Below, in pieces: positions 1 to 64,000 of a DNA stretch of 64,000 bases. The notes beneath the pieces were generated by a model. It made no database searches and had not been told where the DNA came from. It saw only the letters and a list, made by a program, of their open reading frames with translations. The translations under genes were made by a program, and so were the position numbers. How positions within the stretch are numbered: position 1 is the stretch's first letter; every line of letters begins with the position of its first letter. The stretch comes from Bacteroidetes bacterium GWF2_35_48. GTDB taxonomy: Bacteria; Bacteroidota; Bacteroidia; Bacteroidales; GWF2-35-48. The stretch spans positions 62,001 through 126,000 of the forward strand of contig MEOG01000089.1 of NCBI GenBank assembly GCA_001769125.1, in the 5' to 3' direction.

Positions 1-188
1 TTTTCGTATACATTTATAAATTCCTTTAAAGTATTTTCATTTAATTTAAGAATTCCATCGCCTGCAGATGCGGGTTTTACAATATTAAGAAAAGGAAAAC
101 CTTTTTTAAATTTTTCAATCTGGCTTTCTACGTCAGATACTGCAATACCTCTTTCTTTTATCTGACTTAAATCTTCTTTTGAAAACAT
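1..188 (-). CDS. DUF4301 family protein, N-terminal part (runs off window start)
   Basis: Reverse-strand reading from ATG at 188 gives MFSKEDLSQIKERGIAVSDVESQIEKFKKGFPFLNIVKPASAGDGILKLNENTLKEFINVYE, which resembles the DUF4301 N-terminus. Confidence 0.7.
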   Translation of the reverse strand, partial: MFSKEDLSQIKERGIAVSDVESQIEKFKKGFPFLNIVKPASAGDGILKLNENTLKEFINVYE

Positions 189-282
189 AATAAGTACAAT
201 TTAGTTTTTACTATTAGGGATAGCAAAATTATAAAATATTCATGAAACACAACAAGAAGTTATAAACCGATAAATTAACTGA

Positions 283-1248
283 CTAACAGTTTTTTGAGGG
301 ACAAAAAGCATCTATTATTTTTTCAGCTAGCACTTTGGAATGCTTTATATTCGATTCATGAGTCCATCCTGCAATATGTGGAGATAATATTGTTTTATCG
401 CTTTTCATTAAGTAAAGCAGGGAGGGTGATACTTTTTCTAAAGCAATATCTTCAAAAGAAAAATTTTCATATTCTAGTACATCTAAGGCAGTACCTCTTA
501 TTTTTCCTGATTCCAGATTTTTCACAAGCTCGTCCGTATTTACTACTTTTCCCCGTGAGGTATTGATGAACCAGATATTTTTCCTGAAAGATGAGAAAAA
601 AAGATTGTTGGCAAGATATTCTGTTTCTTGCGTGAGCGGAACATGAAGGCTTACAATATCTGCCTTTTCAAAAATTTCCGCCATATCAGTTTCCCTGATA
701 TAAGAGTTTGAATATGCTGTTTTATATTTGTCATAACCCAAAACCTGCGCATTAAAACCTGCAAGCCTTTGAGCAAATGCATTTCCCATGTTACCCACGC
801 CAATAATTCCTACCGTTTTACCAGCAATTTCAATTCCCCTGTTTTTTTCGCGCAGCCACTTTCCTTCACGCACTTCTGAATTTGCACGGCAAAGATTATT
901 CAACATGGACAACAACATTCCCAGCGCATGTTCGCCTACAGCATCTCTGTTTCCTTCAGGAGAATTAAAACATTGTATTCCTTTCGACTGCGCATATTCA
1001 ACATCAATATTTTCCATTCCCGCGCCAACACGTCCAATAAATTTTAATAATGGGGATTTGTCAATAAATGCCGTATCAATTATAAATTTACTTCTTAAGA
1101 TTATACCCTGAAAGGATACTGCTGTGCGAATAATTTCTTCTACCGGAAGATGGGATGCATCTTCACAAATAAAACCATTTGCAACAAGTATTTCTTTTAA
1201 TACCGGATGCGCAGAATCTATTAATAAAATTTTAAACGACGAGTTCAT
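283..1248 (-). CDS. D-2-hydroxyacid dehydrogenase (phosphoglycerate dehydrogenase-like)
   Basis: 321 aa; Rossmann motif GKTVGIIGVGNMGNAFAQRL; catalytic-region motifs FINTSRGKVVNTDELV and LSPHIAGWTHES. Confidence 0.88.
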   Translation of the reverse strand: MNSSFKILLIDSAHPVLKEILVANGFICEDASHLPVEEIIRTAVSFQGIILRSKFIIDTAFIDKSPLLKFIGRVGAGMENIDVEYAQSKGIQCFNSPEGNRDAVGEHALGMLLSMLNNLCRANSEVREGKWLREKNRGIEIAGKTVGIIGVGNMGNAFAQRLAGFNAQVLGYDKYKTAYSNSYIRETDMAEIFEKADIVSLHVPLTQETEYLANNLFFSSFRKNIWFINTSRGKVVNTDELVKNLESGKIRGTALDVLEYENFSFEDIALEKVSPSLLYLMKSDKTILSPHIAGWTHESNIKHSKVLAEKIIDAFCPSKNC

Positions 1249-1346
1249 TTATCCTATATTATTAATGAGTAATTATTTGTTTTATTGGATTAAGGAGTAG
1301 GAGTAGGAAGTAAAACGAATAATTCCCAATTCTTAATTCCTAATTC

Positions 1347-2675
1347 TTATAATGGTTTTTCGTTTGAGAAAAATTTTCGAACAATAAAATACACGATGGC
1401 TCCGGCAGCTACAATTCCAATGCCGATGTAGGTTTCAAAGGGTTTGAACAAATAGGCTCTGTACATAAACCAAAGGTTTGCTGCAATAAACAAAATGGGT
1501 GTGATAGGATAGCCAAACGTTTTGTAGGGACGCTCCAGTTTGGGTTCTTTATAACGGAGTACAATAACGCCCATTACAGCGAGTGTTCCAAACAGCATCA
1601 AAACAAAAGACGTGTAAAATAAGATGGTATCGAATTTTCCGGAAAGTAAAATTATAAGCGCGATGGCTGTTTGAATCCATATCGCAGTAACAGGCACGCC
1701 GTTTTTGTTTTCTCTGGCCGCACCTCTGAATGCGGAAATATCAGCGCCCATTGCCTTTAGTACTCTTGGTCCGGCTATTACCATCGCACTGATGGTTGAA
1801 ACCAAAAGAATGCTTATTATAATACTTACCACTTTAGCGCCGAAAGGACCAAAAATATATTTTCCTGCAACAAAACCTGTATCAATATTTTCGGGTCCGG
1901 AGTCGGTAAATACTACTTGTAGTTCTTTAAGTGGCGCAACTTTTAAAAATACAAAACTCAACCCGACATAAAGCACGGTAACGATTAAGGTGCCAATAAG
2001 CAGCGAGCGGGGAATTGTTTTTGCAGGATCGCGGATTTCACCGGCTATATATGCAGAGGCATTCCAACCGCTGTATGCAAAAGAAACGAAAAACATTGCC
2101 CCGGCAAAGGCTATGCTGAAAGTACCCGGAAAAGTTGTGTCTGTCGGCATAAAACTGACTCCTTCCTGAGTATCGGCAAACATTCCGCATACAATAAAAC
2201 CTCCCAGAAGAATTATTTTCAGCAGTGTGGCAACTTTTTGAAATCCGCCACCAAGGCTGTAATTGAACGATTGAATAATGGTTACAAATAAAATAATAAT
2301 TACTGCTGTTGCTGTAGGAGGAATGCTCGGCACTACTTCGTGAAAGTATGCGCCTAAAGAAGCCGCTGCAAGCGCAATAGGAGCAGAAAATCCAATGGTG
2401 GCAGAAACCCATCCTGAAAGGAAACCCACGGAGGGATGATAAATTCGGGATAGAAAATTATATTCACCGCCTGATTTCGGAAGCGCGGTGCCGAGTTCGG
2501 CATAAGCAAAAGCCCCAAATAAAGAAATAATCCCACCAGCAATCCATAAAATTAATATGGTTGCATAGTCGTGAATATCCAATAGCTGAAACCCAATGCT
2601 TGTGAAAATACCGGTTCCGACCATATTCGCCACAACCAAAGCTATTCCTGTATTCTGACTGTATTTTTTGAGCAT
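1347..2675 (-). CDS. APC superfamily amino acid permease
   Basis: 442 aa; N-terminal VVANMVGTGIFTSIGF and FAYAELGTALPKSGGEYNFL; about 12 hydrophobic segments. Confidence 0.88.
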   Translation of the reverse strand: MLKKYSQNTGIALVVANMVGTGIFTSIGFQLLDIHDYATILILWIAGGIISLFGAFAYAELGTALPKSGGEYNFLSRIYHPSVGFLSGWVSATIGFSAPIALAAASLGAYFHEVVPSIPPTATAVIIILFVTIIQSFNYSLGGGFQKVATLLKIILLGGFIVCGMFADTQEGVSFMPTDTTFPGTFSIAFAGAMFFVSFAYSGWNASAYIAGEIRDPAKTIPRSLLIGTLIVTVLYVGLSFVFLKVAPLKELQVVFTDSGPENIDTGFVAGKYIFGPFGAKVVSIIISILLVSTISAMVIAGPRVLKAMGADISAFRGAARENKNGVPVTAIWIQTAIALIILLSGKFDTILFYTSFVLMLFGTLAVMGVIVLRYKEPKLERPYKTFGYPITPILFIAANLWFMYRAYLFKPFETYIGIGIVAAGAIVYFIVRKFFSNEKPL

Positions 2676-3131
2676 TTATTTAACACGAATTTTTTGCCCG
2701 ATTTTTAATTTGATATTATCATCTATTCCATTTAAATAACAAATTTTATCAACGGTTGTTTGATTTTTTTTTGCAAGGTTATAAAGATTATCTCCTTTTT
2801 TTATTGTTACATAAACTCCTTTTTCGCCCTTATTCGCCTTATGTTTTATTTTTTTCTCAGAGCTTGTGATTGCTTTATTTTCAATTGTGGTTTTATTTTT
2901 CTTTTCCTGCTTGTACAGCCATGTTGCATTAAATTCATTTTTATCATCTTTTCGGACACTGTCTTCAATTTCTTCAATAAAAGCCCATGAATTATTGTCG
3001 TATAAAACAATTTTCCCGGTGTTGATTTCAAAGGTGTCTATAATCTTTGGTTGAGGCTGCTGAGCATGCACAAACGAATAAAACCCTATAAAGAAAAAGA
3101 AAATTATATATTTTAGTTTCAAAATATTCAT
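2676..3131 (-). CDS. secreted LysM-domain protein
   Basis: Signal peptide; C-terminal VTIKKGDNLYNLAKKNQTTVDKICYLNGIDDNIKLKIGQKIRVK is a LysM motif. Confidence 0.8.
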   Translation of the reverse strand: MNILKLKYIIFFFFIGFYSFVHAQQPQPKIIDTFEINTGKIVLYDNNSWAFIEEIEDSVRKDDKNEFNATWLYKQEKKNKTTIENKAITSSEKKIKHKANKGEKGVYVTIKKGDNLYNLAKKNQTTVDKICYLNGIDDNIKLKIGQKIRVK

Positions 3132-3180
3132 GTTAAATTTTTATTTGAGTCTCCTCCGAAAGGTACATATTTAAAAAATA

Positions 3181-3264
3181 GCCACTAAAGCACGAAGACA
3201 CAAAGAAACACAAAATTATGATATTCATATATATAGCATTTGTGAGACTTAGTGTCTTTGTGGC
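3181..3264. repeat. imperfect inverted repeat (GCCACTAAAG..GACACAAAG / CTTAGTGTCTTTGTGGC)
   Basis: Left arm gccactaaagcacgaagacacaaag pairs imperfectly with right arm gtgagacttagtgtctttgtggc. Confidence 0.55.
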
Positions 3265-3315
3265 AAAAAATGATTTTTCGGAAAAAACTCATATTTAGAA
3301 TGCGAAGTTATTTTT

Positions 3316-4185
3316 TTATTTTTTCATTTCAATAAAACTATCAAAAAACAATAATATTTCACTTGTAAGAGCACTCCAGAATTTATAATCATGACCGGCA
3401 ATTGGGTCTATTTTAAGCTTGCTGCCTAATTGTGGATTCTTTTTCTCAAGCTCTTTGAAAAATAATTCTGTCTGGCTTACCGGAACAACTGCATCTTTTC
3501 CTCCATGAATCAGAAACAAGGGAATTTTATATTTCTCTGCATTTTGAAAAGGATTTTCATCGCCTGTCCACCGTTCGGGAAACTGTTCAAAAGAACCGTA
3601 GAAGCCATTCATTAGATTATCTTTTTTAAATTTTGTTTGATCATAATCGCCCGAAAGCGCTGCGCCGCCTTTAAAAATATGATCTGTATGTAGCGCAATT
3701 AACGCTACACCTCTTGCTCCTGTTGATATTCCATAAAGAAAGTTATTCCCCTTTTTTTGTAAAAATCCATATTTTTTTTGCAATTCCGGTAGTAAAACTT
3801 CAAGAATCCATGAGCGTGTCGGAAAGGTTTGCCAGTCTTTTCTTGTTTCAGGATAATTTTGTTTTGCATAAATACTTTTTCCCATTTCAGGAAGAATCAG
3901 CGTATAACCTGCTGCTTTGGCTTTTTGGCAGAAATCAGATTTTTTACAAACATCATTTTTACTGAAATTCCAACCGGGAAAACAAAGAATATTTCCCTTG
4001 CTTTGGCTGTCCGGCAGAAGTATTTCAACAGGAACACCACTGATATTTATGATTGTATCTTTTGCAATTTTCATAAACTGTATTGTATCTGCAGGTATTG
4101 TTGAATGAGGTATTTCTGCCTTATGTTCATGAGAAAAACATGATGCGAAGAATAACAAAAAAAATATAAGTTGTAGTTTTATCAA
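3316..4185 (-). CDS. alpha/beta-hydrolase (prolyl oligopeptidase/dienelactone hydrolase-like)
   Basis: Lipoprotein-like N-terminus; nucleophile-elbow-like GISTGARG, acid-region GGKDAVVP and late AGHDYKFW. Confidence 0.7.
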   Translation of the reverse strand: MIKLQLIFFLLFFASCFSHEHKAEIPHSTIPADTIQFMKIAKDTIINISGVPVEILLPDSQSKGNILCFPGWNFSKNDVCKKSDFCQKAKAAGYTLILPEMGKSIYAKQNYPETRKDWQTFPTRSWILEVLLPELQKKYGFLQKKGNNFLYGISTGARGVALIALHTDHIFKGGAALSGDYDQTKFKKDNLMNGFYGSFEQFPERWTGDENPFQNAEKYKIPLFLIHGGKDAVVPVSQTELFFKELEKKNPQLGSKLKIDPIAGHDYKFWSALTSEILLFFDSFIEMKK

Positions 4186-4219
4186 TGAAGGTATTTGGGT
4201 TCTTTACACGATTCTTTTT

Positions 4220-5407
4220 TTATTTGTTTTCGTTTGCTTTTTTGGTGGCATATAGAAGATTTACCTCTTTATGCGTTACATTATATCCTATTCTGAAAGG
4301 AACTTTTCCCTTATAGGGACTTTCTGATATTGCTTTTTTCAGATCAGGCTGAAACCTGTGAGCAAACAGGGGGATTGTTCTTGTATAAGTTCCGAAAAGT
4401 TTAATATCCCATAAGTTATTTTCAAATGCTTTAAATGGAATTCCTGAATCATCCTGTAAAACAAGATCAGAATTTTCTATTATGTAATTCCGTATTTTAG
4501 AAAAAGCAGAACCATGCATAAGGTAAGAAGCGGCTTTCAGAAAAGTGCTCTGCTTTCCGAATTTTTTTGCAAACAACAAAAGCTCTGGGTGTGCAGCAAG
4601 ATAATCATCTGCTATATTGTATGAAAAATAGTACAATGTTTGAGGTTTTTCTCTGTTTGTATCGCAAAAATCAATTCTTAAACCATAAGGTTTTGTTTTG
4701 TTTTTTCTGTCGTAAAATTTTTCATTTCCGGTAGAATCTAACTCAATATAATTAATTCCCGAAATAGTATAACCGCAGCGTTTGATATAAAATGTCAATA
4801 AATGAATTGTGCCATTCAGATCATACTGGTTTAACTGACTCCGCATACTTTGTGTTCTGAAAAATCCCAGCTTGTTTGAAAAATATAATGAATGCTCTAT
4901 TTTAAATAAATATCTTTCTAATGAATTTGCATTTAAAGAATCCAGATTGTTTAGTTTTCCAACAGGTTCAAGCCCAACCAGAATATAATTTCTTGCATTT
5001 GGGAAAAACGAATTCGCATATAAAAAATCAGCTCCGGCAAAGGGATAAAAAAGCGTGTTAGAGTCTGTTGCGGGCTTTAAGGTAAGCGAATCTGTCCATT
5101 TTTTTATAGGTTTTATTTTATAATGACAAACAGTATCCCAGTCTGTTTTAACTGCTTTTTGAAATTTAGGCCAGAAGTTTTTCTGCTCAATTTGTTTGAA
5201 ATGCTTAATCGGTACCTGAGCCGCGATAACAGATGCAAGATCATTGTGAAAAGTATCAACAGGGGTTTTAAGTTTTAAAGAAAGAGCTATTGTTTCGAAA
5301 ACAGAAATAGATTTTCCGGATTCTTTTCGTTTCGTGTTATCAGGATTTGCAGAAATAAGTACAAAGCCTGCAATTATAAATGTAAGTAAATATTTTGTTT
5401 TATTCAT
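4220..5407 (-). CDS. conserved hypothetical secreted protein
   Basis: Start moved to internal Met (MNKTKYLLTFIIAGFVLISA) because that gives a signal peptide; no family recognised. Confidence 0.6.
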   Translation of the reverse strand: MNKTKYLLTFIIAGFVLISANPDNTKRKESGKSISVFETIALSLKLKTPVDTFHNDLASVIAAQVPIKHFKQIEQKNFWPKFQKAVKTDWDTVCHYKIKPIKKWTDSLTLKPATDSNTLFYPFAGADFLYANSFFPNARNYILVGLEPVGKLNNLDSLNANSLERYLFKIEHSLYFSNKLGFFRTQSMRSQLNQYDLNGTIHLLTFYIKRCGYTISGINYIELDSTGNEKFYDRKNKTKPYGLRIDFCDTNREKPQTLYYFSYNIADDYLAAHPELLLFAKKFGKQSTFLKAASYLMHGSAFSKIRNYIIENSDLVLQDDSGIPFKAFENNLWDIKLFGTYTRTIPLFAHRFQPDLKKAISESPYKGKVPFRIGYNVTHKEVNLLYATKKANENK

Positions 5408-5594
5408 CGTGAAAAATTTGAGTTCAAAATTAATGTATATTCTCAAAATTGCAAGATGCCGAGTCATTCATTTTTTTGGATGTAAAGAATATTTACCATA
5501 GGTTTGTTGAGTGGTTTCTGGAGACTTTGAAAAGGAGTGCTGAGGCAGTTTTCATTCCCTTGAAACAGAAACTAAGGGAAAAATTTATTTAATC

Positions 5595-7559
5595 GTGCGA
5601 ATAATAATTGTAATTTCTGTTTTATTTCTACACGGCACAATGTTTTCTTGTAAGAAAGATCCATTACGGGAAACATTATTACACGAGTCATTTTTATTTC
5701 AAAAATTAATTGCTCACGATACCGTGGTTTCCAAAAAAAAAGACACTTGCCGTATTCAGATTTTTTCAAAAACATTTTTAGGAAATGAAAAACATAATTT
5801 TTACGGAGAAAAAGCGCCTGAAAAATTGAAAGTTTTATGGAAAATTTTTCTTGGTAGCGGCTTATCCGGAGGAGGAAAAAAATTAATTCCATGGTTTGGC
5901 GCCGGGTGGACAGGACAACCCCTGCTGGTTTTGGAAGATTCTATTCCGTTTATCATTCAGGGAGCTTATGATCATGGATTGCATAAATTTAATGCTATAA
6001 CAGGAAAAGAAATCTGGAAATATAAATTTGATGATATTCTAAAAGGAACAGGTACAATATGGATGAATAACAATGCGAAAAATTATGCGGAAAAGTACCT
6101 GATACTGCAAGGAAGCAGACAAGGAATCAATAAAGCTTTTGCCGATGCGTATGTGCCAAGTTTCAGAGCTGTTTCTCTTATTACCGGAAAAGAAGTCTGG
6201 CGTTTGAATTCAAAACGGACAGAATCATACAGCCGTGATGTTGATGGCTCTGCATTAGTGGTAAATGATACTGCGTATATAGGTTTGGAAAATGGCTTTT
6301 TTACAGTGTTTTTTCCGCATCCCGATTCATGTTTCACAAGCAATAAATTTCCTCACCCTAAAATAATAAAAGAATTAAAAACATTCACAGCGCAGGAGGC
6401 TGGCAGTCATTTTGGGGAAGTAACAATTGAATCGTCACCAGTGCTGCTTGGAAACAGAATTTATTTTACGGCTGGTTCTGGTCATGTTTATGGATATAAT
6501 TGTCAAACAAAAATTCTGGAATGGGATTTTTATATCGGATCCGACATGGAAGGATCGCCGGTTGTAACAGATGACAATTGCATCATCGTAGCAGTAGAAA
6601 AACAATTCATAAATGGCTTTGGAGGGGCTTTAAAATTAAATCCTGCAAAAAGTCCTGATGAAGCTGTGGTCTGGTTTTTCCCAACAGAAAATAAACAGTG
6701 CGCTGAATGGAAAGGAGGTATCATCGGTTCTGTTTCTGTGAATGATTTCTACCGAAAGTCCGGCAACGAGCCATCTCTCGCTGCATTTACAGCTACAGAC
6801 GGCAATCTGTACGTGGTTGACCATAAATCAACACAAGCAGGCAAGCCAAATTCTTCGTGGGATTTGAAAAAAACATTTCCCGCACCAAAACTTGTGTACA
6901 AATTCCAGACAGGAGGCGCAATTTCAACACCTGTTTTTACGAAAAATAAAATTATTGCCTGTACCTATAATGGAATTCATCTGTTTGAGTACACATCGGA
7001 TTTAAAATTTAAACGAATTGATCACAAGCCGCTCGGAAGTATTGAGGCTACTCCTCTTGTATACGACCATAAAATATTTGTTGCCTGTCGCGATGGTTAT
7101 TTGTATTGCCTCGGTGATGAAAAGGCACTGATTGCCGATAATAAATCAAAAAATATTGAAACCAAAAAAATAGTGCCGGAGAAAATAATTGTTACAGAAA
7201 ATAAAGCGGATAAAGAAAAAGAAAAAATTATTTCTATTAAAGAAAAACCAATCACAGAAAAAGTAAAAAAGGATGTTGTTGCAGCTTCTGAAATAAAAAA
7301 AGCAAAGACATCCGATAAAACATCAGGCAACATTATTGCAGGAAAATATTACATAATAGCAGGCTCTTTCACAATAAAAGCCAATGCAGAAAATTTCAAA
7401 AAGAAAATGCAAAAAGAAGGGTTCACTGCTGCTGTATTACAAAAAGATAATAAATGGACTGTTGTGAGTCTTGGAGAATACGATTCAAAAGATAAAGCAG
7501 AAGAAGAAAGCCACAGAATACGTTCTGCGGGAAAAGAGGTTTGGGTGCTTGGGAAGTAG
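5595..7559 (+). CDS. PQQ-like beta-propeller protein with C-terminal SPOR domain
   Basis: Propeller blades such as HKFNAITGKEIWKYKF, AVSLITGKEVWRLN, GYNCQTKILEWDF; C-terminus GKYYIIAGSFTIKANAENFKKKMQKEGFTAAVLQKDNKWTVVSLGEYDSKDKAEEE is SPOR-like. Confidence 0.8.
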   Translation: MRIIIVISVLFLHGTMFSCKKDPLRETLLHESFLFQKLIAHDTVVSKKKDTCRIQIFSKTFLGNEKHNFYGEKAPEKLKVLWKIFLGSGLSGGGKKLIPWFGAGWTGQPLLVLEDSIPFIIQGAYDHGLHKFNAITGKEIWKYKFDDILKGTGTIWMNNNAKNYAEKYLILQGSRQGINKAFADAYVPSFRAVSLITGKEVWRLNSKRTESYSRDVDGSALVVNDTAYIGLENGFFTVFFPHPDSCFTSNKFPHPKIIKELKTFTAQEAGSHFGEVTIESSPVLLGNRIYFTAGSGHVYGYNCQTKILEWDFYIGSDMEGSPVVTDDNCIIVAVEKQFINGFGGALKLNPAKSPDEAVVWFFPTENKQCAEWKGGIIGSVSVNDFYRKSGNEPSLAAFTATDGNLYVVDHKSTQAGKPNSSWDLKKTFPAPKLVYKFQTGGAISTPVFTKNKIIACTYNGIHLFEYTSDLKFKRIDHKPLGSIEATPLVYDHKIFVACRDGYLYCLGDEKALIADNKSKNIETKKIVPEKIIVTENKADKEKEKIISIKEKPITEKVKKDVVAASEIKKAKTSDKTSGNIIAGKYYIIAGSFTIKANAENFKKKMQKEGFTAAVLQKDNKWTVVSLGEYDSKDKAEEESHRIRSAGKEVWVLGK

Positions 7560-7667
7560 TGGTTTGGGTATTTAATTTTATATTACTGCATAGAAAACGA
7601 ATGCAATAGTGCCAGAAAAACTCAATACTTTTGATTTTTTAATCAATATACTCAGGAAGGCACAATT

Positions 7668-8744
7668 TTAGGTCGCCTTGTGTCCCTCTTTGTCATTTAT
7701 TTTATCAATTAAATTATATTTTGCCTGTCTTGTTTTCCATCTATCTCTGGCAAATTTTTGCATATCACTAACACTGTCTTTTTCGTCTACTATTTCAAGG
7801 CCTAAAAGTGTTTCAATTATATCTTCCATGGTAACAACACCGTCTAATCCTCCATACTCGTCAACGATAAGCGCGATATGCTCTTTTTTCTCTAAAAGTT
7901 TTTCCCACAAGGCAAATAATACCATAGAGTTCGGTACAATAACTATTTCTCGTTTTAAATCAGCAAGTTTTAAATGATGGTTGTCTTCTGCCAGATTTTC
8001 AAAAACTGTTTGTCTGAATACATAGCCTGTAATGTTTTCATCTTTTCCGGAATAAACAGGAATTCGCGAAAACTTTAAATAATCTTTGTTCTTTAAGAAA
8101 TCGCTCAAAGGCAAACTTTCATCAGCAATTGCAACAACAACTCTGGGTGTCATAATTTCTGAAACCCGTACATTTTTTAATCGAAGTATATTTTGGATGA
8201 TTTTATTTTCTTTTTCAGAAAACAACCCTTCTTCTGTACCAATACTCGCTAAAGCAGCCATCTCTTCTCTGCTTATGGTTTGTTCGTTAGATTTCTTTGA
8301 AAATAAACGTGTAATAAAAGCAGACAAAAACACCAAAGGGTAAGTAACAACAATCATTGTCTTTATCGTAAAGTAAGAAAATTTTGTCAGACTTCTCCAG
8401 TATCTTGCACCAATAGTTTTTGGAATAATTTCAGTCAGCACTAAAATCAAAATTGTCAGAATGGCTGAAACAATGCCGAAGGATGCTTCGCCAAATACTT
8501 TTACCGCTTGCGCACCAACACCCGCAGCTCCTATTGTGTGAGCAACTGTATTCAATGATAAAATAGCAGACAGCGGCTTGTCAATTTTATTTTTTAAATC
8601 AATAAATAATTTTGCCCAGGCATGACCTTTTTCCTGTTTAACAATTAAAAAAGATTGTGGCGTGGAAAGCAAAACGGATTCCATTATTGAGCAAAGGAAT
8701 GAAACAAATAAGGCAAGGAGTAAATAGGTAATTAGAGCAATCAT
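7668..8744 (-). CDS. CNNM/HlyC-CorC-type transporter with CBS domains
   Basis: N-terminal DUF21-like membrane region, then SEIMTPRVVVAIADE and IALIVDEYGGLDGVVTMEDIIETLLGLEIVDE. Confidence 0.88.
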   Translation of the reverse strand: MIALITYLLLALFVSFLCSIMESVLLSTPQSFLIVKQEKGHAWAKLFIDLKNKIDKPLSAILSLNTVAHTIGAAGVGAQAVKVFGEASFGIVSAILTILILVLTEIIPKTIGARYWRSLTKFSYFTIKTMIVVTYPLVFLSAFITRLFSKKSNEQTISREEMAALASIGTEEGLFSEKENKIIQNILRLKNVRVSEIMTPRVVVAIADESLPLSDFLKNKDYLKFSRIPVYSGKDENITGYVFRQTVFENLAEDNHHLKLADLKREIVIVPNSMVLFALWEKLLEKKEHIALIVDEYGGLDGVVTMEDIIETLLGLEIVDEKDSVSDMQKFARDRWKTRQAKYNLIDKINDKEGHKAT

Positions 8745-8989
8745 TTTTTGGGCAAAAATAAATAAATAAATGGAATATGCCTTTATAAAAAAAATTGGAA
8801 AAATTTTCGCTCATCTTCTAACAACCTAAGCTTATCTGCAAATAATCATCATGATAAATTACCATCACATCTTTTGCAAAACTTACACTCGTGTGATTTT
8901 TTTATTTTGCATGAAAAATACCCGGAAAATTTTCCAAAATATGCGTCTAAAACTCCATTTACAGCATTCTTTCACACTAAATATAAACA

Positions 8990-9658
8990 CTAAAAAACCA
9001 AATTATATCCCACACCCATTATAAAATCTGTAACAGGATTGACTTCATTGTATTCTTTTTGGATTAAATAGAAAAGATCGAAACTATGTCTGCGATTTAG
9101 TTTGTATTCAAAACCCGCGCAGTACCTTACCTTGTCTAAAAAAACCTGAATGGGAGAATTAAGTGGAGTATATGTTTCAATATAGAAATAGGGAACATAA
9201 TTTTTATCAAGGTCTGCTTTTAGTGTGAATTTATTTCGTGAGTAGTAATAAAAACATAAATCATCGTCTGCTTCATATATTTCATTTTGCTGCTGCTGAA
9301 GCCTTGTGCGAAACATAAATACAAGCGGTTTTATTTTATGACGTAACGAAATATCAAAATAGAAGCGATGCCGGAGATTGTATGAATCATTAAGTTTTCT
9401 TTTCTGAATGAAACGATAATTGGCAGATAGCTTAACAAGTTTATTGATTCTATAACTCACACCTGCGTCTGTAAAAAAAGAACCCGGTTCAGAGAAATTT
9501 TCATTGAGTCTGGCTTCTTCACTTAACGTAATTGAAAAATCTGGTGTGATTTTTTTTTCTGCATTTAAACTGAGCCATGCGCCTGCATCATTTATTTGTG
9601 CAACGGACATTATTGGAAAAATAATTATGAAAAATATATAAAGATTTTTTAATTCCAT
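8990..9658 (-). CDS. DUF2490 family protein (outer-membrane beta-barrel-like)
   Basis: Signal peptide; GAWLSLNAEKKITPDFSITLSEEARLNEN; RHRFYFDISL; KLNRRHSFDLFYLIQKEYN. Confidence 0.75.
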   Translation of the reverse strand: MELKNLYIFFIIIFPIMSVAQINDAGAWLSLNAEKKITPDFSITLSEEARLNENFSEPGSFFTDAGVSYRINKLVKLSANYRFIQKRKLNDSYNLRHRFYFDISLRHKIKPLVFMFRTRLQQQQNEIYEADDDLCFYYYSRNKFTLKADLDKNYVPYFYIETYTPLNSPIQVFLDKVRYCAGFEYKLNRRHSFDLFYLIQKEYNEVNPVTDFIMGVGYNLVF

Positions 9659-9837
9659 TAAACTGTGTTTTTTACAGATTATTTAGTACATCTTGTTTTT
9701 AAAATTTTTATTAATTTAGATTAAGAATAAGGATTAAAGAGTGATACTCTTAGTCTCCTTAATCCTGCTCTTACTTCTTAATCTTGAATCCATTTTATTA
9801 ACTATACTCAATTTTGTATTTATTCGGTTATTCGATA

Positions 9838-9915
9838 AAAAACTGTTGGTGCGTTTAATTTTTACAAAACAAGAAATTCGCAACTCTTCCATATTTCAAT
9901 TTTTATTGCCACAGA
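9838..9915 (+). repeat. 78-bp dispersed repeat, copy A
   Basis: aaaaactgttggtgcgtttaatttttacaaaacaagaaattcgcaactcttccatatttcaatttttattgccacaga matches the reverse complement of 63731-63808 with about 5 mismatches. Confidence 0.85.
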
Positions 9916-9942
9916 CCCGCCTGCTACGGGCAGGTCTGTGGC
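9908..9942. repeat. strong hairpin gccacagacc...ggtctgtggc
   Basis: 10-bp perfect outer arms with a partly paired interior; lies in the gap between two gene clusters and could act as a terminator. Confidence 0.75.
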
Positions 9943-10013
9943 TATTATATTTTTTCAAATTCGGTTTTAATATCCTTTAAAAATAGTACCCACTAATTAT
10001 GGCGAATTACCAT

Positions 10014-10766
10014 TTATTCTTTATAGTAAACCTTAATAATCGCAGTATCTCGTAAAAAATTTATTTTGGTTATTGTAAATCTTGTGATATTCAAACCTGT
10101 TCTGTTTCTAAGGTCTGCAAGCAGTTCTGCTTTTTTTTCAGGTTTAATAAGTTCTATCTTTTCATAGTTGATAATTTGCGATGATTCCTTGCGAAGCAAA
10201 AAATTTCCGTCAAACAGAAATGTGAAAATGATTATTGTTCCATTAATTAGTGCCAGCTCATGATGTTCCAGTCTTATGGCGCTGACGAGTCCTATGGCTA
10301 TAAAAACAAAAAGATAGGTCATGTCTTTTATAGATATTCCTTCTGTTCTGTATCGAAGCATGGAAAAAATAGCAAATAAGCCAAAGGCAGCCCCCATACT
10401 TATTTTTACTTTATCCAATACAAAAGTCATTAGAAAAATAACAATATTGAATATGATGAATGTAAAAATATAATCATTTTTTTTATGGATTGGATAATAA
10501 ATGGCTCCGATAATTATCATTACTGTAGCAATATTTATCATCAGATTCCAGTAAAAATGCGCATCAAGGTCAATTAGATTTTTTTTCTTTTTCTTTTTAA
10601 GTGTTTTTGCGGCATCATCAGTGGGGGGGATAATTGTTTCCGTGAAACTTTCATCTGTCTGCGTAATCAAAGATTCTGTACCCGTTTCCTGAGCATAGGA
10701 AAATTTAACAGGAGTCAGCAAAGACAAGAAAAAAATTACTAATAAAAATTTATTTATAAGACTCAT
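10014..10766 (-). CDS. DUF4956 family membrane protein
   Basis: TM-rich; KISMGAAFGLFAIFSMLRYRTEGISIKDMTYLFVFIAIGLVSAI is the DUF4956 core; 4-bp overlap with the VTC gene. Confidence 0.88.
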   Translation of the reverse strand: MSLINKFLLVIFFLSLLTPVKFSYAQETGTESLITQTDESFTETIIPPTDDAAKTLKKKKKKNLIDLDAHFYWNLMINIATVMIIIGAIYYPIHKKNDYIFTFIIFNIVIFLMTFVLDKVKISMGAAFGLFAIFSMLRYRTEGISIKDMTYLFVFIAIGLVSAIRLEHHELALINGTIIIFTFLFDGNFLLRKESSQIINYEKIELIKPEKKAELLADLRNRTGLNITRFTITKINFLRDTAIIKVYYKE

Positions 10767-11509
10767 ATCATAATTTTATTTAATGTGCGTAATTTTGGTT
10801 TAAACCTATTTTTCTTGATATGCTCATAGGTACTCACAATTCCATAGCAATATTTTGAAATAGAAACATCAGCAATTTTTTTTTCCTTCATCACGTTCAG
10901 AAAAGGAGAACTGGCAGATCTTTCCTGTTTAACTTCTGCAATAACAAGCCGTGGATATGCTTTTTCTGTTTTATAATTGTTGTAATGTAAATTCACATCA
11001 ATCGTCAACCTTTCTCCTCCGGCTTTGTTAACGAGAGTTATTCTGGTATAATAAACCCATAGTGCGGGATGCAGTGTTGATGCGATAAGAGGCGATTTTT
11101 CCACAAGTAAATCTTCTGCCCTTCCTGTTATAGTCAATGGAATTTCTTTACGTTTTATTCTGCTTTTTATCGTGCGACCTTTGTTGGTTTTAAACTTCAC
11201 TTCAAAAAAACATTGATTTGAATCCAGATAGGAACGATAGCGGACTTTGTAACGATTGAGCTTCCCGTTGTGATGCACTGTGTACAATCTGAAATCTTCC
11301 GTATCAAAATAAAGAGTTTCGTAGCGGCTGCTTTTAAGTCCATTTATTTCAAGTACTCTGTAATGCTCTTTTACAGCAGCCAGTATAGACGGCAAATGCC
11401 TCACGTTAAAAGTGAATTTTGTGTCCATGCGGTCAAGCAGTTTCACTGAATCCATTTCATCAAGTGTGATTGGGTCGAAAGAGGATAATATGTGTTGTGT
11501 GTTTGTCAA
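10763..11509 (-). CDS. VTC-domain polyphosphate polymerase family protein
   Basis: LLDRMDTKFTFNVRHLPSIL, YETLYFDTEDFRLYTVHHNGKLNRYKVRYRSY, CFFEVKFKTNKGRTIKSRIKR, LVIAEVKQER are VTC tunnel-type motifs. Confidence 0.88.
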   Translation of the reverse strand: MTNTQHILSSFDPITLDEMDSVKLLDRMDTKFTFNVRHLPSILAAVKEHYRVLEINGLKSSRYETLYFDTEDFRLYTVHHNGKLNRYKVRYRSYLDSNQCFFEVKFKTNKGRTIKSRIKRKEIPLTITGRAEDLLVEKSPLIASTLHPALWVYYTRITLVNKAGGERLTIDVNLHYNNYKTEKAYPRLVIAEVKQERSASSPFLNVMKEKKIADVSISKYCYGIVSTYEHIKKNRFKPKLRTLNKIMI

Positions 11510-11522
11510 AGGTTTTCAGATA

Positions 11523-12086
11523 TTAATAAAACTCATACGTGTACTTTTTTACCGATTTTACTGTGCCGTCAGGGTCTGTCGTTACTTTTGTTTCTTTCAG
11601 TTTTTTATTGTTATACGTATAAGTGATTTTCTTTTTCAGCGTACCTGATGCATCATAAACATTTTCTGAAACCACATTCCCATCTGCATTATGGCTGAAA
11701 ATAGTTTTTGAAACAAGTTCATTGTTTTTATATTCCAACTCTTCGGTTTTATCTTTTAATGCATTGTATTTGCAAACTTTTTTTATGTTCTTTTTATCTT
11801 TAGCATCAAAAAGAGTTTCTTCAATTTTATTATCGTACGAATCGTAAACATGCGTTTCCTTTCTTTTTAAAGAACCATCTTTTTTATAATCTTCTTTTAT
11901 AAGTAATTTCCCATCTTTTGAATAAACCGTGTATTGGTCTTTTCTTGTTTTACTGCCTTCTTCGCCTTCACTTGTTACTATTTCTGTAACAGATTTTATA
12001 TTGTGTTTTTTTATGTCTTTTTTCTTCTGTGCAGATGCTTCAGAGATAAAAAATATAAAGATTAAAGAAAGATAAATCAGTTTCAT
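11523..12086 (-). CDS. secreted repeat protein (RHS/MORN-like tandem strands)
   Basis: Signal peptide; repeating YSKDGKLLIKEDYKKDGSLKRKETHVYDSYDNKIEE and related units. Confidence 0.6.
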   Translation of the reverse strand: MKLIYLSLIFIFFISEASAQKKKDIKKHNIKSVTEIVTSEGEEGSKTRKDQYTVYSKDGKLLIKEDYKKDGSLKRKETHVYDSYDNKIEETLFDAKDKKNIKKVCKYNALKDKTEELEYKNNELVSKTIFSHNADGNVVSENVYDASGTLKKKITYTYNNKKLKETKVTTDPDGTVKSVKKYTYEFY

Positions 12087-12089
12087 GGT

Positions 12090-12488
12090 TTAATCAATTA
12101 TAATAATTTCCGGCACTTCTAATTCCTGTTTATTTTTAGTGATTTCTATGGTTTTTATTATTGGAATCAGCGCGTTTGTTTGCGATGTTGAATCTTTAGA
12201 ATATGCAAAAATATGATACGTTCCCGGTTGCAGATATTTGAATTCATAAGAGCCATCGTAGCTTGTACGCACATCATCACTTACGCCACGCGCATCTCCG
12301 TAAATTATGTAAACACGGACTTCCTGCGCGTAGAACTCATCCTGTAAAACTGTAAAAGTAGTATTGTAATCGCGTACTTTTACTTTTCCATATAAAGCGG
12401 AGCTTCCTCCTTTTCCTGCTTCTTTTTTACAGGATAGCAACAACAATGATGTTGTTGCTATTATTAACAAAAATAAACGTCTGTACAT
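12090..12488 (-). CDS. lipoprotein with carboxypeptidase-regulatory-like (SdrD B/CNA-B-type) fold
   Basis: Lipobox-like LLLLSCKK; SYDGSYEFKYLQPGTYHIFAYSKDS. Confidence 0.65.
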   Translation of the reverse strand: MYRRLFLLIIATTSLLLLSCKKEAGKGGSSALYGKVKVRDYNTTFTVLQDEFYAQEVRVYIIYGDARGVSDDVRTSYDGSYEFKYLQPGTYHIFAYSKDSTSQTNALIPIIKTIEITKNKQELEVPEIIIID

Positions 12489-12510
12489 TGTGTTTGAATT
12501 TATATGTGTA

Positions 12511-12550
12511 TGGTATGTAACATCGCTCCATGGAGCGATGCTACTACCAT
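12511..12550. repeat. palindromic element, family CTCCATGGAG, copy 1
   Basis: tggtatgtaacatcgctccatggagcgatgctactaccat is an imperfect palindrome centred on ccatgg. Confidence 0.85.
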
Positions 12551-13785
12551 ACCAATATCATTTTTACCTCATCTTCTGTTTTTACAAAATACATCCCTGC
12601 ATCCCAATTTCGCGTATCAATAGTTAAACGTCCTGTATAATTCCCGGAATAAATAATTTTTCCAAGAGAATTGAAAACCTCAACATTCTTTATGGTATTA
12701 TTACTTGTTTTCAAATTTATAAAATCGTTTGCAGGGTTCGGAAATACAGAAATTAAATCAGAAATAATTTCTTCTGTAATACCTGTATATAAATTCACTT
12801 TTGAAACTCCGTTTCCTGTTGCCACCCACGCGTTTCCAGTATTATCAATTGCCATTCGTATTATTTGTTTGTCTACAAGACCTTCTGGAACAGAATAGGA
12901 AGTAAATGTCTGCTGGTTAATGCTTGTAATTCCCCCTTCCTGATTGTAATCTGCATACATTCCTACCCACACAACATTATCAACAGGATTTACCTCAACA
13001 TCGCGAACAAATTCTATATACAACCCGTCAATAAGTCTGTAATTTGCCACCCAGTTGTTATTATTGTCAAGCTTCGTCAGCGCATAAGGAAATGTTCCTA
13101 CCCATTTATTATTATCGTCATCAATCGCAATGGCTGTAATATAATCACTTGGTAAGCTATCCATGTTTGCCTGATTTATAACCGTAAAGGAAGTCCCATT
13201 ATAAATAACAATTCCCATATCTGTTGAAAACCATTTGTTATCCTGCTCATCAATAAAAATTGAATTTATCGAAGCACTGTTGATTGATACATTACCGGGC
13301 AGACCATCAGCATAGGTGTAGGTCGTCCAGCTTGTACCATTAAGTTTTGTTACACCTGAACCATAAGTCCCAAACCAGATATTTCCGGCATCATCTCCTG
13401 CAATAGCATACACGCCATCATTCGCAAGTCCATCACTTGTTGTAAAGGTTGTCCAGATTGAGCCATTGAACTTGCTTACACCATATCCATCTGTGCCAAT
13501 CCAGATGTTATTGTCTTTATCAACCGCTATACAGGTAATATAATTATCGGCAAGACCTGTTGAATTGCTCGTATTAAAAACAGTCCAGGTATTTTCATCA
13601 AACCTTGCAACACCCGCTGCTGTGGCAAACCATTTGTTGTTTTGCGCATCTACAGCAATATCATTAACAAAATTATCGGGCAAGCCGTTTGATGTTGATT
13701 CTGCAGTAAAATTGTTGAAGGTTACCTGCGCATGAGCAAATCCGACCGTTATAGCGCACATTAAAATAGTAATTATTTTTTTCAT
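12544..13785 (-). CDS. two-component-regulator-type beta-propeller protein with T9SS sorting domain
   Basis: Repeated units such as DNYITCIAVDKDNNIWIGTDGYGVSKFNGSIWTTFTTSDGL; C-terminal VFPNPANDFINLKTSNNTIKNVEVFNSLGKIIYSGNYTG...DAGMYFVKTE. Confidence 0.85.
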   Translation of the reverse strand: MKKIITILMCAITVGFAHAQVTFNNFTAESTSNGLPDNFVNDIAVDAQNNKWFATAAGVARFDENTWTVFNTSNSTGLADNYITCIAVDKDNNIWIGTDGYGVSKFNGSIWTTFTTSDGLANDGVYAIAGDDAGNIWFGTYGSGVTKLNGTSWTTYTYADGLPGNVSINSASINSIFIDEQDNKWFSTDMGIVIYNGTSFTVINQANMDSLPSDYITAIAIDDDNNKWVGTFPYALTKLDNNNNWVANYRLIDGLYIEFVRDVEVNPVDNVVWVGMYADYNQEGGITSINQQTFTSYSVPEGLVDKQIIRMAIDNTGNAWVATGNGVSKVNLYTGITEEIISDLISVFPNPANDFINLKTSNNTIKNVEVFNSLGKIIYSGNYTGRLTIDTRNWDAGMYFVKTEDEVKMILVW

Positions 13786-13792
13786 GATGAAT

Positions 13793-15535
13793 TTATTTTA
13801 AAATGATTATTTTATGAAATTCTTTGCTGTTATCTTTCATATAAAAAAATAAAGCATACATTCCGTTTTTCATGTCTTGTACATTTATTTCATATATGTT
13901 CGAGTCTCTTAAAAGCTCTTTCCCACATGCATCCACTAATGTAACATAATTTACTTTTTCCCATACATTTGCTCCTGTGATTTGAATTTTTTCACGTACA
14001 GGATTTGGAAAAACAGTAACACGATTTTCAGAATTTGTAACACTTTTTACGCTTGTTGCATTTACATTGATTGTTACAGATGCAGTAGCAGAACAACCCA
14101 CGTTTGTGTCTGTTATTGTAACGGTATACGTACTTGTCTGAACCGGATTGACAATAGGATTTTGCTGACTGGAATTATATCCGTCTGTACCGCTCCAAGC
14201 ATAACTGTACGATGGATTTGTTTCAGATACTGATAATGCCGAAGAATTCAGATTAACAGTATTTCCCGGTTCAATATTCTGCGCAGAAGCATTTGCAGAA
14301 ACAACAGGTCCCCGTATCTGGCATTTTGTAAATCGGTATGCATGCGATGATTTTGCATTTGTTTTGGTCCATAAAATAGTTCCGGCAGAATTAACTTCAT
14401 AAATATTTGCCTGAAAATTATTAACCAGCATATTTCCGTTTGGTAATTGTTGTGAATTTCCTTCGTTTGTTGCCGTAAAAACAGCATTGTACTGGTAAGC
14501 TGATGTTGAAGGAGTGTAGGCTGTTCCGGAAGTATGAAGATAATTATATCCATTATAAGGAGGACCCCAGATATTTATTGCCGTTTTTCCACCCGTTCCC
14601 CCCTGATTATTATAAGCAGAAAGAAAATTCGGATACGTGGGATGATCGGAACATACCCAATGCGCATCATGAACTGTCGTGAAAATTTTAGTTCCGCTTG
14701 CGCTATATGCTGCCGGATTTCCCCAACGATACAAAAAGTCACCACCTTTTCCAGAATTTCCTCCGGTGTGTCCAGCGGCTTCTTCTGTAGTTGTACTGTG
14801 ATCTATTACATAAACTTCATTCATGTAATGAATACTTATAGCTATCTGATCAAGTGCTGCATTATAATCGAGTCCGTTCATGTGCCAACGATCAGGAAGC
14901 TGCCCTGAGCCTGTATAATTAATATTCAACAACTGCGGATTATCAACAATGGAAGCAACATAATTATCTTTCGATGCATTATAATTCTGGCACAAATGAT
15001 CCCACAAATGCCATTCCCAAACAATTTCACCTGTAGTGGCTCCGGTAGGTTTTACTTCAATAATTTTTTCTGACCAGAATGTAGCAGCAGTAGAAGAACC
15101 CGCCTGAGTAGCCTGAGTTGAAGATTTTACATCATACGAAATAAACAAAACATTTCCATTAGGCATGGGACAAATATCATGATGCATTTGTGTTGTTGTG
15201 GAAGAATATTGATACGACCATGCAACAGTACCATCCCATGTAACTTTCTGAATTTTTCCGGTAGTGCCTCCCTGCCCTGGCGCACCAGAAGCTTTATAAG
15301 AAGTTGTTCTGACAAGAGTGTCGCCCGGAATCAGATACGTTGAATAGGTGTTTTTGGCAGTAGAAGGGAATGTCCAGTCATGAAATGCTACAGGACTATC
15401 TGCTGTATCTATCAGGTATGCCTTAACGCCGTCTTTTGGTGCATAAAGCGTGTAGAGCCCCCATTGCTGAGAATACAAACTCATTGAAAAAAATAAAAAG
15501 GATAACACGGCTGAAAAATAAATTACTTTTCTCAT
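13793..15535 (-). CDS. arylsulfotransferase (ASST)-like protein with PKD/Ig-like and T9SS sorting domains
   Basis: HHDICPMPNGNVLFISYD, GEIVWEWHLWDHLCQN, DRWHMNGLDYNAALDQIAISIHYMNEVYVIDHS; C-terminal VFPNPVREKIQITGANVWEKVNYVTLVDACGKELL. Confidence 0.8.
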   Translation of the reverse strand: MRKVIYFSAVLSFLFFSMSLYSQQWGLYTLYAPKDGVKAYLIDTADSPVAFHDWTFPSTAKNTYSTYLIPGDTLVRTTSYKASGAPGQGGTTGKIQKVTWDGTVAWSYQYSSTTTQMHHDICPMPNGNVLFISYDVKSSTQATQAGSSTAATFWSEKIIEVKPTGATTGEIVWEWHLWDHLCQNYNASKDNYVASIVDNPQLLNINYTGSGQLPDRWHMNGLDYNAALDQIAISIHYMNEVYVIDHSTTTEEAAGHTGGNSGKGGDFLYRWGNPAAYSASGTKIFTTVHDAHWVCSDHPTYPNFLSAYNNQGGTGGKTAINIWGPPYNGYNYLHTSGTAYTPSTSAYQYNAVFTATNEGNSQQLPNGNMLVNNFQANIYEVNSAGTILWTKTNAKSSHAYRFTKCQIRGPVVSANASAQNIEPGNTVNLNSSALSVSETNPSYSYAWSGTDGYNSSQQNPIVNPVQTSTYTVTITDTNVGCSATASVTINVNATSVKSVTNSENRVTVFPNPVREKIQITGANVWEKVNYVTLVDACGKELLRDSNIYEINVQDMKNGMYALFFYMKDNSKEFHKIIILK

Positions 15536-15547
15536 AAAAATTTCAGA

Positions 15548-17821
15548 TTATTGAATTATACATTTTTTATTCTTTATTTTATCGGGATATATCACTTTTA
15601 TGAAATACACTCCCTGTGTCAGATGCCTTATATCTATTTCTTTTAAAATTACGGTACTGGCATTTTCCTGTTGAGAGAATACGGAATATGCAAGTGTTTC
15701 ACCTTGAACAGATATTAACTCAAATGATTCGGGAATTTTTGAAGCAGCAAATGTAATGAATAATTTATCATGTGCAGGGTTCGGGAAGATTTCAAACTCT
15801 GAAGTGAGTGATGGAATATTTCCTGTAAGATTATACTTTGCAGGACTTGGTTCCATATACACAAATGCGCCCGTACCATTCGGATAGCGACCTATGGACA
15901 TTGCATCAAGGGAGTGCGCAACCGGAAGTTCATCAATTATCAAATCATTGCTGTATGACAAATAAAGAGAGCTGATTTCTGATAAAAATAAATCCGAAAA
16001 GATTGTTTTATTTATCAAAAAATAATTGAAACCTTCAATACTTGTGTCTGGTAAAGCCCACTTTAAACGATTTGTTTTATCGTCTGAAAGAAAAAGATTT
16101 TTCAGATTGAGTTTTTCCGGACTTGTGTTGTACAATTCAATCCAGTTGTTTTCTGCAAGGAAATCAGAGTGGAAAAGCTCATTAATATTGATTGTTCCGG
16201 GTGTTACTTTCTGAAAAATCGTGTGAAATTCGTATTCGGCTCTTTCAGGAGAAAATATTCCGGCACTGTCATTTTCTGCCCAGATAAAATATTGTATCGT
16301 ATTTTTTTCAGGAAAGATTGATGCCCCGAAAATACTGTCACCGGCAAGTTCATCGTTATGATTGCCATCATCAAACATCTGAACCTTTTGAAATAAATCA
16401 TATTTTGAAAAACGGTAGAAAATAACTACGCTGTCTGCGTCCGAAATTTTTGTGGTAATATAAGTTTGCTGATTTTTTTCAGGAAAAGAAGGATACGATT
16501 GCAATTGAGAAATAACCGGAGAACCGCAAAAACCGGGAACAGTTTCAAGATATCCGAGCCGTCCGTTTTCATCCATCAAATTTTTTATTCCGGGATAACC
16601 CGAAGAAATCGTTGCAGGCGATGCAGCAGGTCGTACCGTAGAATCAATATTATTTATAAAATCTGCATGAGAATAAAATTTATTCGTATCATTCAAAACA
16701 TACGGTTCAAGAATGTTCTGAAGACTTTTACCAAGCTCAAAGTATTCACTATTCCTGATGTTTTCATTCATAATGGTACGTATGTGCGCCATGAACATTT
16801 TACGGTATGTACTGTTTACTATCAAATTTTTTATCAACGGGCGCGGAGGAAATGTAGGAGATGAAAAAGTTACAAACTTTAGCGGGTTCAGCTTCTTCAT
16901 GTTTTCAATGTTTATGGTATTGACGGATGTCCCATCAGTATACCTGAAACTTCCGAAAGACATATTCATATCCCACGGAATGGTATTGTAGCGACCGTGT
17001 TCATCCATATACAGATAATAATTTTGCGCATAGCCGATATAACTGTCGAGATTCAGTATTGAATAATTCAGCGCGTGCATCCACAGGGCACGATCTACAT
17101 TCAAAACATTTTCTATATTATCAGAATTATTATTCAATATTTGTATAAAATTCACAAGACTTAACCAGCCTGTGTCAGACTCCATTTTGTAAAAAGGCTG
17201 GTATGCTGTGGTATCTGTTCCCGGAGCACTGCCCAGATTGGAATTGGGTGCTAGTGGACTTTCAACAAAATTTTCAGGAGCTCCTTTAAAAAACGGATTT
17301 GATTTAGAGCCGAAATGTTTCTTTACAAAAGCTTTATCAATAGCCTCCACACAACTGTACAAGCCGATTAATGTATCATTAACATAAACATTAGCAAAAC
17401 CAGATTTTGGAACAGGCATGTATTTTCCCGCGATATGATAAGCTATTGCTTCGCGTACAAAAGAAGGGTCGTGAATAACATTGCTGAGTTTTATTTTTTT
17501 ATATCCTCCGTAGTTCTGATCTTCAAAACAATAATCAAGATCAATATTGAAAGGATTTTTTGAAAAAAGAGAATTATGAGAACTGTTTCCTTTATATCTT
17601 ATACCTGCTTTTTTTAATAATTTTTCATTAATAATAATATCTCCGATTAAGCGTCCGTCTTCGCCAACATGCTCGTATAAGCTATCTAAAATATAGTCCC
17701 AATTGCGTTCTTTAAATGTAATCCTTATATTATGAACACTTGTCGCATTATAAAAATCATCCTGTGCAAAAAGAGCGAAACTCATCAGAAAAAAGAAAAA
17801 CAATGAGAATAAAAAGTTCAT
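15548..17821 (-). CDS. CotH kinase family protein with T9SS sorting domain
   Basis: GIRYKGNSS, LDYCFEDQNYGGYKKIKLSNVIHDPSFVREAIAYHI, GLYSCVEAIDKAFVKKHFG, YLYMDEHGRYNTIPWDMNMSFG; C-terminal IFPNPAHDKLFITF. Confidence 0.88.
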   Translation of the reverse strand: MNFLFSLFFFFLMSFALFAQDDFYNATSVHNIRITFKERNWDYILDSLYEHVGEDGRLIGDIIINEKLLKKAGIRYKGNSSHNSLFSKNPFNIDLDYCFEDQNYGGYKKIKLSNVIHDPSFVREAIAYHIAGKYMPVPKSGFANVYVNDTLIGLYSCVEAIDKAFVKKHFGSKSNPFFKGAPENFVESPLAPNSNLGSAPGTDTTAYQPFYKMESDTGWLSLVNFIQILNNNSDNIENVLNVDRALWMHALNYSILNLDSYIGYAQNYYLYMDEHGRYNTIPWDMNMSFGSFRYTDGTSVNTINIENMKKLNPLKFVTFSSPTFPPRPLIKNLIVNSTYRKMFMAHIRTIMNENIRNSEYFELGKSLQNILEPYVLNDTNKFYSHADFINNIDSTVRPAASPATISSGYPGIKNLMDENGRLGYLETVPGFCGSPVISQLQSYPSFPEKNQQTYITTKISDADSVVIFYRFSKYDLFQKVQMFDDGNHNDELAGDSIFGASIFPEKNTIQYFIWAENDSAGIFSPERAEYEFHTIFQKVTPGTININELFHSDFLAENNWIELYNTSPEKLNLKNLFLSDDKTNRLKWALPDTSIEGFNYFLINKTIFSDLFLSEISSLYLSYSNDLIIDELPVAHSLDAMSIGRYPNGTGAFVYMEPSPAKYNLTGNIPSLTSEFEIFPNPAHDKLFITFAASKIPESFELISVQGETLAYSVFSQQENASTVILKEIDIRHLTQGVYFIKVIYPDKIKNKKCIIQ

Positions 17822-18027
17822 TTTAATTATTGTTTTAAGAAACCGATTTTAATAAGACAAAACTACATCGTTTTAACAAAGTGATTGTTATAGAATTTGG
17901 TGTAAAGTTTATATTTTAGTAATGTTAGCTTAAAAATCTCTTAACATAAGACTTTAAAAACGCATGAAAAGCTGCATTTACAAGCATTTCAGGTTGTTCA
18001 AAATTTTTTTAGATATATGTTTGTTTT

Positions 18028-18100
18028 TTACCGATGATGTTGGTAAATGTAGGTACGTTCCATGGAGCGTACCTACAATACCGATATCAATCATCGGTAA
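18028..18100. repeat. palindromic element, family CTCCATGGAG, copy 2 (extended arms)
   Basis: Outer arms ttaccgatga/tcatcggtaa and core gtaggtacgttccatggagcgtacctac. Confidence 0.88.
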
Positions 18101-18136
18101 AATCCATTAAAATATTATTTTTGTAAAAAAAACAAC

Positions 18137-20290
18137 ATGAAACAATCTTTAATTTTAATATTTTTAATTTTATCTGGTGTTTTATTTGCGCAGCATCCCT
18201 CTATTGGTGGGTACAATGTATATTACGGGCATTTACACAATCACACCAGCGTATCTGACGGTACAGGAACAACTACGCAAGCATACACCTACGCAAGAGA
18301 TTCTGCGCATCTTGATTTTTTCAGCCTAGCAGATCATTGTATGTTTTTCACTTCTTCTTCATGGAGTGATTATAAAACCACCGCACAAAGTTTTAATCAG
18401 GACAGTGTTTTTGTTGCATTCTGGGGCTTTGAATGGTCGAGTAACTTTACCTATGGTCATGTTGCAGTGATAAACACAGACGATCACACCTCATCTCTTT
18501 ATACGGGTACAACAACGTTTTCTGGTCTGTGCGACTGGCTTTCAACACGTGAAGGGGTTGCATTTTTTAACCATCCGGGCAGAGAAAATTCTTTCGACAT
18601 GGAGTTTAACCTGTTTGAGCCTCCTGTCAGTGAAAAATTCGTTGGAATGGAGCTTTGGAACAAGAGTGAAGGGTTTACAGGTTTTTATTATAATGATGGC
18701 TATTATGAAAATGATGGCAATCTGGGTTATTTTGACGAAGCGCTGGTTCGCGGTTGGAAAATAGGTGCAACAGGCTCTGAAGATAACCATGATGCAACAT
18801 GGGGAAATGGTACTGAAAGCAGAATGGCTGTATTATCACAACATTTAACAAAATCTGATATTTATACAGCATTTAAAGCGCGGCGATTTTTTTCCACGCT
18901 CGATAAAAACATTGCGCTCTCTTTTAAAATAGATACGTTTGAAATGGGCTCCACTACTATAAATGGAAGTAAAATTTTTCACATTCAGGCAACAGATGGT
19001 GATGGAGAATTGTTTACAAAAGTGCAACTTTTCCGCAAAGGTTTTTTATTTCAGACATGGGAGGGTCTTTACCCTGTTATTGACATCAGCTTTGAAATTC
19101 CGGTATACGGAAACGAATATTATTACGTAAAAATCACACAGGAAGACGGACAGGAGGCAATATCTTCACCGATTTGGGTAACAGGAGCAAGCAACCAGCC
19201 TCCTTTTATCAGTATTATAACGCCACAAAACGGAGCTACTTTTTACGCAGAAGACAGTCTTACAATTTCTGCAACAGGAAATGATTCTGATGGCACAATT
19301 TCTTTTGTTGATTTTTATTTTGACGGAATCTTTATTGGTACAGACTCTTCCGTACAATATCAATTTACAGTTAATAATCTTTTAACCGGAAATCACTGGT
19401 TGTTTTGCAAGGCTGCTGATAATGCAGGAGCTGTATCATTTTCAGATACTATTTATTTTACAGTACAGCCCGACTCAGGAATAATTTTTATAGAAACGCC
19501 TATCTCCATCGGAAACAATGATGCAGAAGAAATTCTTCTGGGACAGATTTACCTGACAAGTTCAGATATTGAATTGGTCTATGATAGTTTTGTTACAGGA
19601 GATCAGACAGTGGGCTTACGCTTCGAGAATACAGGGCTTCCAAACGACGCAACCATAACCCGGGCTTATATCCGGTTTACAGCTTCCGATACAAATAGCG
19701 ATGCATGCGACCTTGTCATAAAGGGAGAAGCCTCTGACAACGCAACAATATTCTTGAGTCAAACATCTGATATTTCTTCCCGGATTACAACATCGGCTTC
19801 TGTTTTGTGGTTTCCCGCAGCATGGAATACAGTCGGTGCATCGGACAGCACCCACACGACACCGGATTTATCTTGTATTGTTCAGGAAATAGTAAGTCGT
19901 CCGGGGTTTGGAAATAACAGTCCGCTTTGTTTTATAATAACCGGATCTGGAACACGTTCTGCTTATGCTTACGAAGGCGATCCAACAAAGGCTGCTATTT
20001 TGCATATTGAATATGTTCAGTCTCTTCATGAGAATAAAAATAAAACGAACACAACAGAATTTATTATTTATCCCAATCCGGCACGAAACAAATTGTTTAT
20101 TAAAGCAAATCATTTTACGGAGCCCTGCCTTGTTGAAATTTACAATTTTTCAGGTCAGAAAGTATCAACATTTTCTCTTATTAAAAATAATCAAGAAATA
20201 GATTTGCATAGATTTAACGCGGGGATTTATCTTTTGAAAATTATAAATTCCGATGACATATTGTATGCTTACAAGATTATGTTATGGTAA
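18137..20290 (+). CDS. secreted PHP-domain (CehA/McbA-like) metallohydrolase with Ig-like, DNRLRE/CBM96-like and T9SS sorting domains
   Basis: YYGHLHNHTSVSDGTGTTTQAYTYARDSAHLDFFSLADHC; GVAFFNHPGRENSFD; TGSEDNHDATWG; C-terminal IYPNPARNKLFIKA. Confidence 0.83.
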   Translation: MKQSLILIFLILSGVLFAQHPSIGGYNVYYGHLHNHTSVSDGTGTTTQAYTYARDSAHLDFFSLADHCMFFTSSSWSDYKTTAQSFNQDSVFVAFWGFEWSSNFTYGHVAVINTDDHTSSLYTGTTTFSGLCDWLSTREGVAFFNHPGRENSFDMEFNLFEPPVSEKFVGMELWNKSEGFTGFYYNDGYYENDGNLGYFDEALVRGWKIGATGSEDNHDATWGNGTESRMAVLSQHLTKSDIYTAFKARRFFSTLDKNIALSFKIDTFEMGSTTINGSKIFHIQATDGDGELFTKVQLFRKGFLFQTWEGLYPVIDISFEIPVYGNEYYYVKITQEDGQEAISSPIWVTGASNQPPFISIITPQNGATFYAEDSLTISATGNDSDGTISFVDFYFDGIFIGTDSSVQYQFTVNNLLTGNHWLFCKAADNAGAVSFSDTIYFTVQPDSGIIFIETPISIGNNDAEEILLGQIYLTSSDIELVYDSFVTGDQTVGLRFENTGLPNDATITRAYIRFTASDTNSDACDLVIKGEASDNATIFLSQTSDISSRITTSASVLWFPAAWNTVGASDSTHTTPDLSCIVQEIVSRPGFGNNSPLCFIITGSGTRSAYAYEGDPTKAAILHIEYVQSLHENKNKTNTTEFIIYPNPARNKLFIKANHFTEPCLVEIYNFSGQKVSTFSLIKNNQEIDLHRFNAGIYLLKIINSDDILYAYKIMLW

Positions 20291-20330
20291 TGTAGGTACG
20301 CTCCATGGAGCGTACCTACAATACCATAAC
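20281..20330. repeat. palindromic element, family CTCCATGGAG, copy 3
   Basis: gttatggtaatgtaggtacgctccatggagcgtacctacaataccataac, a near-perfect 50-bp palindrome. Confidence 0.92.
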
Positions 20331-20462
20331 AGGGATCTTACAATAAATATTTCATGCATCCGGCAATACTTTCACAGATTTAGTTAATTTTGAGCCGGGT
20401 AAAAAAATGAACCTTATTATAATATTTTTCGTATTAAGGATATTTTTAATTAATAAATTTAT

Positions 20463-20550
20463 GTTGCAAGTTACAGGTTGCATATTTAATATCAGTAAAA
20501 TTAAATTAAGTTCCGAAACCTGCAACAACTAATAACCTGCAACTTGCAAC
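20463..20550. repeat. inverted repeat gttgcaagttacaggtt ... aacctgcaacttgcaac
   Basis: 17-bp arms with 1 mismatch; related sequence at 55542-55695 and 62341-62400. Confidence 0.75.
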
Positions 20551-20614
20551 ACATAAAAAATTACTGTATTTTTGAGTTTTATTTGAATTTTTTTTATAGC
20601 ACTTATAATCAATT

Positions 20615-21847
20615 ATGAAAATCAAAGCATCTCTGAGACGCCTCATCCTTTCTAATTTTAAACTTGATGTACTGCTTGCCATCAGTCAGGCTATTAATGA
20701 GAACCTGACCAATGATGAGTTATTTCACAAATTTGAAGTATTACTCAGGAATGACCTGAATATAGGTAAAGTTGTTGTTTTTTCCTATAATAACATTAAG
20801 TGGGAGTGCGTACTTGAATCTGGCTACAAAGTTAATTCTGCCACTATCGGTAACCTTGAAACCGAAATGCTGAAATATCGTGAGATTACAAATATTATTT
20901 CAGTTAATCATCCGGTTTTAGATGTTTTTGATGTTATTATTCCTGTATTTCATAAAGACAATATTATTGCGTATGTTCTTATCGGGGATATTGAAGAAGA
21001 ACGCGAGGGAGTAAGCCCAACAATCAAGCACCTGCATTTTATTCAGACACTGGCAAATCTTATTATCGTTGCCGTTGAAAACAAAAGGCTGAATCAGAAT
21101 AACCTTCGCCAGGAAGCCATGAAAAAAGAAATAGAGCTTGCTTCAAAAATGCAGGCCATGCTTATTCCGAGTTCTGCCAGCCTTCCTGAAAATAAAGAAA
21201 TTGTGGTTGCAGCTTATTACCATCCGCACTCCGGCATTGGAGGAGACTATTACGATGTTATAAAACTCGGCGAAACAGAATATGGTTTTTGCATTGCCGA
21301 TGTCAGTGGTAAAGGAATTTCTGCAGCGCTGCTCATGTCGAATTTTCAGGCAAATGTACGCGCCCTGTTTTCTTCAAAAATTTCTTTGAAGCTCATGGTA
21401 ACACGCTTGAATTATACCGTTATGAATAATGCCAATGGAGAAAAATTCATTACCTTATTTATTGCAAAATATAATGCAGCAACACATACGCTTGAATACA
21501 TTAATGCCGGACATAATCCTCCGGTTTTATATAAAGCTTCTGCAAAAAGCATAGGCTTTTTAACTCTTGGTTGTACTGGAATAGGTATGTTAGATAGTAT
21601 CCCTGGTATTATTGAAGGAATTATTACTGTTGAAAAAAATGATAAACTGCTTTGTTTTACGGATGGTCTTGTTGAAACCGAAAATGAGCAGGGAGAAGAA
21701 TTCGGCGACGATAATGTTACAGCCTGCGTTTTAAAAGATCAAAGCATCAGTGAAATGGTTGCTGATTTAAAAATTCAGTTAGATGCTTTTAAGGGCAGCA
21801 ATGCGTATATTGATGATATTTCTATTCTCGGCATGGAGTTTTTTTGA
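20615..21847 (+). CDS. GAF-like domain plus PP2C/SpoIIE serine phosphatase
   Basis: AMKKEIELASKMQAMLIPSS (linker helix), GIGGDYYDVIKLGETEYGFCIADVSGKGISAALLMSNFQA, YINAGHNPPVLY, LCFTDGLVETENEQGEEFG. Confidence 0.9.
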   Translation: MKIKASLRRLILSNFKLDVLLAISQAINENLTNDELFHKFEVLLRNDLNIGKVVVFSYNNIKWECVLESGYKVNSATIGNLETEMLKYREITNIISVNHPVLDVFDVIIPVFHKDNIIAYVLIGDIEEEREGVSPTIKHLHFIQTLANLIIVAVENKRLNQNNLRQEAMKKEIELASKMQAMLIPSSASLPENKEIVVAAYYHPHSGIGGDYYDVIKLGETEYGFCIADVSGKGISAALLMSNFQANVRALFSSKISLKLMVTRLNYTVMNNANGEKFITLFIAKYNAATHTLEYINAGHNPPVLYKASAKSIGFLTLGCTGIGMLDSIPGIIEGIITVEKNDKLLCFTDGLVETENEQGEEFGDDNVTACVLKDQSISEMVADLKIQLDAFKGSNAYIDDISILGMEFF

Positions 21848-21948
21848 TAAGCTTTTCAAAAAAAATTCACACGTACCTTGCGAGTAGGAAGACATAACGT
21901 AATTAAACACTGTATAAAGCCCTTAGACATACATTATGCAATGAAATT

Positions 21949-21988
21949 GATAATCGGTGGCTTCGACTCCGCTCAGCCACCGATTATC
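21949..21988. repeat. hairpin gataatcggtggc...gccaccgattatc
   Basis: 13-bp perfect arms; related to the tandem units at 40093-40170. Confidence 0.75.
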
Positions 21989-22110
21989 ATTTTCCACAAA
22001 AAGCAAAGCAACTATTTCCACTCTTTCGTGTCTTATTATTGGATGTGCAATAAAATTTCTTTAACTTGCAGGTTTGTTTGTATTTGCCAATTCAAGAATA
22101 TCTTAAAACT

Positions 22111-23865
22111 ATGAGACTTATTTTTTTTGTATCTCTGCTTATTTATTTCAGCTCTCTGAAAGCGCAATGTGTTTCATTGATCAATCATAATGAATGGGAC
22201 TCTGTACAGTGTGGTAGCTCAATTCAGTTATCAGCTCAAGATCCCAGAGTTGGTTGCACTGGTTATTGGTCCGGACCGACGGGAACTGTTTTTATTCCGG
22301 ATGCAAATTCCGCAATTATTACCGCAACAATTTCATTTGTAACAAATACTAAATTAGCAAAATTCACATGGACTGTTACTGATGGAAATATTTCTTCATC
22401 TGACAGTATAACTATTCATTTTTATAAAATGCCTGTTGCAAATTCAGGGGGTAATTTATGGGTAGATAATCCTGTTTCCGGTTCAGAAATAAAATGGGAT
22501 ACGATATGTGGTAACAGATATTCTCTGCATCCAAACCTGAATGGTGTAGGCGTTTTGCAATGGTTAGCTCCTTATACTTCGAATATACATTTTGCAAATA
22601 CCTATACAAACACAAGCCCTTGGCCTACCGATACGGTAATAGTAGGATTAAATAATTCAGACCCCGGAAATCCACCATACTATGAATTCTATTTGCAAAT
22701 GGACAACAGCCAAATAAATGTGGCTCCATTCTCACACGGTTGTATAGATAAAGATACACTTCGTATAACCTTTGCGCGTATACCAACAGGAAATATTTTT
22801 ATTCGCCCACCGTATTGCTATGGAGATACCGCTTTGATTACTCCTGACTTTGATCCACTAGGTCAACCGAGCCATTTTACCTGGGACTTTCATGGAGGAA
22901 CTGTAGAATCTTGTCGCCCCAATTCATCTACACTTTATCCGAATGATTCTATTTATTTAATAGTTTGGGATACTACAGGAATCGTCATGGAACATACCGT
23001 ATCATTAGTAACAAACAACCCCTGGGGCTGTTACAGTCAATTAATTACCGATACGATATTTGAACCTACGCCTGTTTATCCTATGGTTTCAATAGATCCG
23101 ACTACATGTATGAATTGCAATGGGAAAATCATGGTTTACCCGATAGATTCATTGTCTACATCGTATTTATGGGTTAATCCACCTGATGGCCAATCGTCAT
23201 CTTCCGATTCATTGGTAAATTTATGTTCGGGGTATCCCTATAATGTTCGTTTCCGTTATCAGTCCTGGTCGCCAAATATTTTCTGTACAGACACAATATC
23301 ACTAGTTTTACCTGATACAGGAATGATAACTGCATCATTTGCTATAGACAGCGACACTGGTCATGTAATAGCAGGGCTAACCGAAGTGTTTTTTCAAAAT
23401 ACAACAATAAACGGTCAGTTATTTAATTGGCATTTTGGAGATGGCACTATTTCAACCGCAAGCAATGTTTCTCATATTTATCAAACAAATGGTACTTATT
23501 CCATGTATCTGATTGCATGGAGTTCTTTTGGTTGTGAAAGCATCTCTGATTCTATTATTATACAAGTTGAAAGTAACAGTGTTGAACAAAATGACAGAGA
23601 TAAATTTAATATTTCGATAGCTCCAAATCCATTTTCAAATAATCTAAAATTATCTTTCAAACTGCAAAGCTATTCTGAAGTAAAGGCAGATATTATTAAT
23701 TCAAAAGGACAGACAGTAATTCAGTCTTTAATTGATAATCAATGTGAGTCAGGAAATCATTTTTTTGAATTCAATACTGGTTCTTTAAACTTAAAACCCG
23801 GAATTTATTTTTTAAAGATGAAAATTAATGAAGCTATTTATCATTCAAAAATAGTGATGGAATAA
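22111..23865 (+). CDS. PKD-domain protein with T9SS sorting domain
   Basis: Signal-peptide start at MRLIFFVSLLIYFSSLKAQC; PKD motif FNWHFGDGTISTASNVSHIYQTNGTYSMYLIAWSSFGC; C-terminal IAPNPFSNNLKLSF. Confidence 0.8.
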   Translation: MRLIFFVSLLIYFSSLKAQCVSLINHNEWDSVQCGSSIQLSAQDPRVGCTGYWSGPTGTVFIPDANSAIITATISFVTNTKLAKFTWTVTDGNISSSDSITIHFYKMPVANSGGNLWVDNPVSGSEIKWDTICGNRYSLHPNLNGVGVLQWLAPYTSNIHFANTYTNTSPWPTDTVIVGLNNSDPGNPPYYEFYLQMDNSQINVAPFSHGCIDKDTLRITFARIPTGNIFIRPPYCYGDTALITPDFDPLGQPSHFTWDFHGGTVESCRPNSSTLYPNDSIYLIVWDTTGIVMEHTVSLVTNNPWGCYSQLITDTIFEPTPVYPMVSIDPTTCMNCNGKIMVYPIDSLSTSYLWVNPPDGQSSSSDSLVNLCSGYPYNVRFRYQSWSPNIFCTDTISLVLPDTGMITASFAIDSDTGHVIAGLTEVFFQNTTINGQLFNWHFGDGTISTASNVSHIYQTNGTYSMYLIAWSSFGCESISDSIIIQVESNSVEQNDRDKFNISIAPNPFSNNLKLSFKLQSYSEVKADIINSKGQTVIQSLIDNQCESGNHFFEFNTGSLNLKPGIYFLKMKINEAIYHSKIVME

Positions 23866-24010
23866 TGGTAAAAGATTTAATAACAAAACAATTTTGTGAA
23901 ACATCGCAGATTGTGTTGCGAGGGATAATATCCTACAGGTTTTTCAGGAGTTTTTTACCAAAAATATTTCAGGAATACAGATAAAGATTTTTTCAGATTT
24001 TTATAGGATA

Positions 24011-27000
24011 ATGCAAGCACTAAACAATTTTTTTTTATATTGTATATTACTTATCTGTTACAGCTTATCAGTAACAGCCCAGCGTTCCTATATCTTTATT
24101 GAAAATAAAAATCAGTGGCCGGAGAAGGTACTTTTTAAGGCAAACATTCCCGATGGAACACTATGGCTGGAAAAAAATTGCTTAACCTATAATTTTGTAA
24201 AGCGTACTGATTTGGAAAAATCCTGCGCACATCATAATGCAGCATGCGGGCATAATCATCAAAAAGACAACACGATTAATTACCATGCGTACAAAGTTCA
24301 TTTTGAAAATTCCAGATTATCTGACGTCAAAATTAAACCAGAAGAAACCGCTCTCGACTACTGTAATTTTTACATTGGCAGAGATCGCTCCAAATGGGCT
24401 TCAAGAGTGAAAAAATACGATGTCGTAAACTACGAAAATCTGTATCAGAATATTGATATGAAAATTCATGTTTCTGAAGGAAAATTCAAATACGATTTTA
24501 TTGTTGCCCCTTATGCCAATCCCTCTGTTATAACATTACGTTTTGAAGGACACGACAGCATTTTTCTCGACAATAATGATTTGATAATACGCACTTCTGT
24601 AAATGAGCTTTCGGAACTTAAGCCCTATGCCTACACGGAAAAAAACGGAATCAAAAAAGAGGTCTCTTGTTTCTTTAAATTAGATGGGAGTAAATTATCT
24701 TTTATTTTTCCGGAAGGGTATGACAAATCAGCGAAGTTAGTTATTGACCCGGTTCTTATTTTTTCTACCTATACAGGTTCTACTACAGACAACTGGGGCT
24801 TTACGGCAACCTACGATAATTATGGAAATGTTTTTTCCGGAGGGATTGTTGAATCTGGAGGATACCCGGTCTCTACAGGTGCTTTTCAGATTACAAACGG
24901 GGGCTTGTGGGATGTGGGTATTATTAAATATACGCCCGATGGAACAACAAAAATTTATGCAACCTACCTTGGCGGAAACAGTTCAGATATGCCCCACAGC
25001 CTTGTTGTGAATGAATATAACGAATTGCATGTATTCGGAACAACCGGTTCCGACAATTTTCCGATGCTGCCCGGTTCTTATGATTCTACGTTTAACGGAG
25101 GTCTTACCATTTCTTATGATTGGACTGTAATTTTCAGTCAGGGTACTGATATTTTTGTTGCAAAATTAAGCGAGGACGGCACAAATCTTTTAGGTTCCAC
25201 TTATATCGGAGGTTCTGCGAATGATGGTTTAAATTACAAGCCACACATGGATACAAACGGTGCATTGATGCATGGTTCTGATTCTCTTTATTATAATTAT
25301 GCAGATGGTGCCAGGGGAGAAATTATATGCGACTCAAAAAATAATGTTTATATCGGCACCTGTACTTTTTCTTCTGATTTTCCAACAACTTCGGGCGCAT
25401 TTCAGCAAACGCATTCAGGAAAACAGGAGGGTGTAGTTTTTAAACTGAACAGCAATTTGTCGCAATTGGTATGGAGCTCTTATATAGGTGGCAGTGAAGA
25501 CGACGCTGTGTATTCTGTTGATGTGGACAGCAATTTCGATGTGTATGTTGCCGGAGGAACCGTATCGCATAATTTTCCAACAACACCCGGAGTTTTAAAT
25601 CAGAATTTTCTTGGTGGAAATACGGATGGCTTTGTTGCGCATATTACTGAAAGTGGAAATCAATTGGTCAAATCAACTTATTTTGGTTCGAATATGTATG
25701 ATCAGGCGTATTTCGTGCGCTTAGATAAATATAACAATGTTTACATTTCCGGACAGACAGAAGCTACCGGAAATACACTTATTTATAATGCGGCTTATAA
25801 TACACCCAACAGCGGTCAGTTTATTGCAAAAATCAACAATGATCTTAATACCTTACTTTGGTCAACTGTATTTGGTACAGGTTCGGGAAAACCCAATATT
25901 TCTTTAACCGCATTTACCGTGGATGTTTGCAATCGTATCTATTTATCAGGTTGGGGGCGAATATGGGGTGATTATATCGTGGATGGTGTTACATACACCT
26001 GGGGCACAACATTCGGAACAGTAGGAATGGAGGTTACGCCAAACGCGCATCAGAGTGTTACAGATGGGCAGGATTTTTATATTATGGTGCTTGCAGATGA
26101 TGCCTCTGCATTAGAATATGCAACTTTTTTTGGAGAGCAACATTATGCGTCTTGTAATTACAGCGGACATGATCACGTGGATGGAGGAACCAGCCGCTTT
26201 GACCGGAAAGGAAATATTTACCAGAGTGTATGCGCAAGCTGTGGCGGTTGTCAGCAATTTCCAACTTACCCTCACACAGGTTCGAGTCCCTGGTCTTCTA
26301 CAAATAATTCTTACAACTGCAACAATGCTGTTTTTCGTTTTTCGTTTATGGATGACTTTTCGATTGCCGATTTTATATTGCCTCCAACAGGTTGCGCTCC
26401 ATATATTGTGAATTTTCAAAACACAAGCCTTGGTACAAATTATTTGTGGGATTTCGGAGACAGTACTACATCTACAGATGAAAATCCCGTTCACACGTAT
26501 GCAGGTTCAGGAACATACAACATAACACTAATAGCAAGCGATCCTGGTACCTGTAATCTTGCAGACACCATTGTAAAACAAATTCAGATTATTTCCAATA
26601 ATACAGATTCCCTTGCCATGGCTTCTGTATGTCCGGCAGACAGTGTTCAGATTGGTGTTCCGCCCGGAGTAGATCCAAATATCACGTATCACTGGACACC
26701 CGAAACAGGATTGAGCAATCCCGATATTTCAAACCCCTGGGCATATTTTTCTTCATCACCTGTAAACTATATTCTTACCATAACAAATGGCACTTGTATA
26801 GATACTTTTTTTCAGACTGTAAATCCTGTTATCGGGAATTATTCAATCGCTGCTATTAATGACACAACAATTTGTGAAGGAGGCAGTGTTACGCTTTCAG
26901 CAAACTCGCCTAACCAGACTGTAAGTTATTTGTGGAACACGCAGAATAGCTTCAATACTCATATCAACACGAATACATCCACAAGTGTTTTTGTTGTGCA

Positions 27001-28996
27001 GCCGCAAGGAAATACAACATATTATATTCAGGGAATCGGCGTCAGTTGTGAAGGCATGGGTGTTGACAGTATTTCTGTTTTTGTAAACCAGGTGCCGATT
27101 CTGGCTGGAACAGATTCCTTGATTTGCCTTGGCGATACGATAAATCTACATGTAACAAATCTTAATCCTTCAAACACGTTGAGTTACTCCTGGTCTCCAG
27201 GTGCTGCCATTGTGAGCGGGGGAAACACGAATGCGCCGCTTGTTAGTCCGGTTGTGCCAACAAATTTTCTTGTTACAGCAACAAGTCAGCATAATTGCTC
27301 GCGGGTTGATACAGTTTCCATTGCTGTAGATATGGTTTCTGCAACAATATCGGGAGTTGGCTTTATCAGTTGTTACAACGAGTGTGACGGAAGTGCGACG
27401 GTATCTACAGGAGGCATTCCTCCTTTCAGTTTTTTGTGGAATAATAATCAAACCAGCCAGACTGCGCTTGGTTTGTGCGATGGTTTATATACAGTAACCA
27501 TCACAGACAGTATTGGCTGCAAAGCAGTAACAAACGTAAGTCTTTCAGAGCCATCTGAACTTATTCCGGCTCTGGTTGTAACACCCATTATTGATTGCAA
27601 TGGTTACTGCACGGGGCAAATAATAGCAAGCGTATCAGGAGGTACGCCCGGGTATTATTATTTCTGGTCAAACGATATGCAGAATGATACTGTTTCTGCA
27701 CTTTGCGTGGGTAATTATAATGTTACAATAACTGATGCGCATGGCTGCGATACAATTTTGTCCGCGCAGATTGTTGATCCCTCAGATATGGCAACAACGG
27801 TTACGCAAGGCAGCTCTATATCCTGTTACGGATATTGCGATGGCGCAGTTTCTGCAAGCGCTACAGGAGGAAATCCACCCTTTATTTATACATGGAACAA
27901 TGGTTCGCATGAAACTTTTATAAATAATTTATGCTCCGGATTATATGTTGTTACGGTTATGGATAATGAAGGGTGCATTCGTGTTGTGCCGATAAATGTA
28001 TTACAGCCACAGGCATTAAATCCTTTTATTATTGCATCAACAGCAATTAATTGCCATAATGATACTGCCACGCTTTCTACTATTGTTTCAAACGGTTTTC
28101 CTCCTTATACGTTTCAATGGAACGATCTTCAGCAGCAGACAACACAGGTAATTCATGGCGTTTTACCGGGATCGTATCAGGTTATTGTTACAGATTCGCA
28201 CAATTGTTCTGACACAGCCATTATTAGTCTGCCAAATCCCGAACTATTAGTTGCCGATACCTTGTTTACACACGCAGCCTGTACTTTTGCATGCAATGGC
28301 ACAATCAGCATAAACCCACAGGGAGGCACGTCGCCTTATCTTGTTACGTGGAGCGACAATGGCAGCGGCATGCAACGGCAAAATCTCTGTAACGGCGATT
28401 ATTATGCAACCGTAACCGATGTTAACGGGTGCAGGATTCTTTATCATTTTTTAATTGACACGCTTGATTACGCACCCCCGCTCGATGCAACAGCCGACCA
28501 TATTGTTATTTACAGAGGGCGCACCACAACGCTTCATGCAAATGGACTGACAAATGCTTATTATATCTGGGAACCGGAAACCTTGTTTGTAAATAACAAT
28601 CTCACAGACCCGGTGGTTTCCCCATTAAACACTACACTTTTTGAAGTATGGACTACAGACTCGTTAGGCTGTAAAAACCGGGACACTATTACAATTTTCG
28701 TGAACGATGTTTTTTGTGCGGAACCCTATATTTTTGTACCCAATTCATTTACCCCGAATGGCGATGGCAACAATGATCTTTTGTATTTGTATACAAATAT
28801 GGCCGATGATGTTTATCTTGCAATATATGACCGATGGGGAAATAAAGTTTTTGAAACCACTTCTATTGCTCAGGGCTGGGACGGCACTTATAACGGAAAG
28901 CCCTGCGATCCCGCAGTTTTTGTGTATCACCTGAAAGTACGCTGCCTTAACGAGGAAATATTTACCAAGGTGGGCAATGTAACACTGCTGCGGTAA
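24011..28996 (+). CDS. large SBBP/PKD/SprB-repeat protein with gliding-motility-associated C-terminal (CHU_C, type B) domain
   Basis: 1661 aa; SBBP-type blades ([31 protein letters not shown]), PKD ([33 protein letters not shown]), SprB-like repeats ([30 protein letters not shown]); C-terminal [43 protein letters not shown]...[20 protein letters not shown]. Confidence 0.88.
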   Translation: [1661 protein letters not shown]

Positions 28997-29178
28997 ATTT
29001 ACCTGCAAGAAAACAACGCAAAAATAAATGTGATAGCAATTAAGGCAATATCAAAGTTAACGGTAATGCTCAGATACCGTACTAACAAAATTTTTGATAG
29101 CACATTTGAATTTTTCCTGACGAAAGTAAAATATATATCACATTTTTTTTATATCTTGCACTTAGAAAAACAAAACTT

Positions 29179-29436
29179 ATGCATATCAAAAAATCAAATC
29201 AATCAGAACTTAAATTAGGTATCGGAGATTATACCTGCAATTGGGGTGTTCAAATTTTCGGTTTATATGAAACCGAAAAAGAACGTAACGACATCGTTCA
29301 TGGATATCTTAAACAGAGCTGTTTGGCAAACGACAAATAAATTTATATTTATTGCGAGCAAACCGAAGAAAATTTCAAAAAGGATTTTCATGAATTTTGC
29401 CCCACTTGTTTATCTAAAGCAGAAAAAACCCTTTAA
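29179..29436 (+). pseudogene. probable MEDS (methanogen/methylotroph DcmR sensory)-like domain remnant interrupted by in-frame TAA
   Basis: Frame from ATG 29179: MHIKKSNQSELKLGIGDYTCNWGVQIFGLYETEKERNDIVHGYLKQSCLANDK, then TAA (29338-29340), then IYIYCEQTEENFKKDFHEFCPTCLSKAEKTL and stop at 29434-29436, all in one frame. Confidence 0.5.
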
Positions 29437-29437
29437 C

Positions 29438-30103
29438 ATGACTACAAACATAATTAAATTGTATAATCAGGCAATATTCGATACTGATAAAAAAACAATA
29501 TACAAAATTATTGATGAAGCTTTAGCGCAAGGTATGCTACCCGAAGAAATTGTATTTGAAGTAATTGTTCCGGCAGTAGATAATATGATGCTTGTGAGTG
29601 AAAAATTGGAGGTCAATTTGGCTCAGCATTTTTTTGCAAGTCAATTAGCCGATGAAATAACAGAAAATATGGTCGCTCAATTTAAAACTGTTCCTGAAAA
29701 AATCGGAAATGTAATAATCGGAACTCCGATTGGCGATTTTCATGGATTAGGTAAACGTATTGTAACAGGGTGTTTAAAGGCGCACATGATCAATGTATTT
29801 GATTTAGGATTAAATATTGCAGCAGAGAAATTTGTAGAACAAGCGATTTTGAATAAAGCTAATATAATCGCTATTTCTTCGATGATGTATCATACGGCAA
29901 CCGGAGAAAACGGATGTTTGAAAGTTCGTAAACTTTTAACAGAAAATCATCTCGAAGAAAAAATAAAAATTATTGTCGGAGGCGCTCCATATCGTTTCGA
30001 CCATAAACTTTATCAGAGTGTTCATGCAGACGCATGGGCAGAAAATGGAAATTTAGCAGGAATTATAATTACAAATTTATTGAAAAAATCACAAAAATGG
30101 TAA
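29438..30103 (+). CDS. corrinoid (B12-binding) protein of methyltransferase system
   Basis: Start chosen at MTTNIIKLYNQAIFDTDKK; B12-binding signature IIGTPIGDFHGLGKRIVTGCLKAHMINVFDLGLNIAAEKFVEQA, IVGGAPYR. Confidence 0.85.
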   Translation: MTTNIIKLYNQAIFDTDKKTIYKIIDEALAQGMLPEEIVFEVIVPAVDNMMLVSEKLEVNLAQHFFASQLADEITENMVAQFKTVPEKIGNVIIGTPIGDFHGLGKRIVTGCLKAHMINVFDLGLNIAAEKFVEQAILNKANIIAISSMMYHTATGENGCLKVRKLLTENHLEEKIKIIVGGAPYRFDHKLYQSVHADAWAENGNLAGIIITNLLKKSQKW

Positions 30104-31125
30104 CAGGTATTGAACGTTTAACTGCTTTGGTAAATGGAACAATTATTGACCGTGTTCCGGTGTTTTGTAATTTAATTGACCAAGGTGCAAAGCAATTGGG
30201 TTTGTCAATTCAGGAATATTTTTCAAATGGAGAGTATGTTGCAGAAGCACAACTAAAAATGCGTGAGAAATATGGTTATGACAGTCTCTGGAGCTTGTTT
30301 TATGCCGGGAGGGAAGCGGAATTGCTTGGTTGTAATAAAATGATTTTTCCCAAAAACGGACCACCAAATGTGGGACACATGATAATTAAAAACTATGATG
30401 ATATTCATAAACTCCAAATTCCCGAAGACATAACAACGCATCCTGCTTTTGAACAACCACTAAAATGCTTGAAAATACTTAAAAAAGAAGCGGGTGGAAA
30501 ATACCCTATTTGTGCCTATACTACTTCTTCAATGACTTTACCCGCTATGTTAATGGGAATGGAAAAATGGATGGAATTATTATTGTTTGGTCCAACAGAT
30601 ATAAGAGATGAGTTATTGGAAAAATGTTCCGATTTTTTCGCAAAACATCTTTTAGCATATAAGAATGCAGGCGCCGATATTTTTGTTTATGCAAATCCAT
30701 TTGGTTCAACTGATTTTGTTTCTTTAAAGCAGTTTAATGAGCTAAGTATGCCATGGATGAAGCGCGATATACAACAAGTAGGCATTAACGGTGTAGTGTA
30801 TTATTGTGGTAGTTCACGCATGAACAATGTGATTGATTTAGTTATTAAACATTTAAATTTAAAAACATTTTATCTAAGTCCAATGGATAATATTGCCGAA
30901 GCAAAACGGATAATTGCAGGAAGAGCAATAGCTGCCGGTGTTATTAATGATATTGAACTAATCAGATGGACAAAAGATGAAATCAAAACAGAGGTAAAAC
31001 GAATATTTGATGCAGGAATGCCCAGCGGAAAGTTTTTCTTTGGTACATTGGTCATGCCTTATGAAATTCCTGAAGAAAATATTAAATACATGTTGGATGT
31101 TGTTTATGATTATGGGAAAAAATAA
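30097..31125 (+). CDS. uroporphyrinogen decarboxylase-family (MtaA/CmuA-like) methyltransferase
   Basis: MVTGIERLTALVNGTIIDRVPVFCNLIDQGAKQLGLS; overall UroD-fold length and motifs; overlaps the corrinoid protein by 7 bp. Confidence 0.83.
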   Translation: MVTGIERLTALVNGTIIDRVPVFCNLIDQGAKQLGLSIQEYFSNGEYVAEAQLKMREKYGYDSLWSLFYAGREAELLGCNKMIFPKNGPPNVGHMIIKNYDDIHKLQIPEDITTHPAFEQPLKCLKILKKEAGGKYPICAYTTSSMTLPAMLMGMEKWMELLLFGPTDIRDELLEKCSDFFAKHLLAYKNAGADIFVYANPFGSTDFVSLKQFNELSMPWMKRDIQQVGINGVVYYCGSSRMNNVIDLVIKHLNLKTFYLSPMDNIAEAKRIIAGRAIAAGVINDIELIRWTKDEIKTEVKRIFDAGMPSGKFFFGTLVMPYEIPEENIKYMLDVVYDYGKK

Positions 31126-31151
31126 ATTTTATAATTAATTTGAACTTTGGT

Positions 31152-34100
31152 ATGGATATTATTATTTCTGAAAATGAATTATCTGCCATAAAAGAACGGG
31201 CTGATAAGTTAGCAAAGCAAAAAGCATATTTGCAATTGATTATAAATATGATGCAAAAGCTTGGCATGGTTTCAGGTTTGGAAAATACAATTGAAACACT
31301 GCTGAAAATAATTATAGAAAATATCGGTGGAACAAATTCAACAATTTACTATTTGATAGAAAATGAAATTTATACAACCAATTGTCAAAATGAAAATAAA
31401 CTGATTGAAAATATTACTGATCAACTTGTAAAAAAAGTATTTAAAAAACATGAATTTATTGAAATTGAACACGAATTTAAAGATACTTTGTTACAAACAT
31501 CTGAATTTACAAAAGCATTTACGTGGATTTTTCCACTCAATGTTGGAACTAAATTCATAGGCGCAATTAAAATTGACAATTTGTATATTACAACACAAGA
31601 ATTTAAAGAAGAACTTCCGACATTCTTTAATTATGCAGCAGCTGTACTTAAAAACGATATTCTTAGATTTATTAATCTTAGAAACATTAACGATAACTTT
31701 ATAAAAGAACAAAATTTAAATTATAAATTAACTGAGAAAAATAATGAATATCTGGCTTCAAACGATGAATTAATTCAAAGAAATAATGAATACTATGCCC
31801 TTAATGAAGAATATACAGCAATTAATAAAACGCTTATTAAAACTAGTGAAAAACATTTAATTGCCAAGGAAAAAGCAGAAGAAAACGAAAATAAACTTAA
31901 AGAAGCACAATCTCTTGCACATATTGGCAATTGGGAATTAGATTTAATCAATAATAATTTAACTTGGTCCGACGAGATATATAGAATATTTGGGTGTAAT
32001 CCACAAGAATTTGGAGCTACTTACGAAGCGTTTTTAAATTTTATTCATCCCGAAGATAGAGATTTTGTAAATAATTCTTATTTGAACCACATAAATACAA
32101 AAGCACCATACAACATTGTTCACCGAATATTATTATCAAACAACGAAATTAAATATGTAAACGAACGATGTAAATCAGATTTTGATGAACATGGAAAACC
32201 AATTCGTTCGGTTGGAACTGTTGCCGATATTACCGAACAAAAAAAAGCTGAAAAGGAACTAATTATTAGTGAAAGAGAATTAAAAAGAGTACAGGAAATT
32301 ACTCATATCGGAAGTTGGTATTTAGACGTTTCAACAAATCAGGTTATTTGGTCAGACGAACTTGATAAAATGTATGGATTCGACCCAAAACTTCCACCTC
32401 CACCTTATACAGAGCATAAGAAATTGTTTACACCGGAAAGTTGGGAAATATTATCAACTTCACTTGCATCAACAAGAGAAACCGGAATTCCTTACGAGCT
32501 TGAATTGAAAACTGTAAGAGAAAATGGTAGTAATGGCTGGATGTGGGTACGTGGAGAAACTGTAGTTGATAAAGAAGGTAAAACTATTGGACTGTGGGGA
32601 GCTGCACAGGATATTACGGAAAGAAAAAACAACGAACAAGAATTAATCAAAGCAAAAGATATAGCCGAAGAAAACAAACAAAACCTACAAATTAAAAATG
32701 ATGAATACGAAGCAGTAAATGAAGAGCTTAGACAAACTAACAATGAATTGGTTATAGCTAAGAATATCGCGGAAAAAGATAGAACAAAGCTTAAAGAAGC
32801 ACAATCTCTTGCACATATTGGTAATTGGGAATTAGATTTATCGAATAATGAATTAATTTGGTCCGACGAGATATATAGAATATTTGGGTGTAATCCACAA
32901 GAATTTGGAGCAACTTACGAAGCGTTTTTAAATTTTATTCATCCCGAAGATAGAGATTTTGTAAATAATTCATATCTGAACCACATAACTACAACAGAAC
33001 CTTATAACATTGTTCACCGAATATTATTACCAAACAATGAAATTAAATATGTAAACGAACGATGTAAATCTGATTTTGATGAACATGGAAAACCAATTCG
33101 ATCGGTTGGAACTGTTGCTGATATTACAGATAAAGTAAAGTCTGAAGAAGTATTGCACCGAACTCAATATTCTATTGATAATATTACAGACAGTATTTTC
33201 TGGACAGATAAATCTGCAAATTTAATTTTTGCAAATCAGGCAGCGTGTAGAAATCTTGAATATTCTATTGATGAATTACTTTCTTTAAAAGTTTTTGATA
33301 TTGACCCTGAATTTCCAAAAGAAAAATGGGAAGAACATTGGAACGAAATATTTTTGCAGGGTTCTTTTACTATAAAAACCATTCATCGTACAAAAACCGG
33401 ACGTCAATATCCGGTTGAAATTACAACCAATAAAGTTGAATTTGGCGGAGTTCAATATAATTGTGCCATTGCTCGTGATATTACTGAACGTAAACTTACT
33501 GAAGATACATTGCGTTTTATTGCTCAGCGAGGTTGGTTGAATGATTCAGAAACTTTTTTTAATGCTCTTGTACAATATCTTGGGAAAGTGCTTTCTGTTG
33601 ATTATGTTATAATTGATCGCTTGGAAGCTAACAATGAATTTGCAGAAACGGTGGCCTTATATGCAAATGGGACTATTGTCCCTAATATGCGATATGAATT
33701 AAAAAATACTCCTTGCGAAAATGTAATTACAAAAAGCTTATGCTGCTATCCAAAAAACATACAAGATTTATTCCCTGATGATCTTTTATTAAAGGAAATG
33801 AATATTGAAAGCTATGCAGGGATTCCTCTTTGGGACTCAACGGGTAGTGTAATTGGACTTATAGCAGTTATGGATAGCAAGCCTATTATTAATGAACGTT
33901 TAATTATTCAACAAATACAATTGGTTTCTACTCGTGTAGCCGCAGAAATAGAAAGAGAAAGCACTGATAAGAGTTTAAGAGAAAGTGAAAAAAAATATCG
34001 TAGCTTGACAGAAAATTCACCCGACAACATACTTCGCTACGACAAAAATTGTCGACTAGTTTATGCGAATTCGAACCTTGAAAAAACAATAAATAATTCC

Positions 34101-37100
34101 ATTGAAAATATTATTGGCTTACTACCTACCGAAAAAAAATTTGGCGATAGTTATTCTGTTTATGAAAAAAATATAAAAGATGTAATTACAACTGGTCAGT
34201 ATATAGAATTTGAATTTTTAGTTCCGGATTTATTATCAAAAGAAGAAATTCATTTGATAAAAATGATACCCGAATATAACGAAACAGGTGAAATAATCGG
34301 AGTTTTGGCTATCGGCAGAGATATTACCGAACGAAAAAAAGCAGAAAAAGAACGACTTTCAAATATTCACTTTTTTGAAAGTATGGATAAGATTAACCGA
34401 ACTATTCAAAGTACAAATGATGTAGAACAAATGATGAGCAATGTACTTGATGAAGTTCTTAATATTTTCGATTGCGACCGTGCATTTTTATTATATCCTT
34501 GCGACCCAAATGCAAAATATTGGAATGTTCCAATGGAACGTTATAAACCTGAATATCCGGGAGTATTAGCATTAGGTATTGATATACCAATGGATGACGA
34601 TGTAGCAAAAACTTTTAAACTGCTTTTAGCTTCTGAAGATGTTGTAAAATTTGGACTAGGAACAAACAATTCTTTACCTGCTGATGTTTCAGAACAATTT
34701 GGTATCAAAACATTTATGTCAATGGCAATTTATCCAAAAATCAGATTGCCATGGGAATTCGGAATACATCAATGCTCTTATGCAAGAGAATGGACAAACG
34801 ACGACGAAAAGTTATTTCAGGAAATCGGCAGAAGATTAGCAGATGCTTTAACAGGATTATTAATGCTTCGTGATTTAAAAGAAAGCGAATGGCGATTTCG
34901 CGAGATATTTGACAATGTTCTTGATAGCCTGTTTTTGCTTGAAGTTACAGATGACGGGCACTTTCGAAATTTGGAAATAAACCCCGCATTTGAAATGTCC
35001 ACAGGAATACCTCGTTCTCAATTGATTGGTAAACTTATTGAAGAAACGGTACCACCGGAAGTTGCCCAGATTGTGAACACTAAATACCGTCATTGTGTTG
35101 AAGCCGGTCATCCCATTGAAGAAGAAGCACATCTTGATTTACCTTCCGGCAAACGTTATTTTCATTCTACACTTATTCCGGCACGTGATGAAACAGGACG
35201 TATCCATCGCATTATTGGCATTTCTCGTGATATTACCGAACGCAAAAAAGCAGAACTTCTACTCAAAGAAAAAAACGATGAATATTTAGCATTAAATGAT
35301 GAATTATCATTAAGAAACAATGAATACTATGCGCTTAATGAGGAATATAAAACTATAAATAAAGAATTAAAGAATAGTGGTAATTATAACAGAATGTTGT
35401 TTGAGTTATCATCAATTGGACTTGCTTTAACAAAAATAACCGGTGAATTAGTTGATTTTAATCAGGCTTACGCAGACATAATAGATTACACAATTGAAGA
35501 AACGTTTCGATTAACTTATTGGGATATTACACCCGAAAAATATGCTGAACAAGAACAAATTCAGTTAAAAAGCTTAAACGAAAAAGGGGTTTACGGTCCT
35601 TATGAAAAAGAATATATCAGTAAATCAGGAAAACATATTCCGGTTCGATTATCGGGAAGAATAATTGAAAAAAATGGTGAAAAATTTATTTGGTCGAGTG
35701 TTGAAAATATTACTATACAAAAACAGTTTGAAGAAGAAATTTTACGAAATGAATTTAGATTAAGTACCCTGATTGAATTAAGCAATCAAAAAACCTTACC
35801 GTTAAATGAAATTTATAATTACATTTTAAATAAGTCAATTGAACTATGCAAAAGTAAAATCGGTTTTTTAGGCTTTGTTGATAAAACAGAAGAAAATGTA
35901 GAAATTTTTGCATGGTCAGAAAATGTTATGACCGAATGTGCTGTCCTAAACCATACAATAAATTTTGTTGTTTCACAATCAGGATTATGGGCAGAAGTGT
36001 TAAGACAACGTAAACCAATAATTATCAATGATTATTCTGAACACAATCCGTTGAAAAAAGGATTTCCTGCCGGACATATAAATATTAACAATTTTGCTTG
36101 TTTCCCTTTTTTCGATAATGAAAAAATTGTTGCAATCGTTGCATTGGCAAATAAAGAAACAGATTATAATAATAGGGATATTGCACAGATAAACTTGCTT
36201 TTAAACGGAATGTGGACAATAATAAAAGAAAGAAATTATCAAAGTGATTTAATTACAGCCAAAGAAAAAGCCGAAGAAAGCGAACAAAGATTAATGACTT
36301 TTATTAACACTATACCTGATATCATTTGTTATAAAGACGGAATGGGACGTTGGTTATTAGCTAACGAAGCCGATTTGGAACTTTTTTGTTTAAAAGATGT
36401 AGATTATTTTGGGAAAAACGATTTACAGTTATCAGAATATACCGCCGAAATATATAAAGATGCGTTTACAAAATGCATGGAAACTGATGAAAATGCATGG
36501 AATAATGAAACTATCTCGAAAGGTATCGAAATAATACCAACAGTAACAGGCGAAAAAAAAGTATTTGATGTTTATAAAGTTCCGGTTTTTCATTCAAACG
36601 GCGAAAGAAAAGGTTTAGCGGTTATCGGAAGGGATATTTCAAAATTATATGAAACACAAGAAATTTTAATTACAGCAAAAGAAAAAGCCGAAGAAAGCGA
36701 CCGTTTGAAAACAGCCTTCCTTCAAAATATGTCGCACGAAATCCGCACACCAATGAATGCAATTTGCGGATTCTCAAATCTTCTTAACAAACTCGATTTA
36801 TCAATAGAAAAACGGAGTAATTTTATTTCCATCATTCAAAACAGCAGTCATCAATTGCTTTCAATTGTTACTGATATTCTAACTATTTCATCCATTGAAA
36901 CAAAACAGGAAAAATTAAATATTAGTAAAGTTAGTATCAATAATGTAATCGTAGAAATACTAACGGTGTTTAAGCAACAATCAATAAATCAGAAAATTTC
37001 ACTCTATGCAAAAAAGGAACTGACCGACATCGAATCGGAAATATTTTCTGATAATACTAAAATTATTCAAATCTTAAGTAACTTACTCTCAAATGCTTTT

Positions 37101-37805
37101 AAATTTACGCACGAAGGATATATTGAATTTGGTTACACTTTAAAAACAGATGTTAATCCTGTCGAACTGGAATTTTATGTAAAAGACAGTGGTATAGGCG
37201 TTAAACCCGAAATGCACGAGAAAATATTTGAACGTTTCCAGCAGGCGGATAAATCAATACAATTAGGTTACGGCGGAACAGGGTTGGGCTTATCCATTTC
37301 AAAAGGATTTGTGGAATTACTGGGCGGTAAAATTTGGGTGCAATCGAAACCAACAAAAGGAGCTACTTTTTATTTCACAATACCTTATAATCCTGCAAAT
37401 AAAATTGATAAAACAATATCGCCGACTACACAAAACGAAAATTTCAAAACTGTTTTGGTAGCAGAAGACGAAGAATACAATTTTCTTTTAATCGAAGAAT
37501 TTTTAAGCAAAATGAACTTAAAACTTATTCATGTAAAAAACGGAAAAGAAGCCGTTGACGTTTGCAAAGCAAACCCAAACATTGACTTAATTTTAATGGA
37601 CATTAAAATGCCAATAATGACAGGAGATGCTGCCGCAAAATTGATAAAAAAAATTCGCCCTGATTTGACAATAATAGGACAATCGGGTTACACTTTACAA
37701 AACGAAATTAAAAAATACACCGGAATATTTGATGATTATTTAATAAAACCAATAAATGAAGATATGTTGATTGAAATAACAAGTAAATACCTGCATAACA
37801 ACTGA
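31152..37805 (+). CDS. giant multi-PAS/GAF hybrid sensor histidine kinase with C-terminal receiver domain
   Basis: Repeated PAS/PAC modules ([46 protein letters not shown]); HisKA [23 protein letters not shown]; HATPase [58 protein letters not shown]; receiver [43 protein letters not shown]. Confidence 0.93.
   Translation: [2217 protein letters not shown]
31896..32234 (+). repeat. intragenic PAS duplication, copy 1
   Basis: 113-aa unit [17 protein letters not shown]...[10 protein letters not shown], nearly identical to 32790-33128. Confidence 0.9.
32790..33128 (+). repeat. intragenic PAS duplication, copy 2
   Basis: Same 113-aa unit 894 bp downstream with few substitutions. Confidence 0.9.
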
Positions 37806-38025
37806 TTGGTGACAATAACATGTTGCGTATCCTTATAATCAAGTGTAAAAAATCTCCTGACAAAATCCAAAACGCCAATTATATGGCAGTAATACGATTG
37901 ATTTTCTTCAAAATAATATTTCCTTTTTAAAATTCTATGACTATTTGTCAGTATTCATCCTGTGGCACAGCCTTTGACTAGATGCGCTGCAAATTTACTA
38001 TTGTCTAACCAAAAATTATAAAAAT

Positions 38026-40083
38026 ATGCGTAAAGGAAATATTGGTGTTACAACAGAAAACATCTTCCCGATAATCAAGAAATTTTTATACTCTGATCAT
38101 GAGATTTTTCTACGTGAAATTGTTTCCAATGCTGTTGATGCAAGTCAGAAACTTAAAACCCTTGCAACTGCCGGAGAATATGCCGATGATGTTTCAAACA
38201 TTAAAGTAACTGTATCTGTAGATTCAAAGAAAAAAACCATTACGGTTTCTGACAATGGTATTGGAATGACACCTGAAGAAGTGGATCAGTACATCAACCA
38301 GATTGCTTTCTCGAGTGCCAATGATTTTCTCGAAAAATATAAAACCAATGCAAATGCCATTATCGGTCATTTTGGGCTTGGTTTTTACTCTGCATTTATG
38401 GTTTCTGAAAAAGTGGAACTTGTAACAAAATCATACAAAGAAGGCTCGAATGCTGTAAAATGGGTTTGCGATGGCAGTCCGGAATATAAAATTTCTGATG
38501 TAAAAAAAGACAGCATTGGTACAGATGTAATTCTGTATCTTGATGAAGAATCTAAAGACTTTGCAGAAGAATCTAAAGTAAAAGAACTGCTCACAAAATA
38601 TTGCAAATTTTTACCTGTTGAAATTGCTTTCGGAAAAAAGAAAGAATGGAAAGATGATAAGTATGTTGATACCGATGTTGATGACATCATCAATGACCCA
38701 AAACCTGCATGGACAAAGAAACCTGCTGATCTTAAAGACGAAGATTATAAAGCATTTTACAAGCAATTATATCCTGCATCTTATGATGATCCTTTATTCA
38801 ACATACATCTCAATGTAGATTACCCTTTCAACCTTACGGGGATTCTTTATTTTCCGAAAATCCGCAACAATTTTGAAGTTCAGAAAAATAAAATTCAACT
38901 CTACTGCCGTCAGGTATTTGTAACCGATTCTGTAGAGGGAATTGTTCCAGATTTTCTTACGCTTTTGCATGGCGTTCTCGATTCGCCAGATATTCCGCTG
39001 AATGTGTCCCGCAGTTTCTTGCAGAGCGATCAGAATGTGAAAAAAATATCTTCACATATCACTAAAAAAGTAGCAGACCGTCTGCATGATATTTTCAAAA
39101 GCAATCGTGAAGATTTTGAGAAAAAATGGGACGACCTCAAGCTTTTCATTGTATATGGAATGATAACAGATGAAAAATTTTACGAACGCGCAAAAGATTT
39201 CTACCTGTTTAAAAATGCTGACGGTAAGTATTTCACAATGGAAGAATATGAAAATCTGATAAAAGAAAATCAAAAAGACAAACACAATACAATAATTTAC
39301 CTGTATGCTACAAACCGTGATGAACAGTACACGTTTATTGAAGGCGCAAAAAATAAAGGCTACGATGTTTTAATGATGGACGGTCATCTTGATATGCACT
39401 TCATAAATAATATTGAACCAAAAATTAAAGATTCCCGCTTCACACGCGTTGATGCAGACGTAATAGATAAACTCATTCACAAAGACGATAAAAAAGAGTC
39501 TGCATTAAGCGAAGACCAGCAGAATGAATTGCGTCCCGTGTTCCGTGGTGTGCTTCCTGAAAAGGCTTATTTTTCTGTTGTTTTTGAAGGATTGGATGCA
39601 GATGAACCTCCTGTGATTATCACGCAAAGCGAGTACATGCGCCGCATGAAAGATATGTCGAAAATGGGTGGTGGTCAAATGGGTTTTTATGGCGATTTGC
39701 CTGATAATCTCAATCTGGTAGTTAATACAAATCATAATTTAATACTGGACATCATTGAACAAACTCAAAGTGCTGTGGGCATTAAAGCGACAGAGGTACA
39801 AAAAGAACTGGAGCCTGTAGAGACAGAGCTAAATAATCTGAAAGAAGCAAATAGCAAGAAAAAACCTGAAGAAATTCCTCAGGATGTAAAAGACCGTCAG
39901 GAAGAGCTTGAAAAGAAACAACGCGAGCTCAGCGATAGAAAAGAAGGCATTTTTCAGGATTACGGAAAAGAAAATAAATTAGTAAAACAAGTTATTGATT
40001 TGGCGCTGCTTGCTAACGGAATGTTAAAGGGCGAAGAGCTGACTAAGTTTGTGAAGAGAAGTATTGAGCTGATTGGAAAGTAA
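38026..40083 (+). CDS. htpG: molecular chaperone HtpG (Hsp90)
   Basis: FLREIVSNAVDASQKLKTLA, VSDNGIGMTPEEVDQYINQIAFSSANDFLEKY, IIGHFGLGFYSAFMVSEKVELVTKSY, PLNVSRSFLQSDQNVKKISSHITKKVADRL. Confidence 0.97.
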   Translation: MRKGNIGVTTENIFPIIKKFLYSDHEIFLREIVSNAVDASQKLKTLATAGEYADDVSNIKVTVSVDSKKKTITVSDNGIGMTPEEVDQYINQIAFSSANDFLEKYKTNANAIIGHFGLGFYSAFMVSEKVELVTKSYKEGSNAVKWVCDGSPEYKISDVKKDSIGTDVILYLDEESKDFAEESKVKELLTKYCKFLPVEIAFGKKKEWKDDKYVDTDVDDIINDPKPAWTKKPADLKDEDYKAFYKQLYPASYDDPLFNIHLNVDYPFNLTGILYFPKIRNNFEVQKNKIQLYCRQVFVTDSVEGIVPDFLTLLHGVLDSPDIPLNVSRSFLQSDQNVKKISSHITKKVADRLHDIFKSNREDFEKKWDDLKLFIVYGMITDEKFYERAKDFYLFKNADGKYFTMEEYENLIKENQKDKHNTIIYLYATNRDEQYTFIEGAKNKGYDVLMMDGHLDMHFINNIEPKIKDSRFTRVDADVIDKLIHKDDKKESALSEDQQNELRPVFRGVLPEKAYFSVVFEGLDADEPPVIITQSEYMRRMKDMSKMGGGQMGFYGDLPDNLNLVVNTNHNLILDIIEQTQSAVGIKATEVQKELEPVETELNNLKEANSKKKPEEIPQDVKDRQEELEKKQRELSDRKEGIFQDYGKENKLVKQVIDLALLANGMLKGEELTKFVKRSIELIGK

Positions 40084-40092
40084 CGGTGGCTT

Positions 40093-40170
40093 CGGCTCCG
40101 CTCAGCCACCGGAAAAATCGGCTCCGCTCAGCCACCGGAAAAATCGGCTCCGCTTAATCACCGGGTTAAT
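40093..40170. repeat. three tandem 26-bp units (cggctccgctcagccaccggaaaaat), third degenerate
   Basis: Units at 40093-40118, 40119-40144 and 40145-40170; together with upstream ggtggc the units can form hairpins. Confidence 0.85.
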
Positions 40171-40173
40171 TTT

Positions 40174-43100
40174 TTATTCAATCACAATTTTTTTAACAGC
40201 AACAGCACTCTTGCAGTAAATTTTCACAAAATAAGTACCGGGAGAAATAGTATGATTCTTTAAAATGATTAAACTATTATTTTCTGAAAGCTCCTGCTGA
40301 AGCACAATCTGACCCAATTGATTTACGATTTCTACATACTCTGCATTGTTGTGAGTTATTGTAAAAGCAGCATGCGCGGGATTCGGATATATTGTAATAT
40401 TTGAATTTTCGCTATTCATTCTCTGCTCCCCATCAGGCATCCATGCGGAAATAATGATTGCTGCTGTTGAATTCATCAGATTTCCTGCAACATCAGAAAT
40501 TGCTCCATTCCCTCCGGCAACATACCATACTCTTAAACCTGTTAATGCAGAAGAAACGGAATTGTTAACAGTTAAAATAATTTCACGATCTGTATTTCCG
40601 GAATTTGCAGCAGTAACGCTATAATTCATAAGCGAATCAAATATATTTGTTACAATAAAACCTGCATCATTTGCAACTGAAATCGTGTTAGCATCAGCAA
40701 ACTCATTCAAAAAAACCAACAGCTCTGTATCGGAAATTCTTACAACAGAATCAATAAGAGGTCTGTGGGCATCAATGCTGACGATTCCTGTTGGCACTGT
40801 AGTGTAGGGTGAATTTTGTGAACCCTGATTATCGAGAACAAGTGAAAGCTGAATTTCAGAAGCATTTGCAACATCATTGTCGTTTTCAAAAACCGAATAA
40901 TAAACGGTATATGTGTTATCGCCATTATCTGTGAAATCGGATGCAGCTTGTCCTTGTACAGTCATTGCTCCTGCTGTATAACCGCTTGCATCTGCATGTA
41001 TGATTACAGGCACATTGCTGCCAATTTTATAATTTCCGTTTACGGTTACAGAATTTATTACAGGAGCAGGAAAATTCGTAACATAGCCATTACAGAGAAT
41101 GCTGCTGTTTCCGCCACCTCCTGAAATGGTAATGTATTCAGAATTATACGTATTTACTGCAAGCCCGACTTTAAGTCTTATGTACACCGTTGTTGTGTCA
41201 AGTGTGTCGGAATAATAGTGAATGGCAAAGCTGTCATAGAAATTAGCATTATCGGTTGAAATTTCATAATCTTCAGGAGCTGTGAGTGTAATATTTCCGG
41301 GGAATCCGGTGAGCCATGTTCCGCTCAGTAAAAAGATTTGTGAAGCAGAAGGCCCGGAGCCGAGTACGTAAGTAAATCCAGAAAGGGTTTCTGTGCTTAC
41401 GCTGATAGAGGGATTGGGAACAGCATACACCTCTCCGTTACAGCTAACTTTCACTAGACTTGCGCCTCCTCCTGAGATGTCAATAAACTCTGAATTGTAG
41501 ATATTTACAATTAAATCTGATTTTAAACGAACATAAATTGTTACAGACGTTAAATTTTCACTATTAAAAGGAAGTAATAAGCTACATGCAAAAATTATAT
41601 TGTCTGTGGAAATTTCGTAATTTGTAGGAGCATAAACTGCAATGTTTTCAGGATAACCGGTTAATTCACTCCCGCTGAGTTCAAAGCTTTGTGAGGCAGA
41701 TGGTCCATATCCGTAAATATAAGAAAAACCGCTCAGTGTCGCAGTACTTAAAGTAAGAATCGGTGTGGGAGCAGGAACATAGCATGTCCATGAAAGATCA
41801 TCTATTGCAGGGCGTTTGATTCCATCGCTTTGAAATTTAACTTGAATATTTCCTTCAATATTTATATCGGTAATTGTTGTAGTAGTTACTGTTGAAGACA
41901 CAGGAACTGTTCCGATCTGGATTTCATTTACGAATACAGGTAAATCCATGGTTCCATCGCTGAATGGAAATTTTGTTGTGATGGTTAACGAGCCGATACC
42001 ATTAGCTGAAACAGGTGATTCGGCATAGCCTTTAAAACAAATTGACTGTGAGGTAATCGTCTGATCTGTTCTTGCATTTGTTGCGTTCCACGTTCCTCCG
42101 TCATCACCTGTCCATGTCCTCGCAAGATAAGACGAGGAGCTGCTTGTGGGGATATTTATAAAAGTTTCATTCCCGCATTCTGTTGACATTTCTGTAACCA
42201 GACCGCTGCAAAAAATGGTTATTGTGTTAGCTCCGCCACCTGAAACAGTTAATCCTTCATCATTGTAAGAACCTACTGCCAGGCTTGATTTCAGGCGCAT
42301 AAATAAAGGAGTGGAAGTTAGTGTTGCTCCACTATAAGGTATAGTCAGGCTCGTAGAAAAAATGGAATTGTCGAGTGAAATTTCATAATTTGTGGATGCA
42401 GTTACCGTAATGTTTCCGGGATATCCTGTGAGATTGGTGCCTCCGATATTTGTTGTTTGTGATGAAGAAGGACCGTTTCCTACAACATACGTGAAGCTTG
42501 TAAGAGCTCCCGATGATGCGCTGAGATAGGGCGGAGGAATCGCAGTAACACTTCCGCTACAAGTAACTGTAATATTAGAAGCGCCACCTCCGGAAATTGT
42601 AATAAGTTCAGCATTGTAAGAATTTACACCAAGACTCGCTTTTAAGCGTACATAAATGGTAGTAGAACCTAATGTTGCTGATGTATAGGGAACAGTAACA
42701 CTATTTATAAAATTCGTGTTATCTGTTGAAATTTCATAATTTGTTGGCGCAGTTATCGTAATGTTTCCGGGATATCCTGTGAGCCAAGTTCCGCTAATAG
42801 TGTAGCTTTGCGAGGTTGATGGACCGGAGCCGACAATATAGGTAAAACCCGATAATGTTGTTGGATTAGTAACAAGCGATGGAGAGGGAACAGGTGTAAC
42901 ACTTCCGCTGCAGGAAACAGTTACATTGCTTGCGCCACCGCCGGAAATGCTTATGTTTTCAGAATTGTAAGAGCCAACCGCCAAACCGGCTTTTAAACGG
43001 ACATATACTGTTGTTGAAGCAAGACTTGCAGATGTATATGGAACATTCAAGCCAGATGAAAAAGTTGAATTATCAAGTGAGATTTCATAGTCAGAAGGTG

Positions 43101-43746
43101 CTGCAACATTAATATTGCCAGGGGCTCCGGTAAGATTGCTCCCACTAATAGAAAAACTTTGAGAAGAAGAGGGACCGGAATTGGAGTAGTAGGAAAAGTT
43201 GGTGAGGGAAGATGGATTTATTGTCAAAGTTGGGTCAGTAATTATGCTTGTAAGTGTTAATTCATCAACAATTAGAAATCCTGCATTGTTATCACTAAGA
43301 ATTTTAATACGGATATTATTGTTTGCGTCATTAATTGTCAATGTATACAAGGCATAAGTAGTACCACTAAATGCCTGCGTTTCGACATCTACAAATGCGC
43401 CCCCGTTAACAGATTTCTGAACTTTAAAAGTTCCACCGCCTGAATTTAATTCACGATAATTAAAACTAATAGTTTCAATTGTATTTACAGAGGGAGTTAT
43501 TAGATAGGAACCACCTGAAATCAATCTATTTAAGCGGGCTGCACTTCCTGTTCCATTAACAGAGTTTGCAGAAATCTCACCCCGAATCTGATTGTAATCC
43601 CATACCCCGCTACTAAGAGTAATCGTTCCGCTATTGTATGAAGATGTGTTAAAAGCAGCTGTAAAACTTTCTGTAAAATGTATTTCTGCACGCAAATAGG
43701 TATTTGAAAAAATCAAAGCAATGAAAATCAAAACAACTCTTATCAT
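40174..43746 (-). CDS. large T9SS-sorted surface protein with five copies of a roughly 110-aa repeat domain
   Basis: Repeats of the form PTTLSGFTYIVGSGPSTSQSYTISGTWLTGYPGNITITAPTNYEISTDNTNF...TIYVRLKASLGVNSYNAELITISGGGASNITVTCSGSVT; C-terminal IYPNPAHAAFTITHNNAEYVEIVNQLGQIVLQQ. Confidence 0.83.
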   Translation of the reverse strand: MIRVVLIFIALIFSNTYLRAEIHFTESFTAAFNTSSYNSGTITLSSGVWDYNQIRGEISANSVNGTGSAARLNRLISGGSYLITPSVNTIETISFNYRELNSGGGTFKVQKSVNGGAFVDVETQAFSGTTYALYTLTINDANNNIRIKILSDNNAGFLIVDELTLTSIITDPTLTINPSSLTNFSYYSNSGPSSSQSFSISGSNLTGAPGNINVAAPSDYEISLDNSTFSSGLNVPYTSASLASTTVYVRLKAGLAVGSYNSENISISGGGASNVTVSCSGSVTPVPSPSLVTNPTTLSGFTYIVGSGPSTSQSYTISGTWLTGYPGNITITAPTNYEISTDNTNFINSVTVPYTSATLGSTTIYVRLKASLGVNSYNAELITISGGGASNITVTCSGSVTAIPPPYLSASSGALTSFTYVVGNGPSSSQTTNIGGTNLTGYPGNITVTASTNYEISLDNSIFSTSLTIPYSGATLTSTPLFMRLKSSLAVGSYNDEGLTVSGGGANTITIFCSGLVTEMSTECGNETFINIPTSSSSSYLARTWTGDDGGTWNATNARTDQTITSQSICFKGYAESPVSANGIGSLTITTKFPFSDGTMDLPVFVNEIQIGTVPVSSTVTTTTITDINIEGNIQVKFQSDGIKRPAIDDLSWTCYVPAPTPILTLSTATLSGFSYIYGYGPSASQSFELSGSELTGYPENIAVYAPTNYEISTDNIIFACSLLLPFNSENLTSVTIYVRLKSDLIVNIYNSEFIDISGGGASLVKVSCNGEVYAVPNPSISVSTETLSGFTYVLGSGPSASQIFLLSGTWLTGFPGNITLTAPEDYEISTDNANFYDSFAIHYYSDTLDTTTVYIRLKVGLAVNTYNSEYITISGGGGNSSILCNGYVTNFPAPVINSVTVNGNYKIGSNVPVIIHADASGYTAGAMTVQGQAASDFTDNGDNTYTVYYSVFENDNDVANASEIQLSLVLDNQGSQNSPYTTVPTGIVSIDAHRPLIDSVVRISDTELLVFLNEFADANTISVANDAGFIVTNIFDSLMNYSVTAANSGNTDREIILTVNNSVSSALTGLRVWYVAGGNGAISDVAGNLMNSTAAIIISAWMPDGEQRMNSENSNITIYPNPAHAAFTITHNNAEYVEIVNQLGQIVLQQELSENNSLIILKNHTISPGTYFVKIYCKSAVAVKKIVIE

Positions 43747-43816
43747 AAAAAAGTATATTAGTATCACATAATTCAGGTATCAACATGTAAACATGAATCA
43801 AAAGAAAGACAAAATG

Positions 43817-46800
43817 TTATTTAATAATAAATTTATTTGTTATTTGTTTATCGTGGTAATAAATCATTAGACAATATAACCCAGAAACAAATCCGGATGT
43901 AGGTATCGTAAGTTTTGTGTAGTCTTCTGTAATATTCAGAGATCGGGAATAAATTATTTTGCCCGTCATGTCTGAAATTTTCACACTTAATGGCAGTTCC
44001 TCGGTCGAATTTATAGTAAATGAAATATTATTTGTTTCAGATGAAAGACCTGAAACATACACCTTGCTGTCTTTATTAGCTTCAACCGCAACAAGTTGAC
44101 TATATTTCAATTCGCCATTATAATCTACTTGTTTTAATCTATAATAATTGACACCTAACAGCGGATATTTGTCTGTTTCTGAATATTGATTTACAGAGCT
44201 GCTATTCCCAAATCCAGAGACAATGGCTATATCTGAAAAATTTCTTGCATCACTACTTTTTTGAACAATAAAATGACTGTTATTTATTTCTGTGGATGTT
44301 GCCCATTTTAAATCAACGTAACCAGTAGAATAAATATATTTTCCACTAAAATACATCATTTCTACAGGAAGTGGATTTTTTGCTGTTTTTGATCCAAATG
44401 TAATAGGACTGAATGAAGGAACAGTTCCATTAGTAATAATTGTTCCATCATTTACATCTCCGCTAGTACTTCCCAATCCCAGATCAATCCATTGTGCTCC
44501 ATCCCATTTTGTTACAATTAAATCGCTCAGATATGCTGTTTCAACTAAACTGGCTGTATCCCATGCAAGGGTAACTGAAACGGCAGAAGAACCGTTTGTT
44601 CGGTTTAGCATCCAGTATTCCAATTGACTGACATGATTAATTCCTGTACCCAAAGTAGTACCAAATGTTGTTTGTGGATTTGCTTTGAAATATTCTGCTG
44701 TAAAATGATCTGTTGCAGCAGAGGGTGCAGAAATTGATATAGGATGATAACTACTATTCTGACCCGTAGGAAATGTAAATGATGTATTACCAACTTTTCG
44801 CACAGGGCCTTTTGCAAATGTAGCATCACTGCCACCAGATAATGAAGATCCTGCCTTCATAATTAACGTGTCATTTCCGATAATGTAACCGTCTGTAAGT
44901 GTTAATGTGCCGGCAACAGATACTTCTTTATTTAAAACAATTCCTGTTGATGAAGAATTATTTATTAGCAAATTATAAAACTCAGGTGAAGTTGTTCCAC
45001 TGATTATTTGTTCGCTGCCTCCTTTAAAAACTACAGAGCCTGCCGAATGAGAGAATGTTGAATTGTTAGAAAAATCACCAAAAATATGAAGCTTACTTGA
45101 TGCATTATTTACATAAAATTCATATCCGGATAACTCAACTGTTAAGTTCCTGCAAGAAGCTTCTGTAAAATCATATTCAGCAGGGTCTCCAACAACACAG
45201 TCATTCGAAACGCCTGTACTTGAAAGATTAACATCTGTTGTTGAATCAGGAATTATCATATTGTCCCAGTTACTGCAATCAAACCAAGTGGTATTACCTC
45301 CGGCGCCTGTCCAAATTCCGGGATCAACACCAACTTCACCTCCAGCATCTGTGTCAATAACAATACTGGTTTCTGAAGCAGTAAAATTATTAATAACAGG
45401 ATAAAGTGAGTTCCCATTATAATATTCATTACAATTATTAAATTTTACCCAGTTATCAGGGTCTTTAATCGCCTCAATCCATCCCCTCTGAGTATGATGA
45501 GGAATTGGATCGGCAGAAAGGTAAATGTTAAATTTAATATAATCTGTTGCAACTCCAGGCATCATACTAAAACAATCAAGATTTGGAAGTAATCCGGAAT
45601 TTTGAGAAGATCCGTCACCGGAAGCATTATTTGATACACTGCAAACATCAGGAAGCCATTCGTTGTTAGTGTTAAAACCGAAAAGCACTGTCCCTCCTGT
45701 ATACGTAGCATTGTTGTCTCCAGCAGTACCATTATTCCATGTTCCTCCAGTCATAAAGAAAATCTGATCACCTGCTGTATTTAATATCAACGAACCATAT
45801 CGGATATCAATCTCCCATTCATTATCAGGATAAATTCCAACAAAGTAGGGGTAAAGGTTTTTAAGTCTGAATGTAATTATACTGCCCTTGTTAACAGTGC
45901 CACCTGTTCTTCGTATTCTTAAAAATCCTTCTGCATTACCAAATTCACCTGGTTCACACCGACTGAATCCATTGTCTGTCATATCAAATACCATTCCTGT
46001 AGTAATATCATTAAAACAAACAATGCTTATTTCATCATCACCATTGCTATAGCCTGAGTTGCAGTCTTGAATTTGTGAACAAACACCGACAACTGCGATA
46101 CTACCCGGAACAAATTCAACAACACCGTCAATAGGTGTTGCACATTCGTAAACTCCGGTAGACCATGTTGAGCCACTTCTTGTAAAGACTTTAAAGCAAT
46201 AACTTGTTCCATTGGTTAAGCCTGTAACAGTAACAGAATTTGATGTCCCTTTAAAAACAACTTTTCCATCATCGAATATTGTTCCGGAGCCTGTGAAGAC
46301 AGGATCTGCCGTATACAAAGAGCCATCGCCTGAAGGGCTAGCTGTTACTGCGGATGTAGCTTTTGCAACCACCATTATTTCATCAAAACAACCGGTTTGC
46401 GGATTTGCCCAGGTAACCTGAACTTCTTCATCTGCTGGTGTTGTAGCTATAGAGCTAACATTTGGTGTTCCCAGTGATGCAATTGAGGCTGTTGGAAAAA
46501 CTGTTGCCCAGGTTGTTGAGTTTTTAAAGGTATAAGCTTTGATTTCATAAGCTGTTGAAGCTGTTAAGCCGGTTACGGTAACAGATGTTCCGTTTCCTTT
46601 ATAAACAACTTTTCCGTTTGTCCCTATTGTTGAACCAAGCGGATATTGAGAATTAGCCGAATAGGAACTTTCATTTTCTGTCCCGGCTAAATCATTTGGC
46701 ATTGTTGTTCCAAGCCCAATTATCACACCATCATACGACCCCTCGGGAGCAACCCATGAGATTGTTGCAGTATTTGTTGTCTGACATACAACTGCTAATT

Positions 46801-49800
46801 CAGTTAAAGGGCTTATTTTGGTAGTTGCAGAACCTGTTAATATAGTTCCGCTTGTCAAATAATTTTCTATACCCGGAGCGCATTTGTATTCATAAACAGC
46901 AAAGTAATAGGTAGTACCAGATGCCAATCCTGATATTGTTCCTGAAGACCCTGTGTTGTTGTAAACAACCTTATTCCCATTACTTAAGTCAGCACCAGCA
47001 TCATAATCTGCCGAAATATACGTAGTACCATCAACAGGGGTGAAATTAACTGCAGAACTCGGTCGCGCTATAACAATCCGTTTTGTTCCATTTCCGGTTG
47101 TTCCTATTGAAAAATCAACAGTTGTATTTGTAATATTTGTAAAAGATAAACCCGTTGGATTTGTTGTGGGTTCTTCGCATGAACCACAAGTAACAGAGAT
47201 ATCATCAAGATACCAATATGATGTAGTAGACGAGGCTTTTCGGAATCGTAGATAAACAGTACTTTCACCACTATACAAAGATAAATCTACAGTACAATTT
47301 GTTGTGCCATCATGTGTAGTGTTCGCATGGGTATATGTTGCAACAGTTGAATAAGTACCTGTTTGTGATGTTGTGCAAACTTCAACGTACATAGTCTTGG
47401 CTGTTGTACTTGAAGTACGTGCTAATGTAAATGTTAACAATGTTGGATTAGCAATCACAGATGTTGATAAACTGCCATTATTTAGAGGAAATTGTGCTTT
47501 TCCACTTGCATAGGTAACTTCATTGTCAACCGATTCAAGCCAGCCTGAAGGAAGACTGTTGGCCGTGAAGCCTTCTGCCATACATGCTTGCGGCAAAGTT
47601 GCGCAACTAGTGGAAAGAATAGTTCCATCAATTTTATAATTAGATGCAGCGCCTAAATTTGTATAAGACCAAATTTTGAAATAATACGTTGTTTGAGGGT
47701 TCAGACCTGTTACAGCGTATGTATGTATTCCCTGATTAATGCTTGCAGCATTTACTGTGTATGTTGTCCCATCAACAGGATTCGTTATGGAGCCTAATCC
47801 AACAGCACTCCACTGAATTAGATATCTATCTGGTGGAATTACTCCGGTGGCATCTGTCCACGTTAAAGTTATTGACGAGGATGTTGATGAGCCACAGGTA
47901 AAATTAGTTGGATGATCGCTTGGTTCAGCCTTTGCTGTAGGTGTAGCAATTGTTTCGATTCCACTGCTCCACACAGAGCCTTTCCGTGTAAATATTTTTA
48001 TATAATAGGTTGTTCCACCAACAAGATTTGTCAGGACTTGAGAGGATGTTGTTCCATTATAAATTAAATATTGTCCTGCTGCCAGCTCTGTTCCTGATCC
48101 GTATGTGAAACTAGCCCCACTCGCATACGATGTTCCATCACCTGTAGGTGTATAAGTAACAGATGAAGTTGATGCAACAATTATCAAACCATCGAAACAT
48201 AAAGGATTCGTCCAAGTGATAGTAGAAGTGCCTGTGTTTTCATCTGTGGCATTTGCGCCGGTAATATTTGTTACTGATGTTGCTAAAACGGTAGTTTGTG
48301 TTCCACCTGCACTGTATGGGCCGGATGTGTTAAAATTAGCTGAAGTAAATGTGAGATTTGCATTATCAATAGCATCCACACTAATAGTTTTGTCTACAAT
48401 TGTATTGCATGCAATATCTGCAGTAAGCCATAAATAACCCGTACCTGTTCCGGCTCCAACAATTGAAGTATTTAATGCTGAAAATGAAATCGGATCACCT
48501 GTAGGGACATAAGCTTGTGAGATGCCGATCTGGCTTGCTGATCCAAAATTATCGGTAGCACTGTACCAAAGTTTGAATGGGTTTGTTTTTAAAGTAGTGC
48601 TTGTATAGTTGCCTCCTAAATCAAATGTTGCTCCCTGCAATGCAGCATATGTAATTGTACTTGTAATAGCAACTTTGTAAATTATATGATTATCGGCATT
48701 TTGTTCAACATTTCCGGCTGTTATTGAAGGTGTTGATATAGAAATTCCGGGTGTTACATTGTTACAATAAAGAATCACATCATCAAGCAATACTTGACCG
48801 CTGGTATATGAACTAAATTTCCATTTAATATAATAGTTTCCTGAAAGACCTAATGTTATCTGTTTTTCAGAATAGATAGTAGTAATATCCCCTGTATTGG
48901 AACCATTTGCTGAATAACTTCCTTTTTGAGTCCATGTGGATCCATCAGGGGAGGTTTCAACAACAAAAGTATATGCATCACTCGTACCATTAGCTCTAAC
49001 CCAGAAATTTAAAGTTTGTGGATTTGTTTTTAAATCTGTGTACATATAGTCTGTACTAGGTGTAAACAGTGCATGTATTGCACCGCTGGGAGTATGGTCA
49101 TAAGCACTATAACTTGGAAAGCTGACATCCGATTTTGTCCATGCAGAGTAATCCCCTGATGTTTCAAAATCAACATCAACACATGGTGCATCTAAAGTTG
49201 CACAAGTAGTTGTAGCGGCAGAGCCTGTTTTATAATCAATATTAGAACCAGTATTCGTATATGACCATATTTTAAAATAATATTGAGTACCTTGTGATAA
49301 TCCGGTAGCAGTACCTTCGCCATTGCCCTGTAAAACGTTTAATGCGCCTGAGGCAGAGCCGGGTGCATCAGCGACTGTAATTCCATCAACAGGGTCTGTA
49401 ATTGCGCCATAGCTTGTATTACTCCATTTAATTAAATAGCCATCAGGAAGAGTGCCAGCAGAAGCATCTGTCCATGTAAGAGGAATTGTAATTGTAGTCC
49501 CTGTTTCACAGTTAAAAGAAGTGGGATCATTCGTTGGTTCTCCTTTAATTACAGCACCGCTTACTGCAACATTTTTAGTTGCAGCACCACCACCTGCGTT
49601 TGTAATATTACCTGAATAAGTACCAGCCGATGAACCTGCTGTTAATCTTGTATAAATTGTAGTATTTGAAAGAGCATTACTTGCATAAGCAACATTAATA
49701 CTAGATGCATAACCTGAACCTGATGATGTAGAAACCTCGAAACCACTTGGAGCAGTAACCACTATATTTCCTGATGCTGGAGATAAACCACTTGCACTCA

Positions 49801-52800
49801 AAGTATAAGTTTGATTTGCAGAAGGACCAGCACCAACTAAATAACTAAAATTTGATAAAGTTGTTGGAGTTACCGTTATTTGACTTGCCGATAAAGTTAA
49901 TGTTCCACTAATATTTACATCATCAAGTCTAAAAACTCCACTCCCAGCAGAAGACCTACTTCCATTAAGCCATCCTTGAATTTTAATAGTAACAGCGCTA
50001 GTTTTACCCGTAACGCCGCTAATTGATTGATTAATTGTTGCCAAAGAAGCGTCCGGAGCGTTAGTAGTATAAGTTGCAGCTCCATTATCAATATCAAATG
50101 AAAAAGCAGATGGTCCAGCGCTTGTTGCATATGCTTTGAAAGAAATTCCTGTGATATTTAGTTCATATCCGGCAGCTGGTGTAATAGTAAAATAAAAATT
50201 CTTTGCTGATGCCTGATCAGTAGCAGTCCAACCACCAGTTTCCGCTATATATGGCATATCTGTAAAGCCAGACGATGTTGTAACATTTGTTTCAATTGTT
50301 CCGGTCGATAACGCCATATCTGAAACTGTTGCATTTGCAGGAACAGTACTTGGTGATAAATATGGTGAATTATTAAACGTAAAAGTTACAATTGGACCAG
50401 CAACTGGAGTAACAGTTGTTTCTAAACCACTAGACCAAGTTGATCCATAACGTGTCCAAAATTTAACAAAATAGGTTGTTCCATTTGTAAGGTTTGCAAC
50501 TATTTGTGATGATGTTGACCCTTTATAAACTACATATCCATTGCCTAAAGCTGTACCACTTTGGTAATTTAAATTTCCAGTATAATCAGAACCATTACCA
50601 GATGGAGTTCCTGTATTAGATGCAGGAGCTACAACAATTAAAATTTCATCATAACAAACAGAGGGGTTTGTCCATGTTAATGTTGCTTGTGCGTTTCCTG
50701 CAGAAGCAGCAGCAGAAGCGACATTAGAAATGGCATTAACCGTTGCTGTAACAGTAGTTCTTGAAGCAGTTGTACATCCTGCATCGGTAGCATCAACATA
50801 ATAAGTGGTTGTTGAAGAAATTGAGGGAGTTGTAAAACTGGTACCTGTTCCCTGGCTTGTACCTCCACTTGATGCTGTATACCAATTGATAGTTCCTGCG
50901 CTGGCTGTAGCGCCAAGATTTACAGTTCCTGAAATACACACAGACCCGGGTGTTGTACCTGTGATGGTTGGTACAGCAAGTCCAGTTCCTGTTACAGCAC
51001 AATTTTCAGGTGTAGATACGCCTGCGCCAGAAACAGCAATATTTCCATTATAGCTTATAGCTGATGATGGTGTGAACTTCACATTAATTGTTGTCGGTCC
51101 ATAGGTGCCACCACCATGTCCGCTAATAGTTAAAGTGGAGGTGTATGTCCCTCCGGATGTCGTACAATAAGTATAACCAGTAAGAGCAGCTATTGTAATA
51201 TCGGCTGTTGTTAAATTGGTTCCTGAAATTGTGAATGTGTTTGGTCCGGCGGTTGTGCCTACACAAATATTTCCGAAACCTGTTATAGTTCCAAGAGTAA
51301 TTGATGGACCGGCAGGTGTTGCTTGGCTGCTTGTTAATGGTGCTGTTGCCAGATAAAGAGGGCCTCCGGAACAAGAGGTGTTTTGATAGGCAAAAACATA
51401 AAAATAATAAGTAGTCGAAGAACTTAACCCGGTTGCAGTAAATGCGGCACTTTCCCCAACACTGACAACCGTACTTGTCCCAAGGGTTGAGCCGGCTGTG
51501 TACGTTGTCGTATTCACCGGGCTCGGAACCGAATTATCGGTGTTTCGGAACACAAGATAACCGTGTGCAGCCGGTGTTCCTGCTGAAGCAGTAAAAGAAC
51601 CGTCAATACTATTATAAAGTATATTGCTATATATTAAAGAGGTTGGCTGTGCTGCAGGAGTTGCACAGGCGGATGCAATTGTCCCAACCAATTGGACATC
51701 ATCAATTCTGAACGAGGCAGTAGTTTGATTTTGGGTAAACCTGATACATAGTGTGCTGGTAGATGGTATTGTTCCGGTACAGGTTTTAATACCCCAAGTT
51801 ATGCTTCCTGCCGGAACAGTGAGAGCTGTCCAGTTGGAACCGTCTGTACTCACTTCAACTGTTGGCTTATAAGTGGTGCCTGAACTGGCATACAATCCAA
51901 AACTTAACGAGAGATTTGTGTAGGCGGAAGTATTGATATTACAAATGATAAAATCCTTACCGACAGTGTTGGTTAGAAAAACATTCCCCAACCCTGATGC
52001 ACCTGAATAACCTGACGAAGCTGTTGTATTTCTGACATCACCTGATCCAGACATTGTAAATCCATCGTTATCAAAAGCATTTGCAGTTTCATGATCGGGA
52101 ATTAGTGTTGTTGATGGTGCTGTTCCCATGGTTTCAGTAAAAATAGTTACACTAGCCGATGTTACACTTCCACTACAAGTAACTGTTTTATCTGTAGCTC
52201 CAGTTGATGAGGCAGTAATTACTTCGTTATTATAATCTGCTGCAGACAAACCGGTTTTTAATCGAATGTAAACTGTAGTTGCATTAACTGTTCCTCCACT
52301 ATGCGTAAATGTTAATGGAGAAGTAAATCCGGATCCTGATGTTTTAGAAATTTCGTAATTTGTTGGAGCGGTCATAGAGATATTAGCAGTAAGGTTTGCA
52401 CCGCTTACGGTAAAAGATTGCTCTGGAGATGATCCAGAACCTTCTACATAAGTAAAACCTGTTTTTGTTGATGCTGACAATGTTATTGTTGAAGTCGCAG
52501 CTAAAGTGGCTAATGCAGTTGTTCCACTGAAAGCAGTTTCTGTACCTGCTCCATTTCTAGCTTTAACATCAAAAGTATAGGTAGTTGATGCCGTTAACCC
52601 GGTAACGGTTTTAGTTCCCCATGTTGCTGCAGTTTGCCAAACAGCAGAAGCCCCTAATGACCCATTTGCCTGAACATACTGTCCCCCTGCTTCGCGAATA
52701 GCAAATACAGTAATACTTGGATTACTGTTTACATTTACAGTAACATTTAATGAACTAGATGTTGCCCCATTTACGGTTGGTGCAAGAGGTACATTTGCTA

Positions 52801-53620
52801 GAGTCCAGAAAGTCCCATCAGACGAATAACCAGTCCCATTGGCATTAATAGCATAACCCCTATAATAATAAAGTGTATTTGCTGACATACTTGTTCTTGC
52901 ATGTGTAAATGCAGAAACTGCTGTTCCTCCTTCTGCTAATAAATTTGTGGTTGGAGATGCAGTGGTTGCCCAAACTGTTCCTCGTGAAGTAATAGTAGCT
53001 CCTCCATCAGATGTTATGGTGGCACCCAAAGTTGCTCCTGTTGTTGTGATGGATGAAGATGTGGGGGTTGTTAGGGTTGGGGTAGATGAACCTGAGACTG
53101 TTCCTTTTATATCAATATCATCTATACCTGCTCCAATGGTATTACTTGTACCAGCAACAGAAAACTTAACTAAAACTTGAGTTCCACTATAAGAACTTAA
53201 ATCAATTGGAGTTTGTGCAGTCATAGTACTAGATGCAGGTAAAACTGTAGTAATCAATGTCCAATCAGTACCATTGTTAATTGAAATCGATATTGAAATC
53301 GTATTTTCAACAGCATTAGCCCCTCCATAGGTTCTTGCCTTATAATTTAAAGTTTCTGAAGTGTATGCATCAAAATCCATAGCAGGTGTCTTTGTAGAAG
53401 CTCCTGCTACTAACAATTGAAGATATATTGTCCCTGCAACTGACACATCAGTCCAAGTTGGAAAACCAGAAACATCTGTTCTGACGGGTGTAATATTCAC
53501 CTGCCCCCACCCCCTAAAACTCCCCCCAAGGAATATCACAAACAGCATTAACACAGAAAAAAAATAAAAGCTTGATTGTTTAGTTGTTGTTGGTTTGCCG
53601 AGGTGTGTCATCTTTTTCAT
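43817..53620 (-). CDS. giant (3,267 aa) fibronectin-III-rich T9SS-sorted surface protein
   Basis: Many Fn3-like units ending TGLTASTTYTFDVKARNGAG, NLTNGTTYFVKFWTRYGSTWSSGLETT and similar; C-terminal NPLPVEMMYFSGKY...VDLKWATSTEINNSHFIVQKSSDARNF.. plus sorting region VKISDMTGKIIYSRSLNITEDYTKLTIPTSGFVSGLYCLMIYYHDKQITNKFIIK. Confidence 0.85.
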   Translation of the reverse strand: MKKMTHLGKPTTTKQSSFYFFSVLMLFVIFLGGSFRGWGQVNITPVRTDVSGFPTWTDVSVAGTIYLQLLVAGASTKTPAMDFDAYTSETLNYKARTYGGANAVENTISISISINNGTDWTLITTVLPASSTMTAQTPIDLSSYSGTQVLVKFSVAGTSNTIGAGIDDIDIKGTVSGSSTPTLTTPTSSSITTTGATLGATITSDGGATITSRGTVWATTASPTTNLLAEGGTAVSAFTHARTSMSANTLYYYRGYAINANGTGYSSDGTFWTLANVPLAPTVNGATSSSLNVTVNVNSNPSITVFAIREAGGQYVQANGSLGASAVWQTAATWGTKTVTGLTASTTYTFDVKARNGAGTETAFSGTTALATLAATSTITLSASTKTGFTYVEGSGSSPEQSFTVSGANLTANISMTAPTNYEISKTSGSGFTSPLTFTHSGGTVNATTVYIRLKTGLSAADYNNEVITASSTGATDKTVTCSGSVTSASVTIFTETMGTAPSTTLIPDHETANAFDNDGFTMSGSGDVRNTTASSGYSGASGLGNVFLTNTVGKDFIICNINTSAYTNLSLSFGLYASSGTTYKPTVEVSTDGSNWTALTVPAGSITWGIKTCTGTIPSTSTLCIRFTQNQTTASFRIDDVQLVGTIASACATPAAQPTSLIYSNILYNSIDGSFTASAGTPAAHGYLVFRNTDNSVPSPVNTTTYTAGSTLGTSTVVSVGESAAFTATGLSSSTTYYFYVFAYQNTSCSGGPLYLATAPLTSSQATPAGPSITLGTITGFGNICVGTTAGPNTFTISGTNLTTADITIAALTGYTYCTTSGGTYTSTLTISGHGGGTYGPTTINVKFTPSSAISYNGNIAVSGAGVSTPENCAVTGTGLAVPTITGTTPGSVCISGTVNLGATASAGTINWYTASSGGTSQGTGTSFTTPSISSTTTYYVDATDAGCTTASRTTVTATVNAISNVASAAASAGNAQATLTWTNPSVCYDEILIVVAPASNTGTPSGNGSDYTGNLNYQSGTALGNGYVVYKGSTSSQIVANLTNGTTYFVKFWTRYGSTWSSGLETTVTPVAGPIVTFTFNNSPYLSPSTVPANATVSDMALSTGTIETNVTTSSGFTDMPYIAETGGWTATDQASAKNFYFTITPAAGYELNITGISFKAYATSAGPSAFSFDIDNGAATYTTNAPDASLATINQSISGVTGKTSAVTIKIQGWLNGSRSSAGSGVFRLDDVNISGTLTLSASQITVTPTTLSNFSYLVGAGPSANQTYTLSASGLSPASGNIVVTAPSGFEVSTSSGSGYASSINVAYASNALSNTTIYTRLTAGSSAGTYSGNITNAGGGAATKNVAVSGAVIKGEPTNDPTSFNCETGTTITIPLTWTDASAGTLPDGYLIKWSNTSYGAITDPVDGITVADAPGSASGALNVLQGNGEGTATGLSQGTQYYFKIWSYTNTGSNIDYKTGSAATTTCATLDAPCVDVDFETSGDYSAWTKSDVSFPSYSAYDHTPSGAIHALFTPSTDYMYTDLKTNPQTLNFWVRANGTSDAYTFVVETSPDGSTWTQKGSYSANGSNTGDITTIYSEKQITLGLSGNYYIKWKFSSYTSGQVLLDDVILYCNNVTPGISISTPSITAGNVEQNADNHIIYKVAITSTITYAALQGATFDLGGNYTSTTLKTNPFKLWYSATDNFGSASQIGISQAYVPTGDPISFSALNTSIVGAGTGTGYLWLTADIACNTIVDKTISVDAIDNANLTFTSANFNTSGPYSAGGTQTTVLATSVTNITGANATDENTGTSTITWTNPLCFDGLIIVASTSSVTYTPTGDGTSYASGASFTYGSGTELAAGQYLIYNGTTSSQVLTNLVGGTTYYIKIFTRKGSVWSSGIETIATPTAKAEPSDHPTNFTCGSSTSSSITLTWTDATGVIPPDRYLIQWSAVGLGSITNPVDGTTYTVNAASINQGIHTYAVTGLNPQTTYYFKIWSYTNLGAASNYKIDGTILSTSCATLPQACMAEGFTANSLPSGWLESVDNEVTYASGKAQFPLNNGSLSTSVIANPTLLTFTLARTSSTTAKTMYVEVCTTSQTGTYSTVATYTHANTTHDGTTNCTVDLSLYSGESTVYLRFRKASSTTSYWYLDDISVTCGSCEEPTTNPTGLSFTNITNTTVDFSIGTTGNGTKRIVIARPSSAVNFTPVDGTTYISADYDAGADLSNGNKVVYNNTGSSGTISGLASGTTYYFAVYEYKCAPGIENYLTSGTILTGSATTKISPLTELAVVCQTTNTATISWVAPEGSYDGVIIGLGTTMPNDLAGTENESSYSANSQYPLGSTIGTNGKVVYKGNGTSVTVTGLTASTAYEIKAYTFKNSTTWATVFPTASIASLGTPNVSSIATTPADEEVQVTWANPQTGCFDEIMVVAKATSAVTASPSGDGSLYTADPVFTGSGTIFDDGKVVFKGTSNSVTVTGLTNGTSYCFKVFTRSGSTWSTGVYECATPIDGVVEFVPGSIAVVGVCSQIQDCNSGYSNGDDEISIVCFNDITTGMVFDMTDNGFSRCEPGEFGNAEGFLRIRRTGGTVNKGSIITFRLKNLYPYFVGIYPDNEWEIDIRYGSLILNTAGDQIFFMTGGTWNNGTAGDNNATYTGGTVLFGFNTNNEWLPDVCSVSNNASGDGSSQNSGLLPNLDCFSMMPGVATDYIKFNIYLSADPIPHHTQRGWIEAIKDPDNWVKFNNCNEYYNGNSLYPVINNFTASETSIVIDTDAGGEVGVDPGIWTGAGGNTTWFDCSNWDNMIIPDSTTDVNLSSTGVSNDCVVGDPAEYDFTEASCRNLTVELSGYEFYVNNASSKLHIFGDFSNNSTFSHSAGSVVFKGGSEQIISGTTSPEFYNLLINNSSSTGIVLNKEVSVAGTLTLTDGYIIGNDTLIMKAGSSLSGGSDATFAKGPVRKVGNTSFTFPTGQNSSYHPISISAPSAATDHFTAEYFKANPQTTFGTTLGTGINHVSQLEYWMLNRTNGSSAVSVTLAWDTASLVETAYLSDLIVTKWDGAQWIDLGLGSTSGDVNDGTIITNGTVPSFSPITFGSKTAKNPLPVEMMYFSGKYIYSTGYVDLKWATSTEINNSHFIVQKSSDARNFSDIAIVSGFGNSSSVNQYSETDKYPLLGVNYYRLKQVDYNGELKYSQLVAVEANKDSKVYVSGLSSETNNISFTINSTEELPLSVKISDMTGKIIYSRSLNITEDYTKLTIPTSGFVSGLYCLMIYYHDKQITNKFIIK

Positions 53621-53652
53621 AACTTTATTTTTTGTTACAAAAAAAAATCAAG

Positions 53653-53779
53653 CATCTGTGTAGCAATTTAACATCTATGTAGCCTCTGAAACCGATCGCT
53701 GATGAACCCTGAGCGAAGTCGAAGGGTCGAAGTGTCGGTTGTGAAGACATCTATGTAGCTAAGAGTGCATCTATGTAGC
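53653..53779. repeat. four copies of catctatgtagc plus ccctgagcgaagtcgaaggg hairpin
   Basis: Copies at 53653 (catctgtgtagc), 53672, 53748 and 53768; hairpin between copies 2 and 3. Confidence 0.7.
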
Positions 53780-54042
53780 TTATTCTTTTTTATTTATTTA
53801 TTATTTCCTTATTAAACGGTATTTTTTATACGTTTATAATTAGAAAAAGTTTCATTTATTTAAATATTTGTTTGGAGCGTTGTAAAAATAAAACCATGCA
53901 CGATTGAAAAGGATGTTATACAGAGTTATGGTGCTTGCAATACTTGAGTCTCGTTAAAATGTTTGTTGCCACATAACAGCCTGTTTATCATCCAGCTTTG
54001 CAGGAAAAAAGCTTTTGAAGCAATTAAAAAATTATCAACAAA

Positions 54043-54945
54043 TCACTTCTTTACCAAAACTTTTCCCCTCCCCGACCATTGCGAAATCATGACTCCAGCA
54101 AAAACAATAAAAATACCCACTATTTTTTGAAGTGTAATTTCTTCTCCTATAAGAAAAAATGAAAAAATAATTGTAAAAACAGGAATAATATTTACAAAAA
54201 CCATAGACCGGATTACTCCTAATTTCTGCACTCCGTAAATGTAAAGAATATAGGCAAAAGACGAGGCAAATACAGCGAGAAAAATAATTGAAAGTATTGC
54301 GCCCTGATTATGGTTCGCGCTAATAAAATGATTGTAATCTACAAGAAAAAACACGGGTAAAAAATAAAATATACCAAACAAATTCTGATAGGTAATAATA
54401 GTGCCCGCATTGTATTTTCCTGATAATTTTTTTAGTACCACAGCATAGCCTACTGCCGAAAATACAGCAAGAAATAATAGCGCAATGCCATAAAATGGGA
54501 CATTTAGCGACATACCCTTTACAGCAATTACAAGATAAATTCCAACCACGGAAAGCAAAATTCCTGCAATATTCATCAGGCTGATTTTTTCTTTTAAAAA
54601 AAACACAGCGGCAAAGGGTGTAAACAAAGGAATTGTTGATACAATAACCGATGCGGTTGTTGGAGACACATAAAGCAATCCATACGACTCGCCGATAAAA
54701 TATAAAAAAGGCTGAAATAAAACCAGAAGAAGAAAGTGCTTGATGTCTTTTCTTTCAAGAGGCTGTAAAATGCCCATTATTTTAAAAAGAATCCAGAGGA
54801 AAACAGAAGAAATAATAAGGCGGGAAAAAATAATAGTTATTGGCTGATAGGTATCCAAAGCAACCTTACTCCATACGAAAGAGATGCTCCAGAAAATCAT
54901 TGAAAAAGAAATGGAGAGATAGACCTTTATACTTCGACTGGGCAT
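54043..54945 (-). CDS. EamA/DMT-family transporter
   Basis: About 10 TM segments; FWSISFVWSKVALDTYQPITIIFSRLIISSVFLW; second repeat FLAVFSAVGYAVVLKKLSGKY. Confidence 0.87.
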   Translation of the reverse strand: MPSRSIKVYLSISFSMIFWSISFVWSKVALDTYQPITIIFSRLIISSVFLWILFKIMGILQPLERKDIKHFLLLVLFQPFLYFIGESYGLLYVSPTTASVIVSTIPLFTPFAAVFFLKEKISLMNIAGILLSVVGIYLVIAVKGMSLNVPFYGIALLFLAVFSAVGYAVVLKKLSGKYNAGTIITYQNLFGIFYFLPVFFLVDYNHFISANHNQGAILSIIFLAVFASSFAYILYIYGVQKLGVIRSMVFVNIIPVFTIIFSFFLIGEEITLQKIVGIFIVFAGVMISQWSGRGKVLVKK

Positions 54946-55040
54946 AAATAGAGTTTAATAATTCTATCGTATAGCTATCAATAAGCTGTTTGCAACATTT
55001 AAAAACATAGTTTATGCCCGCTCAGCATAAACCTGCTTAT

Positions 55041-55511
55041 TCATACTTTTTTGTCAAGAAATTTTTGACACAAATTTGCTTCAAAGCCTTTCCCTGCCAT
55101 ATAACGAAGCGTTTTACCCTTTTTCTCAAAATCATTTTTTCCCTTCACAGAAGCAAGCTTTGCCTTTATTTCTTTCTCTATAAAATCGAAGTACGCCTTT
55201 TGATCTATTGTATTTAAGCCGCTTTGAATATGTTCTTCCGAAATATTTTTTCCTTTGAGTGCATACACAATTTTAATTTTCCCCCATTTAGAAAAACGAA
55301 ATTTATCTCTTGCAAAAGCTTGCGTATAGCGCTCCTCGTCAATATATTTTTCTTTTTTAAGGTCTGATAAAATATCGTCGAACAAAACAGGATTTGATTT
55401 CCATTCCTTTAATTTTTTGCGAACATCATCTTCACATTTTTCGTTCAGGCTGCAATATCTCTGCGCTCTTGAAAGAAACGTGATGAAATCTTCCTTTAAT
55501 TCTTCTTTCAT
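55041..55511 (-). CDS. recX: regulatory protein RecX
   Basis: RAQRYCSLNEKCEDDVRKKLKEW, LKKEKYIDEERYTQAFARDKFRFSKWGKIKIVYALKGKNIS are typical RecX repeats. Confidence 0.88.
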   Translation of the reverse strand: MKEELKEDFITFLSRAQRYCSLNEKCEDDVRKKLKEWKSNPVLFDDILSDLKKEKYIDEERYTQAFARDKFRFSKWGKIKIVYALKGKNISEEHIQSGLNTIDQKAYFDFIEKEIKAKLASVKGKNDFEKKGKTLRYMAGKGFEANLCQKFLDKKV

Positions 55512-55540
55512 TGTGAAAAGGGTTTATTATACTTAATTCT

Positions 55541-55695
55541 TCAGGTTGCAGGTTGCAGGTTGAAAGGGTTGCAGGGTATAAGGTAATTTAGACGACCTGT
55601 CATCTCGTCTTTCCGGACAGGTGCTTTGCGGTGGTCGAAATTACCATTTAACCTGCAATCTGATAAGTTAAGCGAAACTTGCAACCTGCAACTTA
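55541..55695. repeat. nested inverted-repeat region (aggttgcaggttgcagg / cttgcaacctgcaact; ggtaattt..gacctgtc / gacaggt..aaattacc)
   Basis: Direct reading of complementary arms in the recX-prmC gap. Confidence 0.65.
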
Positions 55696-55723
55696 AAATA
55701 TCATACGTTTACTGTACATAATA

Positions 55724-56590
55724 TTACCCCCGACTAGCACTCATCATGCGAAATTTCCCATTAATATCTTTTCTAATATCTACATTTTTAAAGCCTTTTT
55801 CAAGAAATAAAATTTTACAATCCATAAACAGTGCTTCGTTTACCTCAAAATACATTTTGCCACGCGGTTTTAAATGGATTTGTGCAAGATCGCAAATTAC
55901 TCTGTAAAAAATCAAAGGGTCTTCATCGCTTACAAATAAAGCCTGATGTGGCTCATAATTCAAAACATTAGGGAGCATAAAGTTTTTCTCACTTTCACGC
56001 ACATAAGGCGGATTGCTAACTATAATGTCGTACTCCTGAAAAAAATCGTATTGCTGCCAGTTAAGAATATCGGCTTTGTAAAACTTAACTTTCGCATTAA
56101 TGTTTAATGCATTTTCTTCTGCAAGAGTCAGTGCTTCATCAGAAATATCACACGCATCAACGATGGAACGAAAAATATTTTTGTTTATGGTAATGGCCAG
56201 ACAACCGGAACCTGTTCCGATATCAAGAAATTTTTTCAAATGCGTATTGTTTTCGTGAATAATCCAATCAGCAAGCTCTTGTGTTTCCTGTCTGGGAATA
56301 AGTACGCCGGGTGTAATAAAAAACTGTAGGTTGTAAAATTCTGTTTTCCCAAAAATATACTGAATGGGCTTGTAGTTTTTTAATTGTTCGAACACCTCTG
56401 CCAGCTTTTCCATACCCTCTGCTTCAGGTATAACATCTGATTTTGCATACACATCCACTTTTGAAAAGCCCAGCACTTCTTCAAAAACAATATAAATAAT
56501 ACTTTGTATTTCACGCTCAGGATACATTCCTGATAATTCTTTTTTAAAAAATTTTACCAGTTCTGAAACTGTTTTTTGAGATTTTTTCAT
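55724..56590 (-). CDS. prmC: peptide chain release factor N5-glutamine methyltransferase
   Basis: YIFGKTEFYNLQFFITPGVLIPRQETQELADWII, FLDIGTGSGCLAITI, DIIVSNPPYVRESE. Confidence 0.95.
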   Translation of the reverse strand: MKKSQKTVSELVKFFKKELSGMYPEREIQSIIYIVFEEVLGFSKVDVYAKSDVIPEAEGMEKLAEVFEQLKNYKPIQYIFGKTEFYNLQFFITPGVLIPRQETQELADWIIHENNTHLKKFLDIGTGSGCLAITINKNIFRSIVDACDISDEALTLAEENALNINAKVKFYKADILNWQQYDFFQEYDIIVSNPPYVRESEKNFMLPNVLNYEPHQALFVSDEDPLIFYRVICDLAQIHLKPRGKMYFEVNEALFMDCKILFLEKGFKNVDIRKDINGKFRMMSASRG

Positions 56591-56651
56591 TTTCTACGAA
56601 TTATATTGCAAATTTGTCAAAAATTTAACTTTTGTAAAAATATAAAAAAAC

Positions 56652-57707
56652 ATGACATCCCTTACCATAGATGAAAAATATATGCATCGTTGTCTGCAAC
56701 TTGCTCGATTGGGGTTGGACAGCGTTTCTCCAAATCCAATGGTTGGAAGTGTTATTGTTTTTAAAAACCGCGTAATCGGCGAAGGCTATCATGAAAAATA
56801 TGGACAGGCGCATGCCGAAGTGAATGCGATTAATTCTGTTAAAAATCAGGAACTGCTAAAAGATTCTACTCTTTATGTGAATCTTGAACCGTGTTCTCAT
56901 TATGGAAAAACGCCTCCCTGTGCAGATCTTATTATTGAGAAAAAAATTCCCCGTGTAGTAATTGCGTGTAAAGACTCGTGTTCGCTTGTTTGTGGTGCGG
57001 GTATAGAAAAATTAGAGAAAGCAAAATGCGAGGTATTAGTTGGAATTCTTGAACCGAAAGCACGCGAACTGAACAAACGATTTTTTACTTTTCATGAAAA
57101 AAAACGTCCGTATATAATTTTAAAATGGGCGCAGACAGCAGATGGATTTATTGATAAAATACGTAGAAAAAAAGGCATAAATGCAAGCTGGATAACCAAC
57201 GACATTTGTAAAAAATTAGTGCATAAATGGCGCAGCGAAGAAGATGCATTTATGGTGGGAACAAATACAGCTGTTCTTGATAATCCGCAACTCACAACAC
57301 GCAATTGGACAGGCAAAAATCCTCTCAGAATTGTAATTGACAGAACTTTAAAAATTCCGGTTACACACTACTTGCGAAACGATAAGGCAAAAACATTTTT
57401 TTTTACTGAAAAAACACATAAAAACACAATAAATACTGAATTCATTCAAATTGATTTTTCACAGAATATTTTACCGCAAATTATTAAAGAACTTTTCAAT
57501 CGTTCAGTGCAGTCGCTTGTTGTAGAAGGAGGGACACAACTGCTGCAAAGCTTTATTGATGCCGACTTATGGGACGAAACCAGAATATTTACCAATACAG
57601 AATTATTCTTTCAAAAAGGAGTAGCTGCTCCAAAAATTGGCGGAACTGTTACGGGCAAAGAAATGTATAGTGAAACCTGTCTGGTTATGATGGAAAATAA
57701 AATGTAA
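56652..57707 (+). CDS. ribD: bifunctional riboflavin biosynthesis deaminase/reductase RibD
   Basis: MHRCLQLARLGLDSVSPNPMVGSVIV, GQAHAEVNAI, LYVNLEPCSHYGKTPPCADLII; reductase KWAQTADGFID, VVEGGTQLLQSFI. Confidence 0.95.
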   Translation: MTSLTIDEKYMHRCLQLARLGLDSVSPNPMVGSVIVFKNRVIGEGYHEKYGQAHAEVNAINSVKNQELLKDSTLYVNLEPCSHYGKTPPCADLIIEKKIPRVVIACKDSCSLVCGAGIEKLEKAKCEVLVGILEPKARELNKRFFTFHEKKRPYIILKWAQTADGFIDKIRRKKGINASWITNDICKKLVHKWRSEEDAFMVGTNTAVLDNPQLTTRNWTGKNPLRIVIDRTLKIPVTHYLRNDKAKTFFFTEKTHKNTINTEFIQIDFSQNILPQIIKELFNRSVQSLVVEGGTQLLQSFIDADLWDETRIFTNTELFFQKGVAAPKIGGTVTGKEMYSETCLVMMENKM

Positions 57708-57761
57708 GCAGTTTTTGAATTTTAAAGAATTTTCGCTCTTTCTTTTTGTAAGTATTAAATA

Positions 57762-57959
57762 TTACCGATCTGCATTTCGGGTCAACATATAACTAACAAC
57801 ACTGAAAATAAAAGCAATGGCGCAGATAATAAGTATCACGATAGATGTTAACTTGTACAATTCATTAGTTGCCCGGGCTATTAAAAATGCATTTATTAGA
57901 ATCCCTATGAGGCTTACTACAATACGTTTTATATTTGCGCGTTGCTTTTCTGTTTCCAT
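57762..57959 (-). CDS. small two-TM membrane protein
   Basis: 65 aa; ISLVGIL-type and IVILIICAIAFIFSVVSYML hydrophobic segments; isolated ORF downstream of ribD. Confidence 0.5.
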   Translation of the reverse strand: METEKQRANIKRIVVSLIGILINAFLIARATNELYKLTSIVILIICAIAFIFSVVSYMLTRNADR

Positions 57960-58302
57960 ATATTTTTTTTATTTTCCATCACTACTAATCTGATTATTTT
58001 TTAAATAAGAGTATTACCCAAAAGTATTACCCTGCTGTTGTATTTTGCTTTAATTCCTAAAAGTTATAACATGAGCAAAGATAATAAAATATTAACATTT
58101 GATAAAACTTTTTTTTGTTACGAATAGGATTTTTTTGAAAATTCAATCAATGAATTTGAGGAAAGAAATCAATAATTTTCTTGTCTGGTGCTTGGTAAAA
58201 ATTTGTTTGGTTGTGATGAAAAAGAATTTCAGGTTTTGTTTAATGTTTCTTAACAACATTATATAAAGGCAAAAAATTAAATTCTGCTTTCAAATAAATT
58301 TA

Positions 58303-58399
58303 TACGATATAACATAAACTTTTACAAATATTATATATTTTGTACGATATAACATAAACATATATCAAAAAATATATTTTTATACGATATATCGTAAAC
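58303..58399. repeat. three 17-bp direct repeats tacgatataacataaac with exact 40-bp period
   Basis: Copies start at 58303, 58343 and 58383 (third: tacgatatatcgtaaac, 3 differences). Confidence 0.85.
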
Positions 58400-58419
58400 T
58401 ATTATCTATTCAAAATAAT

Positions 58420-58575
58420 ATTCCGGTGCGTTGCACTTTTGTAAACAACGCAGCTATCGCAGCTACAAATGTTATCGCAGCTCTGCTGCTATATTTGGAA
58501 TGCAGCGGCAGAGCCGCATAATATTTGTAAAACTAAAAAGGTATAAAAGATCCATGGTGCAGAGCACCGTAATAT
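58420..58575. repeat. nested palindromic region (cggtgcgttgcac/gtgcagagcaccg; gcagctctgctgc/gcagcggcagagc)
   Basis: Complementary arms read directly in the long non-coding gap. Confidence 0.6.
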
Positions 58576-58650
58576 CGCTTGCCTAAATTACTGATTACAC
58601 TAGCTTATATGTATGAAAATGGAATTATGATTTTTCTTACGAAAGTTCAG

Positions 58651-59373
58651 TTAATAAATACTAATCGAAAACTTTGCCAACTCTTTAGACAGCGTGGCTT
58701 CTCCCGGGAGAATATTTTCAAGGGCATTATGAAAACGCGGGCTGTGATTTTTATGAATGGTATGCACCAATTCGTGCAACAGCACATAATCAATCAGGTT
58801 TTGTGGCAGTCGTATAAGGTGCAATGAAAGTGAAATGGAATTATCGGAAGAGCAGCTTCCCCAGTGTGTTTTGCTGTTCCGAATATTTATTTTGCGAAAC
58901 GAAAAACCGTGTTGTTGTGCCAGTTCGAGCAGTCGTTTTGGTAAATAGCGTCCGGCTTCTATGCGCCAAGCCTCTTCTATGCCTTTGCGAACGCAGCTTT
59001 GTATTAGTTCGTGTTTAGGGTCTACATGAGCAGGATAGGATATTTTTATAATGCCATCTGCAACCTTAATATTGATGTTTTTTCTGTCTTCAGGATGCAT
59101 TAGCAATTGATGCTTGCGCGTAGAAAAGGGAGTGTCTTTCTGAAAAACAGTAAAGCCCTGTTCGAGTTTGTTTTTTTTACTCAGCGTTTTTATCAGCCAG
59201 GCGCGTTTGAGTTCAAGAAAACGCTCACCCTCTGCAAAAGAAGCATAACCGGGAACCGTAACTTTTACAGGGTGGAAAGCTTTAATGGCAATACTAATAT
59301 TCCGGGCTTTAGAGCTTTTAACAATTATAGCAGGACCGATTCCCGGGATTTCAATACTTTTTTCTGCATCCAT
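58651..59373 (-). CDS. YgjP-like metallopeptidase domain protein (DUF45, M48-like)
   Basis: RNSKTHWGSCSSDNSISLSLHLIRLPQNLIDYVLLHELVHTIHKNHSPRFHNALE contains HELVH..NHSPRF. Confidence 0.9.
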   Translation of the reverse strand: MDAEKSIEIPGIGPAIIVKSSKARNISIAIKAFHPVKVTVPGYASFAEGERFLELKRAWLIKTLSKKNKLEQGFTVFQKDTPFSTRKHQLLMHPEDRKNINIKVADGIIKISYPAHVDPKHELIQSCVRKGIEEAWRIEAGRYLPKRLLELAQQHGFSFRKINIRNSKTHWGSCSSDNSISLSLHLIRLPQNLIDYVLLHELVHTIHKNHSPRFHNALENILPGEATLSKELAKFSISIY

Positions 59374-59374
59374 T

Positions 59375-61123
59375 CTAACGCTTCGTCAAATAGGTCTGCA
59401 CGCCTTTCTGTTGTAATTTTGCATATTCTGCGTTTGCCATTTTCTGATCGTCAAAAGTATTATATGCAACCAGATGTAGCCCATTAACTTTTCCAATATA
59501 CGAAGCGTTTTCAAAACCTTTGGTTTGAAGTTGTGTGGCAAATTTTTCTGCCAGAATTTGTTCTTTAAAAGATCCTGCAACTAACACAATGCGCCCTCCG
59601 GAAGAAGCCTGTTTTTGGGGTTCTTCTTTTTTAAGTTTTGGCTCTGGCGCAGCTTTTTCCTTTTCCGCAGGTTTTTCTTTTTCCTTTTTTTGTTCTTTAA
59701 CCGGAGGAGTTTTATCAGCAGGGGCATCAAAACTTCCTTCAGATGTTTTATTTTCTGAGGCTTTGACTTCTTCACCGCTTCCAAAAGAGTTACTATTGTC
59801 TGCCGACGCATCAAAGCCACCCTCTGAGCCACCGGATTCCCCATCAGAAAAACCAACATTATCTCCTTGTTTTTTTGATTCGCCTTCTGGAAGCATCAAC
59901 TTGTCGCGGTTCTTCTTATTGAAATCATTCAGGTCGGCAGAAAGTTTATCATTCACAGAAACCCATTCATTTTTTGAAAATAAATCAATTTTCACACCTT
60001 TAATAAAACCAAACTTAACAGCTGCCATAAATACCAATGCCAGAAACATCATTCCTGATGCGCTCCAGATAATAACAGGAAACAATACTGATTTTTTCTT
60101 TTTCGCTGCATTATCATCTGCTTTTGCTTTTTTGACGGGTTTTACGGGCTGATTTTCTGAGACAGGAATTTTTTCTTCTTTTGGTTTTATTTCTGTTTTC
60201 TTTTCTGTTTTTTTCATTTCGACAAGCTCAATGCGACGCATTTCGTCAAGCTCAATACTAGGTCTTTCCGGAGCAAGAATTTTTTCCGGTTCTTTTTTCT
60301 CAACGGGTAAGGGCGGAGGTAAAACTTCTTCCTTCGTTCTTTCTACTTTTATAACATCATCTGAAATTACAATTGGAGGAAGCTTTTCCTCTAAAACAGG
60401 AGGAAGCGATTCAACATAAATTTCCGGAGGTGTTTCTTTTATTTCTTCATCTGAAATAATTGGCGGAGGCATTTGTACGGGAGCTTCGGAAACAGTTTCT
60501 TCCGTGTTTTCAATTTCTTTCTTATCCGTATCTTCAGGCTGTATATACAAGGCTTCAGGCTCGTCAATAACCTGCACCGTTTCTTTTGTTTCTTCTTTAT
60601 TTTCTATTAATACAGGTTCTTTATTTTCGACAGGAACTTGAATGGTTTCATCCTTTATATTATCAACAATGGTATTCTTTTCTAAAGCTGGAGGTAAAAT
60701 TTCTTCTTTACTTTCAGTCTCTGTGGCAGGTGGATTTTCATTAATTGTAAATTCGGAAGGAATCTCTTCAGAAACATTTTGCTGTAGAGAAATATTACCT
60801 CGTTTATCACGCGATAATATTCCTACTCCCGGAATCATAAAGTTTTTATCCTCTTTAAGGGTTGCTAAAACATTTGCCGAAAAAGCAGAAACATCATCAA
60901 GCGCAAGGTTAAGGTCAACATCCTCTTCCTGCATAATATGATTAACTAAAAGCCCATCGTTAAATTTAAGAATATCGTTAAACACGATTGTTTTTCCAGA
61001 TAGTGAACCACCTTGGGCAGAACCAGAAGATGCCCGTGCAATAAAAGCTCCAAGATCAGGTACTATTACTCTGTGGTTATTTAGCAATAGATTTTTAATA
61101 TACGTTTCTATGGGTTGTTTCAT
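59375..61123 (-). CDS. HU/CCDC81-like domain plus SPOR domain protein
   Basis: N-terminal IETYIKNLLLNNHRVIVPDLGAFIARASSGS...IVFNDILKFNDGLLVNHIMQEE; acidic/proline-rich linker; one TM; C-terminal GGRIVLVAGSFKEQILAEKFATQLQTKGFENASYIGKVNGLHLVAYNTFDD (SPOR). Confidence 0.85.
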   Translation of the reverse strand: MKQPIETYIKNLLLNNHRVIVPDLGAFIARASSGSAQGGSLSGKTIVFNDILKFNDGLLVNHIMQEEDVDLNLALDDVSAFSANVLATLKEDKNFMIPGVGILSRDKRGNISLQQNVSEEIPSEFTINENPPATETESKEEILPPALEKNTIVDNIKDETIQVPVENKEPVLIENKEETKETVQVIDEPEALYIQPEDTDKKEIENTEETVSEAPVQMPPPIISDEEIKETPPEIYVESLPPVLEEKLPPIVISDDVIKVERTKEEVLPPPLPVEKKEPEKILAPERPSIELDEMRRIELVEMKKTEKKTEIKPKEEKIPVSENQPVKPVKKAKADDNAAKKKKSVLFPVIIWSASGMMFLALVFMAAVKFGFIKGVKIDLFSKNEWVSVNDKLSADLNDFNKKNRDKLMLPEGESKKQGDNVGFSDGESGGSEGGFDASADNSNSFGSGEEVKASENKTSEGSFDAPADKTPPVKEQKKEKEKPAEKEKAAPEPKLKKEEPQKQASSGGRIVLVAGSFKEQILAEKFATQLQTKGFENASYIGKVNGLHLVAYNTFDDQKMANAEYAKLQQKGVQTYLTKR

Positions 61124-61262
61124 GTGTTTAAAATTTTTGAATCATTTTGCGGCGGAGGCACATAGTGTTATTTTTTTTATCACATTTCAATAAATTTATA
61201 CTGTAAAAATAATAAATAATAATAAATTTCAAATAAAGTTTTTGCACGGAATAAACCATCAC

Positions 61263-62249
61263 CTACCCTAAAATCTGCTGCAAGACAAGTAAAATCAAAA
61301 ATACATCCAGCCAAATTTCTTTTACCCAGAATTTGCGGATAGAAATTAATAAATAAGAGAGAAGGTAAGCAACCGGCATTGCAAGAAAAGTAAAAATTTC
61401 AACAGAAGAAGAAGCTTGTAAAACAAAAATGGCTGCTGTTGCCGGAACAAACAAAATAAAAATAAGATAAAATCTTCTGATAGCAATTTTTTTCATATTA
61501 ACTCCCTGAACATAATATAAAACCGCCGCAAGAAACATTAAACCTATAAAACTAAACAATATCAGATGATAATTATTCCAGACTAAAATCGTATTTTTTA
61601 TTTGGAAATTTACTATCAGCGTATCAGTAAAAAAAGTTATTTTATCAGTTAGGTAGTAGTACGATGCAACAAAAAAATAAGGTGTAATAAAACCAAGCAG
61701 AGATAAAATAAACTCGTAAGGTTTCAGTGATTTTACGATCAGAAATCCAATCCATATAAAAACAATTAAAAAAGCGGCATTCAAATAAAAAAGACTGGCG
61801 CAGGAAATAAGCAGGGATGCATCAAAAATTCCTGAAAGGGCTTTATGTGTTTTATAGGAAGCTAAAACTTTATCCAGTGCCCATATCATAAAAATATTCG
61901 CACATAAAGCAGGATGTAAACGTTGTAGGTGTACATAACTTCCCATCAAAAGGATAAAAAGAAAAGCCGGTAAGTAGGAACGGTTCTCAATAATGATGTA
62001 TTTAATGTTCAGCCTTATAACAAGTGCTGTTTGAAGAGCCACCAATAACAATCCTGCAAACAAAGAAGCAAGCGTGTTATTAAATGTCAGCATGTTTGTC
62101 CATTCATAAAAAGGCATGGGTATACTTTCTGAATGAAATACAGTAAATGAACCTGTATACAATGTTTTTGCCCATACCAATATCAGCAAAACCGGCATAA
62201 GGATAAAAACAACAGGATTATTATTGTTAAATATTTTATATAAAAACAT
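61263..62249 (-). CDS. DUF6427-like multi-pass membrane protein
   Basis: 328 aa, about 10 TM; NNNNPVVFILMPVLLILVWAKTLY, LPAFLFILLMGSYVHLQRLHPALCANIFMIWALDKV. Confidence 0.7.
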   Translation of the reverse strand: MFLYKIFNNNNPVVFILMPVLLILVWAKTLYTGSFTVFHSESIPMPFYEWTNMLTFNNTLASLFAGLLLVALQTALVIRLNIKYIIIENRSYLPAFLFILLMGSYVHLQRLHPALCANIFMIWALDKVLASYKTHKALSGIFDASLLISCASLFYLNAAFLIVFIWIGFLIVKSLKPYEFILSLLGFITPYFFVASYYYLTDKITFFTDTLIVNFQIKNTILVWNNYHLILFSFIGLMFLAAVLYYVQGVNMKKIAIRRFYLIFILFVPATAAIFVLQASSSVEIFTFLAMPVAYLLSYLLISIRKFWVKEIWLDVFLILLVLQQILG

Positions 62250-62340
62250 AAAAATTCAATCAGAAAAGCCTGTTAAAAAAAACAAAAATAACAATTAATA
62301 CTGTAAGCGTATGATATTTTAACTTTTTCACTTTTGTTAC

Positions 62341-62400
62341 ATGTTGCAAGTTACAGGTTACAGGTTGATAATAACTTGCAACATGTAATCTGCAACTTGA
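62341..62400. repeat. inverted repeat atgttgcaagtta ... taacttgcaacat
   Basis: 13-bp perfect arms at 62341-62353 and 62372-62384. Confidence 0.75.
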
Positions 62401-62496
62401 AGGTAAAGGATTTATGCAATTTGAGTATATGATTCGGAGGGAAAGAAATTTTTCCTTAATAATTCATGTTACGCAAAATGCTTTTTTTATTTATTA

Positions 62497-62600
62497 GTCG
62501 GAAGTCAGAAGTCAGAAGTCAGAAGTCAGAAGTTGGAAGTTGGAAGCACTGAACGCAAAGCAGCTTCAGACTTCCGACTTCGATCTTCGGACTTCCGACA
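62497..62600. repeat. tandem gtcagaa(a) units followed by inverted arms (gtcggaagtc / gacttccgac)
   Basis: gtcggaagtcagaagtcagaagtcagaagtcagaagttggaagttgg ... cttcagacttccgacttcgatcttcggacttccgac. Confidence 0.75.
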
Positions 62601-62647
62601 TTATTAACCAGAAAAAAAATACTTGCAAGAAAACACTAGGCTGGACA

Positions 62648-63286
62648 TTACCTTTCAAAATTTTTGTAATCGGCAGGAATCTGAAAAATAGAATTATCAA
62701 GTTTTGATTTTTTAATATCTATTACAGAAAGTTTCATACGCTGACTTCTCAGCAAGGTTCTTTCTTCTGACAGTAGAGGTCCCAGACATTTTGTTCCCGG
62801 AATTTGAAGAAAAAACTTAGCTTGCTTCTCTGAGCGGTTAAGGAGCTTCAGTAAATCACTAAAAAAACAAAAATTATTATCTGCCACCCAGTAAGATATT
62901 TCTGTATTCTGCGCTTTGTTTTTCACCCTCCATTGCTCACATTCATATCCTAAAATTGTCTTTTTATTGTCCGTTTTTATGATCTCAAAATTTTTATCGG
63001 GCTCGGGACTGTAAGGATTCACGTGCATTTTCATATATAATTTACGTGCAGGATTTACTGCTGTAAGTTTCTGATTTTTTATATCAACCAGCAAGCTGTT
63101 CATAATAACTTTATTCTTATCAAGCTCATCAATGCGCACCATATCGCCTTTGACATGATAAGCATAATAAGTTGTATCAATATTTGTGATACGGGCAAAA
63201 AAGATACTGCCTTCAAAATTTTGCTGAGAAAAACATTGAAGTGTAAAAATCGTTAAAACAGCTATTGAAAGTATAATTTTAATCAT
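62648..63286 (-). CDS. secreted DUF4412-like protein
   Basis: Signal peptide MIKIILSIAVLTIFTLQCFSQ; FEGSIFFARITNIDTTYYAYHVKGDMVRIDEL; KTILGYECEQWRVKNKAQNTEISYWVADN. Confidence 0.65.
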   Translation of the reverse strand: MIKIILSIAVLTIFTLQCFSQQNFEGSIFFARITNIDTTYYAYHVKGDMVRIDELDKNKVIMNSLLVDIKNQKLTAVNPARKLYMKMHVNPYSPEPDKNFEIIKTDNKKTILGYECEQWRVKNKAQNTEISYWVADNNFCFFSDLLKLLNRSEKQAKFFLQIPGTKCLGPLLSEERTLLRSQRMKLSVIDIKKSKLDNSIFQIPADYKNFER

Positions 63287-63447
63287 CAAAAAAAGACATT
63301 TGGTCAAATAATTAATCTAAAAGCAAAATCTTATACGTTATTTCAAAAAAAAAGTTTCAATTTTTTTAAATTATATTTATTCGCAATTATTAGTGGTTAA
63401 TATTTTTCTAATGTATAAATAAAAAATCCTGATTTTCAATAATATAA

Positions 63448-63740
63448 TTGCCACAGATTCACAGATTCAAAATTATTCCATGAGTTAGAACGGTTATTAA
63501 TTAGTGCCAGCAAGAAAACTCATGTTTTTTGCTCACAATGTATGTGCCTGCAAGAAAACATCAAGTTCAAGGCTTGCGAAGACCTGAAAATTAGGAGTGT
63601 ACTAATGTACATGACTACTTTTCAGGTCAAGCGTAACGATGAAATTGATGTTTTCTTGCAGGCACTAATTATCACAAAACAAACAAGCTTTGCTTGTTTG
63701 AAACCTGCCAGACGCAGGCTGGTCTGTGAATCTGTGGCAA
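63448..63740. repeat. large nested palindromic element
   Basis: Outer arms ttgccacagattcacaga/tctgtgaatctgtggcaa (18 bp perfect); inner arms tgcctgcaagaaaacatcaa/ttgatgttttcttgcaggca (20 bp perfect); innermost gacctgaaaa/ttttcaggtc (10 bp perfect). Confidence 0.92.
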
Positions 63741-63808
63741 TAAAAATTGAAATATAGTAGAGTTGCGAATTTCTTGTTTTGTAAAAATTCAACGCATCCA
63801 CAGTTTTT
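63731..63808 (-). repeat. 78-bp dispersed repeat, copy B (inverted relative to 9838-9915)
   Basis: Reverse complement aaaaactgtggatgcgttgaatttttacaaaacaagaaattcgcaactctactatatttcaatttttattgccacaga. Confidence 0.85.
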
Positions 63809-63824
63809 GTTGAATAATCTAAAA

Positions 63825-64000
63825 TTATTCATGATGATATTTTTCGTTGCGTATTATAGTCATAGCGCGGTATAATTGTTCTAAAAAAATTACTCTGATA
63901 ATCTGGTGTGAAAATGTCATTTTAGATAATGAAACCTTGTATTGCGCTCGCTTATATACTGTTTCGGAAAATCCGAAAGGTCCGCCAATTATAAAAATCA
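63825..64000 (-). CDS. rlmH: 23S rRNA (pseudouridine1915-N3)-methyltransferase RlmH, C-terminal part (runs off window end)
   Basis: Reverse-strand reading FIIGGPFGFSETVYKRAQYKVSLSKMTFSHQIIRVIFLEQLYRAMTIIRNEKYHHE* matches the RlmH C-terminus. Confidence 0.93.
   Translation of the reverse strand, partial: IFIIGGPFGFSETVYKRAQYKVSLSKMTFSHQIIRVIFLEQLYRAMTIIRNEKYHHE

Follow-up and report, generated by a model that had tools for sequence, protein, structure and literature searches.

A Bacteroidales operon that may link polyphosphate synthesis to kinase and sulfotransferase modification of the cell surface

The window analyzed here, a stretch of 64,000 nucleotides from Bacteroidetes bacterium GWF2_35_48, harbors an operon which, judged from its relatives, appears to comprise eight genes, including one for a DUF2490 outer-membrane barrel. 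We propose, with a probability slightly under one half (about 0.48), that this operon specifies a surface-modification system in which a VTC protein and its DUF4956 partner would make and export polyphosphate serving a CotH kinase at the cell surface, and an ASST-type enzyme would add sulfate. Secreted bacterial kinases are widely encoded, and with little or no ATP outside the cell the phosphate source of an extracellular kinase is a question to which an operon that brings together a polyphosphate polymerase of the cytosol, genes for envelope transport and a kinase of the cell surface would offer a direct and testable answer. If correct, the proposal would give a concrete role to prokaryotic VTC proteins and to the uncharacterized DUF4956 and DUF2490 families and, together with the ASST, define a route by which the cell surface could be phosphorylated and sulfated with neither ATP nor PAPS on the outside.

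Results

Seven compact minus-strand open reading frames were verified between positions 10014 and 17821, and both their coordinates and their Pfam matches agree with the gene order and families proposed in a sequence-only reading of this DNA. They are listed below together with the putative eighth member.

15548..17821, minus strand: CotH-family secreted kinase with a T9SS tail, 757 aa (Pfam CotH 5.5e-44, Por_Secre_tail 2.5e-10)
13793..15535, minus strand: ASST-type PAPS-independent sulfotransferase, predicted T9SS cargo, 580 aa (Pfam Arylsulfotrans 8.7e-13 and Por_Secre_tail)
12544..13785, minus strand: Reg_prop beta-propeller with a T9SS tail, 413 aa (Pfam Reg_prop 9e-24, Por_Secre_tail 2.1e-12)
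12090..12488, minus strand: small lipoprotein with an LLSC lipobox, 132 aa (from the sequence; weak carboxypeptidase-regulatory-like Pfam matches only)
11523..12086, minus strand: predicted exported Lys-rich repeat protein, 187 aa (signal peptide and repeats; weak MORN/RHS Pfam matches)
10763..11509, minus strand: VTC-type polyphosphate polymerase, predicted cytosolic, 248 aa (Pfam VTC 1.3e-29)
10014..10766, minus strand: DUF4956 membrane partner of VTC, 250 aa (Pfam 6e-53)
8990..9658, minus strand: predicted DUF2490 outer-membrane beta-barrel, 222 aa, eighth member of the set (Pfam 1.7e-27)

The intergenic distances within the seven-gene cluster are 12, 7, 55, 3, 13 and -4 bp; the small gaps and the 4-bp overlap had been described correctly, and the 55-bp gap had been omitted. 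The sorting domains ascribed to CotH, the ASST and the propeller are likewise present, Por_Secre_tail being found on all three. The extent given to the cluster was right for the seven genes but overlooked DUF2490, the next minus-strand gene beyond DUF4956, from which it is separated by 355 bp containing a hairpin. Scans for sigma-70 promoters and terminators returned matches no commoner than in shuffled sequence.

The same gene set was found in six other genomes (G001, G027, G040, G054, G086 and G093), one belonging to the same genus and five to other families of the order. In all six the ASST, propeller, CotH, lipoprotein, repeat protein, VTC and DUF4956 genes occur together, with slight shifts of order among the first three, and DUF2490 comes after DUF4956 in all except G001; in nearly all relatives with the layout of the window it follows immediately. 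In G001 DUF4956 is truncated and followed by a 434-aa open reading frame. A further genome, G065, retains the other members of the set and carries VTC and DUF4956 on a different contig. In addition, the Reg_prop propeller lies beside CotH/ASST in many Bacteroidales copies, and in many loci an orthologue of the lipoprotein immediately precedes the repeat protein or VTC. Since six other genomes carry the same set and named relatives repeat it, the gene order is not due to chance, and the dispersal in close relatives that would have spoken against the sequence-only reading is not what we observe.

The pairing of VTC with DUF4956 is nearly invariable. We sampled 98 genomes of the order, which represent different families almost without exception; in 53 of 54 loci the neighbor of VTC on its strand is DUF4956, and in control genomes the two show identical presence. 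In nine genomes of that sample VTC has an ASST gene on its own strand no more than 15 kb away. A genome-wide scan with an ASST alignment gave 80 named loci, part of them on contigs also present in the order sample, of which 44 have CotH, 22 VTC and 20 both; rough gene densities would predict 0.8 and 0.2 for CotH and VTC, respectively, the CotH density being derived from an approximate count. These figures rest on kinase-only CotH and ASST-core profiles, the T9SS tails in common having inflated the CotH count to 51/80. Among ASST-CotH loci with no VTC nearby, VTC is found elsewhere in the genome in 18/24 cases against 11/26 (p = 0.025), a weak comparison, as its reference group holds other phyla. 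Several families of Bacteroidota share the ASST-CotH-VTC-DUF4956 association, and Zixibacteriota and Stahlbacteria have it in a rearranged form. A tree of VTC proteins places ASST linkage on two deep lineages, with Calditrichota, Stahlbacteria and Zixibacteriota included in one of them, and well-supported branches force at least four changes of the linkage label; the rows of this tree were partly picked through ASST, and ASST enrichment within it thus means little. The presence of an ASST, which had looked unusual in the sequence-only reading, recurs across Bacteroidota and three other phyla.

VTC implies CotH. In a sample of 197 genomes of the phylum, CotH is present in 37/37 VTC-bearing genomes and in 45/160 lacking VTC (Fisher 1.9e-17, kinship ignored), and in the order sample the corresponding values are 41/50 and 18/48, again ignoring kinship; nine VTC genomes of the order have no detected CotH. 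The reverse fails, as 18 of the 59 CotH genomes of the order are without VTC, and CotH does not strictly need it. A third VTC lineage has large lipoproteins next to DUF4956/VTC, several of which are divergent members of the CotH family, and VTC and CotH adjoin in three separate VTC lineages altogether. ATP is the phosphate donor of the characterized CotH, a Ser/Thr kinase of spore coat proteins. Together with the frequent occurrence of CotH without VTC, this leaves room for an explanation in which the surface enzymes and VTC would be co-regulated without common chemistry, exported polyphosphate serving as a polyanion of the matrix or as a store of phosphate and CotH using ATP from lysis or leakage. 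We regard this explanation as unlikely but worth taking seriously; against it stand the scarcity of VTC without CotH and the adjacency of the two in separate lineages.

The active sites of the three putative enzymes were compared with those of structurally known homologues. Single-sequence searches of the PDB yielded no useful match; profiles were informative. The VTC domain of the window scores 103.9 bits against a curated cut-off of 23 (PF09359), and a profile of 32 VTC proteins matches yeast Vtc4 (3g3q) with an E-value of 1.2e-20 over the whole catalytic domain. Residues K31, R90, R92, K105, R156 and K219, invariant in the 32 homologues, align with K200, R264, R266, K281, R361 and K458 of Vtc4, which we take to be residues of the catalytic tunnel (for K200, R264, R266 and K458 the numbering was confirmed by a residue count along the alignment); the position of Vtc4 R253 is occupied by His in the VTC lineage of the window. 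The CYTH superfamily is functionally diverse, and the protein might accordingly be a different CYTH-fold enzyme, for example a triphosphatase, and not a polyphosphate polymerase; however, the match along the entire catalytic domain and the retention of the six tunnel residues make this improbable. No signal peptide is apparent in the VTC sequence. The genome also encodes PPK1; ordinary storage of polyphosphate therefore does not require VTC, which is unlikely to be the sole source of the polymer.

DUF4956 has five predicted membrane helices followed by a C-terminal ferredoxin/ACT-like domain (model pLDDT 80.9). A Foldseek search with this model gave nothing below 1e-3, the matches being mainly ACT-like. 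As DUF4956 shows no resemblance to the membrane channel of yeast VTC, homology between the two was rejected.

The CotH profile matches CotH of B. cereus (5jd9) with an E-value of 1e-19. N257, D259 and D284 are invariant in 15 homologues, and through 5jd9 the two aspartates align with D228 and D251 of CotH, whose replacement leaves the B. subtilis enzyme, a spore-coat Ser/Thr kinase, inactive (PMC7821199). The protein of the window, possessing the PF08757 domain and both catalytic aspartates, is thus a predicted kinase. Missing active-site residues in CotH or VTC would have argued against the sequence-only reading, and alignment shows them intact in both proteins.

For the ASST, whose family was tied to E. 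coli AssT through a canonical homologue, H119, H218 and H289 align with H252, H356 and H436 of that enzyme, H289 corresponding to the sulfurylated histidine; the site is fixed in the alignment by structure 4p04, which carries Asn in place of the wild-type H436. All three histidines are conserved in the family, and the catalytic residues are in this respect in place. The position of Arg374 is His236 in the window, His in most family members and Arg in some paralogues. This substitution and a modest Pfam score would suit an interpretation of the ASST-like and Reg_prop propellers as binding or structural surface proteins with no enzymatic function, the real operon being reduced to the CotH/VTC/DUF4956 triad; the conservation of the three active-site histidines, including the one sulfurylated in AssT, speaks against it, and we hold it to be unlikely.

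Signal-peptide-like N-termini were read from the sequences of CotH, the ASST, the propeller, the repeat protein and DUF2490. As the genome encodes the T9SS translocon SprA, the first three combine what is expected of T9SS cargo, namely a signal peptide, a C-terminal sorting domain and a T9SS in the genome. The Lys content of the repeat protein family averages 18.1%, compared with a 99th percentile of 13.8% for other open reading frames of these loci, and this predicted exported protein is a plausible polyanion binder.

Several of the neighboring genes look like components of envelope transport. The DUF2490 model (pLDDT 85.6) contains 11 predicted strands, and its best TM-scores are to KdgM and NanC, porins for acidic oligosaccharides, and to the polysaccharide exporter PgaA, with AlgE also among the matches; the values for KdgM/NanC, 0.43-0.57, are borderline, and the matches ranked higher by E-value are VDAC/TOM barrels which superpose poorly. 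In the model, six of six conserved charged residues lie on the polar strand face, and the lumen contains 18 K/R against 10 D/E. Compared with a KdgM/NanC-type porin, which is 12-stranded with an Arg-lined lumen, DUF2490 has 11 predicted strands and conserved Arg on the polar face, with no sequence family link. In the second VTC lineage an HlyD-like adaptor, with weak Pfam matches, is encoded directly upstream of VTC, and two genomes of the phylum, G283 and G333, show the order adaptor-VTC-DUF4956-CotH, their HlyD-like adaptor also being weak by Pfam. A candidate VTC fusion in G283 (a 787-aa open frame) was rejected as merely a long upstream frame in high-GC DNA over the separate adaptor gene. 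A TolC-like OEP gene (8e-27) follows DUF4956 in G028, and in a Stahlbacteria genome its place is taken by a phosphate-selective porin O/P (5.5e-16); P. aeruginosa OprO, of the same porin family, is known to prefer pyrophosphate and polyphosphate.

Discussion

Based on the conserved catalytic residues, we hypothesize that VTC polymerizes the terminal phosphate of ATP into polyphosphate in the cytosol, and the partner genes suggest that DUF4956 would act as its inner-membrane partner and that the polymer might leave the cell through the DUF2490 barrel, in the second VTC lineage with the help of an HlyD-type adaptor. Outside the cell, CotH delivered by the T9SS would phosphorylate a surface or matrix protein, with the exported polyphosphate serving either as phosphate donor or, together with the Lys-rich repeat protein, as a polyanionic matrix, two roles between which the sequence cannot decide. 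The ASST, similarly delivered, may use phenolic sulfates as donors and sulfate this surface material as well. A more specific version of this scheme, in which polyphosphate exported by VTC/DUF4956 is itself the phosphoryl donor of the secreted CotH, an extracellular kinase working without ATP beside a PAPS-independent ASST that needs no cytosolic donor, is speculative and in our judgement rather unlikely. The sequence-only reading had already suggested that VTC/DUF4956 supply a polymer to an extracellular kinase, and this part of it gains support from the envelope-transport partners and from the pattern that VTC implies CotH; export and use as a donor are still our conjecture. Points against the proposal are the CotH genomes without VTC, the nine VTC genomes of the order with no CotH detected, the missing fold match of DUF4956, the borderline TM-scores of the barrel, the weak adaptor matches and the His at the Arg374 position of the ASST. 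The VTC-implies-CotH pattern appears undescribed in the literature searched.

The CotH/VTC/DUF4956 triad itself is already known. In Gram-positive Pel operons, CotH, a polyphosphate polymerase and DUF4956 are encoded as an accessory module (PMC7112168). S. intermedius mutants lacking the membrane gene or cotH of the equivalent triad aggregate less and have a changed level of Pel; no aggregation phenotype is reported for deletion of the VTC gene, SIR_1593 (PMC12345266). The first two phenotypes count in favor of the proposed surface-modification system, the VTC result against it. The place of the triad in Pel operons and the altered Pel level would also suit a module that tunes or decorates an exopolysaccharide, with CotH and VTC/DUF4956 acting on export of the polymer or phosphorylating the glycan. 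We consider this quite unlikely for the operon of the window: none of its eight genes (0/8) has a match to a glycosyltransferase or to a polysaccharide synthase, and in Bacteroidota the copies are accompanied by conserved partners of their own. According to the open reading frame list and Pfam, no Pel genes are among the operon and its immediate neighbors, and the triad is not contiguous with pelDEADAFG. The authors of the S. intermedius study found no synteny of the triad outside Pel loci (PMC12345266); in the genomes examined here it is present in operons without Pel genes.

The proposed surface-modification system thus shares with the Pel accessory module (PMC7112168, PMC12345266) three contiguous families, a secreted CotH, VTC and a membrane DUF4956, but lacks Pel and adds a T9SS-type ASST and propeller, a lipoprotein, a Lys-rich protein and an outer-membrane barrel. 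A literature search, most subscription journals being outside its reach, found no paper in which CotH is paired with ASST, and the form combining ASST, T9SS and exporter appears undescribed in the literature searched. In NELoc-2 of C. perfringens, CotH also lies by VTC-domain genes, with a small membrane gene, annotated as a tubulin/FtsZ GTPase, beside each VTC (PMC2879425); unlike the operon of the window, that locus is Gram-positive and has no ASST, T9SS or outer-membrane parts. With the yeast VTC complex (Vtc4, 3g3q, 8i6v) the operon has in common the VTC catalytic domain and a polymerase coupled to a membrane protein, which here is a separate one, DUF4956, with no detectable similarity to the yeast membrane domain, and an SPX domain is lacking. 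E. coli AssT (3elq) displays the same three active-site histidines, whereas the ASST of the window is distant in sequence, has a T9SS tail and belongs to a family in which the Arg374 position is usually His. Likewise, the spore-coat kinase CotH of Bacillus (5jd9) shares the kinase domain, by sequence profile, and the catalytic aspartates, but the CotH of the window is predicted to be exported by the T9SS, has a long C-terminal region and, if active, would act outside the cell.

Flanks of the operon

A strong hairpin, CCACAGACCCGCCTGC...GCAGGTCTGTGG, occupies positions 9909-9942 of the window, between the DUF4956 gene and the gene encoding the DUF2490 outer-membrane barrel, and a related copy with two mismatches is found at 63714 of the same window. 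The hairpin looks like a dispersed repeat and, as such, may be the cause of the split between the DUF2490 gene and the operon. At the opposite end, an inverted repeat, TACCGATGATG ... ATCATCGGTA (window 18029-18100), is located 5' of CotH in the divergent intergenic region, and the operon is adjoined by the following gene:

window 18137-20290, divergent from the operon: T9SS-exported metallohydrolase of the CehA/McbA family

Related loci in other genomes

In the same-genus relative G001, the operon (locus L032, 5071-18553) harbors three or more ASST paralogues alongside two propellers, and its DUF4956 ORF is cut to 101 aa. Among members of the third VTC lineage, the large lipoproteins adjoining VTC at loci L149, L146 and L166 are divergent CotH proteins; other lipoproteins of comparable size and position in this lineage display no Pfam CotH match.

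Relatives of the ASST family of the operon are also found in marine archaea, in MAGs of Poseidoniales and other Euryarchaeota (loci L113, L115, L119, L122, L123 and L127), and neither CotH nor VTC was detected near ASST at these loci. In Zixibacteriota, ASST is adjoined by a sulfatase-modifying-factor-like (FGE) protein (Pfam, 8.2e-48), which a Calditrichota ORF resembles, a likeness judged by eye only. These observations concern two loci:

L103 6435-7385
L116 4991-5938
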